Part shown: positions 1 through 48,613 of the stretch, piece after piece
How positions within the stretch are numbered: position 1 is the stretch's first letter
Layout: every line of letters begins with the position of its first letter
Source of the DNA: Gammaproteobacteria bacterium
GTDB taxonomy: Bacteria; Pseudomonadota; Gammaproteobacteria; SZUA-229
Assembly: GCA_024277705.1 (NCBI GenBank)
Contig: JAJRUQ010000119.1
Span: 1-48,613, forward strand
Direction of reading: 5' to 3'
Length of the DNA: 48,613 bases
The notes under the pieces: generated by a model
The model's input: the letters and a program-made list of their open reading frames with translations, nothing else
Told to the model about the DNA's origin: nothing
Database searches by the model: none
Translations under genes and position numbers: made by a program

Positions 1-573
1 AGCGGCTCATCACGTAGCATTGTCAGTGGTGAACGCACCGCGCTTAATTTTGTACAAACCCTGTCAGCCACTGCCACGCTGTCCGCTTTATACGCTGAAA
101 AAATCGCCGCCACTGAAAGTCGAGTGCTGGATACACGCAAAACCATTCCCGGTTTGCGACTGGCTCAAAAATATGCGGTCTCCTGCGGTAATTGCGTCAA
201 CCATCGCCTGGGTTTATTTGATGCTTTTTTAATCAAGGAAAACCATATCATGGCCTGTGACGGCATCGATAATGCGGTAAAACAGGCACGCTTTTGCAAT
301 CCTGATTTGAAAGTTGAAGTTGAGGTTGAAAACATGGATGAACTGCAACAGGCCATAGCTGCCGGGGCCGATCATGTGTTACTTGATAACTTTGATATCG
401 AAACCCTGAAACAGGCCGTCGCCGCATGCAAAAACCATGTGATTACCGATGCTTCCGGCAATATAACACTGGATTCTATACTTGATGTTGCCAATACCGG
501 CGTTGATTATATTTCCTGCGGCGACCTGACCAAAAATATTAAAGCCATAGACCTGTCCATGCGTTTTGACTGA
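1..573 (+). CDS. nadC: Quinolinate phosphoribosyltransferase, 5'-truncated by window edge
   Basis: NadC converts quinolinate and PRPP to nicotinate mononucleotide, CO2 and PPi in cytoplasmic de novo NAD synthesis. The frame is open from base 1, so the N-terminal third lies outside the window. Visible family signatures are the ERTALNF stretch, LDTRKTIPGLR (substrate-binding Lys/Arg), HRLGLFDAFLIKENH, a VEVE segment, LLDNFD, and the barrel end DASGNI...GVDYISCGDLTK. The stop is TGA at 571-573. Internal ATGs could be mistaken for starts, but the reading frame continues upstream of them with conserved sequence. The next gene is 130 bp away on the same strand; no terminator was seen between them. 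Confidence 0.95.
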   Translation, partial: SGSSRSIVSGERTALNFVQTLSATATLSALYAEKIAATESRVLDTRKTIPGLRLAQKYAVSCGNCVNHRLGLFDAFLIKENHIMACDGIDNAVKQARFCNPDLKVEVEVENMDELQQAIAAGADHVLLDNFDIETLKQAVAACKNHVITDASGNITLDSILDVANTGVDYISCGDLTKNIKAIDLSMRFD

Positions 574-703
574 TCACAAAAAACGGAACACCTGCCGCCT
601 CAAACTTTTTTGCGCGAGTCGAGCACCACTGCTTCTTACCAGTAACACAGAATTGTTCACCGTATGATAACAATAATCGCAAATTCTCAGCCTGACTAAC
701 ACC

Positions 704-1495
704 ATGAGCACGATCAGAAAATATATCCGCTGGCTGCTGTTCGCTTTACTTATTATTATTGGCATACTGCTAACCATTATTTTTTTAAGAAATACTATGC
801 CGACACGCGGCATCAGCAGCAAAGTTGTCAGAGCCTGGCTGTGGCTTGTTTCCCGTGTTTTTGGCGTACGAATTAAATCCTATGGCAACGCGCTGGCAGA
901 ACAGACCCTGTTTGTCTCCAACCATATTTCATGGCTGGACATTCTGGTACTGGGCCACCTCGTGCCCATTCATTTTTTGTCCAAACATGAAGTAAAAAAC
1001 ATGCCTGTTTTCGGTTGGCTGGCAACACGGGCAGGCACCCTGTACATTCATCGTGGCAATAAAGAATCCGCCTCCGATGCCAGTGCTGAAATTACTGCCG
1101 CATTAAAACAAAACCATAACAGTCTTATTTTTGCCGAAGGTACCACCACCGATGGCAATATTAAAAAATTTCATGGCCGCATGATACAAAGTGCCATTGA
1201 CGCACATGCCATGGTACAACCGGTAGCTATTTTTTATCCGCTGAAAAATACGGACAGCGGCAACATCGAACTAAACCCGAGCGTCCTTTTTACCGGCAAC
1301 AGAAGCATTGGCGAATCCGCCGACCTCATTATCCGCTCATCACGCATCGATGTTGAGGTACATTTTTTAGCACCGATAAGCAGCGCTGGAAAAACCCGGG
1401 AGGAAATTGCACAACATGCATTTGAAGAAGTGACGACAGCAATAATGAAAATAAAAACACAAAAAAACACTTTATCCGCCAATAAACACGAATAA
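704..1495 (+). CDS. 1-acyl-sn-glycerol-3-phosphate acyltransferase family protein (PlsC-like)
   Basis: This is a membrane-associated lysophospholipid acyltransferase of the PlsC/LPLAT family, which transfers an acyl chain to a lysophosphatidic acid-type acceptor. At 263 aa it has the usual length. An N-terminal hydrophobic segment (residues about 9-28) anchors it. The catalytic NHX4D motif appears as NHISWLD near residue 73. The acceptor-binding EGTT motif (EGTR in classical PlsC) is near residue 145, followed by a Phe/His-rich block. The Arg-to-Thr change in that motif occurs in subfamilies that include OlsA-like enzymes, so the exact acceptor cannot be read from sequence. The start is an ATG at 704. 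It converges with znuB over a 45-bp gap. Confidence 0.85.
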   Translation: MSTIRKYIRWLLFALLIIIGILLTIIFLRNTMPTRGISSKVVRAWLWLVSRVFGVRIKSYGNALAEQTLFVSNHISWLDILVLGHLVPIHFLSKHEVKNMPVFGWLATRAGTLYIHRGNKESASDASAEITAALKQNHNSLIFAEGTTTDGNIKKFHGRMIQSAIDAHAMVQPVAIFYPLKNTDSGNIELNPSVLFTGNRSIGESADLIIRSSRIDVEVHFLAPISSAGKTREEIAQHAFEEVTTAIMKIKTQKNTLSANKHE

Positions 1496-1540
1496 AAAAC
1501 CGGTCAAATTCATATACGGAAGGTGCTATTTATTTGCCTG

Positions 1541-2332
1541 TCAGCCACGACGGCTCAACAATCTTGAAACAAAAAACAAAAGTGATGCAGCAACCACAAT
1601 AGCCGGCCCGGTCGGAAAATCCCAGTGCAATGAAGCCAGCAAACCTGACACCACCGCCAGTATCGCCATCAGTGCAGAAATAACAATCATCTGTTTAGGT
1701 GACCGGGAATACAGACGGGCGGTAGCAGCAGGAATAATCAACAAGGCCGTAATCAGCAAAATACCCACCACCTTTAATGCCACGGCAATAACCAGCGCCA
1801 GCAATATCATAAAGATAAAACGAACGCGCTCCACCGCCACGCCATCCACTCGCGCCAGCTCTTCATTCACTGAAATAGAAATCAGGGCCGGTAAAATAGC
1901 CTTTAACACCAGTAAGATAAGCACCACACTGACATACATAATGAGCAGATCCAGCCGGTTAACGGCCAGCAAATCACCGAACAGATAAGACATCAGGTTA
2001 ATATTAAAACCCTGCGCCTGTATGACTGAAAGCACAATCAATCCCAGTGCCAGCGCACTATGCGAAAGTATGCCCAGTAAAGTATCCGTTGACAGGTCAC
2101 GCTGCTTTTCCAGCCAGAACAAAATACTGGCAATCATCACACCCATCAAGCCAACACCGGCCATCGGTAACTGCTCGGCAGCAACCGCCAGCGCCACACC
2201 CAGTAAAGCAGCATGTGCCAGCGTATCACCAAAATAGGCCATCCGTCGCCACACTACAATACTGCCCAGCGGACCCACCAGTAGCGCCAGAGCCAGCCCG
2301 GCAGCCAGTGCATAAAGAATAAAGCTATCCAC
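1541..2332 (-). CDS. znuB: Zinc ABC transporter permease ZnuB
   Basis: Integral inner-membrane permease of the high-affinity zinc importer ZnuABC (ABC-3 family). It is 263 aa, standard for ZnuB, and almost wholly hydrophobic with about seven to eight predicted membrane segments. Family features include the N-terminal GPLGSIVVWRRMAYFGDTLAH block, the conserved SHSALALG segment and the LVVG-like LKVVGILLITALLIIPAATA stretch. The start is a GTG two bases after the znuC stop, which implies translational coupling. The order znuC-znuB, with znuA divergent, gives the complete transporter. The manganese/iron ABC-3 permeases are the main alternative, but the His-rich ZnuC and the ZnuA protein argue for zinc. 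Confidence 0.93.
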   Translation of the reverse strand: MDSFILYALAAGLALALLVGPLGSIVVWRRMAYFGDTLAHAALLGVALAVAAEQLPMAGVGLMGVMIASILFWLEKQRDLSTDTLLGILSHSALALGLIVLSVIQAQGFNINLMSYLFGDLLAVNRLDLLIMYVSVVLILLVLKAILPALISISVNEELARVDGVAVERVRFIFMILLALVIAVALKVVGILLITALLIIPAATARLYSRSPKQMIVISALMAILAVVSGLLASLHWDFPTGPAIVVAASLLFFVSRLLSRRG

Positions 2333-2334
2333 CG

Positions 2335-3144
2335 TTAATCCCTGTCATGATGATGTTCACAGTTGAGGCAATGGTCAGATTCAACGATATTGCCATGAAT
2401 ATCATGCTCATGGTCATGATGATGAGAATACAATGCCAGCCCGTCAATAGCATCACCAAATAATTTGATGTATTCCGGGTGCTCACTGACATCATCCGGG
2501 TGACCTGTACAGCAGATATGCGTATTCAGACAGATAACGCGGTCAGTCGCTGCCATGACCAGATGCAAATCATGCGATACCATTAAAATACCACAATTAT
2601 GTTTATCCCGAATTTGAACAATGGTTTCATACAGAGCCTGCTGACCAATAATATCCATGCCGGACGCAGGCTCATCCAGCACCAGCAACTGCGGCTCTTT
2701 TAACAGAGCGCGAGCCAGCAATACCCGCTGCATTTCACCGCCGGACAAAGTTTGCATTGATGAATACTGCAGATAACCGCAGGCCACTTCTTCCAGCTTC
2801 AAACGACACTGTGCTTCATTATATAAACCGGTCACATTCAGAAAGTCACATACCCGCAGCGGCATAACCTCCGGCACTACTATACGCTGCGGCACATAAC
2901 CGATGCGCAGTGCCGGTTTTCTGCTCACCGAACCACTGCTGGCCTTCATTAAACCCAGCAGAATACGTATCAAACTGGTTTTACCCGCACCGTTCGGGCC
3001 GATCAGGGTAATAATTTCTTTAGCCTGCAACTGCAGGCTGACATCGGTAAGAATCGTTTTTCCTGATTTCTGCAGAGTGACTTTTTCAGCCACTAGCAGA
3101 AAACTGCCCGCTTGCTGCCCAGATTGTTGATTTTTGCCTGACAT
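2335..3144 (-). CDS. znuC: Zinc ABC transporter ATPase ZnuC with histidine-rich tail
   Basis: Cytoplasmic ATPase that powers ZnuB. Visible motifs are Walker [10 protein letters not shown], the Q-loop in GYVPQR, signature LSGGEMQR, Walker B LLVLDEPASGMD and the switch His in MVSHDLH. After the ATPase core the protein continues as a tail rich in His and acidic residues (HHHDHEHDIHG...CLNCEHHHDRD, about the last 30 residues), likely to bind metal. I chose the ATG at 3144; an in-frame TTG at 3186 would add 14 residues but abuts the putative Zur site and has no better ribosome site. It is transcribed with znuB and divergently from znuA. Confidence 0.92.
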   Translation of the reverse strand: MSGKNQQSGQQAGSFLLVAEKVTLQKSGKTILTDVSLQLQAKEIITLIGPNGAGKTSLIRILLGLMKASSGSVSRKPALRIGYVPQRIVVPEVMPLRVCDFLNVTGLYNEAQCRLKLEEVACGYLQYSSMQTLSGGEMQRVLLARALLKEPQLLVLDEPASGMDIIGQQALYETIVQIRDKHNCGILMVSHDLHLVMAATDRVICLNTHICCTGHPDDVSEHPEYIKLFGDAIDGLALYSHHHDHEHDIHGNIVESDHCLNCEHHHDRD

Positions 3145-3190
3145 AGAATAATTGCGATGGAAAATACCGGTTACTTCACTGAGCAACGAA

Positions 3191-3205
3191 TGTTACATGG
3201 TAATA
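3191..3205. promoter_or_regulatory. Candidate Zur operator between znuCB and znuA
   Basis: The 15-mer TGTTACATGGTAATA lies in the divergent znuC/znuA spacer. It is close to a dyad (TGTTAC / GTAATA, with one mismatched pair in the outer arms) and resembles the enterobacterial Zur core TGTTATAATATAACA at 10 of 15 positions. The location suits zinc-dependent repression of both transcripts. This is a sequence-similarity inference only. Confidence 0.55.
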
Positions 3206-3245
3206 TCACACATAAACAGACCCTACACACCGTTTCGCCTTCACT

Positions 3246-4220
3246 ATGTTTCCTACCACCAGACATTCTTTTCTTTTGCCAGTAAAACTAATGGCATTTC
3301 TTCTCGGATTCACACTGTACCAATCCGCTTATGCCGGCTCACTGGATAAAACCGGTGCCCTGGTGGTTACCATTAAACCCCTGTATTCTCTACTGGCTCA
3401 TTTAACCGACGGCATTACTGAACCGGTATTGCTGTTAAAACAAATACCTTCTGCTCACCACTATAACCTTCGCCCTTCCCAGCGAAAACTGCTGGCAAAC
3501 GCAAAGCTGATTGTCTGGCTGGGGCCACAGATGGAATCTTATTTAACTAAAATCATCCAGCAGTCTGCAGATACCAGCGGTATAAGCAGCATCTCCGTAC
3601 TGGCAGCGGACAGGCTGCAACGACTACCCAGGCGCCGCCCGCATTCACATCATACGGCTAATGAAGAAAGGTCTGTAACAGAGAAAAGCCACAATATCGA
3701 CCCGCATATCTGGTTATCAACAAAGAATGCGATGGTGATCAGCCGGTATCTGGCCCGTTCATTAATTCAGTTTGACCCGGAAAACCGTGAACACTACGAA
3801 AAAAACCTGCGGCTGCTAAGCAAGAAAATCAAGCACACTGCTGTGTTTTTACAAAAGCATTCCAGCGCAGAACCGCGCCCGTTTATTGCCTATCACGATG
3901 CCTATCAATATCTGGAAAAAGAGCTGGGGCTCAGGTTTATCGATGCGATAAGTTATGATGAAAATGCCGGCACCAGCTTGAAACATGCCCGTGAAATCAA
4001 GGCTGCAATAACCCGCCAGCATATTCCATGTCTGGTCTATCAACCACCGCAACCGGCACTGGTCGGCACCTTACAGGCACAAACATCAATCAATACCATC
4101 GCTCTTGACCCCCTGGGATTACAGCTTAAAAATGACAAAGAAGCCTGGTTTGAATTAATGCAACATCTAGCGGTTAATTTTAACCAGTGTCTCAGCAGCC
4201 ACAGCACAACTACTGATTAA
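3246..4220 (+). CDS. znuA: Zinc ABC transporter periplasmic binding protein ZnuA
   Basis: Periplasmic zinc-binding protein that delivers metal to ZnuB. It is 324 aa with an N-terminal hydrophobic signal (residues about 13-30, ending near AYAG). Cluster A-I features are visible: KPLYSLLAHLTDG, SAHHYNLRPSQ (metal His), an AKLIVWLGPQMESYL segment, a short charged loop PHSHH, DPHIWLS (metal His), YHDAYQYLEKELGLRF (metal His) and ALDPLG near the end (usual acidic/Asp ligand region). The His-rich loop is short compared with enterobacterial ZnuA. The start ATG is 102 bp from the znuC start, with the putative Zur site between them. Confident as a ZnuA-type protein. Confidence 0.92.
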   Translation: MFPTTRHSFLLPVKLMAFLLGFTLYQSAYAGSLDKTGALVVTIKPLYSLLAHLTDGITEPVLLLKQIPSAHHYNLRPSQRKLLANAKLIVWLGPQMESYLTKIIQQSADTSGISSISVLAADRLQRLPRRRPHSHHTANEERSVTEKSHNIDPHIWLSTKNAMVISRYLARSLIQFDPENREHYEKNLRLLSKKIKHTAVFLQKHSSAEPRPFIAYHDAYQYLEKELGLRFIDAISYDENAGTSLKHAREIKAAITRQHIPCLVYQPPQPALVGTLQAQTSINTIALDPLGLQLKNDKEAWFELMQHLAVNFNQCLSSHSTTTD

Positions 4221-4380
4221 GCCGCACTATCATTGCTTTTTATGCCGGCATAAACACTTTTCTATAATAATTAATTGCTGCAATTCAAGGTATCTATAAG
4301 GATATGAACTAAAATGATACTACATCATTTATCGGCCCGGAAATCAGGCCAGAAAAACCCCGGATACAAGGAGCTATTTC

Positions 4381-4797
4381 ATGCTACACCAACAAAAATT
4401 ACGGTTTTCGACCACCGGTCGTGGCACCTACAACATCACCAGTCAAATCACCGAAACTATTGAAAAGTCAGGCATTAAATCGGGGATTTGTCATATTTTC
4501 ATTCAACATACCAGTGCATCTTTAATCCTGTGTGAAAATGCTGATAAAACCGTACGTGAAGATCTGGATACTTACATGGCAAAACTGGTAAAAGACGACG
4601 CCAGTATATACAAACATAAAGCCGAAGGGCCGGATGATATGCCGGCACATATCCGCACCGTTCTTACCCAAAGCTCGATGTCTATTCCTGTGCTGAAAGG
4701 CAAATGCGATCTCGGCATCTGGCAGGGTATTTTTTTATGGGAACACCGGACCAATGCACATAAAAGAAATGTTGCCGTTACGGTCATGGGTGAATAA
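4381..4797 (+). CDS. yjbQ: YjbQ/UPF0047 family protein, secondary thiamine-phosphate synthase type
   Basis: 138 aa, the full family length. YjbQ proteins have been reported to have a weak or secondary thiamine-phosphate synthase activity; the primary role is not settled. The conserved core is intact: HTSASLILCENAD (residues 43-55), EGPDDMPAHIR (82-92), LTQSS, and LGIWQGIFLWEHR near the C terminus. The ATG at 4381 has a clear AAGGAG seven bases upstream. A second, diverged copy begins 16 bases after the stop, so the two are probably co-transcribed. A TATAAT at 4263-4268 could be the -10 element, but its -35 is poor. thiD-thiE lie 2 kb away, which fits a thiamine link. Confidence 0.9.
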   Translation: MLHQQKLRFSTTGRGTYNITSQITETIEKSGIKSGICHIFIQHTSASLILCENADKTVREDLDTYMAKLVKDDASIYKHKAEGPDDMPAHIRTVLTQSSMSIPVLKGKCDLGIWQGIFLWEHRTNAHKRNVAVTVMGE

Positions 4798-4812
4798 ACA
4801 ACTGTTGCACCA

Positions 4813-5229
4813 ATGGTTTTTCAAAACACAATTAAAATAGCACCACAGGAAAAAGGTGCGGCTGACATTACTGAACTTATCAACAGCATTATCAAAGACT
4901 CAAAAATTGCTACCGGTATATGCCAGTTATTTGTACACAACAGTCTGAGCAGCTTATTGATCTATGATACTGCCGATGAGGCCACAAAAAGCCAGACCGC
5001 TGATTTTCTGGCACAACTGGCACCCAGTGATGATGCCATAACCAATGTTATTGACGACAGCATGGACGCCATCCCTGAAGCCATGCGTGATGCCATTACA
5101 CAAACATCCGTTTCTTTTCCAATACACAACACCCGTCCCGTACTGGGTATCTGGCAGGGCATTTACCTGTGGGAAAGAACCACACAGCCAAAAGAAAGAA
5201 AACTGACCATTACCATTGTTGGCGAATAA
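4813..5229 (+). CDS. Diverged tandem YjbQ paralogue with altered conserved residues
   Basis: Also exactly 138 aa and alignable to the preceding YjbQ without gaps, so it arose by tandem duplication or acquisition of a related copy. It keeps GIC at 35-37, the AD at 54-55, and the C-terminal LGIWQGIYLWER. It has lost residues otherwise conserved in the family: His43 is Asn, HTSASL reads HNSLSSL, Glu52-Asn53 is Asp-Thr, and EGPDDMPAH at 82-90 reads DSMDAIPEA, with His90 replaced by Ala. The frame is open and full length, so this is not simple decay. It may be a non-catalytic partner in a YjbQ hetero-oligomer; that is inference. Confidence 0.85.
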   Translation: MVFQNTIKIAPQEKGAADITELINSIIKDSKIATGICQLFVHNSLSSLLIYDTADEATKSQTADFLAQLAPSDDAITNVIDDSMDAIPEAMRDAITQTSVSFPIHNTRPVLGIWQGIYLWERTTQPKERKLTITIVGE

Positions 5230-5275
5230 ACCCACATTGCGTTCCACTCAGAATGGCTCAAACCGGCCATTTGGA

Positions 5276-5378
5276 GAAGTTGGCAGTCGTCAGTTAAAAG
5301 CAAAAGATAAAAAAGGCTGCGCTGCTACGGTATTAACGCGTGTTTTGTTTTTGCTGCTAACTGCCGACTGCCGACTTC
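5276..5378. repeat. Large intergenic stem-loop with heptad-phased arms (copy A)
   Basis: Arms at 5276-5305 and 5349-5378 are 30 bases each and complementary at 26 of 30 positions, with a 43-base loop. Each arm is a short 7-bp periodic tandem: the right arm repeats CTGCCGA, and the left arm carries GGCAGTC and degenerate units. It lies between two convergent genes. It has no protein-coding potential and no T-tract typical of a terminator. Confidence 0.8.
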
Positions 5379-5442
5379 CCTTAAGGCGCAAAAGCAGTCG
5401 TTGACCTAATCGAAAAATTTGTATAGTTATTTTCCTCCCCGG

Positions 5443-6402
5443 CTACACAACATTACGTGGTTTTCCCTGCTGATATGCCAGAATATTTTTTGCCACCTCA
5501 TCGACTAAACGCTGTCTGGACTGTCGGCTGGCCCAGGCAATATGCGGAGTGATAATCAGATTTTCCAGATGACCGGCAAGCAAGAGGTTGCCCGCAGCGG
5601 GTGGTTCCTGCTCCAGAACGTCAAGTGCAGCGCCAGCGATTTCATTATTCTGCAGGGCTTTCAGCAAGGCTTTTTCATCGACCAGACCGCCACGGGCAGT
5701 GTTGATTAAAATGGCATCGTGTTTCATCAAGCGCAGTTCATGCACACCGATCATGCCATGATTCGCTTCAGTTAACGGACAATGCAGTGACAGCACATCA
5801 ATCTGCGGCAGCAGTTCGCATAAAGCAACTCGATTCGCCCGTTTATCCTGCGCATCGCGTTTCGCTATCAGCACTGTCATGCCAAAATACTGAGCTATTT
5901 TCGCCACCGCATGCCCCAGTTCACCAAAACCCACAATACCCAGTGTCATGCCCTGTAATTCGCGTATCGGATAATCCAGCAAACAGAAAATTTTACTGTT
6001 TGCCCACTGACCATTAACGGCATCTTCACGGTATCGAGCGATATCTGTTAACAGTGACAGCATAAGTGTAAACACATGCTGTACCACCGACGGGGTAGCA
6101 TAGGCACGAACATTACATACTGTGATATTTTTCTGCTGCGCGGCCTGCAGATCAACATTATTAACCCCGGTGGCTGCCACGCAGATCAGTTTTAAGTGTC
6201 GTGATCTTGATAATACCGCTGCATTCAGCAGCACTTTATTGCTAACAACAACTTGCGCATCTTCGATAAGGTCAGCAATGTCTTCTGCAGCAACAGTCTC
6301 CAGCCACTGCCAGTGATCCGCTGCTGACCGTAAACGGCTGAGATCAAGATCCTGTGGATGAATTGATGCCAGATCTAAAAACACAGCTTTTTCAATAGAC
6401 AA
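5443..6402 (-). CDS. D-2-hydroxyacid dehydrogenase (glycerate dehydrogenase-like)
   Basis: Cytoplasmic NAD(P)-dependent dehydrogenase that interconverts a 2-ketoacid and a D-2-hydroxyacid; the closest described type by motif and length (319 aa) is hydroxypyruvate reductase/glycerate dehydrogenase. Visible features are CVAATGVNNVDL in the catalytic domain, the Rossmann GFGELG turn, and the catalytic triad contexts NTARGG (Arg), LDVLEQEPP (Glu) and TPHIAW (His). The start is a TTG at 6402 with GGAG eight bases upstream; no ATG fits the family N terminus. It is followed by the copy-A stem-loop on the convergent side. Substrate is inferred and not proven. Confidence 0.85.
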   Translation of the reverse strand: MSIEKAVFLDLASIHPQDLDLSRLRSAADHWQWLETVAAEDIADLIEDAQVVVSNKVLLNAAVLSRSRHLKLICVAATGVNNVDLQAAQQKNITVCNVRAYATPSVVQHVFTLMLSLLTDIARYREDAVNGQWANSKIFCLLDYPIRELQGMTLGIVGFGELGHAVAKIAQYFGMTVLIAKRDAQDKRANRVALCELLPQIDVLSLHCPLTEANHGMIGVHELRLMKHDAILINTARGGLVDEKALLKALQNNEIAGAALDVLEQEPPAAGNLLLAGHLENLIITPHIAWASRQSRQRLVDEVAKNILAYQQGKPRNVV

Positions 6403-6458
6403 CTGAGCGACTCCGCAATAATATTATTCACTTATAGCATAATTCGGTGATAATAAAA

Positions 6459-6480
6459 AAGGGTGACCGAAGCCACCCTT
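6459..6480 (-). terminator. Intrinsic terminator downstream of the rubredoxin gene
   Basis: On the minus strand AAGGGTG pairs with CACCCTT, with an inner G-U and C-G pair closing a TTCG loop, followed directly by a run of six T. The hairpin is also A/T-flanked on the plus strand. It sits about 150 bp downstream of the rubredoxin stop and just before the hydroxyacid dehydrogenase start. Confidence 0.75.
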
Positions 6481-6626
6481 ATTTTATTATTTCAGGCAAT
6501 CTGACCGACAAATTAAAAATCCGTAATCTTAAACGTAACGCTCAGAATCAAACCGCCTGATCCGGATTTAGCAGAGCAACATTGCTGAAAGTCACCGTTA
6601 AAACAGTGACATCAGCACTCACACGA

Positions 6627-6797
6627 CTACACTTCTACCATTTCAAAATCTGACTTTCCTGCACCGCAGTCCGGGCATTCCCAGTCCTCAGGAACATCTT
6701 CCCAGCGCGTACCCGGCGCCAGCCCATGCTCTTCATCACCTAATTCTTCGTTATAGATATAACCACAGACGATGCAGCTCAATATTTTATATGACAT
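6627..6797 (-). CDS. rubA: Rubredoxin
   Basis: A 56-residue single-iron electron carrier. Two knuckles hold the Fe(SCys)4 site: CIVCG (residues 7-11) and CPDCG (about 39-43). The typical [18 protein letters not shown] core lies between them. I took the ATG at 6797, preceded by GGAGGT at ideal spacing; the open frame extends further upstream but has no rubredoxin sequence there. It is transcribed away from thiD. Rubredoxins serve alkane hydroxylases, oxygen or peroxide reductases and other redox enzymes. No partner gene is adjacent, so the partner here is unknown. Confidence 0.95.
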
Positions 6798-6824
6798 ACT
6801 TACCTCCAAAAGAATAATGACGCT

Positions 6825-6853
6825 ATTGTACACGCACTTTATTGCGTTAGAAT
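6825..6853. promoter_or_regulatory. Possible overlapping divergent promoters for rubredoxin and thiD
   Basis: On the plus strand TTGTAC (6826-6831) and TAGAAT (6848-6853), 16 bp apart, could drive thiD. On the minus strand TACAAT (6830-6825) could be the rubredoxin -10. The two overlap. The -35 matches are weak, so this is tentative. Confidence 0.35.
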
Positions 6854-6930
6854 AGTCCACAATAAACAAGTCTATTAACTGGCTGACTTGCCAGTAACAC
6901 AAAAAGATTCAACACGGAAAAAATAATCTC

Positions 6931-7722
6931 ATGACCAGAAAAAATCCCCCTGTTGTTTTATGTTTTTCCGGCGCTGACCCTACCGGCGGTGCCGGCATTC
7001 AGGCCGATATTGAAACCTTGTGCAGCCATGGCTGTATGGCGGCCTCGATTATTACCGCGGCCACGGTACAGGATACGGTTGATGTTATTTCATTCGCCCC
7101 CATGCCTTCCGATCTGGTTATCGAACAGGCTCGTGCAGTACTCGAAGACATGCCGATTGCCGCGATAAAAATTGGAGTTGTCGGCAGTGCTGAAATCGCC
7201 ATGGCGATACACTCAATTATTACCGATTACCCCGATATTCCGGTGATTTACGACCCAGTATTCAGCACCGAAACCGATGGTGCACTGAGTACCGAAGACC
7301 TTGTTGATACGGTACGCACATTATTATTGCCGGTTACCAAAATTCTGACACCCAACATTCATGAAGTGCACGCACTGGCACCCGGCTCCGATACCCCTTC
7401 TGCTGCGGCAATGGGTTTGCTCGAATCCGATGTCGAATACATATTATTGACCGGTACGCATGGCAAAACCCCGGATGTAGTTCACACCCTGTTCAGCAAC
7501 AATCGTGAACTGGAAATATTTCATAATGAACGCCTGCCGCACAAATATCATGGCTCAGGCTGCACCCTTGCGTCCAGTATTGCCGCGCAGATAGCACTCG
7601 GGCAAAATGTTCTTGGCGCGGTAAGAAAAGGGCTGGAATACACCCACAAAACACTGCTTAATGCTAACCGGATTGGCATGGGGCAATACCACCCCAATCG
7701 ATTTTTCTGGGACGAAAAGTGA
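6931..7722 (+). CDS. thiD: Hydroxymethylpyrimidine/phosphomethylpyrimidine kinase ThiD
   Basis: Cytoplasmic ribokinase-like enzyme that phosphorylates HMP to HMP-P and then to HMP-PP, the pyrimidine half of thiamine. It is 263 aa, normal for a single-domain ThiD. Signatures are SGADPTGGAGIQADI near the N terminus (substrate loop), KIGVVGS, VIYDPVFSTETDGAL, LTPNIHE, and the anion hole/catalytic region HGSGCTLASSIAA near residue 210. The ATG at 6931 is the natural start. It overlaps thiE by four bases, so the two are translationally coupled. I saw no TPP riboswitch elements upstream. Confidence 0.95.
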   Translation: MTRKNPPVVLCFSGADPTGGAGIQADIETLCSHGCMAASIITAATVQDTVDVISFAPMPSDLVIEQARAVLEDMPIAAIKIGVVGSAEIAMAIHSIITDYPDIPVIYDPVFSTETDGALSTEDLVDTVRTLLLPVTKILTPNIHEVHALAPGSDTPSAAAMGLLESDVEYILLTGTHGKTPDVVHTLFSNNRELEIFHNERLPHKYHGSGCTLASSIAAQIALGQNVLGAVRKGLEYTHKTLLNANRIGMGQYHPNRFFWDEK

Positions 7723-8363
7723 CGCCAGCATCAAATGAGCATAAAGACAAACTTAAAGGACTCTATGCAATAACCGATGAACAGCTGATAGCGGAAGACA
7801 ATTTCGCCCGCAGTATTGAGCAGGCCTTACAGGGCGGCGCCAGAATCATTCAATATCGTGACAAATCTGCTGATCAGAGCAAAAGATTTCAGCAGGCAAC
7901 ATGCCTGCAAGCTCTGTGCAAACAATACCACGCAATCTGCATTATCAATGATGACATCGCGCTGGCGAAAGCAGTCAATGCTGACGGTGTTCATTTAGGA
8001 AAAGAGGATGTTTCGATCTCACAGGCCAGGGAAATCCTTGGTGCAAACAGCATCATTGGAATATCCTGTTACAACAAGCTGACTATTGCGCTTACCGCCG
8101 AAAATAATAATGCCAGTTATGTTGCCTTCGGAGCGATCTTTTCGTCACCCACTAAACCCGATGCAGTAAATGCCGGTACAAAATTAATTGCCCGCGCCAA
8201 AGCACAACTTTCCATACCGGTATGCGCCATTGGCGGCATTAGTGACAAAAATATACAACAGGTGATCCATCAGGGGGCAGACATGGCCGCCGTTATCAGC
8301 AGTTTATTCGCCAGTGAAAATATCAAACACATGGCCGGCATTCTGCAACAAAACTTTCACTAA
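7719..8363 (+). CDS. thiE: Thiamine-phosphate synthase ThiE
   Basis: Joins HMP-PP to the thiazole phosphate to make thiamine monophosphate in the cytoplasm. It is 214 aa with a TIM-barrel layout: LYAITD start strand, IIQYRDKS (pyrophosphate-binding Arg/Lys), INDDIALAKAVNADGVHLGKED (Mg and diphosphate site), GISCYN, AFGAIFSSPTK (phosphate contact), and VCAIGGISDKN near the C terminus. The start is a GTG within the thiD stop. Together with thiD it supplies the last steps before thiamine-P; thiC, thiG and thiL are not in the window. Confidence 0.95.
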   Translation: MTPASNEHKDKLKGLYAITDEQLIAEDNFARSIEQALQGGARIIQYRDKSADQSKRFQQATCLQALCKQYHAICIINDDIALAKAVNADGVHLGKEDVSISQAREILGANSIIGISCYNKLTIALTAENNNASYVAFGAIFSSPTKPDAVNAGTKLIARAKAQLSIPVCAIGGISDKNIQQVIHQGADMAAVISSLFASENIKHMAGILQQNFH

Positions 8364-8370
8364 ACCGGCT

Positions 8371-9906
8371 GTGCCTTCTGCTCCATCAGTAAAAACTATT
8401 GTTATCATCTGGCTGTGCTTAAGCACCGTCTTGTTCACTGCTGCTCAGGCAGAAGAAAACACACTGGCAGACGAACACGCCATCATTCCGGCAACACCAC
8501 CCTTGTTAACAGATGCTGAGCCAGTAGCGCTAAACACCGCCGAAACAGGCTCTGCTGGCAGCACCGGCAGCTCACCACCGGTACCACAGCCACCCTTGCT
8601 TACGCCACCTGCAAAAAAAACTTATGAGCCGCCACTTGAACAGACCACAGGCGTCAATCACAGCACGGAAGACGACAATATTGACACCAGCAGGCAACCG
8701 GTAGCGGACAGAACACCACAGCCACCACAGATCGATCCACGAGTTGAACCAAGCTATGGCCCCAGCACCTCTGAGGAGGTAAACGAACAGGAGTCAGAGC
8801 AGAAAACTGCGGCGGATAAACCCCATAAAACCACAGGCCACGATCAGGCATCAGACGATATTACAGCGCCGCTTACTGAAGAGTCCACTAAACAGACAAA
8901 CTGGCTGGATATTCGCCCGCAGCGCGTAAATGCAGACTGGTTACAACTGAGTTCAGGTGAATGGTTAAGGGGCCGGATCATCGTCATGCAGAATGACACT
9001 CTTGAATTTAGCAGCGATGAACTCAATAACCTGGAAATAAACTGGAAAAATGTTAAATACATCAAAAGTTCAGAGCCCTACAGCCTGCGATTTGACCATC
9101 GTGTAAATACTATCGGCGCCATCGAGATCACTCAGGATACCGTACACGTTATCACTGACTATGATGATCAGAGCTTTAACCGCAGCGAACTCATAAGCAT
9201 TGCTTCCGGCCATGAAACGGAAATAAGCAAATGGGTCAATAAAATAACCATCGGACTTAATATACGCCGGGGAAATACCAATCAAACCGATTTCAACTCT
9301 AAAATAAGCGCCAAGCGGCGCACCACCAACTCCAGGCTACTGTTTGATTATCTGGGCAACTTCACCGAAGTAGAAAGCACCAAAACCATAAACAATCATC
9401 GCTTGAATGCCTCTTATGACATTTTTATGACCCGTTACCTGTTTTTAACCCCGATAACGGCAGAATTTTTTCGTGACCCGTTTCAAAATATAGAACATCG
9501 AGCCAATATCGGTGTCGCAATTGGTTACACCGTTATCCATACAAATAAATCCGAGTGGTACCTGTCAGGCGGCCCGGCCTACCAGAAAACAAATTTTGTC
9601 AGCGTGTCTGCCGGGGAGCTATTAAAATATTCCACGTCCACGTTAATATTAAACACAAAATTTGACACTGAACTGAACAGTAAAGTAGATCTGGAAGGTA
9701 TTTACAGCGTAACCTTTGGTGATCAAAGGACAGGAGGATATACACATCATTCTATCCTGACGCTGGAAACTGAACTCACCCAGAAGTTTGACTTTGATGT
9801 CTCTGTTGTCTGGGAAAGGGTTAGAAATCCGGTACCCGACAAAGATCAAATCACACCACAAAAAGATGATTTCAGGATCCTTATCGGCCTGGGCTACGAT
9901 TTATAA
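8371..9906 (+). CDS. DUF481 outer-membrane beta-barrel protein with proline-rich N-terminal region
   Basis: About 511 aa. A hydrophobic signal sequence (IVIIWLCLSTVLFTAAQA) is followed by about 170 residues of low-complexity Pro/Thr/Glu-rich sequence, a central segment with a WLQLSSGEWLRGRIIVMQNDTL motif that resembles the small beta domain often preceding DUF481, and a C-terminal DUF481 barrel with alternating aromatic strands ending GLGYDL. The open frame reaches a GTG at 8314 inside thiE; I favour the GTG at 8371 because it places the signal sequence at the N terminus, but no strong ribosome site decides this. DUF481 proteins are outer-membrane proteins without an assigned function. It directly follows thiE. 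Confidence 0.75.
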   Translation: MPSAPSVKTIVIIWLCLSTVLFTAAQAEENTLADEHAIIPATPPLLTDAEPVALNTAETGSAGSTGSSPPVPQPPLLTPPAKKTYEPPLEQTTGVNHSTEDDNIDTSRQPVADRTPQPPQIDPRVEPSYGPSTSEEVNEQESEQKTAADKPHKTTGHDQASDDITAPLTEESTKQTNWLDIRPQRVNADWLQLSSGEWLRGRIIVMQNDTLEFSSDELNNLEINWKNVKYIKSSEPYSLRFDHRVNTIGAIEITQDTVHVITDYDDQSFNRSELISIASGHETEISKWVNKITIGLNIRRGNTNQTDFNSKISAKRRTTNSRLLFDYLGNFTEVESTKTINNHRLNASYDIFMTRYLFLTPITAEFFRDPFQNIEHRANIGVAIGYTVIHTNKSEWYLSGGPAYQKTNFVSVSAGELLKYSTSTLILNTKFDTELNSKVDLEGIYSVTFGDQRTGGYTHHSILTLETELTQKFDFDVSVVWERVRNPVPDKDQITPQKDDFRILIGLGYDL

Positions 9907-9912
9907 TAATCC

Positions 9913-10611
9913 TCATTTGCCAATGATATATCGCTCATCATCAAAAGTAAGCACCCAGTCAGGTTTATACACCACAAAAATACTGATCAACATACCAGTG
10001 ACAAACATTTCCGGAAACATAAACAGGGGTGTAAATACCAATGACTCGGAAAATAACGTAGCCTCAGGATAAGCGTTAACCAGACTTAAAACAATGATTG
10101 CGGAAAAACGGCTGAGCATAACGGCGATACCTGCACCAAAAAAAGCAACCACAAAAATATAGATAAAAAAATTGTCCGTTAAATATTTTTGCGACAATTT
10201 CAGGATGGCATAACTACTGAACACCGGGATGACAATGCTTAACAGAGCATTAATACCCAGCGCCAGAATATCATTATGCTGCAGCAACACCGAAGCAAGC
10301 AGAATAATGCTTAAACCGAACACCGCCAGCGGCCAGCCAAACATCAGGGTAAAGATGGTCGCCCCCAGATGATGAAAACCCAGGCCGGGCGAGATACCGG
10401 CTTTTATCCCCCACAGCAACAACAGTGTCACCATGGCACCAAAATAAACGTGCTGACTGGGCTTGTTAGCTAACAGCTTTTTGAATTCAATATTTTTGAG
10501 TACCAGCAGCAAGACACCGGCAAATATAATATTGGCTAACCACAATACCGGTAGCGGTATCAATGCCGCAGGAATATGCAGTCCGATCAGCCAGTTTGTA
10601 TCGATAGTCAT
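9913..10611 (-). CDS. CbiM-like energy-coupling-factor transporter permease, orphan
   Basis: A 232-residue multispanning membrane protein of the CbiM/energy-coupling factor permease-like family, which in complete systems takes up cobalt or nickel. Signatures are the N-terminal LIGLHIPAALIPLPVLW (conserved His), the HHLGATIFTLMFGWPLA block and several hydrophobic helices; CbiM proteins carry essential N-terminal and helix-borne His residues. No CbiN, CbiQ or CbiO partner is encoded here. Stand-alone CbiM-like proteins exist in gammaproteobacteria with no assigned function. The gene is convergent with the DUF481 gene, six bases away. Start is an ATG at 10611. Metal specificity is not decided. 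Confidence 0.75.
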   Translation of the reverse strand: MTIDTNWLIGLHIPAALIPLPVLWLANIIFAGVLLLVLKNIEFKKLLANKPSQHVYFGAMVTLLLLWGIKAGISPGLGFHHLGATIFTLMFGWPLAVFGLSIILLASVLLQHNDILALGINALLSIVIPVFSSYAILKLSQKYLTDNFFIYIFVVAFFGAGIAVMLSRFSAIIVLSLVNAYPEATLFSESLVFTPLFMFPEMFVTGMLISIFVVYKPDWVLTFDDERYIIGK

Positions 10612-10760
10612 TTAACCGTCCAACTTCAATTTGCCAGAGCCACTACTACAGAACAACATTATTCAACATACCGCCAGCACTACCTGCAAAAAGCATTTTG
10701 TATGAAACCGCAGCGAACAATGGTGTCAATACCTGCGGCAGGCGATATATTCACATGCAC

Positions 10761-10790
10761 AAAAAAGCCGACATAATAGCCGGCTTTTTT
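10761..10790 (-). terminator. Intrinsic terminator of fusA2
   Basis: AAAAAAGCCG pairs with CGGCTTTTTT across a ten-base loop. The A-tract and T-tract make it functional in either direction. It sits 19 bases beyond the fusA2 stop. Confidence 0.85.
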
Positions 10791-10808
10791 GAACAACACA
10801 AAACAGGC

Positions 10809-12899
10809 TTATTTGGCTGCTTCGCGCTCCTTCACTTCTTTAATCACATCTTCCGATACGTTCTTAGGTGCTGCCACATAATGCAGGAACTCCATGGAGA
10901 ACTGGCCACGTCCGGATGTCATGGTACGCAGTGTACCAATGTAACCAAACATTTCACTCAATGGACATTCGGCTTTAATGCGTACACCGGTTGGACCGGC
11001 TTCCTGTGATTTGATCATGCCACGACGGCGGTTCAGGTCACCGATTACATCACCAACGTGATCTTCCGGAGTGAACACATCCACCTTCATGATCGGCTCC
11101 ATCAGTTGAGGCCCGGCTTTAGGCATGGTCTGACGATAAGCGGCTTTTGCTGCCAGCTCGAACGCTACCGCAGAGGAATCCACTGCATGGAACTGACCGT
11201 CCATCAATGTCACTTTAAAGTCCAGACAGGGGAAACCTGCAAGCACACCGTGTTCCGCCATTCTCTCAAAACCTTTTTCAATCGCGGGCCAGAATTCACG
11301 TGGCACATTACCACCGGTTACTTTTGACTCAAACTCATAACCACTGCCCGGCTCGCCCGGCTCGATAACATAATCAATTTTACCAAACTGACCTGAACCA
11401 CCTGACTGCTTCTTGTGTGTATAGGAATCTTCTACACGCTGGGTGATCGTCTCACGATAAGCCACCTGCGGTTTACCGATTGTTGCATCGATACCGTGGG
11501 TACGCTTAAGAATATCAACCTTGATATCAAGGTGTAATTCACCCATCCCTTTAAGGATGGTTTCACCGGAATCTTCATCTGTTTCAACACGGAACGATGG
11601 ATCTTCTTTGATCATCTTACCCAGTGCAATACCCAGCTTCTCAGAAGCACCTTTATCATTGGGTGAAATAGAAATTGAAATAACCGGATCAGGGAACACC
11701 ATTGGCTCCAGTGTTGCAGGCTGTTTTTCATCACATAAAGTGTGACCGGTCTGTACATTCTTCATGCCGACAACCGCAATAATGTCCCCCGCCTGTGCAC
11801 CATCCAGCTCAATACGCTCATCAGCATGCATTTCAACCATACGGCCGATACGCTCGGTTTTACCGGTAAAAGTATTTAATACCGTCATACCTTTCTCCAG
11901 ACGACCGGAATAGATACGGATAAAGGTCAAAGCACCAAAGCGGTCATCCATAATTTTAAATGCCAGCGCACGCAATGGTTTGCCAGGATCAACAATGGCG
12001 TATTCGCCGGTTTCGTTACCTTCCAGATCAACTTCCGGCTGCGGTTTAACTTCGGTTGGATCGGGCAAATAATCAACTGCCGCATCCAGTACCAGTTGCA
12101 CACCTTTATCTTTAAATGCAGAGCCGCAATAAGTCGGGAAAAAGTCCATGGTTAAGGTACCCTTACGGATACATTTTTTAATTTCTTCCTTCGTCGGCTC
12201 TTCACCTTCGAGATAGCGCTCCATAACATCATCATCCTGCTCTACCGCAGTTTCAATCAGTTTTTCACGCCACTCTTCAATTTCATCAGCCATCTCGGCA
12301 GGTGGCTCTTCGATACGGTAAGCCGTGGTATCCTGTTCATTATCCCAGATCCATGCTTTGCGCGACAACAGGTCGACACAGCCTTTAAAATCATCTTCAA
12401 TGCCAATCGGCAGCACCATGACCAGTGGATTAGCGCCCAGAACATCTTCTACCTGCTTCACCACGCGGTAGAAATCTGCACCGATGCGATCCAGCTTGTT
12501 AACAAAAATAACACGGGAAACTTCTGACTCATTTGCATAACGCCAGTTGGTTTCTGATTGCGGCTCAACACCGCCAGAGCCACAAAATACGCCGATGCCT
12601 CCGTCCAGAACTTTTAATGAACGATACACTTCGATAGTGAAGTCAACGTGTCCCGGTGTGTCGATAATATTCAAACGATGACCGTTCCATTCACAGCTGG
12701 TGGCTGCAGACTGGATAGTAATACCACGCTCCTGTTCCTGCTCCATGAAATCGGTAGTTGCTTCACCGTCATGCACCTCACCGGTTTTATGGATCTTGCC
12801 GGTCAATTTCAGAATACGTTCTGTGGTTGTTGTTTTACCGGCGTCCACATGGGCGAAAATACCGATATTTCTATATTTACTTAAGTCTACGTCTGCCAT
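10809..12899 (-). CDS. fusA2: Elongation factor G, EF-G2 (FusA2) type
   Basis: A 696-residue translational GTPase. Domain I carries [15 protein letters not shown] (G1), GITIQSA (G2), DTPGHVD (G3) and NKLD (G4). Domains II-V follow, with the GMGELHLDI segment and the C-terminal [10 protein letters not shown]. The start [13 protein letters not shown] and the long stretch [27 protein letters not shown] match the EF-G2 paralogue known in Vibrio and Shewanella, not the str-operon EF-G. Consistent with that, no rpsL, rpsG or tuf gene is nearby. I chose the ATG at 12899; the frame runs 17 codons upstream without conserved sequence. EF-G canonically drives translocation and recycling; the particular role of EF-G2 is less clear. 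Confidence 0.92.
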
Positions 12900-13225
12900 G
12901 GCTCTACTACCTTGCGTGTATTTATGTACGTTTGTATAAAAAATTGTCAATCCCTTACAAGCGACAAAGCCGGTGAAAAACCACCAGCTTTACGACAGTA
13001 CAAAATCAGGATTAATTTAGCCGGCGAATTATACAGCAAAGCGGGTCATAATTGTTGACAAAAACACAAATTTACCTGATTTTCATAAACTCTTGATTTT
13101 ATTATCATCCTGACATTAAATTTTGCACAGCTTAAGACACAAAAGTTGACTGCTAATTGCACTCAGCAAACAAATAACGCAAGATAGACAGTCTATAAAC
13201 AAAGGTTTTACAGAAAGGTCCAGCA
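12900..13225. promoter_or_regulatory. Divergent spacer with probable fusA2 promoter
   Basis: This 326-bp spacer separates fusA2 from the exported operon. A perfect minus-strand TATAAT lies at 13033-13028, about 130 bases upstream of the fusA2 ATG; its -35 is weak. On the plus strand TTGATT and TTAAAT, 17 bp apart around 13.1 kb, are a weak candidate for the exported operon. No RNA gene or other coding sequence was seen. Confidence 0.45.
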
Positions 13226-14032
13226 ATGAAGTTTTTAAAAGCACTGTTTTTTCTTGCTCTATCGTCCGCTTTTATCATTACCCCAGCCGGGGCAGGCGAG
13301 CTTCTGAATAATATTCAAAAATCGGGAGAAATAAAAGTAGGCGTTTCCATCATGCCGCCCTGGGTCATGGAAAATAAAAAAGGCGAATTAATCGGTTTTG
13401 AAATTGATATTGCCAAACAGCTGGCAAAAGATATCGGCGTCAAAGTAATATTTAAACAATATCAATGGAAACAGCTGATAAACGCACTGGTGAAAGGTGA
13501 CATAGACATTATTGCCTCCGGACTCTCAATTACCCCGAAACGCGCCCTGACAATAAATTATTCCAATCCGTACTCAAGCTCGGGATACCGACTGGTAACC
13601 AATTTAAATCTGACCAAAGACTTTGACAGCATCAAAGACCTGAACAATGAAAAGATTTATATCACCGCGGTAAAGGGCACAGTATCAGCAACACTTGCAG
13701 CTAAAATTTTTCCTAAAGCCACGCTGGATTTACGCAAAACAGAAAAAGAGGCCAGCGCTGCCGTTATCAATGGCGTGGTTCATGCCTTTATAGCTCCCTC
13801 TCCCATCCCGGAATTTATTTCGCTAAAACACTCAAGCGAAGTCGACCTGCCATTAAAAAATCCGTTATTAACAACAAAAGAGGCTTTTGCTGTTCGCAAA
13901 GGCAATCAGGAAATGTTGAATTTTTTAAATTCATGGATCATTGCTCACAATGCCCACGACTGGATAGAGAGCTCACATGAATACTGGTTTAACAGTATGA
14001 AATGGCAACGACAGGTTGCGGATGTACACTAA
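13226..14032 (+). CDS. Extracellular solute-binding protein, family 3, without a cognate permease
   Basis: A 268-residue periplasmic protein with a signal sequence (residues 1 to about 23, ending TPAGAG). The mature part follows the type-3 (amino-acid binding) fold: EIKVGVSIMPPWVMENKKGELIGFEIDIAKQLA, then DIIASGLSITPKRA, the NYSNPYSSSGYRLV hinge and an AVRKGN block. No ABC permease or ATPase gene is adjacent; instead it heads a set of exported proteins whose next start overlaps its stop (TAATG). It may be a sensor or scavenging protein within that set. The ligand is unknown. The ATG at 13226 has a GAAAGG-type ribosome site. Confidence 0.85.
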   Translation: MKFLKALFFLALSSAFIITPAGAGELLNNIQKSGEIKVGVSIMPPWVMENKKGELIGFEIDIAKQLAKDIGVKVIFKQYQWKQLINALVKGDIDIIASGLSITPKRALTINYSNPYSSSGYRLVTNLNLTKDFDSIKDLNNEKIYITAVKGTVSATLAAKIFPKATLDLRKTEKEASAAVINGVVHAFIAPSPIPEFISLKHSSEVDLPLKNPLLTTKEAFAVRKGNQEMLNFLNSWIIAHNAHDWIESSHEYWFNSMKWQRQVADVH

Positions 14033-14406
14033 TGCCCGAATATTTACAGAAAAATCTGTTTTCGACCGCTACTGGAACAGCGCGAATTAACCGCTTTTTT
14101 CTGTTGTTTTTATTCAGCGCAGCCACCCTTGCCGCTAACAATGGCATCACTCATTTACCGGAAACCTATCGCACTCCCCTGTCTGATATGGTTTACGACG
14201 AACATCACGACTGGCGCGTTGAACCCGGTGAAAAAAACCCCTGGCGCGAAATGGAAGAAGATCTGTTAATCAAGCCAAGAATCAAAGTTGAGCTTTTCCC
14301 GGAATACACCCCTGACAGCTCAGGCAACCCTGTTTCCAACAGCCTGTTTCAGAATGAATATGAAGTAGAAAAACCCGCTACAAGTATTTTCAAGTATACT
14401 TTTTAA
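14032..14406 (+). CDS. Small exported protein of unknown function
   Basis: 124 aa. I do not recognise a family. A hydrophobic stretch at residues about 21-33 (FFLLFLFSAATLAA) looks like a signal sequence or single anchor, followed by a polar, acidic region with WRVEP...NPWREMEEDLL and KVELFPEY motifs. The ATG at 14032 overlaps the preceding TAA, and its own TAA overlaps the next ATG in the same TAATG manner, so it is certainly part of the operon. The frame extends ten codons upstream within the solute-binding protein, but coupling favours the chosen start. Confidence 0.75.
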   Translation: MPEYLQKNLFSTATGTARINRFFLLFLFSAATLAANNGITHLPETYRTPLSDMVYDEHHDWRVEPGEKNPWREMEEDLLIKPRIKVELFPEYTPDSSGNPVSNSLFQNEYEVEKPATSIFKYTF

Positions 14407-15008
14407 TGACCATGCCACATAAACCAGCCATCATGAAATACAACCCTGCTTTTCTATTCATTTTTTTCAACTCAATCTTTCTCAGCACCGGCCTGAATGC
14501 CCAGGTCAGCGAAAGCATTGAATACAAGTACTACCAGATTTCACCTCGTTCAGTATATGAAATAAAACCGGAACTTATGCATCGCTCACCGATTCGCGCA
14601 GGCGGCGGCTCCTTTAACGGACATACCGACTGGTTCATTGACTGGCGTTACCAGCTGTCACAAACCCCTTATGGCTGTCAGGTTCACGGTATACAAACCA
14701 AAGTGCATGTTATCCATACTCTACCAGCGCTCAGTGACCATGTTAGCGATCAACAAACCATCGATGTTTTTACTAAATTCAGCGCCGCACTGACACAGCA
14801 TGAAAAAAATCATGGCAACAACGGACTCACTGCCGCCAGAGAAATGGACAAGGCTTTTAATGCCATTCCGCCACAGCAAAGCTGTCGCAAGCTGGCAGCA
14901 ATAATCGACAGTATTGGCAACAGCACTGTACAAAAATACATACAGGCTGATGATGACTATGACCGTATAACCGGCAACGGCAGTACCGAAGGTGCGGTTA
15001 TTTATTAA
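14406..15008 (+). CDS. DUF922 family exported protein, predicted Zn-dependent protease
   Basis: 200 aa, with a signal sequence (about residues 12-32, ending GLNAQ). Pattern of DUF922: YKYYQISP, ELMHRSPI, a tryptophan-rich FNGHTDWFIDWRY segment, two cysteines, and a metalloprotease-like HEKNH (HEXXH, residues 132-136) followed by GNNGLTAAREMDKAF. DUF922 members are annotated as predicted secreted Zn-dependent proteases on the basis of this motif, without a demonstrated substrate. It lies between the unknown small protein and a barrel, and its start is coupled to the preceding stop. Alternative ATGs at codons 3 and 10 would also keep the signal sequence. Confidence 0.8.
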   Translation: MTMPHKPAIMKYNPAFLFIFFNSIFLSTGLNAQVSESIEYKYYQISPRSVYEIKPELMHRSPIRAGGGSFNGHTDWFIDWRYQLSQTPYGCQVHGIQTKVHVIHTLPALSDHVSDQQTIDVFTKFSAALTQHEKNHGNNGLTAAREMDKAFNAIPPQQSCRKLAAIIDSIGNSTVQKYIQADDDYDRITGNGSTEGAVIY

Positions 15009-15041
15009 GACAGTATTACCACGGCCAACGACTGCGACCCC

Positions 15042-15653
15042 ATGTTAAACCATTGCTTTCTCCACTATTTTTTATGCATACTATTATTTCTCGCCGCCAC
15101 GGATGCCTGTTCAAAGAATATCAGCTTTAATTATGCAGAAGGTAACTTTGTCTCAAGCACCATCAACCTGAGAGCTTCACCAAAAGAACTCGAAGGCAAT
15201 GGTATCGGTTTTAATTTATCACTCAGCTTTCATCCCCGCTATGCCATCACGGCCTCTGTACTGGCAACGACATTTAACAATTTTCAACACATTCCGGTTG
15301 ACACCATTAAGACTACCGACCTGGGCGTGACCGCACACACTTCCATCGCTGAGCGCAGCGAAGTATTTGGCAATATATCGCTACTCAGGGCCGAAATTAC
15401 CTCTGACAATGGTACTGCTTCCGGCAATGACAACGACATTGGTTATCAACTAAAAGCCGGTTTACGCCATTTTATCAGCGAGTCCCTTGAACTGGAGACA
15501 GGTATCACACATTTTTATATCTTTAATTATCCTGACAATACGCTAAACCTTGAAATGCGCTACTACACAGACGGTCACTTTTCCCTCGGTATAGCGTATG
15601 CTGCAGGAGGGCATAAAGATTCACTGTCGGTGAACGGACGCATGAGCTTTTAA
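15042..15653 (+). CDS. Small outer-membrane beta-barrel protein
   Basis: 203 aa with a signal sequence (about residues 7-22). The rest alternates hydrophobic and polar residues in about eight strands (for example GIGFNLSLSFHPRYAITASVLATT, IGYQLKAGLRHFI, FSLGIAYAAGG) and ends in a phenylalanine (GRMSF), the BAM recognition residue typical of outer-membrane barrels. A Cys near the end of the signal region does not fit a canonical lipobox. No family was recognised. It is last in the exported operon, 33 bases after DUF922, and is followed by a strong terminator. Confidence 0.75.
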   Translation: MLNHCFLHYFLCILLFLAATDACSKNISFNYAEGNFVSSTINLRASPKELEGNGIGFNLSLSFHPRYAITASVLATTFNNFQHIPVDTIKTTDLGVTAHTSIAERSEVFGNISLLRAEITSDNGTASGNDNDIGYQLKAGLRHFISESLELETGITHFYIFNYPDNTLNLEMRYYTDGHFSLGIAYAAGGHKDSLSVNGRMSF

Positions 15654-15717
15654 ACCACCGGACTGACACAGCGGCCTTTAATTTTTTCCGGTCCCACTTA
15701 TAAAACATTCAGACATC

Positions 15718-15744
15718 AAAAAAGCCGGCATTACCGGCTTTTTT
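15718..15744. terminator. Bidirectional intrinsic terminator between the exported operon and bipA
   Basis: Perfect 11-bp stem (AAAAAAGCCGG with CCGGCTTTTTT) with a five-base loop. It lies 65 bases after the barrel gene and 28 bases beyond the end of bipA, so it can serve both convergent transcripts. Confidence 0.9.
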
Positions 15745-15771
15745 GACTATCTCAACAAATACACGCCAAGC

Positions 15772-17592
15772 CTACTTTTTTGACTTACCGCGACCCGCAC
15801 TCTTGCGCTCATTTTCCTTCAACAGTTTTTTACGGATACGAATATTTTCCGGTGTCACTTCAACCAGCTCATCATCATCGATAAATTCCAGCGCCTGCTC
15901 CAGTGTGTATTGAATGTGTGGCGACAGCGTCAATGCGTCATCGGTACCGGAAGCACGCACATTCGTCAGCGGTTTCGGTTTAATCGGGTTAACCACCAGA
16001 TCATTATCGCGTGAATGAATACCGACAATCTGGCCTTCATAAACTTCATCATTATTACCCACCAGCAACTTACCACGCTCCTGCAACGGACACAGCGAAT
16101 AAGCCACGGCTTTACCGCGCGCATTGGAAATCAGCACCCCGTTAGCGCGCTGACCGATACCATCGGATACAATCGGACCATAATGGTCAAACACACTGTA
16201 CAGCAAGCCGGTACCGCGTGTCATCGACAGGTATTCTGTCCTGAAACCGATCAAACCACGTGCCGGAATAATAAAGTCCAGCCGCACCCGGCCTTTGCCG
16301 TCCTGCACCATGTCTTTTAATTCTGCCTTACGCATGCCTAACGCTTCCATGACGGCGCCCTGATGCTCTACTTCGATATCAGCGGTCAATTCTTCATAGG
16401 GCTCCAGCTTGATGCCGTTTTCTTCGTGAATAATCACTTCCGGGCGCCCCACGGCCAGCTCAAAGTTTTCGCGGCGCATGGTTTCAATCAATACCGAAAG
16501 GTGCAGCTCACCCCGGCCGGATACTTTATATTTATCACCATCAACCTGCTCAACGCGCAAGGCAACATTATGCTTCAGCTCCTGCTGCAGACGATCCCAG
16601 ATATTACGACTGGTCACATATTTGCCTTCCTGACCGGAAAACGGTGAGGAATTTGCCTGGAACGTCATACTGATGGTCGGCTCATCAACCGTCATCGGCG
16701 GCAATGCTTCAACATTATTCGGGTCACAGATGGTATCAGAAATAGATAAAGGATCGATACCGGTAATAGCCACAATATCACCCGCCTGTGCTTCTTCCTG
16801 CTCAACGCGCTCCAGTCCATGAAAACCTAATACCTGACCGATACGGCCATTGCGTTCAGTACCATCATCACCGATGATTTTTACCGCCATATTGGTTTTG
16901 ACTTTGCCACGGCTGATACGACCGATACCGATAATACCGACATAGCTGTTGTAATCAAGGGTTGAAATCTGTAACTGGAACGGTCCATCGATATTGACAT
17001 CCGGGGCATGAACATGTTCGATAATCGCTTCAAATAACGGCGTCATATCGCCGTCGGTAATATCGGAATCATTCCCTGCATAACCATTAATCGCCGAGGC
17101 ATAGATCACAGGGAAGTCCAGCTGCTCATCGGTAGCACCTAACTTATCAAACAGATCAAAGGTTAAATCCAGTGCCCGATCCGGGTTGGCACCGTCGCGG
17201 TCAATCTTGTTAATTACCACAATAGGCTTGAACCCCATAGCAAAGGCTTTCTGGGTCACAAAACGGGTCTGCGGCATCGGGCCATCTACGGCATCAACCA
17301 GTAACAATACTGAATCGACCATGGAAAGCACACGTTCCACTTCACCACCGAAGTCCGCGTGTCCCGGTGTATCAACGATATTAATGTGATAGTCATTCCA
17401 TTCAATCGCAGTATTTTTTGAGGTAATGGTAATACCGCGTTCTTTTTCCTGGTCATTAGAGTCCATGATGCGCTCACCGGGCGCTTTGCGCTCATCCAGT
17501 GTGCCGGATTGTTCAAGCAGTTTATCAACCAGTGTAGTCTTGCCGTGGTCGACATGGGCAATGATAGCGATGGTACGGATTTTAATACTCAC
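15772..17592 (-). CDS. typA: Ribosome-associated GTPase BipA/TypA
   Basis: 606 aa, the standard length. BipA is a translational GTPase that acts in 50S assembly and stress or low-temperature growth. G motifs: [15 protein letters not shown] (G1), GITITSK (G2), [14 protein letters not shown] (G3), NKIDRDGA (G4). The BipA-specific C-terminal region is present: [32 protein letters not shown], and a Lys-rich end. The start is a GTG at 17592; no ATG gives the conserved N terminus. A perfect -10 TATAAT lies just upstream. It shares the strand and close spacing with the two upstream genes. Confidence 0.97.
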
Positions 17593-17630
17593 GATGGTTC
17601 TGCTTCTCTAATAGGGAAAAATGGGCGCAC

Positions 17631-17636
17631 ATTATA
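17631..17636 (-). promoter_or_regulatory. Probable -10 element of typA
   Basis: Minus-strand TATAAT, 38 bases upstream of the typA GTG, giving an expected leader of about 30 bases. The -35 region is not a good match. Confidence 0.5.
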
Positions 17637-17702
17637 GGCGTTTATTGGAAAATAAACTGTATTAATTAAGGGCTATACGAAAAAAAAACGGAAAAGCAGC
17701 TT

Positions 17703-18383
17703 TTATAAGCCAATCCACTGACTCACCGCCTGACGTGCTGCAGCATTTGCCGGTCGTGCGATCAAACCGGTACGGCTGATGGCGACCCGGTATTCAGCTC
17801 CATCGGTCATCGGCAAATACACTGCGCTGCCGTAAGCCGCATCAACCCAGTGCAGCCATTGCCGATGCTTGTTCGCAAACTGCCATAAATCAAGTTTTTC
17901 GCTATCACCAAGCGCTGTTTTCTTTACCAGCGAATAAGCACTGTGGCGACGCTGCTGCTCTTCAGTGATATCAATATATCGTCCCGATATCCGGTGCAGG
18001 CGGTAATTGGCATCAAGCCCGAATAAAGTAGCCACACCCTGCCAGGTCAGTACCTGCGCATCCAGCTGCCACTCATCACCGTGTAACTCCACGACTTTCT
18101 GCAACCCCGAATCCAGTGACTTTATTTCTACGCGAAATGTCTGCCCTGACAATTGCTGAAAGCTGATCTCAGCCACCGCCCGCTCATAGGTCAGGCGCTG
18201 ATAAGTATATAAATTGGATGCCAGTAAAAATGCTGAAGATGCCAGCAATAAAAAGAAAAAACCCGAAAGTTCCAGACCGGCAGCTTTCAGAAAACGGCGC
18301 TGAAACAACCGTCTTACCCCGGTCACTGTCAACACCAGCCCCATCATGGCAATAACTGCGCTAAATAAGGTTAACTGCGACAT
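17703..18383 (-). CDS. Membrane protein of unknown function
   Basis: 226 aa. Two hydrophobic helices are visible at the N terminus (about residues 3-22 and 38-57), with a basic RRLFQRRFLKAAG linker between them. The rest is a soluble, probably periplasmic domain with FRVEIKSLDSG, DEWQLDAQVLTWQG and VAISRTGLIARPA. I could not assign a family function; a similar two-helix arrangement is common among proteins labelled only as conserved membrane proteins. It lies 54 bp after the TPR gene and 110 bp before typA, on the same strand. Start ATG at 18383. Confidence 0.7.
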   Translation of the reverse strand: MSQLTLFSAVIAMMGLVLTVTGVRRLFQRRFLKAAGLELSGFFFLLLASSAFLLASNLYTYQRLTYERAVAEISFQQLSGQTFRVEIKSLDSGLQKVVELHGDEWQLDAQVLTWQGVATLFGLDANYRLHRISGRYIDITEEQQRRHSAYSLVKKTALGDSEKLDLWQFANKHRQWLHWVDAAYGSAVYLPMTDGAEYRVAISRTGLIARPANAAARQAVSQWIGL

Positions 18384-18437
18384 AAGGGGCTGTACAACAA
18401 AGGAATACCAGCGATCCGAGCGGCCTCAGTAAGCGCT

Positions 18438-19493
18438 TTACAAACGCGAAATGCGGTCTCTGGCCTGCTCTGCTTTTTCAGTGTATCCGGCTTCATCACA
18501 AATACGGGCAAGTTCTTCCAGGGCACGAATATTATCGATATCAACTTCCAGCGCCTGCTCACAGTGGTAACACGCTTTATCAAAATCACCCTGTTTTTTC
18601 GCCACTTTTGCCAAACCTAAAATAGCATACAAATCATGCCCCACCTTCAAACTGGAATGATAATGCCTGACCGCGTCATCAAAACGCTCCAGTGAAACCA
18701 GTGCATCACCCACACGGGTCCATAATGACTGATTCTCCGGCTCCTGATCAAGAATCTTTTCCCACCAGAAAACCGCCTTTTCCATATTCAACTGACCGCG
18801 ACAGCAATCGCCCATGCCAAACAGGGCAAAATTATTCAACGGATCTAATTCAAGCGCATTCTGGTAGTAATCCACAGCACGATCAAATTCTTTGCGGCGA
18901 CGATAGATATTACCAATCATGGTCATTAATACCACATTATGCGACGAGTTCTTAGATAACAAGCGCTCAAAACACTCCAACGCTTTTTGATCATCATGCT
19001 GGGCGTAATACACATTCCCCAGACCCAGTAAAGCAAACGGATCATAAGGTTTTATATCCAGCGACTGCTCATAAAAATCAATCGCATTATCGATATCATT
19101 CATCTTATGATAAGCATCAGCGATGCGCACCATCACATGACTGTCTTTCTCGTTAATCTCCAGGTATCGCAACCAGTAGGGAATAGCCTGTAAAGGCTGC
19201 TTCATCCCCCGGCGCGCATCACCCGCACCACGTAATGCGAATATATTGTTCGGATCACTTTTCAGCACCGCATCATATTGCGCACCAGACTCTGCAAAAC
19301 GATTTAACTTACGGTAAACATCACCTAAACCAGACAGCACATACGGATTATCCTCATCGATTTCTTTCGCTTCTAAATAAACTTTTTCAGCTTCTTCCAG
19401 CTGCCCACTGCGAAACAGGCGACTGCCTTTTTTAGATAACTCAATAACCGCTTTTTTTGATATTCCTGACATAGATACTTTTTTCGTTTTCAA
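18438..19493 (-). CDS. Tetratricopeptide repeat protein
   Basis: 351 aa built of about nine consecutive 34-residue TPR units; repeated cores such as PYVLSGLGDVYRKLNRFAE, PFALLGLGNVYYAQHDDQKA and NFALFGMGDCCRGQLNMEKA are clear. It probably acts as a protein-interaction scaffold. No signal peptide is evident, so it is likely cytoplasmic. The frame starts at a TTG (19493) with AAGGTG just upstream; an ATG at 19472 is an alternative but lacks a ribosome site. It is the first of three same-strand genes ending with typA. Partners cannot be inferred from sequence. Confidence 0.8.
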   Translation of the reverse strand: MKTKKVSMSGISKKAVIELSKKGSRLFRSGQLEEAEKVYLEAKEIDEDNPYVLSGLGDVYRKLNRFAESGAQYDAVLKSDPNNIFALRGAGDARRGMKQPLQAIPYWLRYLEINEKDSHVMVRIADAYHKMNDIDNAIDFYEQSLDIKPYDPFALLGLGNVYYAQHDDQKALECFERLLSKNSSHNVVLMTMIGNIYRRRKEFDRAVDYYQNALELDPLNNFALFGMGDCCRGQLNMEKAVFWWEKILDQEPENQSLWTRVGDALVSLERFDDAVRHYHSSLKVGHDLYAILGLAKVAKKQGDFDKACYHCEQALEVDIDNIRALEELARICDEAGYTEKAEQARDRISRL

Positions 19494-19694
19494 TTCACCT
19501 TAAAGAACAAATCTTACAACGATAGTTCAATTATATACAGGGGTAATTTCTCTGGATGGCGACTATATCGATGAAAGCGGCAAATCATCTCGCCAGAACC
19601 TGCCTGCTGACCACTGCTTGCGCAAAATTATTACAAATAACCCCGGTTAATATTATTTCACAAATCATCCGGCACTCGCGTAAAATACTTTTCA

Positions 19695-20618
19695 ATGCAC
19701 AATACCAGCCATCAAAACCAATATCAGAGCAGAAAACATGCCTATCTCATCGATAGCAGCATTTATATCTTTCGTGGCTGGCATGTGTATTCTGATGAAA
19801 TTGTGGACCGTGATGGCAACCCCTGCAATGCTATTTATGGCTTCACTGAATTTCTACGCGAAATACTGGAACTGGAACAACCTGAATATATTGCCTGTGC
19901 CTTTGATGCCAAACAGACCCATTCCTATCGGCGCGAAATCTATCCTGAATACAAGGCCAACCGGCCACCGGCACCCATAGAACTAAAAAACCAGTTTAAA
20001 CACTGCCGTAATTTTTGCCGCGCTGCCGGTATTGCTGACTTTTCCAGCAACCGTTTTGAAGGCGATGACATTATCGGCACACTGGCAACACAATTGCGCG
20101 AACAGGGTTTTAAAATCACCATCTTAAGCGCCGATAAAGATCTTGCACAACTACTCAGACCCGGCGATGTCTGGTGGGACTACGCACGCAACAAAATTCT
20201 GCATTATAAAGATGTAGAAAAAAACTTCGGCGTCAAGCCGGAGCTGATAGCCGACCTGCTGGCACTGGCCGGTGATAAAGTTGATAACATCCCCGGCATT
20301 CCGGGTATTGGTTACAAAATGGCATCCAACCTGTTGAAAAAATATCCCGGCATTGAACTCATCATGGAAAATATCGAAAAAATCTCCGACATGAAATTCC
20401 GTGGCTCAAAACGGATACAGCAGCTGGTTGAGCAACACCAGCACATTCTACCGATGACCAAACAGTTAACAACGATTGTCACCAATGCGGAATTCAAAGG
20501 ACCAAAACAGGACATCCGATGGACTGGCATCAATGAAGACGCCATGATTAACATATTTAATCATCTTGACGCCGCAAAAGGGCGGCGCCAACGCTGGTAC
20601 AACCTTCAGCCTGCATAA
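19695..20618 (+). CDS. 5'-3' exonuclease (FEN/PolI N-terminal type)
   Basis: 307 aa, a stand-alone flap/5'-nuclease of the kind fused to the N terminus of DNA polymerase I. Acidic metal ligands are seen in YLIDSSIYIFR, CAFDAKQTHSYRREIYPEYKANR, FEGDDIIGTLA and TILSADKDLAQLL. The helix-hairpin-helix DNA clamp is DKVDNIPGIPGIGYKMASNLLKKY, with a downstream IRWTG. It probably removes RNA primers or flaps, or acts in repair as an Xni/ExoIX-like enzyme; the conserved acidic cluster suggests an active nuclease. The ATG at 19695 follows a 201-bp spacer with nothing else visible. Confidence 0.88.
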   Translation: MHNTSHQNQYQSRKHAYLIDSSIYIFRGWHVYSDEIVDRDGNPCNAIYGFTEFLREILELEQPEYIACAFDAKQTHSYRREIYPEYKANRPPAPIELKNQFKHCRNFCRAAGIADFSSNRFEGDDIIGTLATQLREQGFKITILSADKDLAQLLRPGDVWWDYARNKILHYKDVEKNFGVKPELIADLLALAGDKVDNIPGIPGIGYKMASNLLKKYPGIELIMENIEKISDMKFRGSKRIQQLVEQHQHILPMTKQLTTIVTNAEFKGPKQDIRWTGINEDAMINIFNHLDAAKGRRQRWYNLQPA

Positions 20619-20645
20619 GGTCAGAGAACGGCCAGAAAGAGATAT

Positions 20646-20753
20646 TGTAAGTTAAAAGTTTTAAGTTACAAGTAGCAAGTTAAAAGCTGAATAACCTTCT
20701 GTTTAACAAGCTTCTTTTGATTTACGTTTTTAAACTTACAACTTACAACTTCT
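20646..20753. repeat. Heptad-armed inverted-repeat element (copy B)
   Basis: The left arm (20646-20688) is a run of 7-bp units of the form GTAAGTT, AAAAGTT, TTAAGTT, ACAAGTA and GCAAGTT. The right arm carries the complementary AACTTAC and CAACTTA units. Much of its unique sequence, including AAGCTTCTTTTGATTTACG, recurs in reverse orientation as copy C at 23801-23877. It lies between the exonuclease gene and rluE. Confidence 0.85.
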
Positions 20754-20795
20754 CCTTTGGCTCATTAGCAGACATGCGGTATTACATCACACACT

Positions 20796-21332
20796 ATGAT
20801 CATATTATTCAACAAGCCATTCGATGTACTCTGTCAGTTCACTGATGACCAGGGCCGCAAAACCCTGGCTGACTTCATCAAACAGAAAAATGTCTATGCT
20901 GCCGGTAGACTCGATCGTGACAGTGAAGGCCTGTTGCTGCTTACCGATAATGGCAGACTGCAACACAAAATCACCGACCCGAAAAATAAAATGGAAAAAA
21001 CCTACTGGGTACAGGTCGAAGGTGAAATCACCGACGCCGCTATCTCGCAGTTAAAAAAAGGTATCATATTAAAAGACGGTTTGAGTAAACCGGCCAGAGC
21101 ACAAATAATTTCACCGCCGGCAGCATTATGGCCAAGAGAGCCCCCCATACGTGAACGCAAAAACATTCCCACTTCATGGTTACAGCTCGCTATTACAGAA
21201 GGCAGAAACCGTCAGGTAAGACGCATGACCGCCGCCACCGGCTTCCCGACATTGCGCTTAATACGCTACAGCATCGGACAATGGTCAATAGATAACATTA
21301 AAAATGGACACTATAAAATAATTGATGCCTGA
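20796..21332 (+). CDS. rluE: 23S rRNA pseudouridine synthase, RluE-like
   Basis: 178 aa, matching the RsuA/RluE family without an S4 domain. The catalytic Asp is in [19 protein letters not shown] (Asp in GRLDRDSEG), with KTYWVQVEG and the C-terminal [23 protein letters not shown] motif. RluE converts U2457 in 23S rRNA to pseudouridine; the RsuA relative acts on 16S rRNA, and the lack of an N-terminal S4 domain favours RluE. The ATG at 20796 is the natural start. Repeat copies B and E flank it. Confidence 0.9.
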
Positions 21333-21389
21333 AACCGCCTGTAAGTCCAGCCGGATTGTTTCCAGCTCAACATTTCGTGTAAAAGCTTT

Positions 21390-21497
21390 TTTTGCCGCAA
21401 AAGACGCAAAGAAAAACATTTTTGTTTGTGCGCGTAGCGCACAAACAATATTTAGTTTTAGCTTTTCTTCGCGCTCTTTGCGTCCTTCGCGGCAAAA
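21390..21497. repeat. Palindromic element with a nested perfect hairpin (family 2, copy E)
   Basis: Outer arms at 21390-21411 and 21476-21497 match as reverse complements at 20 of 22 positions (TTTTGCCGC...GACGCAAAG). In the centre, 21422-21448 is a perfect 12-bp hairpin around a GTA loop. The outer arms contain short periodic CGCAAA units. A related copy (F) lies at 23665-23786. Confidence 0.85.
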
Positions 21498-21579
21498 CGT
21501 TTTTAAGGTTTTTAAAGATCAGCTAAGGCTCAACAGCAGAAGCTGAACTGTTTTCACCTTTATCCACTTACCGGTTAGC

Positions 21580-21924
21580 TTACGACTGGGCCTTTTTAAC
21601 AAATTCAGACTTCAGCTTCATTGCACCAATACCATCAATCTTGCAATCAATGTCATGATCGCCTTCAACCAGACGAATGTTTTTTACTTTGGTACCGACT
21701 TTAACCACTGATGACGAACCTTTTACTTTCAGGTCTTTAATCACCGTAACCGTATCTCCATCCTGTAAAACATTACCAACACTGTCTTTAATCGCCACCT
21801 CATCACTGCTTTCATCTGTGGCATGTTTTGACCATTCGTGCGCACATTCCGGGCAGACAAGCATGTCGCCATCTTCATAGGTATATTCCGAATCACACTT
21901 CGGACAACGGGGTAGTTCACTCAT
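21580..21924 (-). CDS. yjdM: YjdM/PhnA-type zinc-ribbon protein
   Basis: 114 aa. An N-terminal zinc ribbon (CPKC at residues 7-10 and CPEC at 24-27) is followed by an SH3-like C-terminal domain with [12 protein letters not shown] and KVKNIRL. The family was once named PhnA because of an older link to alkylphosphonate use, but its molecular role is unresolved. ATG at 21924 with AGGAAA upstream. It is a single gene, with repeat E on one side and the cupin gene on the other. Function is not specified by sequence. Confidence 0.9.
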
Positions 21925-21996
21925 AGGTTTTTCCTGGTACAGGGAAGCTCAGATTAATGTTAAATAAAAAAACCGGCACTATGCCAGTCTCATTTC

Positions 21997-22395
21997 TCAT
22001 TCAGCGGTAAAACCGAACGCTTTATCATGCACATAAACCAGCTTGCAGGTTTCAATATATCTTGCATCATGAATACGACCCGCACGAATATAACCGGTAT
22101 CCCCCTTGTTCAGAACCAGCGGTTCACCGTCGGCCAACAAACCATCGTTACCGCGGGTAAAAAACTGTATCGCCATTTTACCGTCCACAACCACGGTCAT
22201 ATCATCCCCCGGATGCGAGTGTGGCGGCTCTGCACTACCCGCCTGCCACTGCTCCAGCATTACCTCAACCCCGTTAACATTCTCCGGGTATGTGCTACGT
22301 ACGGTAAATCCTTCAGGGGTATCAGGCACGGTCACGTGATTTTTCCAGACAGCACTTTCATCCGGACTTATTTCTTTCTGCGGCTGCTTATTCAT
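21997..22395 (-). CDS. Cupin domain protein
   Basis: 132 aa with one cupin barrel. The metal motif reads HSHPGDDMTVVVDG, with an acidic residue where many cupins have Glu, and a second motif region GRIHDARYIE. The ATG at 22395 is preferred: the frame extends to 22440, but that stretch lies inside the terminator hairpin of the upstream gene. Cupins range from dioxygenases and isomerases to regulators; nothing here identifies the substrate. Confidence 0.75.
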   Translation of the reverse strand: MNKQPQKEISPDESAVWKNHVTVPDTPEGFTVRSTYPENVNGVEVMLEQWQAGSAEPPHSHPGDDMTVVVDGKMAIQFFTRGNDGLLADGEPLVLNKGDTGYIRAGRIHDARYIETCKLVYVHDKAFGFTAE

Positions 22396-22428
22396 TGTTT
22401 TATTATCTCTTGTTTTATAGTCATAAAA

Positions 22429-22451
22429 GCGGGCTGACACTGTCAGCCCGC
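22429..22451 (-). terminator. Intrinsic terminator with a perfect 11-bp stem
   Basis: GCGGGCTGACA and TGTCAGCCCGC are exact reverse complements around a single base. On the minus strand the stem is followed by TTTTAT. It ends transcription of the 88-aa gene just upstream, 18 bases past its stop. Confidence 0.75.
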
Positions 22452-22469
22452 AACGCTGCGTGGATTCAA

Positions 22470-22736
22470 CTAGCGTCTTCTTGAATCACGGTAATCATGA
22501 TTCTCCAGTGCAACGTCCGCTTCAACCTGATCACAACGGCGCTCATAAACTATTTCACGTCCCATTGCTGAACCGACATAAGCATTACCACCGGCATTAG
22601 GCAGTAATTCACATTTCACACTATGAACGCCTTCACCCAGAACCACTTCAATTTTATCCATCCGTTTACTAAACACCGTCACCATCATCTTCATCCCGGT
22701 TTCAGTTACACAGACTTCTATTTTTTGTTCATTCAT
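22470..22736 (-). CDS. Small conserved-looking protein of unknown function
   Basis: 88 aa. I do not recognise a family. It begins MNEQKIEVCVTETGMKMMV, alternates beta-like segments (KIEVVLGEGVHSVKCELLP), has three cysteines and ends in a basic YRDSRRR tail. The ATG at 22734-22736 and the terminator at its end make it a plausible independent gene. Coding is supported by the clean frame and position only. It is transcribed away from the DUF2058 gene, with a 231-bp divergent spacer that holds nothing obvious. Confidence 0.6.
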   Translation of the reverse strand: MNEQKIEVCVTETGMKMMVTVFSKRMDKIEVVLGEGVHSVKCELLPNAGGNAYVGSAMGREIVYERRCDQVEADVALENHDYRDSRRR

Positions 22737-22967
22737 AACAAACCCGCCACTTCAGGTGAATACCGCGATACCCGCCATCAACAAGACTGGACAGGTGTTA
22801 AAAATATTACGACAGACCATAGCATATCCTGCCTCGCTTCATCAAAAAAAACCATCGGCAGCAGCACGGGCAGCCCCTGCCGGTTACAGCCACTCCTGTA
22901 TGCAATCACTTTCAATCAGATTATAATAGCGGTTAATAATTCATTGAACAACGCAGAGACAAGTTAC

Positions 22968-23510
22968 ATGGGCAACCCCTTCCAGGACCAGCTACTCAAA
23001 GCCGGCATCGTTAGCAAGCAGCAGGTTAACAAGGTTAATCAGGAAAAATCAAAACAGCGAAAACAACAACGCCACAAGAAAACTGCGGTTATTGATCAGG
23101 ACAAACTAAAAGCACAGCAACGCGCCGAAGAAAAAGCCAGACGCGATCGTGAACTGAACCTGCAAAAAGAACAACAGGCAAAAAATAAAGCTATATCCAT
23201 TGAAATCAATCAACTCATCAGCAATAACTGCCTGCCTCGTGATGAACACTGCGAAATTGTTTATAACTTCGAACACCGTAAAAAAATAAACCGTATTTAT
23301 GTCAACGCTGAGATGAAACAACAGATCATCAACGGCAAACTGGGTATTGCCCGCATTGAAGGGCGTTATGAGCTGGTACCACTGGCAGTTGCTGAAAAAA
23401 TAAAACAACGAAATGCAAAACGTATTATTTTATTTGAAGCCAGGACTGAAACCCCTGATAAAGAAGATCCTTATGCCGACTATCAGATTCCGGATGACCT
23501 CACCTGGTAA
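22968..23510 (+). CDS. DUF2058 (YaiL-like) nucleoprotein family
   Basis: 180 aa. Starts MGNPFQDQLLKAGIVSKQQVNKVNQEKSKQRK, the hallmark of DUF2058, followed by a long Lys/Arg/Glu coiled helix (about residues 30-75) and a C-terminal domain beginning IEINQLISNNCLP with NFEHRKKINRIYV. YaiL-like proteins are highly basic and were suggested to bind nucleic acid; the physiological role is not known. The frame stays open for 115 codons upstream, but that part is not family-like, so the ATG at 22968 is used. Downstream lie repeats F and C. Confidence 0.88.
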   Translation: MGNPFQDQLLKAGIVSKQQVNKVNQEKSKQRKQQRHKKTAVIDQDKLKAQQRAEEKARRDRELNLQKEQQAKNKAISIEINQLISNNCLPRDEHCEIVYNFEHRKKINRIYVNAEMKQQIINGKLGIARIEGRYELVPLAVAEKIKQRNAKRIILFEARTETPDKEDPYADYQIPDDLTW

Positions 23511-23664
23511 CTCACCCGATAAAAACTTATGCCACTTAACGCTGGTAGCGACATCGCTTTCCCGCCACTGGCCCCATCAGCAATCCGTTTAAAAACCTTA
23601 AAAAATGGTCCGCGAATTAGGACAGGACGCCCGTAAGTAGAATAACGCAGGAGCAGTTATCGAG

Positions 23665-23786
23665 AACGCAAAAGACGCAAAAAAAACTTTCTGTTTATGC
23701 GTTACGCGCACAAACAATAAATAAGTTGATATGATTTTTGCTTTTTTTTCGCGCTATTTGCGTCCTTCGCGGCAAAAAAACGTTTT
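23665..23786. repeat. Family 2 palindromic element (copy F), partly degenerate
   Basis: Part of the 402-bp gap at 23511-23912. The right arm (23750-23786: CGCGCTATTTGCGTCCTT then CGCGGCAAAA) is nearly identical to that of copy E, in the same orientation. The left arm at 23665-23684 and the central ATGCG/CGCGCA hairpin are degenerate. Confidence 0.8.
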
Positions 23787-23800
23787 AATGTTCAGTGGTC

Positions 23801-23877
23801 AATTTGTAAGTTTAAAAACATAAACCAAAAGAAGCTTGTCCAGCTTTTGACTTACAACTTAAAACTTTTAACTTCTC
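23801..23877. repeat. Heptad-armed element (copy C), inverted relative to copy B
   Basis: Read on the minus strand it aligns with copy B: GTTAAAAGTTTTAAGTT, then CAAAAGCT, AAGCTTCTTTTG and GTTTTTAAACTTACAA. Units AACTTAA, AACTTTT and AACTTCT keep a 7-bp period. It lies just downstream of copy F, next to the end of hrpA. Confidence 0.8.
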
Positions 23878-23912
23878 TTCACAGCCGGTTTCTGACCTTA
23901 TATCATCGTCAT

Positions 23913-26900
23913 TCAGCTATCGGATATTTCGTTCCAGGCTTTTTTCAGGCGTTTTTCAGACACAGGAAATTTTGTTTTTAATTCCTGGGCAAACAGCGAT
24001 ACCCGGTACTCCTCCAGCATCCAGCGATATTCGTCCAGTGCGGCGGACTGCATATGCTGCTGTTCCAGCACAAGCCGGCGTTTACTATATTCATCCCATA
24101 ATCCGGAAAATGCTATTCTTAACTGGCGATCACGTACGGCACTGGTTTTTGATTTTTCAAAACGTTTCTGTATAGCGGATAAATAGCGTGGATATTCCTG
24201 CAGCCATTGCCGGTCAACCGCTGAAACAAAATTTTCCGGAAACAAAGCCTGTAACTGCCCCTGTATATCACTTACCACATCAAGCTGTGAAAGTGATGAT
24301 TTTTTCAGTAGTTTTTTAACTTCACGATAATATTTCAGTATTCTGGCAACGAACGCCACCCAGGCCTGTGCGTTTTCATATAATTCTGATCTTACCTGCT
24401 GTAATGACAGAAAAAAACCATCACTCGTTATAATTTTTTTGTCAAGAAACAGTTCATCAATAACATTATTAACAATGTTTTCCACAAGTTCGTTACAACT
24501 GCCAAAATCTGAATATTGCAAACACAGGTTTTTAGTATCCACTATGGATTTTTTTACATGCCTTATCGGTTCCGGCAGAGCATTAATAATAAATCGTCGT
24601 AATGCATTGTGTGTTTCCAGATCTGCTTTGCTTTTATTATCAAGGCTGCGCAGATTTACTTTTTTCTTCTCAATCACCAGTGCAGGAAAAACCTTGATGG
24701 CAATACCCTGTACCCTGATATTCACACCATCAGTATATTCTGCCAGTTCATCGATAATTTCAGGACCGACATCATCACGATTAAATTTATTATCTATCGA
24801 TTCGCCAGTGCCCTGCTGCGTATAACCTGACAACTCATCTTTAATTCGCTGTATGTTTCGCCCCTGCTGAATAACGCTACCTTTATTATCCAGCACCCGA
24901 AAGTTCATCAACAGATGAGGAGCGATGTCCTGCACTTTCCACGCATCATAAGGCACCAGCACACCGGTCATTGTTTTAAGCTGATGACTTAGCGCTGTAA
25001 TCAATGATATGTCATCCGCTTCCATCGCTTCAAAACAGGCATCAGCAAAATTCGGCGCTGGCACAAAGTTTTTTCTTAACTGTTTTGGCAACGAGCGAAT
25101 CAGTGCAATAATTTTTTCTGCCAGCATACCGGGCACCAGCCATTCACAACGCTGGGCATTTACTGCGTCAATAGCGCTTACCGGGGTAACCAGAGTGATA
25201 CCATCACAATGGTCAGTCGGATCAAAATGATACTCCAATGGAAACAGGGAGCCGTTCATTGCCAGGGTATCCGGAAACATATTGCCGGATACCAGTGTTG
25301 CTTTTTCACGCATTAAATCCTGTTTATTTAAAAACAGTTTTTTTTCTGCTTCAGGGTTCTGCTGCAACCATTTGTCCAGTTTTGCACCACTGAAAACATC
25401 ATCAGAAATATGGCGGTCATAAAAATCATATAACACATTTTCATCGACCAGAATATCACGCCGACGTGACCTGGCCTCATGCGCTTCGATCTCATCAAAA
25501 AGCTTTTTATTATGCTTATAAAATGCCGCATTACTGTTAAAGTCACCGGCAATTAATGCGCAACGAATAAAAATCTCTCTTGCTTCAACCGGGTTAACCC
25601 GGCCATAACTGACTTTTTTACCGGCATTGATAATCAACCCGTACAACGTGGATTGTTCAAGCGCAACCACCTGTGAACGTTTCTTTTCCCAGTGTGGATT
25701 ACTGTAATGATATTTCAGCAGGTGAGCGGCGATTTCTTCCACCCAAACGACATCAATCTTTGCATTTGTCCGCGCATAAACCTGTGATGTTTCAACAATT
25801 TCAGCCGCCAGCATCCATTGCGGCGGTTTCTTGAATAATCCTGATCCGGGAAAAACCCTGAATTTTTTATTGCGTGCGCCCGTAAACTCCCGGTTTTCAT
25901 TTTTATAACCGACATTCGCCAGAAAACCGATTAATAAAGATTTATGTATCTGTTCATATGATGCCGCGCAGGTATTAAAGCTTAGTTCAAGCCCGTTCAA
26001 CATGTTTTTAATCTGCTTATGTGTGTCTATCCACTCACGAATCCGCATCCATGAAATAAAATTCTGCCGGCACCATTTACGCAACTGGTTGCCTGACAAT
26101 AATTTTTTCTCATCATGATAGGCCTGCCACAAATTGATGTAAAAAAGAAAGTCCGACAGGCGGTCTGTAAACACACGGTGTTTTTCATCCGCTGCCTGTT
26201 GTTTATCCAGTGGTCGCTCACGCGGATCCTGAGTCGCAAGTGCCGAAACAATAATCAACACTTCCGTCAATGCATTATGTTTCTCTGCATATAATAGAAT
26301 CCGCGCCAGTTTGGGGTCAATTGGTAACCGGGCAAGCTGCCTGCCAGTGCGGGTAATTTCATAAGCACTGTATTTACTTCCCTTGATCGCTCCCAGTTCA
26401 AACAGTAGTTTATAACCATCATTAATCAGACGCTCATCAGGTGGTTCCACAAAAGGAAAATCATCAATATGCCCCAGCCGCAGATTTTCCATCTGTAAAA
26501 TAACAGCGGCCAGATTGGTACGCTGTATTTCCGGCTCGGTATATTCATTACGCAGATTGAAATCATCTTCATCGTACAGGCGAATACAAATACCTTCCGA
26601 TACCCGGCCACAACGTCCCTTACGCTGATTGGCTGATGCCTGTGATATTTTTTCGATGGGTAAACGCTGTATTTTACTTCGCCACGAGTAACGTGAAATT
26701 CTTGCTACCCCGGAATCAATCACATATTTAATGCCCGGCACCGTTAATGAGGTTTCTGCCACATTTGTGGCCAGAATAATGCGGCGTTGACTGCCGGGAT
26801 GAAAAATCCGGTTTTGCTCAGTATTGGACAGCCGGGCAAGCAGAGGCAGCACTTCGGTATTGGCCATCATCCGCCGCTCCCTGTTTTTATTTAATGCATC

Positions 26901-27860
26901 AGCGGTTTCACGTATATCTCGTTCACCACTTAAAAAAACCAGGATATCGCCACGACTGATGGCTGTCAGCTCAGCGACCGCATCGACAATACCATCCTGT
27001 AAACTTTTTTTATTGTCACTGTCCGTACTGCTAAAAGGGCGATAATATACCTCAACAGGGTAAGTTCTTCCTGAAACATTGATGACCGGCGCATTATTAA
27101 AATGTTTTGAGAAGCGGTCGGGATCAATGGTGGCAGAAGTAATAATAATCTTCAGGTCTTTGCGCCTGCTTATCAGGCGCTTCAGATAACCCAGCAGAAA
27201 ATCAATATTCAGACTACGCTCATGCGCCTCATCAATAATAATCGTGTCGTACTGATTCAAAAACGGATCATGATTACACTCGGCCAGCAAAATACCGTCA
27301 GTCATTAATTTAATATAACTTTTCTCATTGGACTGATCAGAAAAACGAACCTTATATGCCACCTCCTTTCCGGCAACAGTATTCAGCTCCTCCGCTATGC
27401 GCTGACTTACCGCACGTGCCGCCAACCGCCTTGGCTGTGTATGACCTATCCGTCCCTTTATTCCCAGGCCCAGCTGCAGACATATTTTTGGTAATTGCGT
27501 GGTTTTTCCCGAACCGGTCTCACCGCATAATATGGTGACCTGATTCTCCATGATCGTCTGTTTAATCAACTCACTTTTTTGTGAGATAGGCAGGTTTTCA
27601 GGGTAACGAATGAGCGGCAAATTTTTACGCCGGGATTCGACCATGGAAATAGATTGCTCGATATCCTTCGCTAACAGCAATAACTTACTGTCACTGTCAC
27701 TGTCTTTGACCCTGTTTTTTCCGTCCTTTATTTTTTGCCAGCGACGGCGAAAACGAAACACATCACTTAACATGCATTGTTTCAACTGCTGGTTAAAATA
27801 CTGCTTATTGCGTAAAGAAGTCGTCAAAGAACCGGGTACTGGAATAATAAAAAGCATCAT
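23913..27860 (-). CDS. hrpA: ATP-dependent RNA helicase HrpA
   Basis: 1315 aa, close to the roughly 1300 expected for HrpA. It is a DEAH-box helicase: Walker A GETGSGKTTQLPK, motif II DEAHERSLN, motif III SAT, and the RecA2 motifs TNVAETSLTVPGIKYVIDSG and QRKGRCGR. The long HA2, OB-fold and HrpA-specific C-terminal regions follow. HrpA unwinds mRNA-containing substrates and has been linked to rescue of stalled or collided ribosomes. Twin ATGs at 27860 and 27857 follow an AGGGG at good spacing; the frame runs 25 codons upstream without support. It is convergent with repeats C and F and divergent from the YadGH-like ABC pair, 102 bp away. Confidence 0.93.
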   Translation of the reverse strand: MMLFIIPVPGSLTTSLRNKQYFNQQLKQCMLSDVFRFRRRWQKIKDGKNRVKDSDSDSKLLLLAKDIEQSISMVESRRKNLPLIRYPENLPISQKSELIKQTIMENQVTILCGETGSGKTTQLPKICLQLGLGIKGRIGHTQPRRLAARAVSQRIAEELNTVAGKEVAYKVRFSDQSNEKSYIKLMTDGILLAECNHDPFLNQYDTIIIDEAHERSLNIDFLLGYLKRLISRRKDLKIIITSATIDPDRFSKHFNNAPVINVSGRTYPVEVYYRPFSSTDSDNKKSLQDGIVDAVAELTAISRGDILVFLSGERDIRETADALNKNRERRMMANTEVLPLLARLSNTEQNRIFHPGSQRRIILATNVAETSLTVPGIKYVIDSGVARISRYSWRSKIQRLPIEKISQASANQRKGRCGRVSEGICIRLYDEDDFNLRNEYTEPEIQRTNLAAVILQMENLRLGHIDDFPFVEPPDERLINDGYKLLFELGAIKGSKYSAYEITRTGRQLARLPIDPKLARILLYAEKHNALTEVLIIVSALATQDPRERPLDKQQAADEKHRVFTDRLSDFLFYINLWQAYHDEKKLLSGNQLRKWCRQNFISWMRIREWIDTHKQIKNMLNGLELSFNTCAASYEQIHKSLLIGFLANVGYKNENREFTGARNKKFRVFPGSGLFKKPPQWMLAAEIVETSQVYARTNAKIDVVWVEEIAAHLLKYHYSNPHWEKKRSQVVALEQSTLYGLIINAGKKVSYGRVNPVEAREIFIRCALIAGDFNSNAAFYKHNKKLFDEIEAHEARSRRRDILVDENVLYDFYDRHISDDVFSGAKLDKWLQQNPEAEKKLFLNKQDLMREKATLVSGNMFPDTLAMNGSLFPLEYHFDPTDHCDGITLVTPVSAIDAVNAQRCEWLVPGMLAEKIIALIRSLPKQLRKNFVPAPNFADACFEAMEADDISLITALSHQLKTMTGVLVPYDAWKVQDIAPHLLMNFRVLDNKGSVIQQGRNIQRIKDELSGYTQQGTGESIDNKFNRDDVGPEIIDELAEYTDGVNIRVQGIAIKVFPALVIEKKKVNLRSLDNKSKADLETHNALRRFIINALPEPIRHVKKSIVDTKNLCLQYSDFGSCNELVENIVNNVIDELFLDKKIITSDGFFLSLQQVRSELYENAQAWVAFVARILKYYREVKKLLKKSSLSQLDVVSDIQGQLQALFPENFVSAVDRQWLQEYPRYLSAIQKRFEKSKTSAVRDRQLRIAFSGLWDEYSKRRLVLEQQHMQSAALDEYRWMLEEYRVSLFAQELKTKFPVSEKRLKKAWNEISDS

Positions 27861-27962
27861 TATATCAGCCCCTGTCAAAAGACGAGTCAGGAGAAACGCC
27901 GGAGCGATAAAAAATTTTCTTGCCCCATACTTCAACTACAAACACTGTGCTACGATTCACGC

Positions 27963-28907
27963 ATGCCTGAAACGATTATTTCTGTTCGCCACTTATCAAA
28001 ATCCTACAAAATCGGCGCGTCGGCACTTAAAGATCTCAGTCTTGATATCCATCGCGGTGAAATTCTAGCTCTGCTGGGCCCCAACGGTGCCGGTAAAACC
28101 ACCTTAATCTCTATTATCTGTGGCCTGGTGAATGCCAGCAGTGGTACTGTCACGGTTGACGGTTATGACAACGTCACCGACTTTCGCATCAGCCGCAGCA
28201 AAATCGGCCTGGTACCGCAGGAACTTTCACTGGGCGCATTCGATAAAGTCATCAATACACTACGCTTCAGTCGCGGCCTGTTCGGTAAAAAACCGGATGA
28301 TGAATACCTGCATCAGATACTCAAAGATCTTTCTTTATGGGACAAAAGGCACAGTGAAATTCTTGCCCTGTCCGGCGGCATGAAAAGGCGCGTTCTTATC
28401 GGCAAGGCACTGGCTCATGAACCGGTGATCCTTTTTCTTGATGAACCGACTGCCGGGGTAGACGTAGAATTACGTAAAGACATGTGGATCCTGGTACGCA
28501 AACTGCAAAAGCTCGGTGTCACCATCATCCTCACCACCCATTATATAGAAGAGGCTGAAGAAGTTGCTGACCGTGTGGCAGTTATCCATAATGGTGAACT
28601 ACTGCTGGTTGATGACAAAGACAACATCATGCATACCCTGGGAAAAAAACAGATGGTATTTGAACTGGCTCAAACCCTGTCCGTTATTCCGCAATCCCTT
28701 GCCGACTGGTCGCTGGAACTATCCGCTAATAAGCAACAGCTGATTTACAGTTATGACCCGTATAAACAGAACCGGCAGCAGACACCTTCAAACATTGATT
28801 CTTTACTGAAAGCAATCACCGATGCACAGCTGAAGCTGAACGATATCAGCACATCACAAAGCTCGCTACAGGATATCTTTGTACAACTGGTCAATAAACA
28901 ATCATGA
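27963..28907 (+). CDS. ABC transporter ATPase, YadG-like
   Basis: 314 aa. Walker [11 protein letters not shown]-loop LVPQE, signature LSGGMKRR, Walker [11 protein letters not shown] and switch His [10 protein letters not shown]. The pattern [23 protein letters not shown] and [10 protein letters not shown] resembles E. coli YadG, an exporter-type ATPase of unassigned substrate. The downstream permease starts four bases before its stop (ATGA overlap), so the two make one transporter. ATG at 27963. Substrate is not deducible. Confidence 0.85.
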
Positions 28908-29695
28908 AATCCGATACTCCGAAAGTTCAACGAATAAACATTCATGCCATTAAAGTTATTTACCAGTATGAAATGCTGCGCGCCTGGGAAACCATGCTGC
29001 AAAGTTTTGTCTCGCCCATTATCTCAACCGCTCTTTATTTTGTAGTGTTCGGCTCTGCCATCGGCTCCCGCATACAGGAAATTGAAGGCATAGCCTACGG
29101 CACCTTTATTGTTCCCGGACTGATAATGCTGGCACTGCTGACGCAAAGCATCGCCAATGCATCCTTTGGTATTTTCTTCCCCAAATTTACCGGCACTGTC
29201 TACGAAGTCATGTCGGCACCAATCTCCTTTATTGAAATTATTATCGGTTATGTTGGTGCCGCAGCCAGCAAGTCTTTCATTATCGGCCTGCTGATTCTTG
29301 CCACAGCAAATCTTTTTGTGCCGCTGGATATTGCCCATCCGGTCTGGATGATGGTTTTTTTAATACTCACCTGCATCACTTTCAGCCTGTTCGGTTTCAT
29401 TATCGGTTTGTGGGCGGATAACTTCGAAAAGCTGCAACTTATTCCCATGCTGGTGATTACCCCGCTGGTTTTTCTTGGTGGTAGCTTTTATTCCATCAAC
29501 ATGCTACCACCGGTATGGCAAACCGTCACTTTGTTCAATCCTGTGGTTTATTTAATCAGCGGCTTTCGCTGGAGCTTTTTTGAGGTTTCCGATGTCAGTG
29601 TCGGTATCAGCCTGAGTATCATCATGGTGTTTCTCGGCCTTTGCCTGCTGACCGTGTGGTGGTTGTTCAAAACCGGATATCGCCTGAAACAATAA
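28904..29695 (+). CDS. ABC-2 type permease, YadH-like
   Basis: 263 aa with six predicted membrane helices, typical of ABC-2 export permeases. Family features include [35 protein letters not shown], the [15 protein letters not shown] block and the C-terminal [16 protein letters not shown]...[13 protein letters not shown] segment seen in YadH and related exporters. Start ATG overlaps the ATPase stop. It works with the preceding ATPase, probably to export a lipid, polysaccharide or drug; this cannot be narrowed. Confidence 0.85.
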
Positions 29696-29834
29696 CTTTA
29701 ACGCCAGCGACTGGAAAGCCAATGAGCAGCAAAATTCAACTCCCTGTCATAAAAAATTAACCTGAACGTCATCAATCTTAAACATCTCGGTACCACTATA
29801 TACTTGCATTATTCATCAACCAGGGGTGACCGTT

Positions 29835-30239
29835 ATGACCGGAACAGCAAATGAATTAATTGACCACAACGACAACACAGTATTAAATTCAAGCAATTTT
29901 GAATTGTTTTCAGCGTGGCTATTTGGAAACATCAATGCCAATTGCATAATAAACGATATCAGTCACTGCGGCTGCTCTATCCTTGTACCCAAATATAAAA
30001 GCGTGCCCGCAGAAACGTTTAACCTGCTTATCATGTCACCTGACAACGATAAAGAACTGCACACCGTTGTCTCTGCACAACCACGCTGGAGTGACAAAAA
30101 AGCCCTGTCAACTCACGTTAAAACAGGCGTAAAGTTTTTAAATATTAATGCTGACACTCGGGAGCAGATCAATGATTTAATTCGCCATATCACACTCAGC
30201 AACAGTAAAAAAATAAAGTGCAGCCTGTTAAAAAAATAA
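29835..30239 (+). CDS. PilZ-like domain protein lacking the arginine motif
   Basis: 134 aa. The stretch CIINDISHCGCSILVP fits the PilZ second motif ([D/N]xSxxG), and the later WSDKKALSTHVKTGVKFLNI resembles the closing PilZ beta strands. The preceding RxxxR that contacts cyclic di-GMP is absent (the corresponding region reads LFGNINAN). It is therefore probably a non-binding PilZ homologue or another small barrel. The ATG at 29835 has an AGGGG ribosome site eight bases upstream; an in-frame GTG at 29826 overlaps that site and is less likely. It is 139 bp after the YadH-like gene and convergent with chrA. Confidence 0.6.
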   Translation: MTGTANELIDHNDNTVLNSSNFELFSAWLFGNINANCIINDISHCGCSILVPKYKSVPAETFNLLIMSPDNDKELHTVVSAQPRWSDKKALSTHVKTGVKFLNINADTREQINDLIRHITLSNSKKIKCSLLKK

Positions 30240-30277
30240 AACGGCAGAAACCAGAGCGTACCCGTGCCGGCAGCGGA

Positions 30278-31627
30278 CTACAGAAAAAGTGAATACAGCA
30301 GGCCGATGCCGGCACAGGCCGCAATAACCTGAACAATGCCGATTTTATATCTGAACAGCGCAACAAACGCCGCCACACCAATCAAAGCAGAAAACCATTC
30401 AAACGTGGCCTCAAACCCCTGAGGCCACAATACGTGATAGGCAAAAAACACCGCCAGATTCAGAATGACGCCTACCACCGCTGCGGTGATGCCGGTTAAT
30501 GGCGCGGTGAATTTTACATCATGCCGGGTCGCTTCAATCGCCGGGCCGCCAAGCAGAATAAAAAGAAAGGAGGGTAAAAAAGTAAACAGAGTAGCAACGC
30601 TTGCACCGGCAATACCGGCCAGTGGCAGCATTTCCGGCCCGAAAATTTCTTTACTCCAGCCGCCAACAAAACCGACAAAAGCCACTACCATAATCAGTGG
30701 ACCCGGCGTGGTTTCACCCAGCGCCAGACCATCGATCATTTGTGTTCCGGTTAACCATGCGTACTGCTCAACACCGCCCTGATAGACATAAGGCAGAACC
30801 GCATAGGCACCACCAAAGGTCACCAGTGCTGCTTTGGTAAAAAACCATGCCATTTGTGTAAGCGTACCCTGCCAGCCATAATGACTGATCAACAGAGCCA
30901 TGACTGCCGCACCAATCGTGATCCCGATAAGCGCAAAGACCACAAAGCGGCTCCACTTAAATCGCGCATGCGCTGGCACCGGAGTGTCATCATCAATGAG
31001 TGCCGGCCCGTATGTCTCTTTGGATGCGCCGTGCCCTGCACCCGCCTGAAAATATTCCGGAGCAAAACGTGAACCGATAAAAGCAATAATACCGGCACCA
31101 AGAACGATATAGGGGAAGGCAATATCCAAAGCAAAAATGGCAACAAATGCCAGCACTGCCATGGCACGAAGTACGTTGTTGGCCAGTGCCCGCGAACCAA
31201 TCCGGTAGGCGGCAAAAACAACGATGGCAGTCACTGCCGGTTTTATGCCGTACAAAATACCTTCGATGGCCGGCACATCACCAAAGGCCAGATAAATCCA
31301 TGTCAGCGCACTAAGGATAAACAGCGATGGAATAACAAACAGTACACCAGCGGTAATGCCACCCCAGACACCGTGCATCAACCAGCCGATATAGGTAGCC
31401 AGCTGCTGCGCCTCCGGACCGGGTAACACCATGGTGTAATTCAGCGCATGTAAAAAACGATGCTCGGAAATCCAGCGCCGTTTTTCGACCAGCTCCTGAT
31501 GCATCATGCTTATCTGTCCGGCAGGCCCGCCAAAGCTGATAAAACCAAGTTTGAGCCAGTATATAAATGCCTCCCAGAAAGGCACCGGTGCGGGCTTTGT
31601 TGTTACATCTTGTGGAATCGTTGGCAC
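30278..31627 (-). CDS. chrA: Chromate transporter family protein ChrA, two-domain
   Basis: 449 aa, the long bidomain CHR form. Both halves carry the family signatures: FISFGGPAGQISMMHQELVEKRRW with VLPGPEAQQLATYIGW in the N half, and ALVTFGGAYAVLPY with ALGETTPGPLIMVVAFVGF in the C half. About ten to twelve membrane segments are predicted. ChrA proteins efflux chromate in resistance systems, and many homologues have unknown substrates. The start is a GTG at 31627. It follows the cytochrome operon on the same strand after a 114-bp gap, so read-through is possible, but a functional link is not shown. Confidence 0.88.
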   Translation of the reverse strand: MPTIPQDVTTKPAPVPFWEAFIYWLKLGFISFGGPAGQISMMHQELVEKRRWISEHRFLHALNYTMVLPGPEAQQLATYIGWLMHGVWGGITAGVLFVIPSLFILSALTWIYLAFGDVPAIEGILYGIKPAVTAIVVFAAYRIGSRALANNVLRAMAVLAFVAIFALDIAFPYIVLGAGIIAFIGSRFAPEYFQAGAGHGASKETYGPALIDDDTPVPAHARFKWSRFVVFALIGITIGAAVMALLISHYGWQGTLTQMAWFFTKAALVTFGGAYAVLPYVYQGGVEQYAWLTGTQMIDGLALGETTPGPLIMVVAFVGFVGGWSKEIFGPEMLPLAGIAGASVATLFTFLPSFLFILLGGPAIEATRHDVKFTAPLTGITAAVVGVILNLAVFFAYHVLWPQGFEATFEWFSALIGVAAFVALFRYKIGIVQVIAACAGIGLLYSLFL

Positions 31628-31741
31628 TTTATTTTAACTTCTTATTATTTGATTTTATCAGACTCATCCGCAAATTCGCCCGCTGTTCACCAGCGATTGT
31701 CTGGCAGCAGAAAAACACTCTTGAAAATGGTTACCAGCGCA

Positions 31742-32173
31742 TTATTTAAGGCCGCCCCGTTGCAGCCAGGCGCTGTAAATCTGATCGTTCCACTGGCTTT
31801 GAAAAAAAGCAATAACTTCTGCTTTTTCACTTTCAGACAATTTGTCTTTAAAACCCGGCATTTTTCCACCCAGGTGAATACCGCCATCATTAACCGTTCT
31901 CATTAATGCTCTGAGCGGATGATGCCATGCATGAGCCGTACCGTTTAACGGCGGTGGCGGATATGAACCGTCAGCCAGAGCCTTTTTCCAGTCGGCGGTA
32001 CCTTCGGCATTCTTTCCGTGACATTCTGAACAATGCTGTGCAAAAACCAGCCTGCCGTTCTCAGCCAGTGACTGTGTGTACCACCGGGCATTAACATCAT
32101 TTCCAGCCTGTTCATTGCTGCAGGCCATAAGCAGAAAAGCAGGTATCACCAGCCATGCAACTCTAATAGGCAT
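31742..32173 (-). CDS. c-type cytochrome lipoprotein
   Basis: 143 aa. The signal sequence ends in the lipobox LMAC (Cys near residue 18), predicting a lipid anchor. One CxxCH heme site is present, in AQHCSECHGKN. The axial Met is probably in the GGKMPGF segment. It is the last gene of the five-gene oxidation operon and starts 17 bases after the preceding cytochrome stop, with GGAG upstream of its ATG. It is likely to pass electrons from the GMC/subunit-3 enzyme to the respiratory chain. Confidence 0.88.
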   Translation of the reverse strand: MPIRVAWLVIPAFLLMACSNEQAGNDVNARWYTQSLAENGRLVFAQHCSECHGKNAEGTADWKKALADGSYPPPPLNGTAHAWHHPLRALMRTVNDGGIHLGGKMPGFKDKLSESEKAEVIAFFQSQWNDQIYSAWLQRGGLK

Positions 32174-32190
32174 TACTCCAACTCCCCGGC

Positions 32191-32733
32191 TTAATGCGTA
32201 TGGCCGGTATGGCCTTTATTTATTGTTTTTACCGGGCTTCTTAATGAACGGATGAAAGCATGAACTGACAATATTTCATCTTCTTTAAGAATATCTTCCC
32301 AGGCCGGCATCGGCGTACCTTTACTGCCTTTTTTAATAAGGTACAGTCTTCCCTGGTCAGAATAAAATTTTGAATGTTCAGCATCTGTAAAATCGGCCGG
32401 CTTTTGCTTAAAACCGGCAGCAGCAACACCATCACCTTTACCACTCGCACCATGACAGGTAACACAGAATTTTGTAAATATCTTTTGCCCTGAAACCATC
32501 TGCTGTTTAGTCGCCGGTGGCACGGGCTGCTCATACTTAGCACCAAGCTCATGTTTTAACCATTGTAAAACTTCATTCATGTGATCCATGTGGCCACCGC
32601 CACTGCTATCCATTGCCGCCATATTATGTACACCGGTTTCAGCAGCATGCTGATGGCCAGCCCCTGCGTAACTGATACCTGTGCTCACTGCCAGCAGTAC
32701 CGCAGCAGCAAATTTTAAACCTGTTATTGTCAT
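32191..32733 (-). CDS. c-type cytochrome with His/Met-rich N-terminal region
   Basis: 180 aa. A signal sequence (to about residue 23) is followed by a region rich in His and Met (HQHAAETGVHNMAAMDSSGGGHMDHM) and then a cytochrome c domain with the heme site FCVTCHGASGKGDGV and a probable axial Met in GTPMPAWED. The C terminus ends KGHTGHTH. The terminal His clusters suggest metal binding, possibly copper; that is inference. I used the ATG at 32733, where the GAGAGAG ribosome site is well placed; the frame extends five codons to a GTG. A 76-bp gap separates it from the GMC gene. Confidence 0.88.
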   Translation of the reverse strand: MTITGLKFAAAVLLAVSTGISYAGAGHQHAAETGVHNMAAMDSSGGGHMDHMNEVLQWLKHELGAKYEQPVPPATKQQMVSGQKIFTKFCVTCHGASGKGDGVAAAGFKQKPADFTDAEHSKFYSDQGRLYLIKKGSKGTPMPAWEDILKEDEILSVHAFIRSLRSPVKTINKGHTGHTH

Positions 32734-32809
32734 AATTTCTCTCTCCACTGTTTTAATACTGAAAAAATCATCCGGCCTTTTTTAAAGGTTACGGCATATT
32801 ATATTATTT

Positions 32810-34525
32810 TTAGTCAAACCGGCGTGTTTTCACACCGATTATCTGCTTTATGTGTTCAGCAACCCGAAAAGCATTGGCATAAATTGTCCAGGTATATGGC
32901 ACACTGCCTCCCGTTGGCATAAAACTGCCGTCGGTTATATAGAGATTTTCAACCTCATGGGCGCGGCAATCAGCATTGAGCACTGAGGTTTTCGGATTTA
33001 AACCGAAACGGCAACCACCAGCCACCAGGTTTTGCGGCGGCGAACCGCTGACATTTGAACGCATATTGACCGCCCCCATTTTGCTTAAAACCTTGCTGCA
33101 ACGCTCATTGATATATGCACCGACTTTCAGGTCATGCGGATGATAACCAATACGCACCTTTGCCACCGGTGAACCCCATTTATCTTTCACCGTATTATCC
33201 AGACTGACAAAACAGTTATCCGTCGGCAGCCAGTCACAAAAAATCTCATAGCGCAGAGTCTGACTATCGGTAAATGCAGACTTCAGTTTTTTCTGTAACG
33301 CTCTGCCCCAGACCAGATCATCACCATCCCATTTGGCGCTTAAGGCTCTACTCATGGTATTGGGGTGGCGTAATAAAAAATCCACAGTACCGCCTTTTAG
33401 CCGCCCCCCCATTTTCTGATCATTGATAAAATACCAGTCCTGCAGACCACGATTAACAAACGGCCCTCTTGTTTTCATGGCTGCAGCAGCCTGCGGCTCC
33501 ATACTCGCATATTCAAAATCACCACTGCCTGCGCCTCCTGCGGAAAACAATAAATTCTTCCCCACCTGAGCACTGTTATTGGCCAGTCCCTGCGGATGTT
33601 TTTCCCCGCTGGAAGCCAGTAACAGGCGACAGGTTTCGATAGCCTGACAGGCAATCACAAAAATACCGGCTTTAATACTCCGGCGGTCACCGTTCACATC
33701 ATAATAGTCCGCTGAAACCACATTGCCTTTGCCATCACTGCTTAGCTTATAAACCTTGCATAAAGGTTTTATTTCACAGTTATCTGTTGCCACCGCACGG
33801 TTAAGCAGGGCTGCTCTTGAGCTGCCCTTGGCTGCAGAAGAACAGCCATAACTGCCGCAAAAGCCGGAGTATTCACAGCTTCTGCGCTTATCTTTGTTAA
33901 CGGACAGTATCGCCCGCGGCGTTGGCAATGAATGCAGCCCCATGCGGCGACAGGCTTCATCAATCTGCCGGGAGATGGGGTGCTCGCGGGTTGGCGGATA
34001 GGGAAAATCACGGGTGGAGCGTGGCTCAGCGAATGGATGACCGGTAAAGCGACCGGAAACACCGACTTCTTTCTCCACCAGAGTGTAATACGGTTCCAGC
34101 TCATCATAACTGATAGGCCAGTCAGCAACATTAGCACCTTTTATTTCACCAAACTCTGAACGCAAACGAAAGTCTTCGGGCTTCAGCCGGTAGAAAAAGC
34201 CGCTCATAAAGTTTGACGAGCCGCCGACACAATTCCCGTTCCAGAAATTCCAGCCGGAATCTGAAGTTGCTTCTGCCACCCAGTTACCGTCAGCATCACT
34301 GTCTTCGATAACATGCTGCTCTTCCGATAGTTTTGGCGTATAAACACTGCGCCGGCAACAGGCAAGCTCATCTTTGTAAAAATCATTTTCCGTAAACCAG
34401 GGGCCTTTTTCCAGAACCACCACCGAATACCCGGCTTTTGCCAGTGTCAGTGCAACCGGTCCGCCACCGGCACCGCTACCGATAATACAGACATCATAAT
34501 GCTGCCTGAGCATCTGCTTACTCAT
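32810..34525 (-). CDS. GMC family FAD-dependent oxidoreductase
   Basis: 571 aa. The FAD-binding dinucleotide fold is at the N terminus (CIIGSGAGGGPVALTLAKAG, then VVVLEKG), and the C-terminal GMC block reads NLYITDGSFMPTGGSVPYTWTIYANAFRVAEH. A conserved NFMSGFFYR stretch and a Cys-rich region (CEYSGFCGSYGC) are also present. It lacks its own signal peptide; the neighbouring subunit is a Tat protein, so it may be co-exported as in three-component gluconate/sugar dehydrogenases. Its start overlaps the preceding gene's stop by four bases. The likely reaction is oxidation of an alcohol or sugar; the substrate is unknown. Confidence 0.88.
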   Translation of the reverse strand: MSKQMLRQHYDVCIIGSGAGGGPVALTLAKAGYSVVVLEKGPWFTENDFYKDELACCRRSVYTPKLSEEQHVIEDSDADGNWVAEATSDSGWNFWNGNCVGGSSNFMSGFFYRLKPEDFRLRSEFGEIKGANVADWPISYDELEPYYTLVEKEVGVSGRFTGHPFAEPRSTRDFPYPPTREHPISRQIDEACRRMGLHSLPTPRAILSVNKDKRRSCEYSGFCGSYGCSSAAKGSSRAALLNRAVATDNCEIKPLCKVYKLSSDGKGNVVSADYYDVNGDRRSIKAGIFVIACQAIETCRLLLASSGEKHPQGLANNSAQVGKNLLFSAGGAGSGDFEYASMEPQAAAAMKTRGPFVNRGLQDWYFINDQKMGGRLKGGTVDFLLRHPNTMSRALSAKWDGDDLVWGRALQKKLKSAFTDSQTLRYEIFCDWLPTDNCFVSLDNTVKDKWGSPVAKVRIGYHPHDLKVGAYINERCSKVLSKMGAVNMRSNVSGSPPQNLVAGGCRFGLNPKTSVLNADCRAHEVENLYITDGSFMPTGGSVPYTWTIYANAFRVAEHIKQIIGVKTRRFD

Positions 34526-35142
34526 GCCTGATAACGTCTTTGCAAGAGCCGGTGCCAGGTTTTATCTGCCGGTGGTGCCGGAAATCCCGGCTGATGTTGC
34601 AGCCATTTCCAGCCGGCGGCATTCCGGTTACCGCCATAAACCGGATCCATCAGCAAGGCTTCAAGGGTATAGTTCAGCAGCTTCGAAACCCAGTTACGCC
34701 CCGCCCGGCTTTTCACAATCACCGCTATCGTTTGTTGCTGCTGTGTTGCGGTTAATTGCAAAAAAGTTTTTTTATGTCGCTCCTGTGTCAGACCATCCAG
34801 CCAGCCGACACCACGAAAAATAAAATCCCGGTCTTCAGCATCGGCCTGTGTATTTTCAATCGCCAGGTACAGATAATTTGTAGCGCCAAGATCAGCAGCA
34901 CCCGGTGCATCCTTAGCGGCCGGCAACAGAACTTCCTGCACCTGCGCGAGGGTCTGCCACAATGGTATCTTCTGCCAGTCCGCAGCAAGCGGCTTTCGCT
35001 TCTGCCGACGAAGTTCAGCAAGCGCTGCCGCAGGATAAGTTAAAAGCAGTGAAGCCAGCAAGCCTGTCCCGCCAAGAAACTCACGTCGACTGACATCTGT
35101 TTTTTCCGGCGCAGCCTGATCTTGCCCTGGCGAATCATTCAT
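34522..35142 (-). CDS. Gluconate 2-dehydrogenase subunit 3-like protein, Tat-exported
   Basis: 206 aa. The N terminus carries a twin-arginine motif (SRREFLGG) and a hydrophobic stretch ending YPAAALA. The rest fits the small subunit 3 family of GMC dehydrogenases: LWQTLAQVQEVLLPAAKDAPGAADLGATNYL, and a C-terminal VYGGNRNAAGWKWLQHQPGFP block. In characterised complexes this subunit partners the flavoprotein and helps export it. I took the ATG at 35142; the frame extends to a TTG at 35163. It overlaps the upstream thioredoxin-like gene and the downstream GMC gene, which is strong evidence for one complex. Confidence 0.85.
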   Translation of the reverse strand: MNDSPGQDQAAPEKTDVSRREFLGGTGLLASLLLTYPAAALAELRRQKRKPLAADWQKIPLWQTLAQVQEVLLPAAKDAPGAADLGATNYLYLAIENTQADAEDRDFIFRGVGWLDGLTQERHKKTFLQLTATQQQQTIAVIVKSRAGRNWVSKLLNYTLEALLMDPVYGGNRNAAGWKWLQHQPGFPAPPADKTWHRLLQRRYQA

Positions 35143-35632
35143 TGTTATTTTTCCAGCGTTCAAGAAAGATCATAAAGCGTCGTTTGGAATATTGCCGGTT
35201 CTCACGAAACTCTGCGGTATCCTGCGAATGAAGAATATTACCGCTGCTGTCGGTAATATACATATGCGGATAACCCTGTGCCGGCGGAAAAGCACGCATA
35301 AACTCTGCATTATCGTTACTTTCACTTATATTCACCTTGAGCACAACAAAGGTCTCATACAGTCCTGCTGCTACCTCGGGATGTTGTTTGATAAAAGCAT
35401 CCAGTACATGGCACCAGCTGCACCAGTCACCACCAACTTCAATCAGCACCTTACGCTGCGTATGCTTTGCCCGCTGCAAAGCATCCCGCCCGTCTGCAAA
35501 GGGATTCCTGTTAGCATCATAAACCTGGCTGTATACAGGAAGATCATTACTCAACCGTGACGCATAAACCATTGATGCAGCTGATAGCAGCATCCAACAA
35601 AACAGCAAAAATCTTACGAAAAACATTTTCAT
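35135..35632 (-). CDS. Exported thioredoxin-fold protein with WCSWCH motif
   Basis: 165 aa. A signal sequence (to about residue 24) precedes a thioredoxin-like domain whose active site is GGDWCSWCHVLD, of the WCxWCH type seen in DUF255/thioredoxin_7-like proteins, with a cis-Pro candidate in GYPHMYI. It is the first gene of the operon and overlaps the next by eight bases. It could supply disulfide or heme-ligation redox chemistry for the cytochromes or the GMC partner; that role is inferred from the neighbourhood. ATG at 35632. Confidence 0.82.
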   Translation of the reverse strand: MKMFFVRFLLFCWMLLSAASMVYASRLSNDLPVYSQVYDANRNPFADGRDALQRAKHTQRKVLIEVGGDWCSWCHVLDAFIKQHPEVAAGLYETFVVLKVNISESNDNAEFMRAFPPAQGYPHMYITDSSGNILHSQDTAEFRENRQYSKRRFMIFLERWKNNNE

Positions 35633-35653
35633 AGCGCAACCAGGCAGTGTTTT

Positions 35654-36073
35654 CTATTTCTCAGCCGGATATTCCGCATATACCGGTAATGCATCTTCAC
35701 ACGACCAGTCAGCACGTGAATCCCAGAAGATCCGCCCCTGTGGAGGAAACGGTGGTGGTGTATCCAGTGAACCTGCAGGAATCAGCACCGCATCCAGTTC
35801 CGGCACCACTCTTGGCATCGGAGCGCCACATTGCTGGCAGAAACAATTATAAAACCGTTCTGCCTGCGGTACCTTATAACGTGCCAGCAATGCCTCTCCC
35901 TGCAACCACTGAATACTGCTCATTGGCTCTATCAATAAATTACTGGCATGACCAGTACCGGTTGCCTTGCGACAGCGCTGACAGTGACAATGATAAAACC
36001 GTTTGGTTTTTCCCGTCACCTGATATTTCACCGCACCACACAAACAACTACCTTCAATCTTTGTTTCCAGCAT
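35654..36073 (-). CDS. GFA/CENP-V family zinc protein
   Basis: 139 aa. Zinc-binding cysteine motifs are clear: GSCLCGAVKY, CHCQRCRKATG and CFCQQCGAPMPR. The family is named for glutathione-dependent formaldehyde-activating enzyme (Gfa), but most members are only putatively assigned. The start is an ATG at 36073. It lies 21 bp upstream of the thioredoxin-like gene on the same strand, so it might belong to the same transcript. It is divergent from the CD-NTase-like gene. Function beyond zinc binding is not resolved. Confidence 0.87.
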   Translation of the reverse strand: MLETKIEGSCLCGAVKYQVTGKTKRFYHCHCQRCRKATGTGHASNLLIEPMSSIQWLQGEALLARYKVPQAERFYNCFCQQCGAPMPRVVPELDAVLIPAGSLDTPPPFPPQGRIFWDSRADWSCEDALPVYAEYPAEK

Positions 36074-36169
36074 CTTCTTTCCTTTCTCAATAATAATCCG
36101 CGTTTGTCACCGGCCCCTTTTATTGATATTGTGGCATAACAGACCTGAACATAAAACCACGAGAGGTTA

Positions 36170-37117
36170 ATGACAAACCCTGACCGTTCCATTATTAGTG
36201 ATGCCCTGGATCTACTGGCAAAAAACACTGAATTACCTCTGGCTGAATACACCACTATAACCCAGAGCCAGGCTGATATTGAGCATAATTTAATGCCACA
36301 TATCGACACCTTCAGTAGCGTGCTTTATGGCGCTTTTTCACGAAAAACCATTGTCTCTCCCTTACCCGGCAATATCGTGGACATGCTGATCCTGTTCAGA
36401 GACCCCGATATAAAACACAGCTACCCCTCACACATACTGACCACCTTAAGTGATATTCTGATAGAACAATACCCCGATGCATATACACTAGAAGAGAAGA
36501 ATACTCTGCTGCTGCCAGTAAACAACTTTCACTACAAAATCCGCCCTGCCTACCCGGTATCGACACACACGTATATGCTGCCGGATGAAAAATATAATGA
36601 ATGGGTACGATATGATATTAATTCATACAATGAAATTTTTGTTAAAGAAAATGTTCGACATAAAGGCAGTTTGATAGAAATTATTCGCCTGATCAAAACC
36701 TGGAACAGAGTATCAGGTAATTTATTTAATGGTTACTATCTGGAACTGCTGGTCACAGAAGTTTTAACCGCTTATGACATTAGCAGCTATGCAGAAACCT
36801 TATGTTATATATTCAGGGCCGCGGTGGCTGAAGTTGTTTTTCAAAAACACGACCCGGCCAACATCGAATTCAAGATAGAAGGCCTGAATGATATCGATAG
36901 TTTAATCACCGCCATGAAGTTATTAAAAAAATCATATCTACTGGCGAATGAAGCAATTATTTTTGAACAGGATGGTAATACAGAAAAAGCATTAAAAAAC
37001 TGGAATAAATTATTCCCCGGAGTTTTTCCAACGCCGCTGGATATGCTCGTTGGTAAAGCCCGCAAGTCCGGGATAAAAGGAGCAGATGCCTTAAAGATGC
37101 TCATCCGCAAGCAATAA
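36170..37117 (+). CDS. CD-NTase-like nucleotidyltransferase homologue with altered catalytic residues
   Basis: 315 aa. The layout matches the cGAS/DncV-like (CD-NTase) fold: YGAFSRKT at 53-60 for the usual G[S]xxRxT, NIVDMLILF at 68-76 for the DxD strand, KIRPAY at 123-128 for the third strand, LIEIIRLIKTWN (helix of the OAS1-C type) and a C-terminal AIIFEQDGNTEKALKNWNKLFPGVFPT. The catalytic acids look incomplete: Ile69 sits at the first Asp position, Asp71 is kept, and Lys123 sits where the third acid is expected. Ser of the GS motif is also Ala55. The ATG at 36170 has GAGAGG upstream. No CBASS effector or ancillary gene is adjacent. Confidence 0.65.
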   Translation: MTNPDRSIISDALDLLAKNTELPLAEYTTITQSQADIEHNLMPHIDTFSSVLYGAFSRKTIVSPLPGNIVDMLILFRDPDIKHSYPSHILTTLSDILIEQYPDAYTLEEKNTLLLPVNNFHYKIRPAYPVSTHTYMLPDEKYNEWVRYDINSYNEIFVKENVRHKGSLIEIIRLIKTWNRVSGNLFNGYYLELLVTEVLTAYDISSYAETLCYIFRAAVAEVVFQKHDPANIEFKIEGLNDIDSLITAMKLLKKSYLLANEAIIFEQDGNTEKALKNWNKLFPGVFPTPLDMLVGKARKSGIKGADALKMLIRKQ

Positions 37118-37200
37118 GAGAGCAGCAAGCGCCCGTAATTCATACTTTTCACCATTAACGGGACGACGATGACTCATTTTTAAAAATCAATAGAAAACAT

Positions 37201-37563
37201 TCACCTTTTAAGCCAACGGCTTATTGACACACTGATAACAATAAAAACCAGACCCGGCATTACCAGAACATGATAACTACTGATCAGGCTGCCGAGCAAA
37301 CAGTAAAAACCGATAGCGCCGGTAAGTCTGGCCATCAGTTTCATCTTGCGCGCGTTTAGAATAAGAAATAAAAAAGCCGGCAGCAACACTGCCAGCAGCC
37401 ACAGCAAAGCAACACGTCCATCAGCACCATAAAATAACCGGTACTGCCATGATTCAGCCAAAAATATAATAGAGACTGAATACAGCCAGAAGATTAAAAA
37501 AAATGAAAAAGGCAGATAAGTTGCTACCACTAGAAAAAAAAATTTATCACTTGCTTTAATCAT
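37201..37563 (-). CDS. Small membrane protein of unknown function
   Basis: 120 aa with about four hydrophobic helices (around residues 10-33, 49-68, 78-94 and 98-115) and a basic KMKLMARL cytoplasmic stretch. No family was recognised. It is 17 bp downstream of the GGDEF-EAL gene on the same strand, so the two are probably co-transcribed. The start ATG is at 37563. A role with the sensor protein is possible but only contextual. Confidence 0.65.
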   Translation of the reverse strand: MIKASDKFFFLVVATYLPFSFFLIFWLYSVSIIFLAESWQYRLFYGADGRVALLWLLAVLLPAFLFLILNARKMKLMARLTGAIGFYCLLGSLISSYHVLVMPGLVFIVISVSISRWLKR

Positions 37564-37580
37564 TATTGTTTTATAAAAAA

Positions 37581-39806
37581 TCAGCTGGCAATTGACTGAC
37601 GATTTAACCAGACAGCTATTGCTTCAGCCGATAGTGGTTTTGACAGGTAATACCCCTGACCACGACCACAGTTCAGTGTTTTTAAATAGTTAAGTTGTTG
37701 CTCCGTCTCAATACCTTCCGCCACCACATCCATGGACAGCCCATGAGCCATACTAACAATGGTTGCAGCAATTTGCATATCATCTTTATCTTCCGGAATA
37801 CCCATGATGAATGAACGATCGATTTTCAGGGTATCAATCGGCAATTGCTTGAGATAACTGAGGCTGGAGTAACCCGTTCCAAAATCATCAATAGAAAACC
37901 TGACGCCCTCACCGGTTAACCTGTCCAAAGCCGCTCTCACTTTGTCCGTGATGTTTAAAAACATCCTTTCAGTGATTTCCAGCTCTAACTGCTGCGCCGA
38001 CAAACCGGTACTTTTTAATGTTGCCATCACACTCGAATACAGCCGGTCATGATCAAACTGCAAGGATGAAACATTAACGGCGAGAAGAAGCGACCCCAAG
38101 CCCTGTGCCTGCCATTCACATACCTGCCTGCAGGCATGCTCCAGCACCCAGTCACCAATGCGCACAATCAGGCCGGTCTCCTCCGCCAACGGAATAAATT
38201 CATCCGGCATAATCAAACCCCGGTCCGGATCCTGCCAGCGAATCAGGGCCTCAACCCCGACGGGTTGCTGATCTTCAAGATTAAAGACCGGCTGGTAATA
38301 AAGCCGAAATTCATCACGTTCAAGGGCATGGCGTAACCGTGTTTCCATGCTGAGTCGCTGTTGCACACGCTGCGTTAATTTTTCATTATAAAACTGGTAA
38401 TTATTACCGCCCTGATCCTTGGCATGATACATCGCAGCATCGGAATACTTTAACAGGTTGTTACCGTTGTTATCATCATCCGGATACAGGGCAACACCGA
38501 TGCATACCGAGGAAAAAACCTCGGTTCCCTCTATACTGACAGGCGCATTAAGGCATTTCAGCATACGATCTGTTACCTGATTAATATAAGACAGCTCCGT
38601 AATGTCCTGTAATACAGCAACAAACTCATCACCACCAAAACGATGAATAGAATCTTCATCGCGCAAACAGCTCTGCAGGCGGCCGGCGACATGTACGATC
38701 AACTGGTCACCCGCATCATGACCAAGACTGTCATTAACCGTTTTGAAACGGTCTATATCAATAAATAAAACGGCTACTTTGGTATTTCTGCGCCCGGCAC
38801 TACCAATAACAGATTTAAGACGCTCCAGTAAAGAAACCCGGTTGGGCAGCTTTGTCAGCGAATCATAATAAGCCAGTTCATCAAGCTTGCGTTCTGCCTC
38901 ACGCCTTTCATCCACCTCCGACTGCAATTCATGAGTACGAACCGCTACCTGGCGGCGTAACAAAAAAGTAAGCCCGAACATGAGAATAATGACACTGAAC
39001 AGCCCCGTTGCCAGCCAGATCAACCAGCGATACGACTGAGCATGAGCAGGCTGGGTCAGCCAGCGACGAATAGTGGAAAAATAAATTGAATCTTCATCGG
39101 CCTTGAAACGAAGCAACTGCTGGTCGATGACATCAAGAATAACGCGATTAGCAGGATCCAGTGCCGCATAATGAATATTGATAGGATTAAAGATAATACC
39201 GGTTTCAACAAGATTATATTTATTGGCATTCAGCGCCCCGAAAAGACGATTAGCCACGCCCGCATCCGTATCACCATCTTTCACGCTTTGCATCACATCG
39301 CTGAAGTTTGCCAGCTCAACTATTTCCAGATTTAAATCGAATTTTTTAACCAGTGTGCGAAAAGCACGTTCATGTATATTGTTATTCATCACCCCCACAC
39401 GTTTGCCTTCCAGGCCAAAAAGGGAGCTGATATTTGAATCAATGCGCGAATACACCAGTCCCCAGTTACTGATATAGGCACTTTTAGAAAAAGTATATAT
39501 TTCGGCCCGCTTCTCTGAATAGGCCATCATTGAGATAATATCAATCTTTTGCGCCTCGAAATTCTTCAGATGATCAGTGAAGGAACCTTCGACATATTCA
39601 AGCTTCCAGCCCTGCTGGTCAGCAATGGCCTGCAGAAGATCAATCGAGATACCCCGCCACTCACCATTGTCATCCTTAAACGCCACCGGTGGATTAGGAA
39701 AAACACCGACACGAATAAGCTGACCAGGAACATCTTTTATCTCACCGGCAAATACCGGCGTTAATGAAAACAAAACAAAAAGTATGATGAAGGCAGGTTT
39801 AAACAT
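37581..39806 (-). CDS. Periplasmic-sensor GGDEF-EAL cyclic di-GMP protein
   Basis: 741 aa in the order signal sequence, family-3 solute-binding sensor domain (about residues 30-255), one membrane helix (about 262-286), a coiled linker, GGDEF domain and EAL domain. The diguanylate cyclase motif RFGGDEF is intact. The phosphodiesterase domain keeps EALIRW, NVSS, ELEITE, DDFGTGYSSL, KIDRSF, EGIE and QGYYLSKP, so it may be active in either or both directions. A periplasmic ligand, probably a small amino-acid-like compound, is sensed. It is followed by a small membrane protein gene. ATG at 39806. The upstream 458-bp gap is described separately. Confidence 0.93.
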   Translation of the reverse strand: MFKPAFIILFVLFSLTPVFAGEIKDVPGQLIRVGVFPNPPVAFKDDNGEWRGISIDLLQAIADQQGWKLEYVEGSFTDHLKNFEAQKIDIISMMAYSEKRAEIYTFSKSAYISNWGLVYSRIDSNISSLFGLEGKRVGVMNNNIHERAFRTLVKKFDLNLEIVELANFSDVMQSVKDGDTDAGVANRLFGALNANKYNLVETGIIFNPINIHYAALDPANRVILDVIDQQLLRFKADEDSIYFSTIRRWLTQPAHAQSYRWLIWLATGLFSVIILMFGLTFLLRRQVAVRTHELQSEVDERREAERKLDELAYYDSLTKLPNRVSLLERLKSVIGSAGRRNTKVAVLFIDIDRFKTVNDSLGHDAGDQLIVHVAGRLQSCLRDEDSIHRFGGDEFVAVLQDITELSYINQVTDRMLKCLNAPVSIEGTEVFSSVCIGVALYPDDDNNGNNLLKYSDAAMYHAKDQGGNNYQFYNEKLTQRVQQRLSMETRLRHALERDEFRLYYQPVFNLEDQQPVGVEALIRWQDPDRGLIMPDEFIPLAEETGLIVRIGDWVLEHACRQVCEWQAQGLGSLLLAVNVSSLQFDHDRLYSSVMATLKSTGLSAQQLELEITERMFLNITDKVRAALDRLTGEGVRFSIDDFGTGYSSLSYLKQLPIDTLKIDRSFIMGIPEDKDDMQIAATIVSMAHGLSMDVVAEGIETEQQLNYLKTLNCGRGQGYYLSKPLSAEAIAVWLNRQSIAS

Positions 39807-40264
39807 AACTTAAGAAGTCCCTGATTAAGCTAACAAAATACAGATACAGACAGTTAATTAGTGGATAACTTGTTTAATACGAAACAATACAGCCACTACC
39901 TGCGATTACTCTAATAACACCTGGAAATCATAATCAGTTATTGTTTAACACGGTTAATATGACCGAATACAAAGTATACACATGTTTGTGTTGATTCTAG
40001 CTACAAAAATCAGATTTTACCGATAAACATTATTATTGCCTGTTTATCGGCTTTGTTTACCGTAATTTCAGATATATAACATTTTTACCCGGGCAGCATT
40101 TAGTAAAAACAGAAACTTAACAAACTGGTGAAAAGTATCACTACTGCCCCGCTAACATTACGTGAGGTAAGTGGGCACGGTTACTGCGCCGGTGACAAGT
40201 CGCCATTCATGATATTCGGGACATGAATGGCAATCTGTTGCTGTGACACGATAGCCGGCAGTAT
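39807..40264. other. Non-coding 458-bp gap with two perfect hairpins
   Basis: No credible gene. Two perfect inverted repeats stand out: 40020-40029 with 40041-40050 (10-bp arms CCGATAAACA / TGTTTATCGG, 11-base loop), and 40202-40211 with 40222-40231 (10-bp arms GCCATTCATG / CATGAATGGC, 10-base loop). Neither has a clear T-tract, so they are not ordinary intrinsic terminators. The rest is A/T-rich and holds the promoter region of the sensor gene. Confidence 0.6.
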
Positions 40265-41101
40265 TTAATCTTCAAGCAGCCGGATCCCGTCTTTTTCTAT
40301 ACTGATAATTCTTTGCTTATACAAACCGCCAATGGCTTTTTTAAAGGCACCTTTACTCATGCCAAACAGCTCTGAAATCAACTGTGGATCGGACTTGTCA
40401 TGCACCGGCGCAAAACCATTTTGCTTTTGCAGATAAATTAAAATGATTCTGGCGTATTTATCACGGGTTTCCTGGCCGGCCTGAAGCGTTAGATCAATTT
40501 TCCCATCGGGGCGAATATATTTAATATAACCCTTTTTATACTGACCGAAACTCAGACGCTGAAACACCTCATTTTTATACAGCACGCCCCAGTGACTATG
40601 ATTTACGATTGCCTTGTAACCCAGCTCGGTAGTGTTGGCAATAATCAGATCAACAGCCTGCTTCGGTTTAAAATTATGCGGCCGTTCATCATCAAGAAAT
40701 TTATCAATTTTAGATGATGCGGTAATACGCCCGTCAATATCACCGATATATAAAAACACCAGATAACAATGCCCGACTTCCATCGGCCGGTGCTGTTCCG
40801 CAAAAGGCACCAGAATGTCTTTATCCAGACCCCAGTCAAGAAATGCGCCGACACGGGTTGTATCGACAACTTTCAGATAGGCAAACTCACCTACTCTGGC
40901 TTTAGGTTTTTGCGTGGTTGCCAGCGGCCGGTCTTCTGAATCGAGGTAAAGAAACACCTCAATGGTGTCACCCTCCACCAGATCTGCCGATGCATATTTA
41001 ACCGGTAACAAAATTTCACCCAGATTTTCCGCCTCCAGATAGAAACCGAACTCTACCGCTTTAATTACCTCCAGTTCGTAAGTCTGGCCAATGCTGATCA
41101 T
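40265..41101 (-). CDS. cvfB: S1-like RNA-binding protein CvfB
   Basis: 278 aa, full length for CvfB. Several S1-like domains: residues 1-65 (MISIGQTYELEVIKAVEFGFYL), 66-135 (GEFAYLKVVDTTRVGAFLDWG) and a further one (about 148-212), followed by a C-terminal winged-helix segment (LFGMSKGAFKKAIGGLYKQRIISIEKDGIRLL). CvfB binds RNA and affects virulence genes in Staphylococcus; the role in gammaproteobacteria is less clear. It is a single gene with an ATG at 41101. The two hairpins at 40020-40231 lie downstream of its stop. Confidence 0.9.
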   Translation of the reverse strand: MISIGQTYELEVIKAVEFGFYLEAENLGEILLPVKYASADLVEGDTIEVFLYLDSEDRPLATTQKPKARVGEFAYLKVVDTTRVGAFLDWGLDKDILVPFAEQHRPMEVGHCYLVFLYIGDIDGRITASSKIDKFLDDERPHNFKPKQAVDLIIANTTELGYKAIVNHSHWGVLYKNEVFQRLSFGQYKKGYIKYIRPDGKIDLTLQAGQETRDKYARIILIYLQKQNGFAPVHDKSDPQLISELFGMSKGAFKKAIGGLYKQRIISIEKDGIRLLED

Positions 41102-41182
41102 TCAAATTCCCGACCGGTACCCGGTTATTGCTGAAAACACATTATACATAGACGACACAGGAATACACACAGCCTGCACTTA

Positions 41183-41410
41183 TCAACGCTCACTTTTCTG
41201 TTCGCTGACATACAGATCTTCAACCATTTTTCTTGCCCATGGCGTCTTCCGCAAAAATTTAAGGCTGGATTTTACCGAGGGGTCATTAGTGAAACAACGG
41301 ATATTGATACGCTTACCCAGCTGCTCCCAGCCAAACTGTTCGACCAGGCAGTTAACGATAGATTCCAGTGTTTTACCGTGCAACGGATTATTGCTTTGTT
41401 GCCGGCTCAT
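41183..41410 (-). CDS. VF530 family small DNA-binding protein
   Basis: 75 aa. The family core is almost complete: [25 protein letters not shown], then [33 protein letters not shown]530 from Vibrio fischeri has a solved structure, and the family is predicted to bind DNA; its cellular role is unknown. Start ATG at 41410. It is upstream of cvfB on the same strand, 81 bp away. Confidence 0.9.
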
Positions 41411-41502
41411 ACAAAACAGACATAACTACAATAAATATCAGAAGACACCATGATGCGCCTGTCAAAGCCCTCAGCCATAAATTTCACCCGCCTGTTCAAA
41501 AC

Positions 41503-41820
41503 TCAGTAATGTATCGCCAGCCATATCGTCTCTGTTTCCGGGTCGGTCCATGTAACCCGGTGCCTGGTATGCGCTGGAATATTCATATAATCACCTTTTT
41601 CAAGTTGCCGTTGTTTACCGCTGTCAAACATTATGACAGCGGCACCGGCCAACAACAGAACCCACTCGTCATGATCCTGATCGTACCAGCCGGTGGCCGG
41701 AGATACATGACCCCTGGATACAATTCGTTGTATCGTTATTTTCTCATGTTGAAGCAGCAAATCAACAAGCTCATCATCAGCACTTTGCACAATTGCTTCA
41801 AAAATATTGCCGGTTTTCAT
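41503..41820 (-). CDS. Small cupin protein
   Basis: 105 aa, one cupin domain: WYDQDHDEWVLLLAGAAVIMF (first motif), KGDYMNIPAHTRHRVTW (second motif with conserved His). An ATG at 41820 follows a GAGGTGG ribosome-like stretch; a GTG one codon earlier is possible. Such stand-alone small cupins are often metal-binding and of unknown substrate. It lies 73 bp downstream of the hydantoinase-like gene on the same strand, and may share its transcript. Confidence 0.8.
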   Translation of the reverse strand: MKTGNIFEAIVQSADDELVDLLLQHEKITIQRIVSRGHVSPATGWYDQDHDEWVLLLAGAAVIMFDSGKQRQLEKGDYMNIPAHTRHRVTWTDPETETIWLAIHY

Positions 41821-41893
41821 CACTCAAGTCCACCTCAGGAATAATTGACAGCCTGCGCCACTGATTGATTTAAAGCAAACAAATAGCAAAGGC

Positions 41894-43891
41894 TTAAGCG
41901 GCAATCAGTGCTGCTTTCAGCAGTTTAAGATTACCCACAGCATCAACTTCGGCATTCCAGCCTTGTGCCAGCCAGGTGGTTGAACTGGTTTCGGTAATTA
42001 ATACCGGCCCTTTGATTACCTGCCCGACACTCAACCCTGAGCGATTAATGACCGCAACCGGCTGCTCTATGCCGGGCATGTTGACCAGCTCCTGCTTCAA
42101 GGCGGCAGTTGCCTGCCAGTCCGGCAAGGCAAAGGATGAACGATGCCAGATGACGCGAATGCGCACATTCACCAGTTCAATTGCCATCTCCAGCTGATGG
42201 CCATAACTATCTTTATGCTTTTGATGATAACACTGCGCAAGGTCGTGCAAACCGCACCAGGGCAGATTAAGTGCATTACTCTGCCCCCGATAACGCAAAT
42301 CAACGGTTAATATTGTCTGCACCTCCGTTGCCGGCACGCCGGTATTAATATTTAACTCATGCCTGGCCTGTGTCAGCAACTCGGCAAAAATTTGCTCAAT
42401 ACTTTCTGCATCACACTCGTTTAAGACTTGATTGATGGTGCGTGAACGCTCACGACTGGCATCGGCGGCCAGCATACCCAGTGCTGACAATACCCCGGCA
42501 TTAACCGGTACCATTGCCCGTGTCATTTCCAGCTCCGCGGCCAGTGCGCAGACATGCAGGCCACCGGCACCGCCAAAAGAAACCAGAGTAAAGTCTTTCG
42601 GATCTTCTCCCCGTTCAACGGACATGACCCGTAAAGCGCGCACCATGTGATCATTAACCACATTGATAATACCTTCGGCGGCCTCTACCACCGTTAATGC
42701 TAGAGGTTCGGCGATGGTTTTAACCGCCATCTCCGCCGCAGCGTTGTCCAGTTGCATATTGCCACCGAGGAACGACTGTGGCCGCAACCGCCCGAGAACA
42801 ACATTGGCATCAGTCACGGTCGGCCGTTTTCCGGCTTTACCATAACAGGCCGGCCCCGGGTCAGCACCGGCTGATTCCGGACCAACCAGTAAGCGTCCCC
42901 CGGCATCAAGCTGCGCAATCGAGCCACCACCGGCACCAATGGTATGCATATCCACCATCGGAACCGCCACCGCATAACCACCGATTTTTGCCCCGGTGGT
43001 AAAGCCGATTTGTTTATCGATAATGGAAATATCGGTGGAGGTGCACCCCATATCAAATGACAGTAACCGTTCAACCGCGGATGCCGCCGCTACCGTCTGC
43101 GCACCTTTAAGACCACCGGCAGGGCCGGACAGCAATAAATTAACCGGATAGCGTCCCGCCTGCTCAACACTGGTGGTACCACCGGAACTTTGCATAATAG
43201 ATAGTGCCGGTTTTTTATTATTATGGTTTGCCAGTTGCTGCGCCAGCCGATGAAGATAACCCTGCATGAGCGGCCCGACTTTAGCATTCAGTGCAGTGGT
43301 CATACCACGCTCGAATTCCCTGTATTCCGGTAGCACATCGGATGCACGACTGACAAAAATATCTTTCGGAATTGCTTTTTCTATTTTCAGCTCTTCGCTC
43401 TCGTCAAAAAACGAAAATAACAGATTAATGGCGACAGCCTGCGGTGCCAGCTTTTCGATACATGCTGTCAGTTCGGCCAGATCCTGCTCGCTCAGTGTCT
43501 GCAGCGGTTCTACCTGCGCGCTCAGCCGCGAATTGACCTCAATACATAATTCCCGCTCAATCAGTACTGGTTTTTTTATCGGTATTAAATTATAAAGTTC
43601 TTCACGTGCCTGACGGCCGATACTGAGAACATCAGCCAGGCCCCGGTTGGTAATATAAGCCGTACGCACACCTTTGCCTTCAAGCACCGCATTGGTAGCA
43701 ACCGTTGAACCATGGACCAGAGTTAAATGATCCACCATCAGGTCCAGCTCCCTTATGCCCTGTAGAATCGCCTGCTCAGGGGCCTGTGGCGTAGACAGTA
43801 CTTTGTGAATACAAAGCTGTTTTGATTCGTCATCGAATACAATAAAGTCAGTAAAAGTACCGCCGGTATCGACGCCGAGAAATATAGCCAT
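41894..43891 (-). CDS. Hydantoinase/oxoprolinase family (HyuA-like) protein without HyuB
   Basis: 665 aa. The N terminus FLGVDTGGTFTDFIVFD is the diagnostic ATP-grasping start of the HyuA/oxoprolinase A family, followed by VHGSTVATNAVLEGKG, LLSGPAGG and the SFGGAGGLHVCALAAELEM segments. In the known systems this subunit works with a HyuB partner to hydrolyse N-methylhydantoin or 5-oxoproline, or to carboxylate acetone. No HyuB gene is adjacent. The ATG at 43891 is the natural start; the frame extends 12 codons further. It is divergent from the GldA-type ATPase gene. Confidence 0.85.
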   Translation of the reverse strand: MAIFLGVDTGGTFTDFIVFDDESKQLCIHKVLSTPQAPEQAILQGIRELDLMVDHLTLVHGSTVATNAVLEGKGVRTAYITNRGLADVLSIGRQAREELYNLIPIKKPVLIERELCIEVNSRLSAQVEPLQTLSEQDLAELTACIEKLAPQAVAINLLFSFFDESEELKIEKAIPKDIFVSRASDVLPEYREFERGMTTALNAKVGPLMQGYLHRLAQQLANHNNKKPALSIMQSSGGTTSVEQAGRYPVNLLLSGPAGGLKGAQTVAAASAVERLLSFDMGCTSTDISIIDKQIGFTTGAKIGGYAVAVPMVDMHTIGAGGGSIAQLDAGGRLLVGPESAGADPGPACYGKAGKRPTVTDANVVLGRLRPQSFLGGNMQLDNAAAEMAVKTIAEPLALTVVEAAEGIINVVNDHMVRALRVMSVERGEDPKDFTLVSFGGAGGLHVCALAAELEMTRAMVPVNAGVLSALGMLAADASRERSRTINQVLNECDAESIEQIFAELLTQARHELNINTGVPATEVQTILTVDLRYRGQSNALNLPWCGLHDLAQCYHQKHKDSYGHQLEMAIELVNVRIRVIWHRSSFALPDWQATAALKQELVNMPGIEQPVAVINRSGLSVGQVIKGPVLITETSSTTWLAQGWNAEVDAVGNLKLLKAALIAA

Positions 43892-43933
43892 AGAGTATTT
43901 TACCTTCCCGTGAACAGGAATATGCATTTTTTA

Positions 43934-43980
43934 GTTACAGGTTCCAGAACTTTTTAACTAATAACTTAAAACTTAACATT
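43934..43980. repeat. Short heptad-phased element (copy D)
   Basis: Consecutive 7-bp units GTTACAG, GTTCCAG, AACTTTT, TAACTAA, TAACTTA, AAACTTA follow in frame. The first and last parts are loosely complementary. It lies in the spacer between the divergent hydantoinase-like and gldA-like genes, resembling copies B and C in composition. Confidence 0.6.
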
Positions 43981-44021
43981 CCCCCTTGCAAGCTACAGCA
44001 AATCAGTAATAATAACGCCCC

Positions 44022-44966
44022 ATGTCTTTGCTTATTTCCGTTCACAATCTGACGCGTCACTACGGTGATTTTTGCGCTGTTAATAACATCAGTTTTGAAC
44101 TGGCAACCGGTGACATTCTGGGCTTTCTTGGCCCGAACGGTGCCGGCAAATCGTCCACCATGCAAATGCTGACCGGCACACTGGCGCCCACACAGGGTGA
44201 AATCAGCATTAACGGTATCGACCTGCTGGAGCAGCCAAAAGCAGCCAAAGCATCTCTCGGTTATTTACCGGAAAATCCGCCACTGTATCAGGATATGACC
44301 GTCACCGAATACCTGGTCTTTTGCGCACGATTGCACCGGGTTAACAAAAAACAGTTATTAAAGGTATGCGACTCTGCCATTGAACGCTGCGGACTTACCG
44401 AAGTACAGCAACGCCTGATCAAAAATCTGTCCAAAGGCTTTCAACAACGTGTCGGCATAGCCCAGGCCATTTTGCATTCACCACCGGTCATCATTCTTGA
44501 TGAACCGACCGTTGGCCTTGACCCTATCCAGATCCTTGAAATCCGGCAGCTAATCAAAACGCTGGGAGAAAATCACGGCATTATTTTATGTACCCATATC
44601 CTGCCGGAAGTGCAGGCGATATGTAACCGGGTACAAATCATCAACCGTGGCAGCCTGGTTTACAGCGCAGATATCAATGACATGCTGCACCGGCAGACAA
44701 GCCACTATGAGTTTTCACTAAGCCACGACATCCATCCCGATGAACTTGCCGGCCATGAAGCATTTACCACCATAGAAACCGGCACCCCTGTTAGCGGCGA
44801 AAACCGTTTTATTGTCAGCAGTAATCTCAGTGCTGAAACATTACTGGCCTATATCGTACAACAGCAATGGGGCGTGACACGGTTCACGCCTTATCAGGCT
44901 TCACTGGAACAAACCTTTATCGCGATAACAACCGGCGATGACATCGCCAGTAAAACAGGAGTTTAA
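44022..44966 (+). CDS. ABC transporter ATPase, GldA-type
   Basis: 314 aa. Walker A GPNGAGKSS, Q-loop YLPENPPLY, signature LSKGFQQRVGIAQA (the SKGF form typical of GldA-like ATPases), Walker B IILDEPTVGLD and His switch CTHILPE. It begins a set of four genes (ATPase, permease, GldG-type, DUF4340-type). Such sets occur well beyond gliding bacteria; the substrate is unknown, and no gliding is implied. ATG at 44022. Confidence 0.88.
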   Translation: MSLLISVHNLTRHYGDFCAVNNISFELATGDILGFLGPNGAGKSSTMQMLTGTLAPTQGEISINGIDLLEQPKAAKASLGYLPENPPLYQDMTVTEYLVFCARLHRVNKKQLLKVCDSAIERCGLTEVQQRLIKNLSKGFQQRVGIAQAILHSPPVIILDEPTVGLDPIQILEIRQLIKTLGENHGIILCTHILPEVQAICNRVQIINRGSLVYSADINDMLHRQTSHYEFSLSHDIHPDELAGHEAFTTIETGTPVSGENRFIVSSNLSAETLLAYIVQQQWGVTRFTPYQASLEQTFIAITTGDDIASKTGV

Positions 44967-44969
44967 GCC

Positions 44970-45722
44970 GTGATTCTGACCATAGCAAAACGTGAATTGC
45001 GCAGTATGTTTATGTCACCTCTGGCATGGGTCATTCTTGCCGTGGTACAAATTATTTTAGCGTGGTCTTTTTTTTCAATGCTCGATATTTTCTTTAGTGT
45101 CCAGTCAGAGTTAACCACCATGAGCAACGCTCCCGGCGTTACCGATCTGGTTATTTCACCGCTGTTTGAAGTCGCCAGTATTTTGCTGCTGATGATAATA
45201 CCGTTATTAACCATGCGCCTGATCAGTGATGAAAAACGTAACAAGACCATCAGCCTGTTGTTAAGTGCACCGGTGAGCATCACCGAGATTGTACTGGGTA
45301 AATTTTTCGGCCTGATCTTTTTTATAATAATACTGCTTCTGCTGCTGTCTTTAATGCCACTTTCTTTAGCGCCCGGCACACACCTGGATTATGCGAAGAT
45401 ATTCTCCGGCTTGCTGGGTTTGTTTTTAGTATTAACCGCCTTCAGCTCTGCCGGTTTGTACATGTCATCGCTAACCGATAACCCGATGATTGCTGCTATC
45501 AGTACCTTTGGCCTGTTACTGCTGTTATGGATGTTAAACACCAGTACCGCTGCTGCGGCAGAAGGCGACAGTGTTTTAACATATCTGTCTTTACACGTGC
45601 ACTTTACTGCGTTATTACGCGGCATTTTAAACAGCCGTGATATTGCCTACTTTTTACTATTCATTACTGCTTTCCTGGTCCTGGCAATCAGGCAACTGGA
45701 AACACAGAGATTACAGTCGTGA
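44970..45722 (+). CDS. ABC-2 permease, GldF-type
   Basis: 250 aa with about six membrane helices; matches the ABC-2 permease partner of GldA: ELRSMFMSPLAWVILAVVQIILAW, then DLVISPLFEVASILLLMIIPLLTMRLISDEKRNKT and APVSITEIVLGKFFG. The start is a GTG three bases after the ATPase stop, so the two are coupled. It is likely to form the membrane channel with the ATPase and the following GldG-type subunit. Confidence 0.88.
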   Translation: MILTIAKRELRSMFMSPLAWVILAVVQIILAWSFFSMLDIFFSVQSELTTMSNAPGVTDLVISPLFEVASILLLMIIPLLTMRLISDEKRNKTISLLLSAPVSITEIVLGKFFGLIFFIIILLLLLSLMPLSLAPGTHLDYAKIFSGLLGLFLVLTAFSSAGLYMSSLTDNPMIAAISTFGLLLLLWMLNTSTAAAAEGDSVLTYLSLHVHFTALLRGILNSRDIAYFLLFITAFLVLAIRQLETQRLQS

Positions 45723-45795
45723 CTGTTTTTTCACCGGCCAGCCGCTGCGGCTTTATTTGCACAAAAAACATCAATAATAAAATCGTGCATAAATC

Positions 45796-47196
45796 ATGAA
45801 ACTATCAAACCAGTCACGGCTGATGCTTAGCGTTCAGAAGATCATCTTTCTGCTGCTGTTCACCAGCAGTATCGGCATGCTGGCATGGCTCAGCAACCAC
45901 TATACTTATCAGCTTGACCTGACCGCAAACAAACGTCACTCACTTTCCAGCAGCAGTATTGAATTACTGCAGCTGCTCAACAATCCGGTGATGGTGCATG
46001 CCTATACAACGGATGAAGTCACGCAAAAAGCCATCACCGAAATCATTGCCCGTTATCAGCAGATAAAACCTGATTTTGATTTGCTTTTATTAAACCCTGA
46101 CATCGATCTTGCACAGGCTCAGCAGGACGGTATTGTCATGAACAAACCGTTTGCTTTTGTTATTTATTATAACGATAAAGCGGAACACATTGATTCACTG
46201 AGCGAGCAGGCTATCAGCAATGCACTGTTACGCCTGAACCGCCGTGAAGATCAACAGGTGATTTTTTTAAGCGGTCATGGAGAACGTGAGATTAAGGCAA
46301 CAGACAGCCGGGCTTATGCCTCCCTGTTCAGCCAGCTTTCTGACATGGGCTTTCAGCTACAACAAATAAACCTGCTGCAGCAAGCATTACCTGACAACAC
46401 TAAATTGATCGTTATTGCCGCACCTGCCCATGCTTATCATGAGGGCGAACTGGATATCATCAATAAATTTATCAGCCGTGGCGGCAACCTGCTCTGGTTA
46501 TCCGACCCGGTAAGCGATGCCGGGCAAAATAATTATTTCGGTCTGGACAAACTCGCCAGCTCTCTCGGCCTGCAGTTCCATAACGGCGTTATTATTGATA
46601 ACAATCCGGATCTGCGCAAAACCCTGAATATACAGCATCCGGCAATTATCCCTGTTACCGGATATTCACCGCACATTATCAATAACACTATCCGTTATAA
46701 CACACTGTTTCCGATGGCACACGGCATCAGCCCACTGAGTAACACACAAAGCATTAACCACTGGCAGGCGGTATCATTATTTACCTCATCGGCCAAAAGC
46801 TGGACAGAAACCGGCGGCATCAGCAGTGAGATGACATTTAACAGCAACGATGGTGATGTTGCCGGCCCCATTACTATTGCTGTGGCCCTCACACGTAAAG
46901 CACCGGCCGAACAAAACCAGCAGTCACAACAACGTATAGTAGTCATCGGTGACAGTGATTTTTTATCGGACGCCTATATTGGTGCCGGTGCCAACCTGAA
47001 CCTGGGACTCAATATATTCAACTGGCTGATCGGTGATGATGATTTCATTTCCATTGAAAGCAGAACATCCCCTGACACCCGACTGGAACTCAGTGATAGC
47101 GAATTAGCCATTATCGGTTTTGGTTTTTTCCTGATAATGCCACTACTGCTGCTCATTGCCGGTTTCAGAATCTGGCATCTGCGACAGAAAAAATAA
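45796..47196 (+). CDS. GldG-type ABC auxiliary membrane protein
   Basis: 466 aa with an N-terminal helix (about residues 12-31), a long extracytoplasmic region and a C-terminal helix (about 440-460). The TANKRHSLSSSSIELLQLL start and KLIVIAAPAHAYHEGELDIINKFISRGGNLLWLSDP block are typical of GldG/ABC-type uncharacterised transport auxiliary proteins. It is in the same set as the ATPase and permease. ATG at 45796, 73 bp from the permease stop. The biochemical role of this subunit is unknown. Confidence 0.82.
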   Translation: MKLSNQSRLMLSVQKIIFLLLFTSSIGMLAWLSNHYTYQLDLTANKRHSLSSSSIELLQLLNNPVMVHAYTTDEVTQKAITEIIARYQQIKPDFDLLLLNPDIDLAQAQQDGIVMNKPFAFVIYYNDKAEHIDSLSEQAISNALLRLNRREDQQVIFLSGHGEREIKATDSRAYASLFSQLSDMGFQLQQINLLQQALPDNTKLIVIAAPAHAYHEGELDIINKFISRGGNLLWLSDPVSDAGQNNYFGLDKLASSLGLQFHNGVIIDNNPDLRKTLNIQHPAIIPVTGYSPHIINNTIRYNTLFPMAHGISPLSNTQSINHWQAVSLFTSSAKSWTETGGISSEMTFNSNDGDVAGPITIAVALTRKAPAEQNQQSQQRIVVIGDSDFLSDAYIGAGANLNLGLNIFNWLIGDDDFISIESRTSPDTRLELSDSELAIIGFGFFLIMPLLLLIAGFRIWHLRQKK

Positions 47197-47202
47197 ACCC
47201 CT

Positions 47203-48045
47203 ATGCCTGTCTCCGGAAAAACCCTGCTCAACATATTTCTATTTTTTATAGTCCTGCTGCTGGCCGCAATTATCTTTTACAGTGAAGACATTTCCACAGA
47301 CCTGGAAACACTGACGCGAATAAATAGCAGCACTATCCAGAGCATTGGCATTCAGCACAACAAGAACAAAACCACACTGACTAAAGATGCTGATCAACAC
47401 TGGCACATCACTTCCCCGATAGACATTGCCGCCAACGATTTTCGCATTAACACTATTCTCAAACTGTTAAACGCACCGGTTCATAAACGATACCGGTCAT
47501 CCGAAATTGATATGCAAAAAATCGGTTTGCTTGACCCCGCAACCAGCATTACCTTCAACAATATTAAAATCAGCTTTGGCATCACCAATCCTGCCACATC
47601 ACTTCGTTTTATTCGAATCGGCGAAACAATTTCCACAATACAGGACGTTTATTCGCCATTACTCAGCTCACACTTCAGCACCCTGGTTTCTTTAAACCTG
47701 TTACCTGCAGATAAAAGTACTTTTCCCGGGCTGAAAAAACTTGTCCTGATCAACCAGACACTCAACAAAGATGACAAAGGCTTCTGGCACAGTAGCCTCA
47801 ATATCAGCGCAGACCGGATAAACAAAATTCTGGAGCACTGGCAGCACGACCAGGCCTTCGGCGTTCACCAGTATCTTGAACGAAAAAATCTGGGTGATGT
47901 ATTCATCTACCGCCAACAGCCAGTGCAAAAAATACATTATCAGATTACCGACACTGACCCCTGGCTGATACTGGCACGCCCGGAGATCGGGCTTGAATAC
48001 CATCTTGATATCGATGCCTATGACCATCTCATCGCACCTCAATAA
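47203..48045 (+). CDS. DUF4340-like membrane-anchored protein
   Basis: 280 aa with one N-terminal helix (about residues 7-24) and a soluble extracytoplasmic domain containing LLNAPVHKRY and a repeated beta pattern (SITFNNIKISFGI). Proteins of the DUF4340 type commonly follow GldG in such clusters and probably act as an accessory of the transporter. The ATG at 47203 is six bases after the preceding stop, so it belongs to the same transcript. mutM begins only 11 bases downstream. Confidence 0.78.
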   Translation: MPVSGKTLLNIFLFFIVLLLAAIIFYSEDISTDLETLTRINSSTIQSIGIQHNKNKTTLTKDADQHWHITSPIDIAANDFRINTILKLLNAPVHKRYRSSEIDMQKIGLLDPATSITFNNIKISFGITNPATSLRFIRIGETISTIQDVYSPLLSSHFSTLVSLNLLPADKSTFPGLKKLVLINQTLNKDDKGFWHSSLNISADRINKILEHWQHDQAFGVHQYLERKNLGDVFIYRQQPVQKIHYQITDTDPWLILARPEIGLEYHLDIDAYDHLIAPQ

Positions 48046-48056
48046 CGTATACAATC

Positions 48057-48613
48057 ATGCCGGAATTACCTGAAGTCGAAACCAGCCGCAGCGGTATTGA
48101 GCCATATCTGCTGAACAAAACCATCCGGAATATTACCATTCGGCAGTACCACTTACGCTGGCCCATCCCGAAAAATCTCGCCGCACTTGCCAGCGGCCAG
48201 AAAATCCATGCAGTAAAACGCCGTGCTAAATATATTTATCTGCAACTGAATAATGGCAACATCATTATCCATCTGGGCATGTCCGGCAGCCTGCGTATCT
48301 GTGACAACAACATGCCGCCCGAAAAACATGACCATATTGATATCATCGTCAGTAGCAATAAAATACTGCGTTTGCGCGACCCGAGAAAATTCGGCTGCGT
48401 GTTATGGCAGGCAGGTGATATTAATCAGCATAAACTGATTAAAGCACTGGGGGTTGAACCACTTGATGATGTTTTTACTGCTGATTACCTGCATAGTAAA
48501 GCCGGCAAAAGACAATGCAGCATCAAAGCGTTTATTATGAACAGCCACATCGTGGTCGGTGTGGGTAATATTTATGCCAGTGAAGCCCTGTTCAGAGCAA
48601 GAATAAATCCGAA
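48057..48613 (+). CDS. mutM: Formamidopyrimidine-DNA glycosylase MutM, 3'-truncated by window edge
   Basis: The first 185 codons are present, with the end lying outside the window. MutM removes oxidised purines such as 8-oxoguanine. The N terminus MPELPEVETSR holds the catalytic Pro2 and Glu3. Conserved segments follow: AVKRRAKYIYLQL (catalytic Lys region), IIIHLGMSGSLRI, LRLRDPRKFGCVLW and the VVGVGNIYASEALFRARINP helix-two-turn-helix. The zinc finger is beyond the window. The start ATG at 48057 lies 11 bases after the DUF4340-like stop, suggesting co-transcription with the transporter set. Confidence 0.95.
   Translation, partial: MPELPEVETSRSGIEPYLLNKTIRNITIRQYHLRWPIPKNLAALASGQKIHAVKRRAKYIYLQLNNGNIIIHLGMSGSLRICDNNMPPEKHDHIDIIVSSNKILRLRDPRKFGCVLWQAGDINQHKLIKALGVEPLDDVFTADYLHSKAGKRQCSIKAFIMNSHIVVGVGNIYASEALFRARINP

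Follow-up and report, generated by a model that had tools for sequence, protein, structure and literature searches.

Among the four adjacent genes that lie between fusA (10809-12950, minus strand) and typA (15772-17592, minus strand) in the window (the whole stretch of DNA analysed, 48,613 nucleotides of a gammaproteobacterial genome), the functional unit is a pair: the gene of an orphan family-3 solute-binding protein (SBP) and the gene of a small exported protein (UNK). The genes of a DUF922 protein and of a barrel-like protein that follow are optional neighbours (Table 1). We are highly confident of the anatomy of this unit, namely the SBP-UNK pairing, the coupling of the two genes, the undetected importer and the C-terminal tail of UNK. 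For its function we propose, with a probability of roughly one in three, that an importer receptor has taken on a new role alongside a tail-presenting partner of the MucE kind. Few orphan binding proteins have, to our knowledge, an assigned role; here one SBP clade keeps the same partner from family to family, so that a vague orphan becomes a pair open to experiment.

Table 1. Features of the four-gene block, with positions in the window
Feature	Positions	Strand	Remarks
SBP, orphan family-3 solute-binding protein, 268 aa	13226..14032	+	signal-like N terminus; core of unit
UNK, 124-aa exported protein, ends FKYTF	14032..14406	+	predicted disordered; core of unit
DUF922 protein, 200 aa, HExxH = residues 132-136	14406..15008	+	PF06037; optional neighbour
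Small outer-membrane barrel-like protein, 203 aa	15042..15653	+	PF13505 just below cut-off; sporadic neighbour
Symmetric terminator hairpin	15716..15746	.	-19 kcal/mol, z -7.5; probably common to typA

The first-pass annotation had described the block as an operon of four genes with signal-like N termini, coupled by TAATG overlaps and closed by a strong terminator. All four open reading frames are found on the plus strand at the positions it gave, and signal-like N termini are visible by eye in all four proteins. The TAATG coupling holds for two junctions, with overlaps at 14030-14034 (SBP/UNK) and 14404-14408 (UNK/DUF922), whereas the DUF922 and barrel genes are separated by a gap of 33 bases. 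The block does end in a strong hairpin, which is absent from the list of a simple terminator scan; as the hairpin is symmetric, it may also end the convergent typA.

The pairing of SBP and UNK is strict. We searched 54 genomes of the order for DUF922 and UNK; the SBP search covered the genus, and SBPs of a second genus were identified by reading the loci. UNK is present in 17 of the 54 genomes, and SBP and UNK are always found together in the order: within the genus, 11 genomes have both and seven have neither (p 3e-5, with species that are not independent). In the second genus, six genomes carry the pair away from fusA and typA, between a trxB-adjacent gene and an aat-like gene (names assigned by eye). 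Beyond the order, an SBP profile search with reading of the loci found strong orphan relatives of SBP in another four families of this class, in unrelated contexts (G412 and G442 of one family, G305, G062 and G611); every one of these SBP genes is followed directly by an ORF for a small exported protein whose tail is similar. When the same 369 genomes of the class were searched with a UNK profile, four genomes gave matches, precisely those whose SBPs had scored highest, and these searches returned no UNK lacking its SBP. The coupling is equally regular: in all 21 pairs the start codon of UNK overlaps the stop codon of SBP or lies at most 17 bases beyond it. Conservation of the protein across relatives indicates that UNK is a real gene; the first-pass annotation had listed it as an exported unknown, and it now appears as a genuine, previously undescribed partner of SBP. 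Of 42 genomes in the orders to which G305 and G412 belong, only 3 carry SBP; the pair is therefore patchy, through lateral transfer or repeated loss.

The DUF922 gene follows a different distribution. It is found in 19 of the 54 genomes and lies directly 3' of UNK in ten species of the genus (SBP-UNK-DUF922 in G000, G001, G003, G004, G007-G010, G013 and G017, with the SBP of G013 cut by the contig end). G005 has the pair but no DUF922, with typA directly after UNK; G002, G012, G014 and G016 have DUF922 at the same site but no pair; and all three genes are missing from G006, G011 and G015. These absences are not assembly gaps, since the stretch from fusA to DUF922 could be read through in G014 and G016, with neither SBP nor UNK inside, and since typA directly follows UNK in G005. 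According to this tally (Fisher p 0.25), DUF922 and the pair are only loosely associated in the genus. The pair site of the second genus has no DUF922; a distant DUF922 protein (24-28% identity) is encoded elsewhere in these genomes or, in G021, beside typA, where the pair is missing. G002 has two near-identical DUF922 copies near contig ends (L033, L039), one of them adjoining a divergent typA (51% identity), which may reflect a duplication or contamination of the draft genome.

The barrel gene is more sporadic still. It adjoins the operon only in G000 (the genome of the window), G007 and G013 and is found elsewhere in the genome in G005, G006, G008, G009 and G016. All four genes are closely spaced in G000 and G007; in G013 the series consists of UNK, DUF922 and barrel, with the truncated SBP at the contig end. 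The protein matches OMP_b-brl (PF13505) with an E-value of 5e-6 and 27.2 bits, just under the curated cut-off of 28.7. Another barrel domain in the window, of the DUF481 type, is found at the C-terminus of a 530-amino-acid protein with a long proline- and threonine-rich N-terminal part (8314-9906, plus strand). The set of four is thus not conserved, and the genes of DUF922 and barrel do occur apart from the others in relatives; on the distribution of these two genes we reject the four-gene system of the first-pass annotation.

Membership of the third protein in the DUF922 family (PF06037) is clear (E 2.1e-35, 122.5 bits, cut-off 27), and H132, E133 and H136 are invariant in 19 relatives. Its structure model is confident (pLDDT 91) and places the HExxH motif on a long helix; a fold search against the PDB returned no significant match. 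A survey from 2013 predicts DUF922 to be a zincin-type metalloprotease (PMC3650047), and a literature search with the term DUF922 found no functional test. Our scan of named public genomes for DUF922 returned a single record, a metagenome-assembled genome. The gene is best seen as a separate gene for a predicted periplasmic protease.

SBP itself belongs to the family of amino-acid ABC receptors, with a Pfam match to SBP_bac_3 (PF00497, E 1.5e-29) and PDB 9e2b as the nearest solved structure (E 7.6e-63); we found no publications on 9e2b or on the UNK-linked group of SBPs. The first-pass annotation was right that the binding protein comes without permease or ATPase. No such gene lies beside SBP, the PAAT permease model TIGR01726 has no match in its own genome, and with this profile PAAT permeases were undetected in 52 of the 54 draft genomes of the order; the two matches are in G012 (below cut-off) and G035, neither of which carries the pair. 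More distant relatives of SBP lie in complete ABC operons, among them those of Vibrio, Ruegeria and Paracoccus. A tree of 49 SBPs, rooted by midpoint only, places the 21 UNK-linked proteins in one branch with moderate support (76/85, 80% of bootstrap trees), and its sister group consists mostly of SBPs that are still linked to ABC permeases. The simplest history would be one loss of the transporter linkage together with the gain of UNK. Some relatives have other neighbours. The ABC-linked cousins at L142 and L143 adjoin oxygenase components and a peroxidase-related enzyme, and the Paracoccus cousin is also near RidA and an aspartoacylase-family gene; both contexts may hint at ligand chemistry. 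One cousin that has neither UNK nor permease (L135, 2471-4755) adjoins a radical SAM/SPASM gene, which scores under all named maturase models. A second family-3 binding domain is present in the window of the SBP-UNK pair: a 741-amino-acid protein (37581-39806, minus strand) has this domain followed by GGDEF and EAL domains and is probably a solute sensor wired to cyclic di-GMP.

The pocket of SBP was compared at two positions that, from HisJ and GlnH, we take to be the usual holders of the ligand's carboxylate (Arg) and amine (Asp). The carboxylate-type Arg is kept and invariant in the UNK-linked SBPs, as is much of the cleft; most of them have P, S or A where the amine-type Asp would be. The ligand is therefore probably a carboxylate without a free alpha-amine. 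The Asp is also lost in the nearest ABC-linked cousins and is present in a deeper ABC-linked group; because the pocket motif is common to these cousins, the change in the pocket appears to predate the loss of the transporter.

No Pfam family matches UNK. Its conserved features are short: the motif YRTPLSD, two W-R pairs and a proline ahead of the tail. The structure model has low confidence (mean pLDDT 60.5, a weak sign of disorder), and UNK is predicted to be disordered. At the C-terminus, each of the 21 copies has a tail with alternating residues, [FL]x[YFLVMH]x[FW], to which one copy adds a K. Among 427 other ORFs of at least 150 amino acids in the fetched loci only one has this pattern, a barrel-like exported protein; as the pattern was derived from the UNK tails themselves, these counts are descriptive and not an independent test. 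The pattern resembles the C-terminal signal that is read by BAM and by the PDZ domain of DegS. DegS reads YxF ends (PMC3582582), and the ends of distant UNK copies (LRF, FGF, VQF) fit the general outer-membrane signal better than this preferred one. In one distant copy (L145, 1161-1493, minus strand) the mature protein has, close to its N terminus, the TonB-box-like sequence EEIVVTAP; the motif is clear in this copy only.

From these features we infer the following mechanism. SBP would still bind a small carboxylate that probably lacks a free alpha-amine, and would bind the disordered UNK in place of a permease. The tail of UNK would imitate the C-terminus of an unfolded outer-membrane protein and be read by a factor of the envelope; the likeliest reader would be a DegS/AlgW-type protease through its PDZ domain, as for MucE, and failing that BAM or SurA. 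Occupancy of SBP would control the exposure of the tail, and a solute signal would thereby reach the machinery for envelope stress or for assembly of the outer membrane. The genes of the DUF922 protease and the barrel would be neighbours co-transcribed with the pair in some species and not required parts. Known inputs to envelope stress responses are outer-membrane proteins, LPS and MucE; if DegS/AlgW-type proteases read the tail, a small-molecule input would be added. With considerable doubt, the pair may even be a new two-protein envelope signalling module, in which the receptor acts as a ligand sensor gating a tail that mimics outer-membrane proteins, so that a particular solute, not misfolded porins, would switch an HtrA-type protease or the BAM pathway.

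The strongest alternative, which we consider possible but rather unlikely, is that SBP serves UNK alone, as its chaperone or activator in the periplasm, and that UNK has some other job at the outer membrane, with no ligand signal involved. The one-to-one pairing would fit, and there is a precedent in XoxJ/MxaJ, importer-type binding proteins proposed to serve a non-transport partner, methanol dehydrogenase (PMC7391723); the invariant Arg and much of the cleft, however, suit a protein that continues to bind a small ligand. Less likely again, SBP may feed a distant non-PAAT transporter, with UNK tethering or assisting it. Its nearest cousins are importer receptors, but no PAAT permease was detected in the draft genomes that carry the pair, and the profile does detect the permeases of the ABC-linked cousins (62-88 bits). 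It is improbable that SBP has turned into an enzyme like cyclohexadienyl dehydratase (CDT), which evolved from solute-binding proteins of the same wider family (PMC7683729): the solved structures closest to SBP include reconstructed CDT ancestors, but the pocket motif is common to the ABC-linked cousins and so had changed before the transporter was lost, and this reading leaves UNK without a place. Least probable of all is a single path for ligand sensing or processing that would span periplasm and outer membrane, as in the first-pass annotation, and in which DUF922 would be the processing protease: the close spacing here and in G007, the partial series of G013 and the ten species with DUF922 directly after UNK speak for it, but it depended on DUF922 and barrel belonging to the unit, and both genes occur apart from the pair, as does the pair from DUF922.

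We therefore return to the repurposed receptor with its tail-presenting partner and compare it with known systems. The receptors of PAAT importers (the Vibrio, Ruegeria and Paracoccus operons; PDB 9e2b) belong to the fold family of SBP and share its pocket motif, including the loss of the Asp for the amine. SBP has the family-3 binding domain of this group but no permease or ATPase beside it, and of the Arg and Asp pair most UNK-linked SBPs keep only the Arg; no PAAT permease is detected in its genome, and SBP has a small exported partner instead. As a clear DUF922 member with an invariant HExxH, the product of the third gene fits a known family, yet it stands outside the conserved SBP-UNK unit. 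The likeness to XoxJ/MxaJ lies in an importer-type binding protein with a non-transport periplasmic partner, but the partner of SBP is a small predicted-disordered protein and not a dehydrogenase; SBP scores far below the models of both types (TIGR03870, 18.1 versus 258.1 bits; TIGR03871, 28.7 versus 212.15 bits). In the GRRM peptide system an orphan family-3 binding protein, GrrP (TIGR04262), is likewise found beside a small exported peptide. SBP reaches 50.2 bits with a cut-off of 190; given this score, and as reading of the UNK-linked loci brought up no neighbouring radical SAM gene, UNK was also rejected as a GrrA-like radical-SAM-modified peptide. A lytic transglycosylase of the MltF type was rejected too (65.3 versus 354 bits, with only the binding domain matched). 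In its tail UNK is like MucE, a small envelope protein of Pseudomonas aeruginosa that activates AlgW with its C-terminal WVF (PMC3819740, PMC8545111). UNK, too, is small and exported and has an outer-membrane-like tail, a likeness in general features, and the hydrophobic or aromatic C-terminus of MucE-like PDZ activators is present in all 21 UNK copies; unlike MucE, UNK has a binding protein as its partner, and its tails are FKYTF-like.
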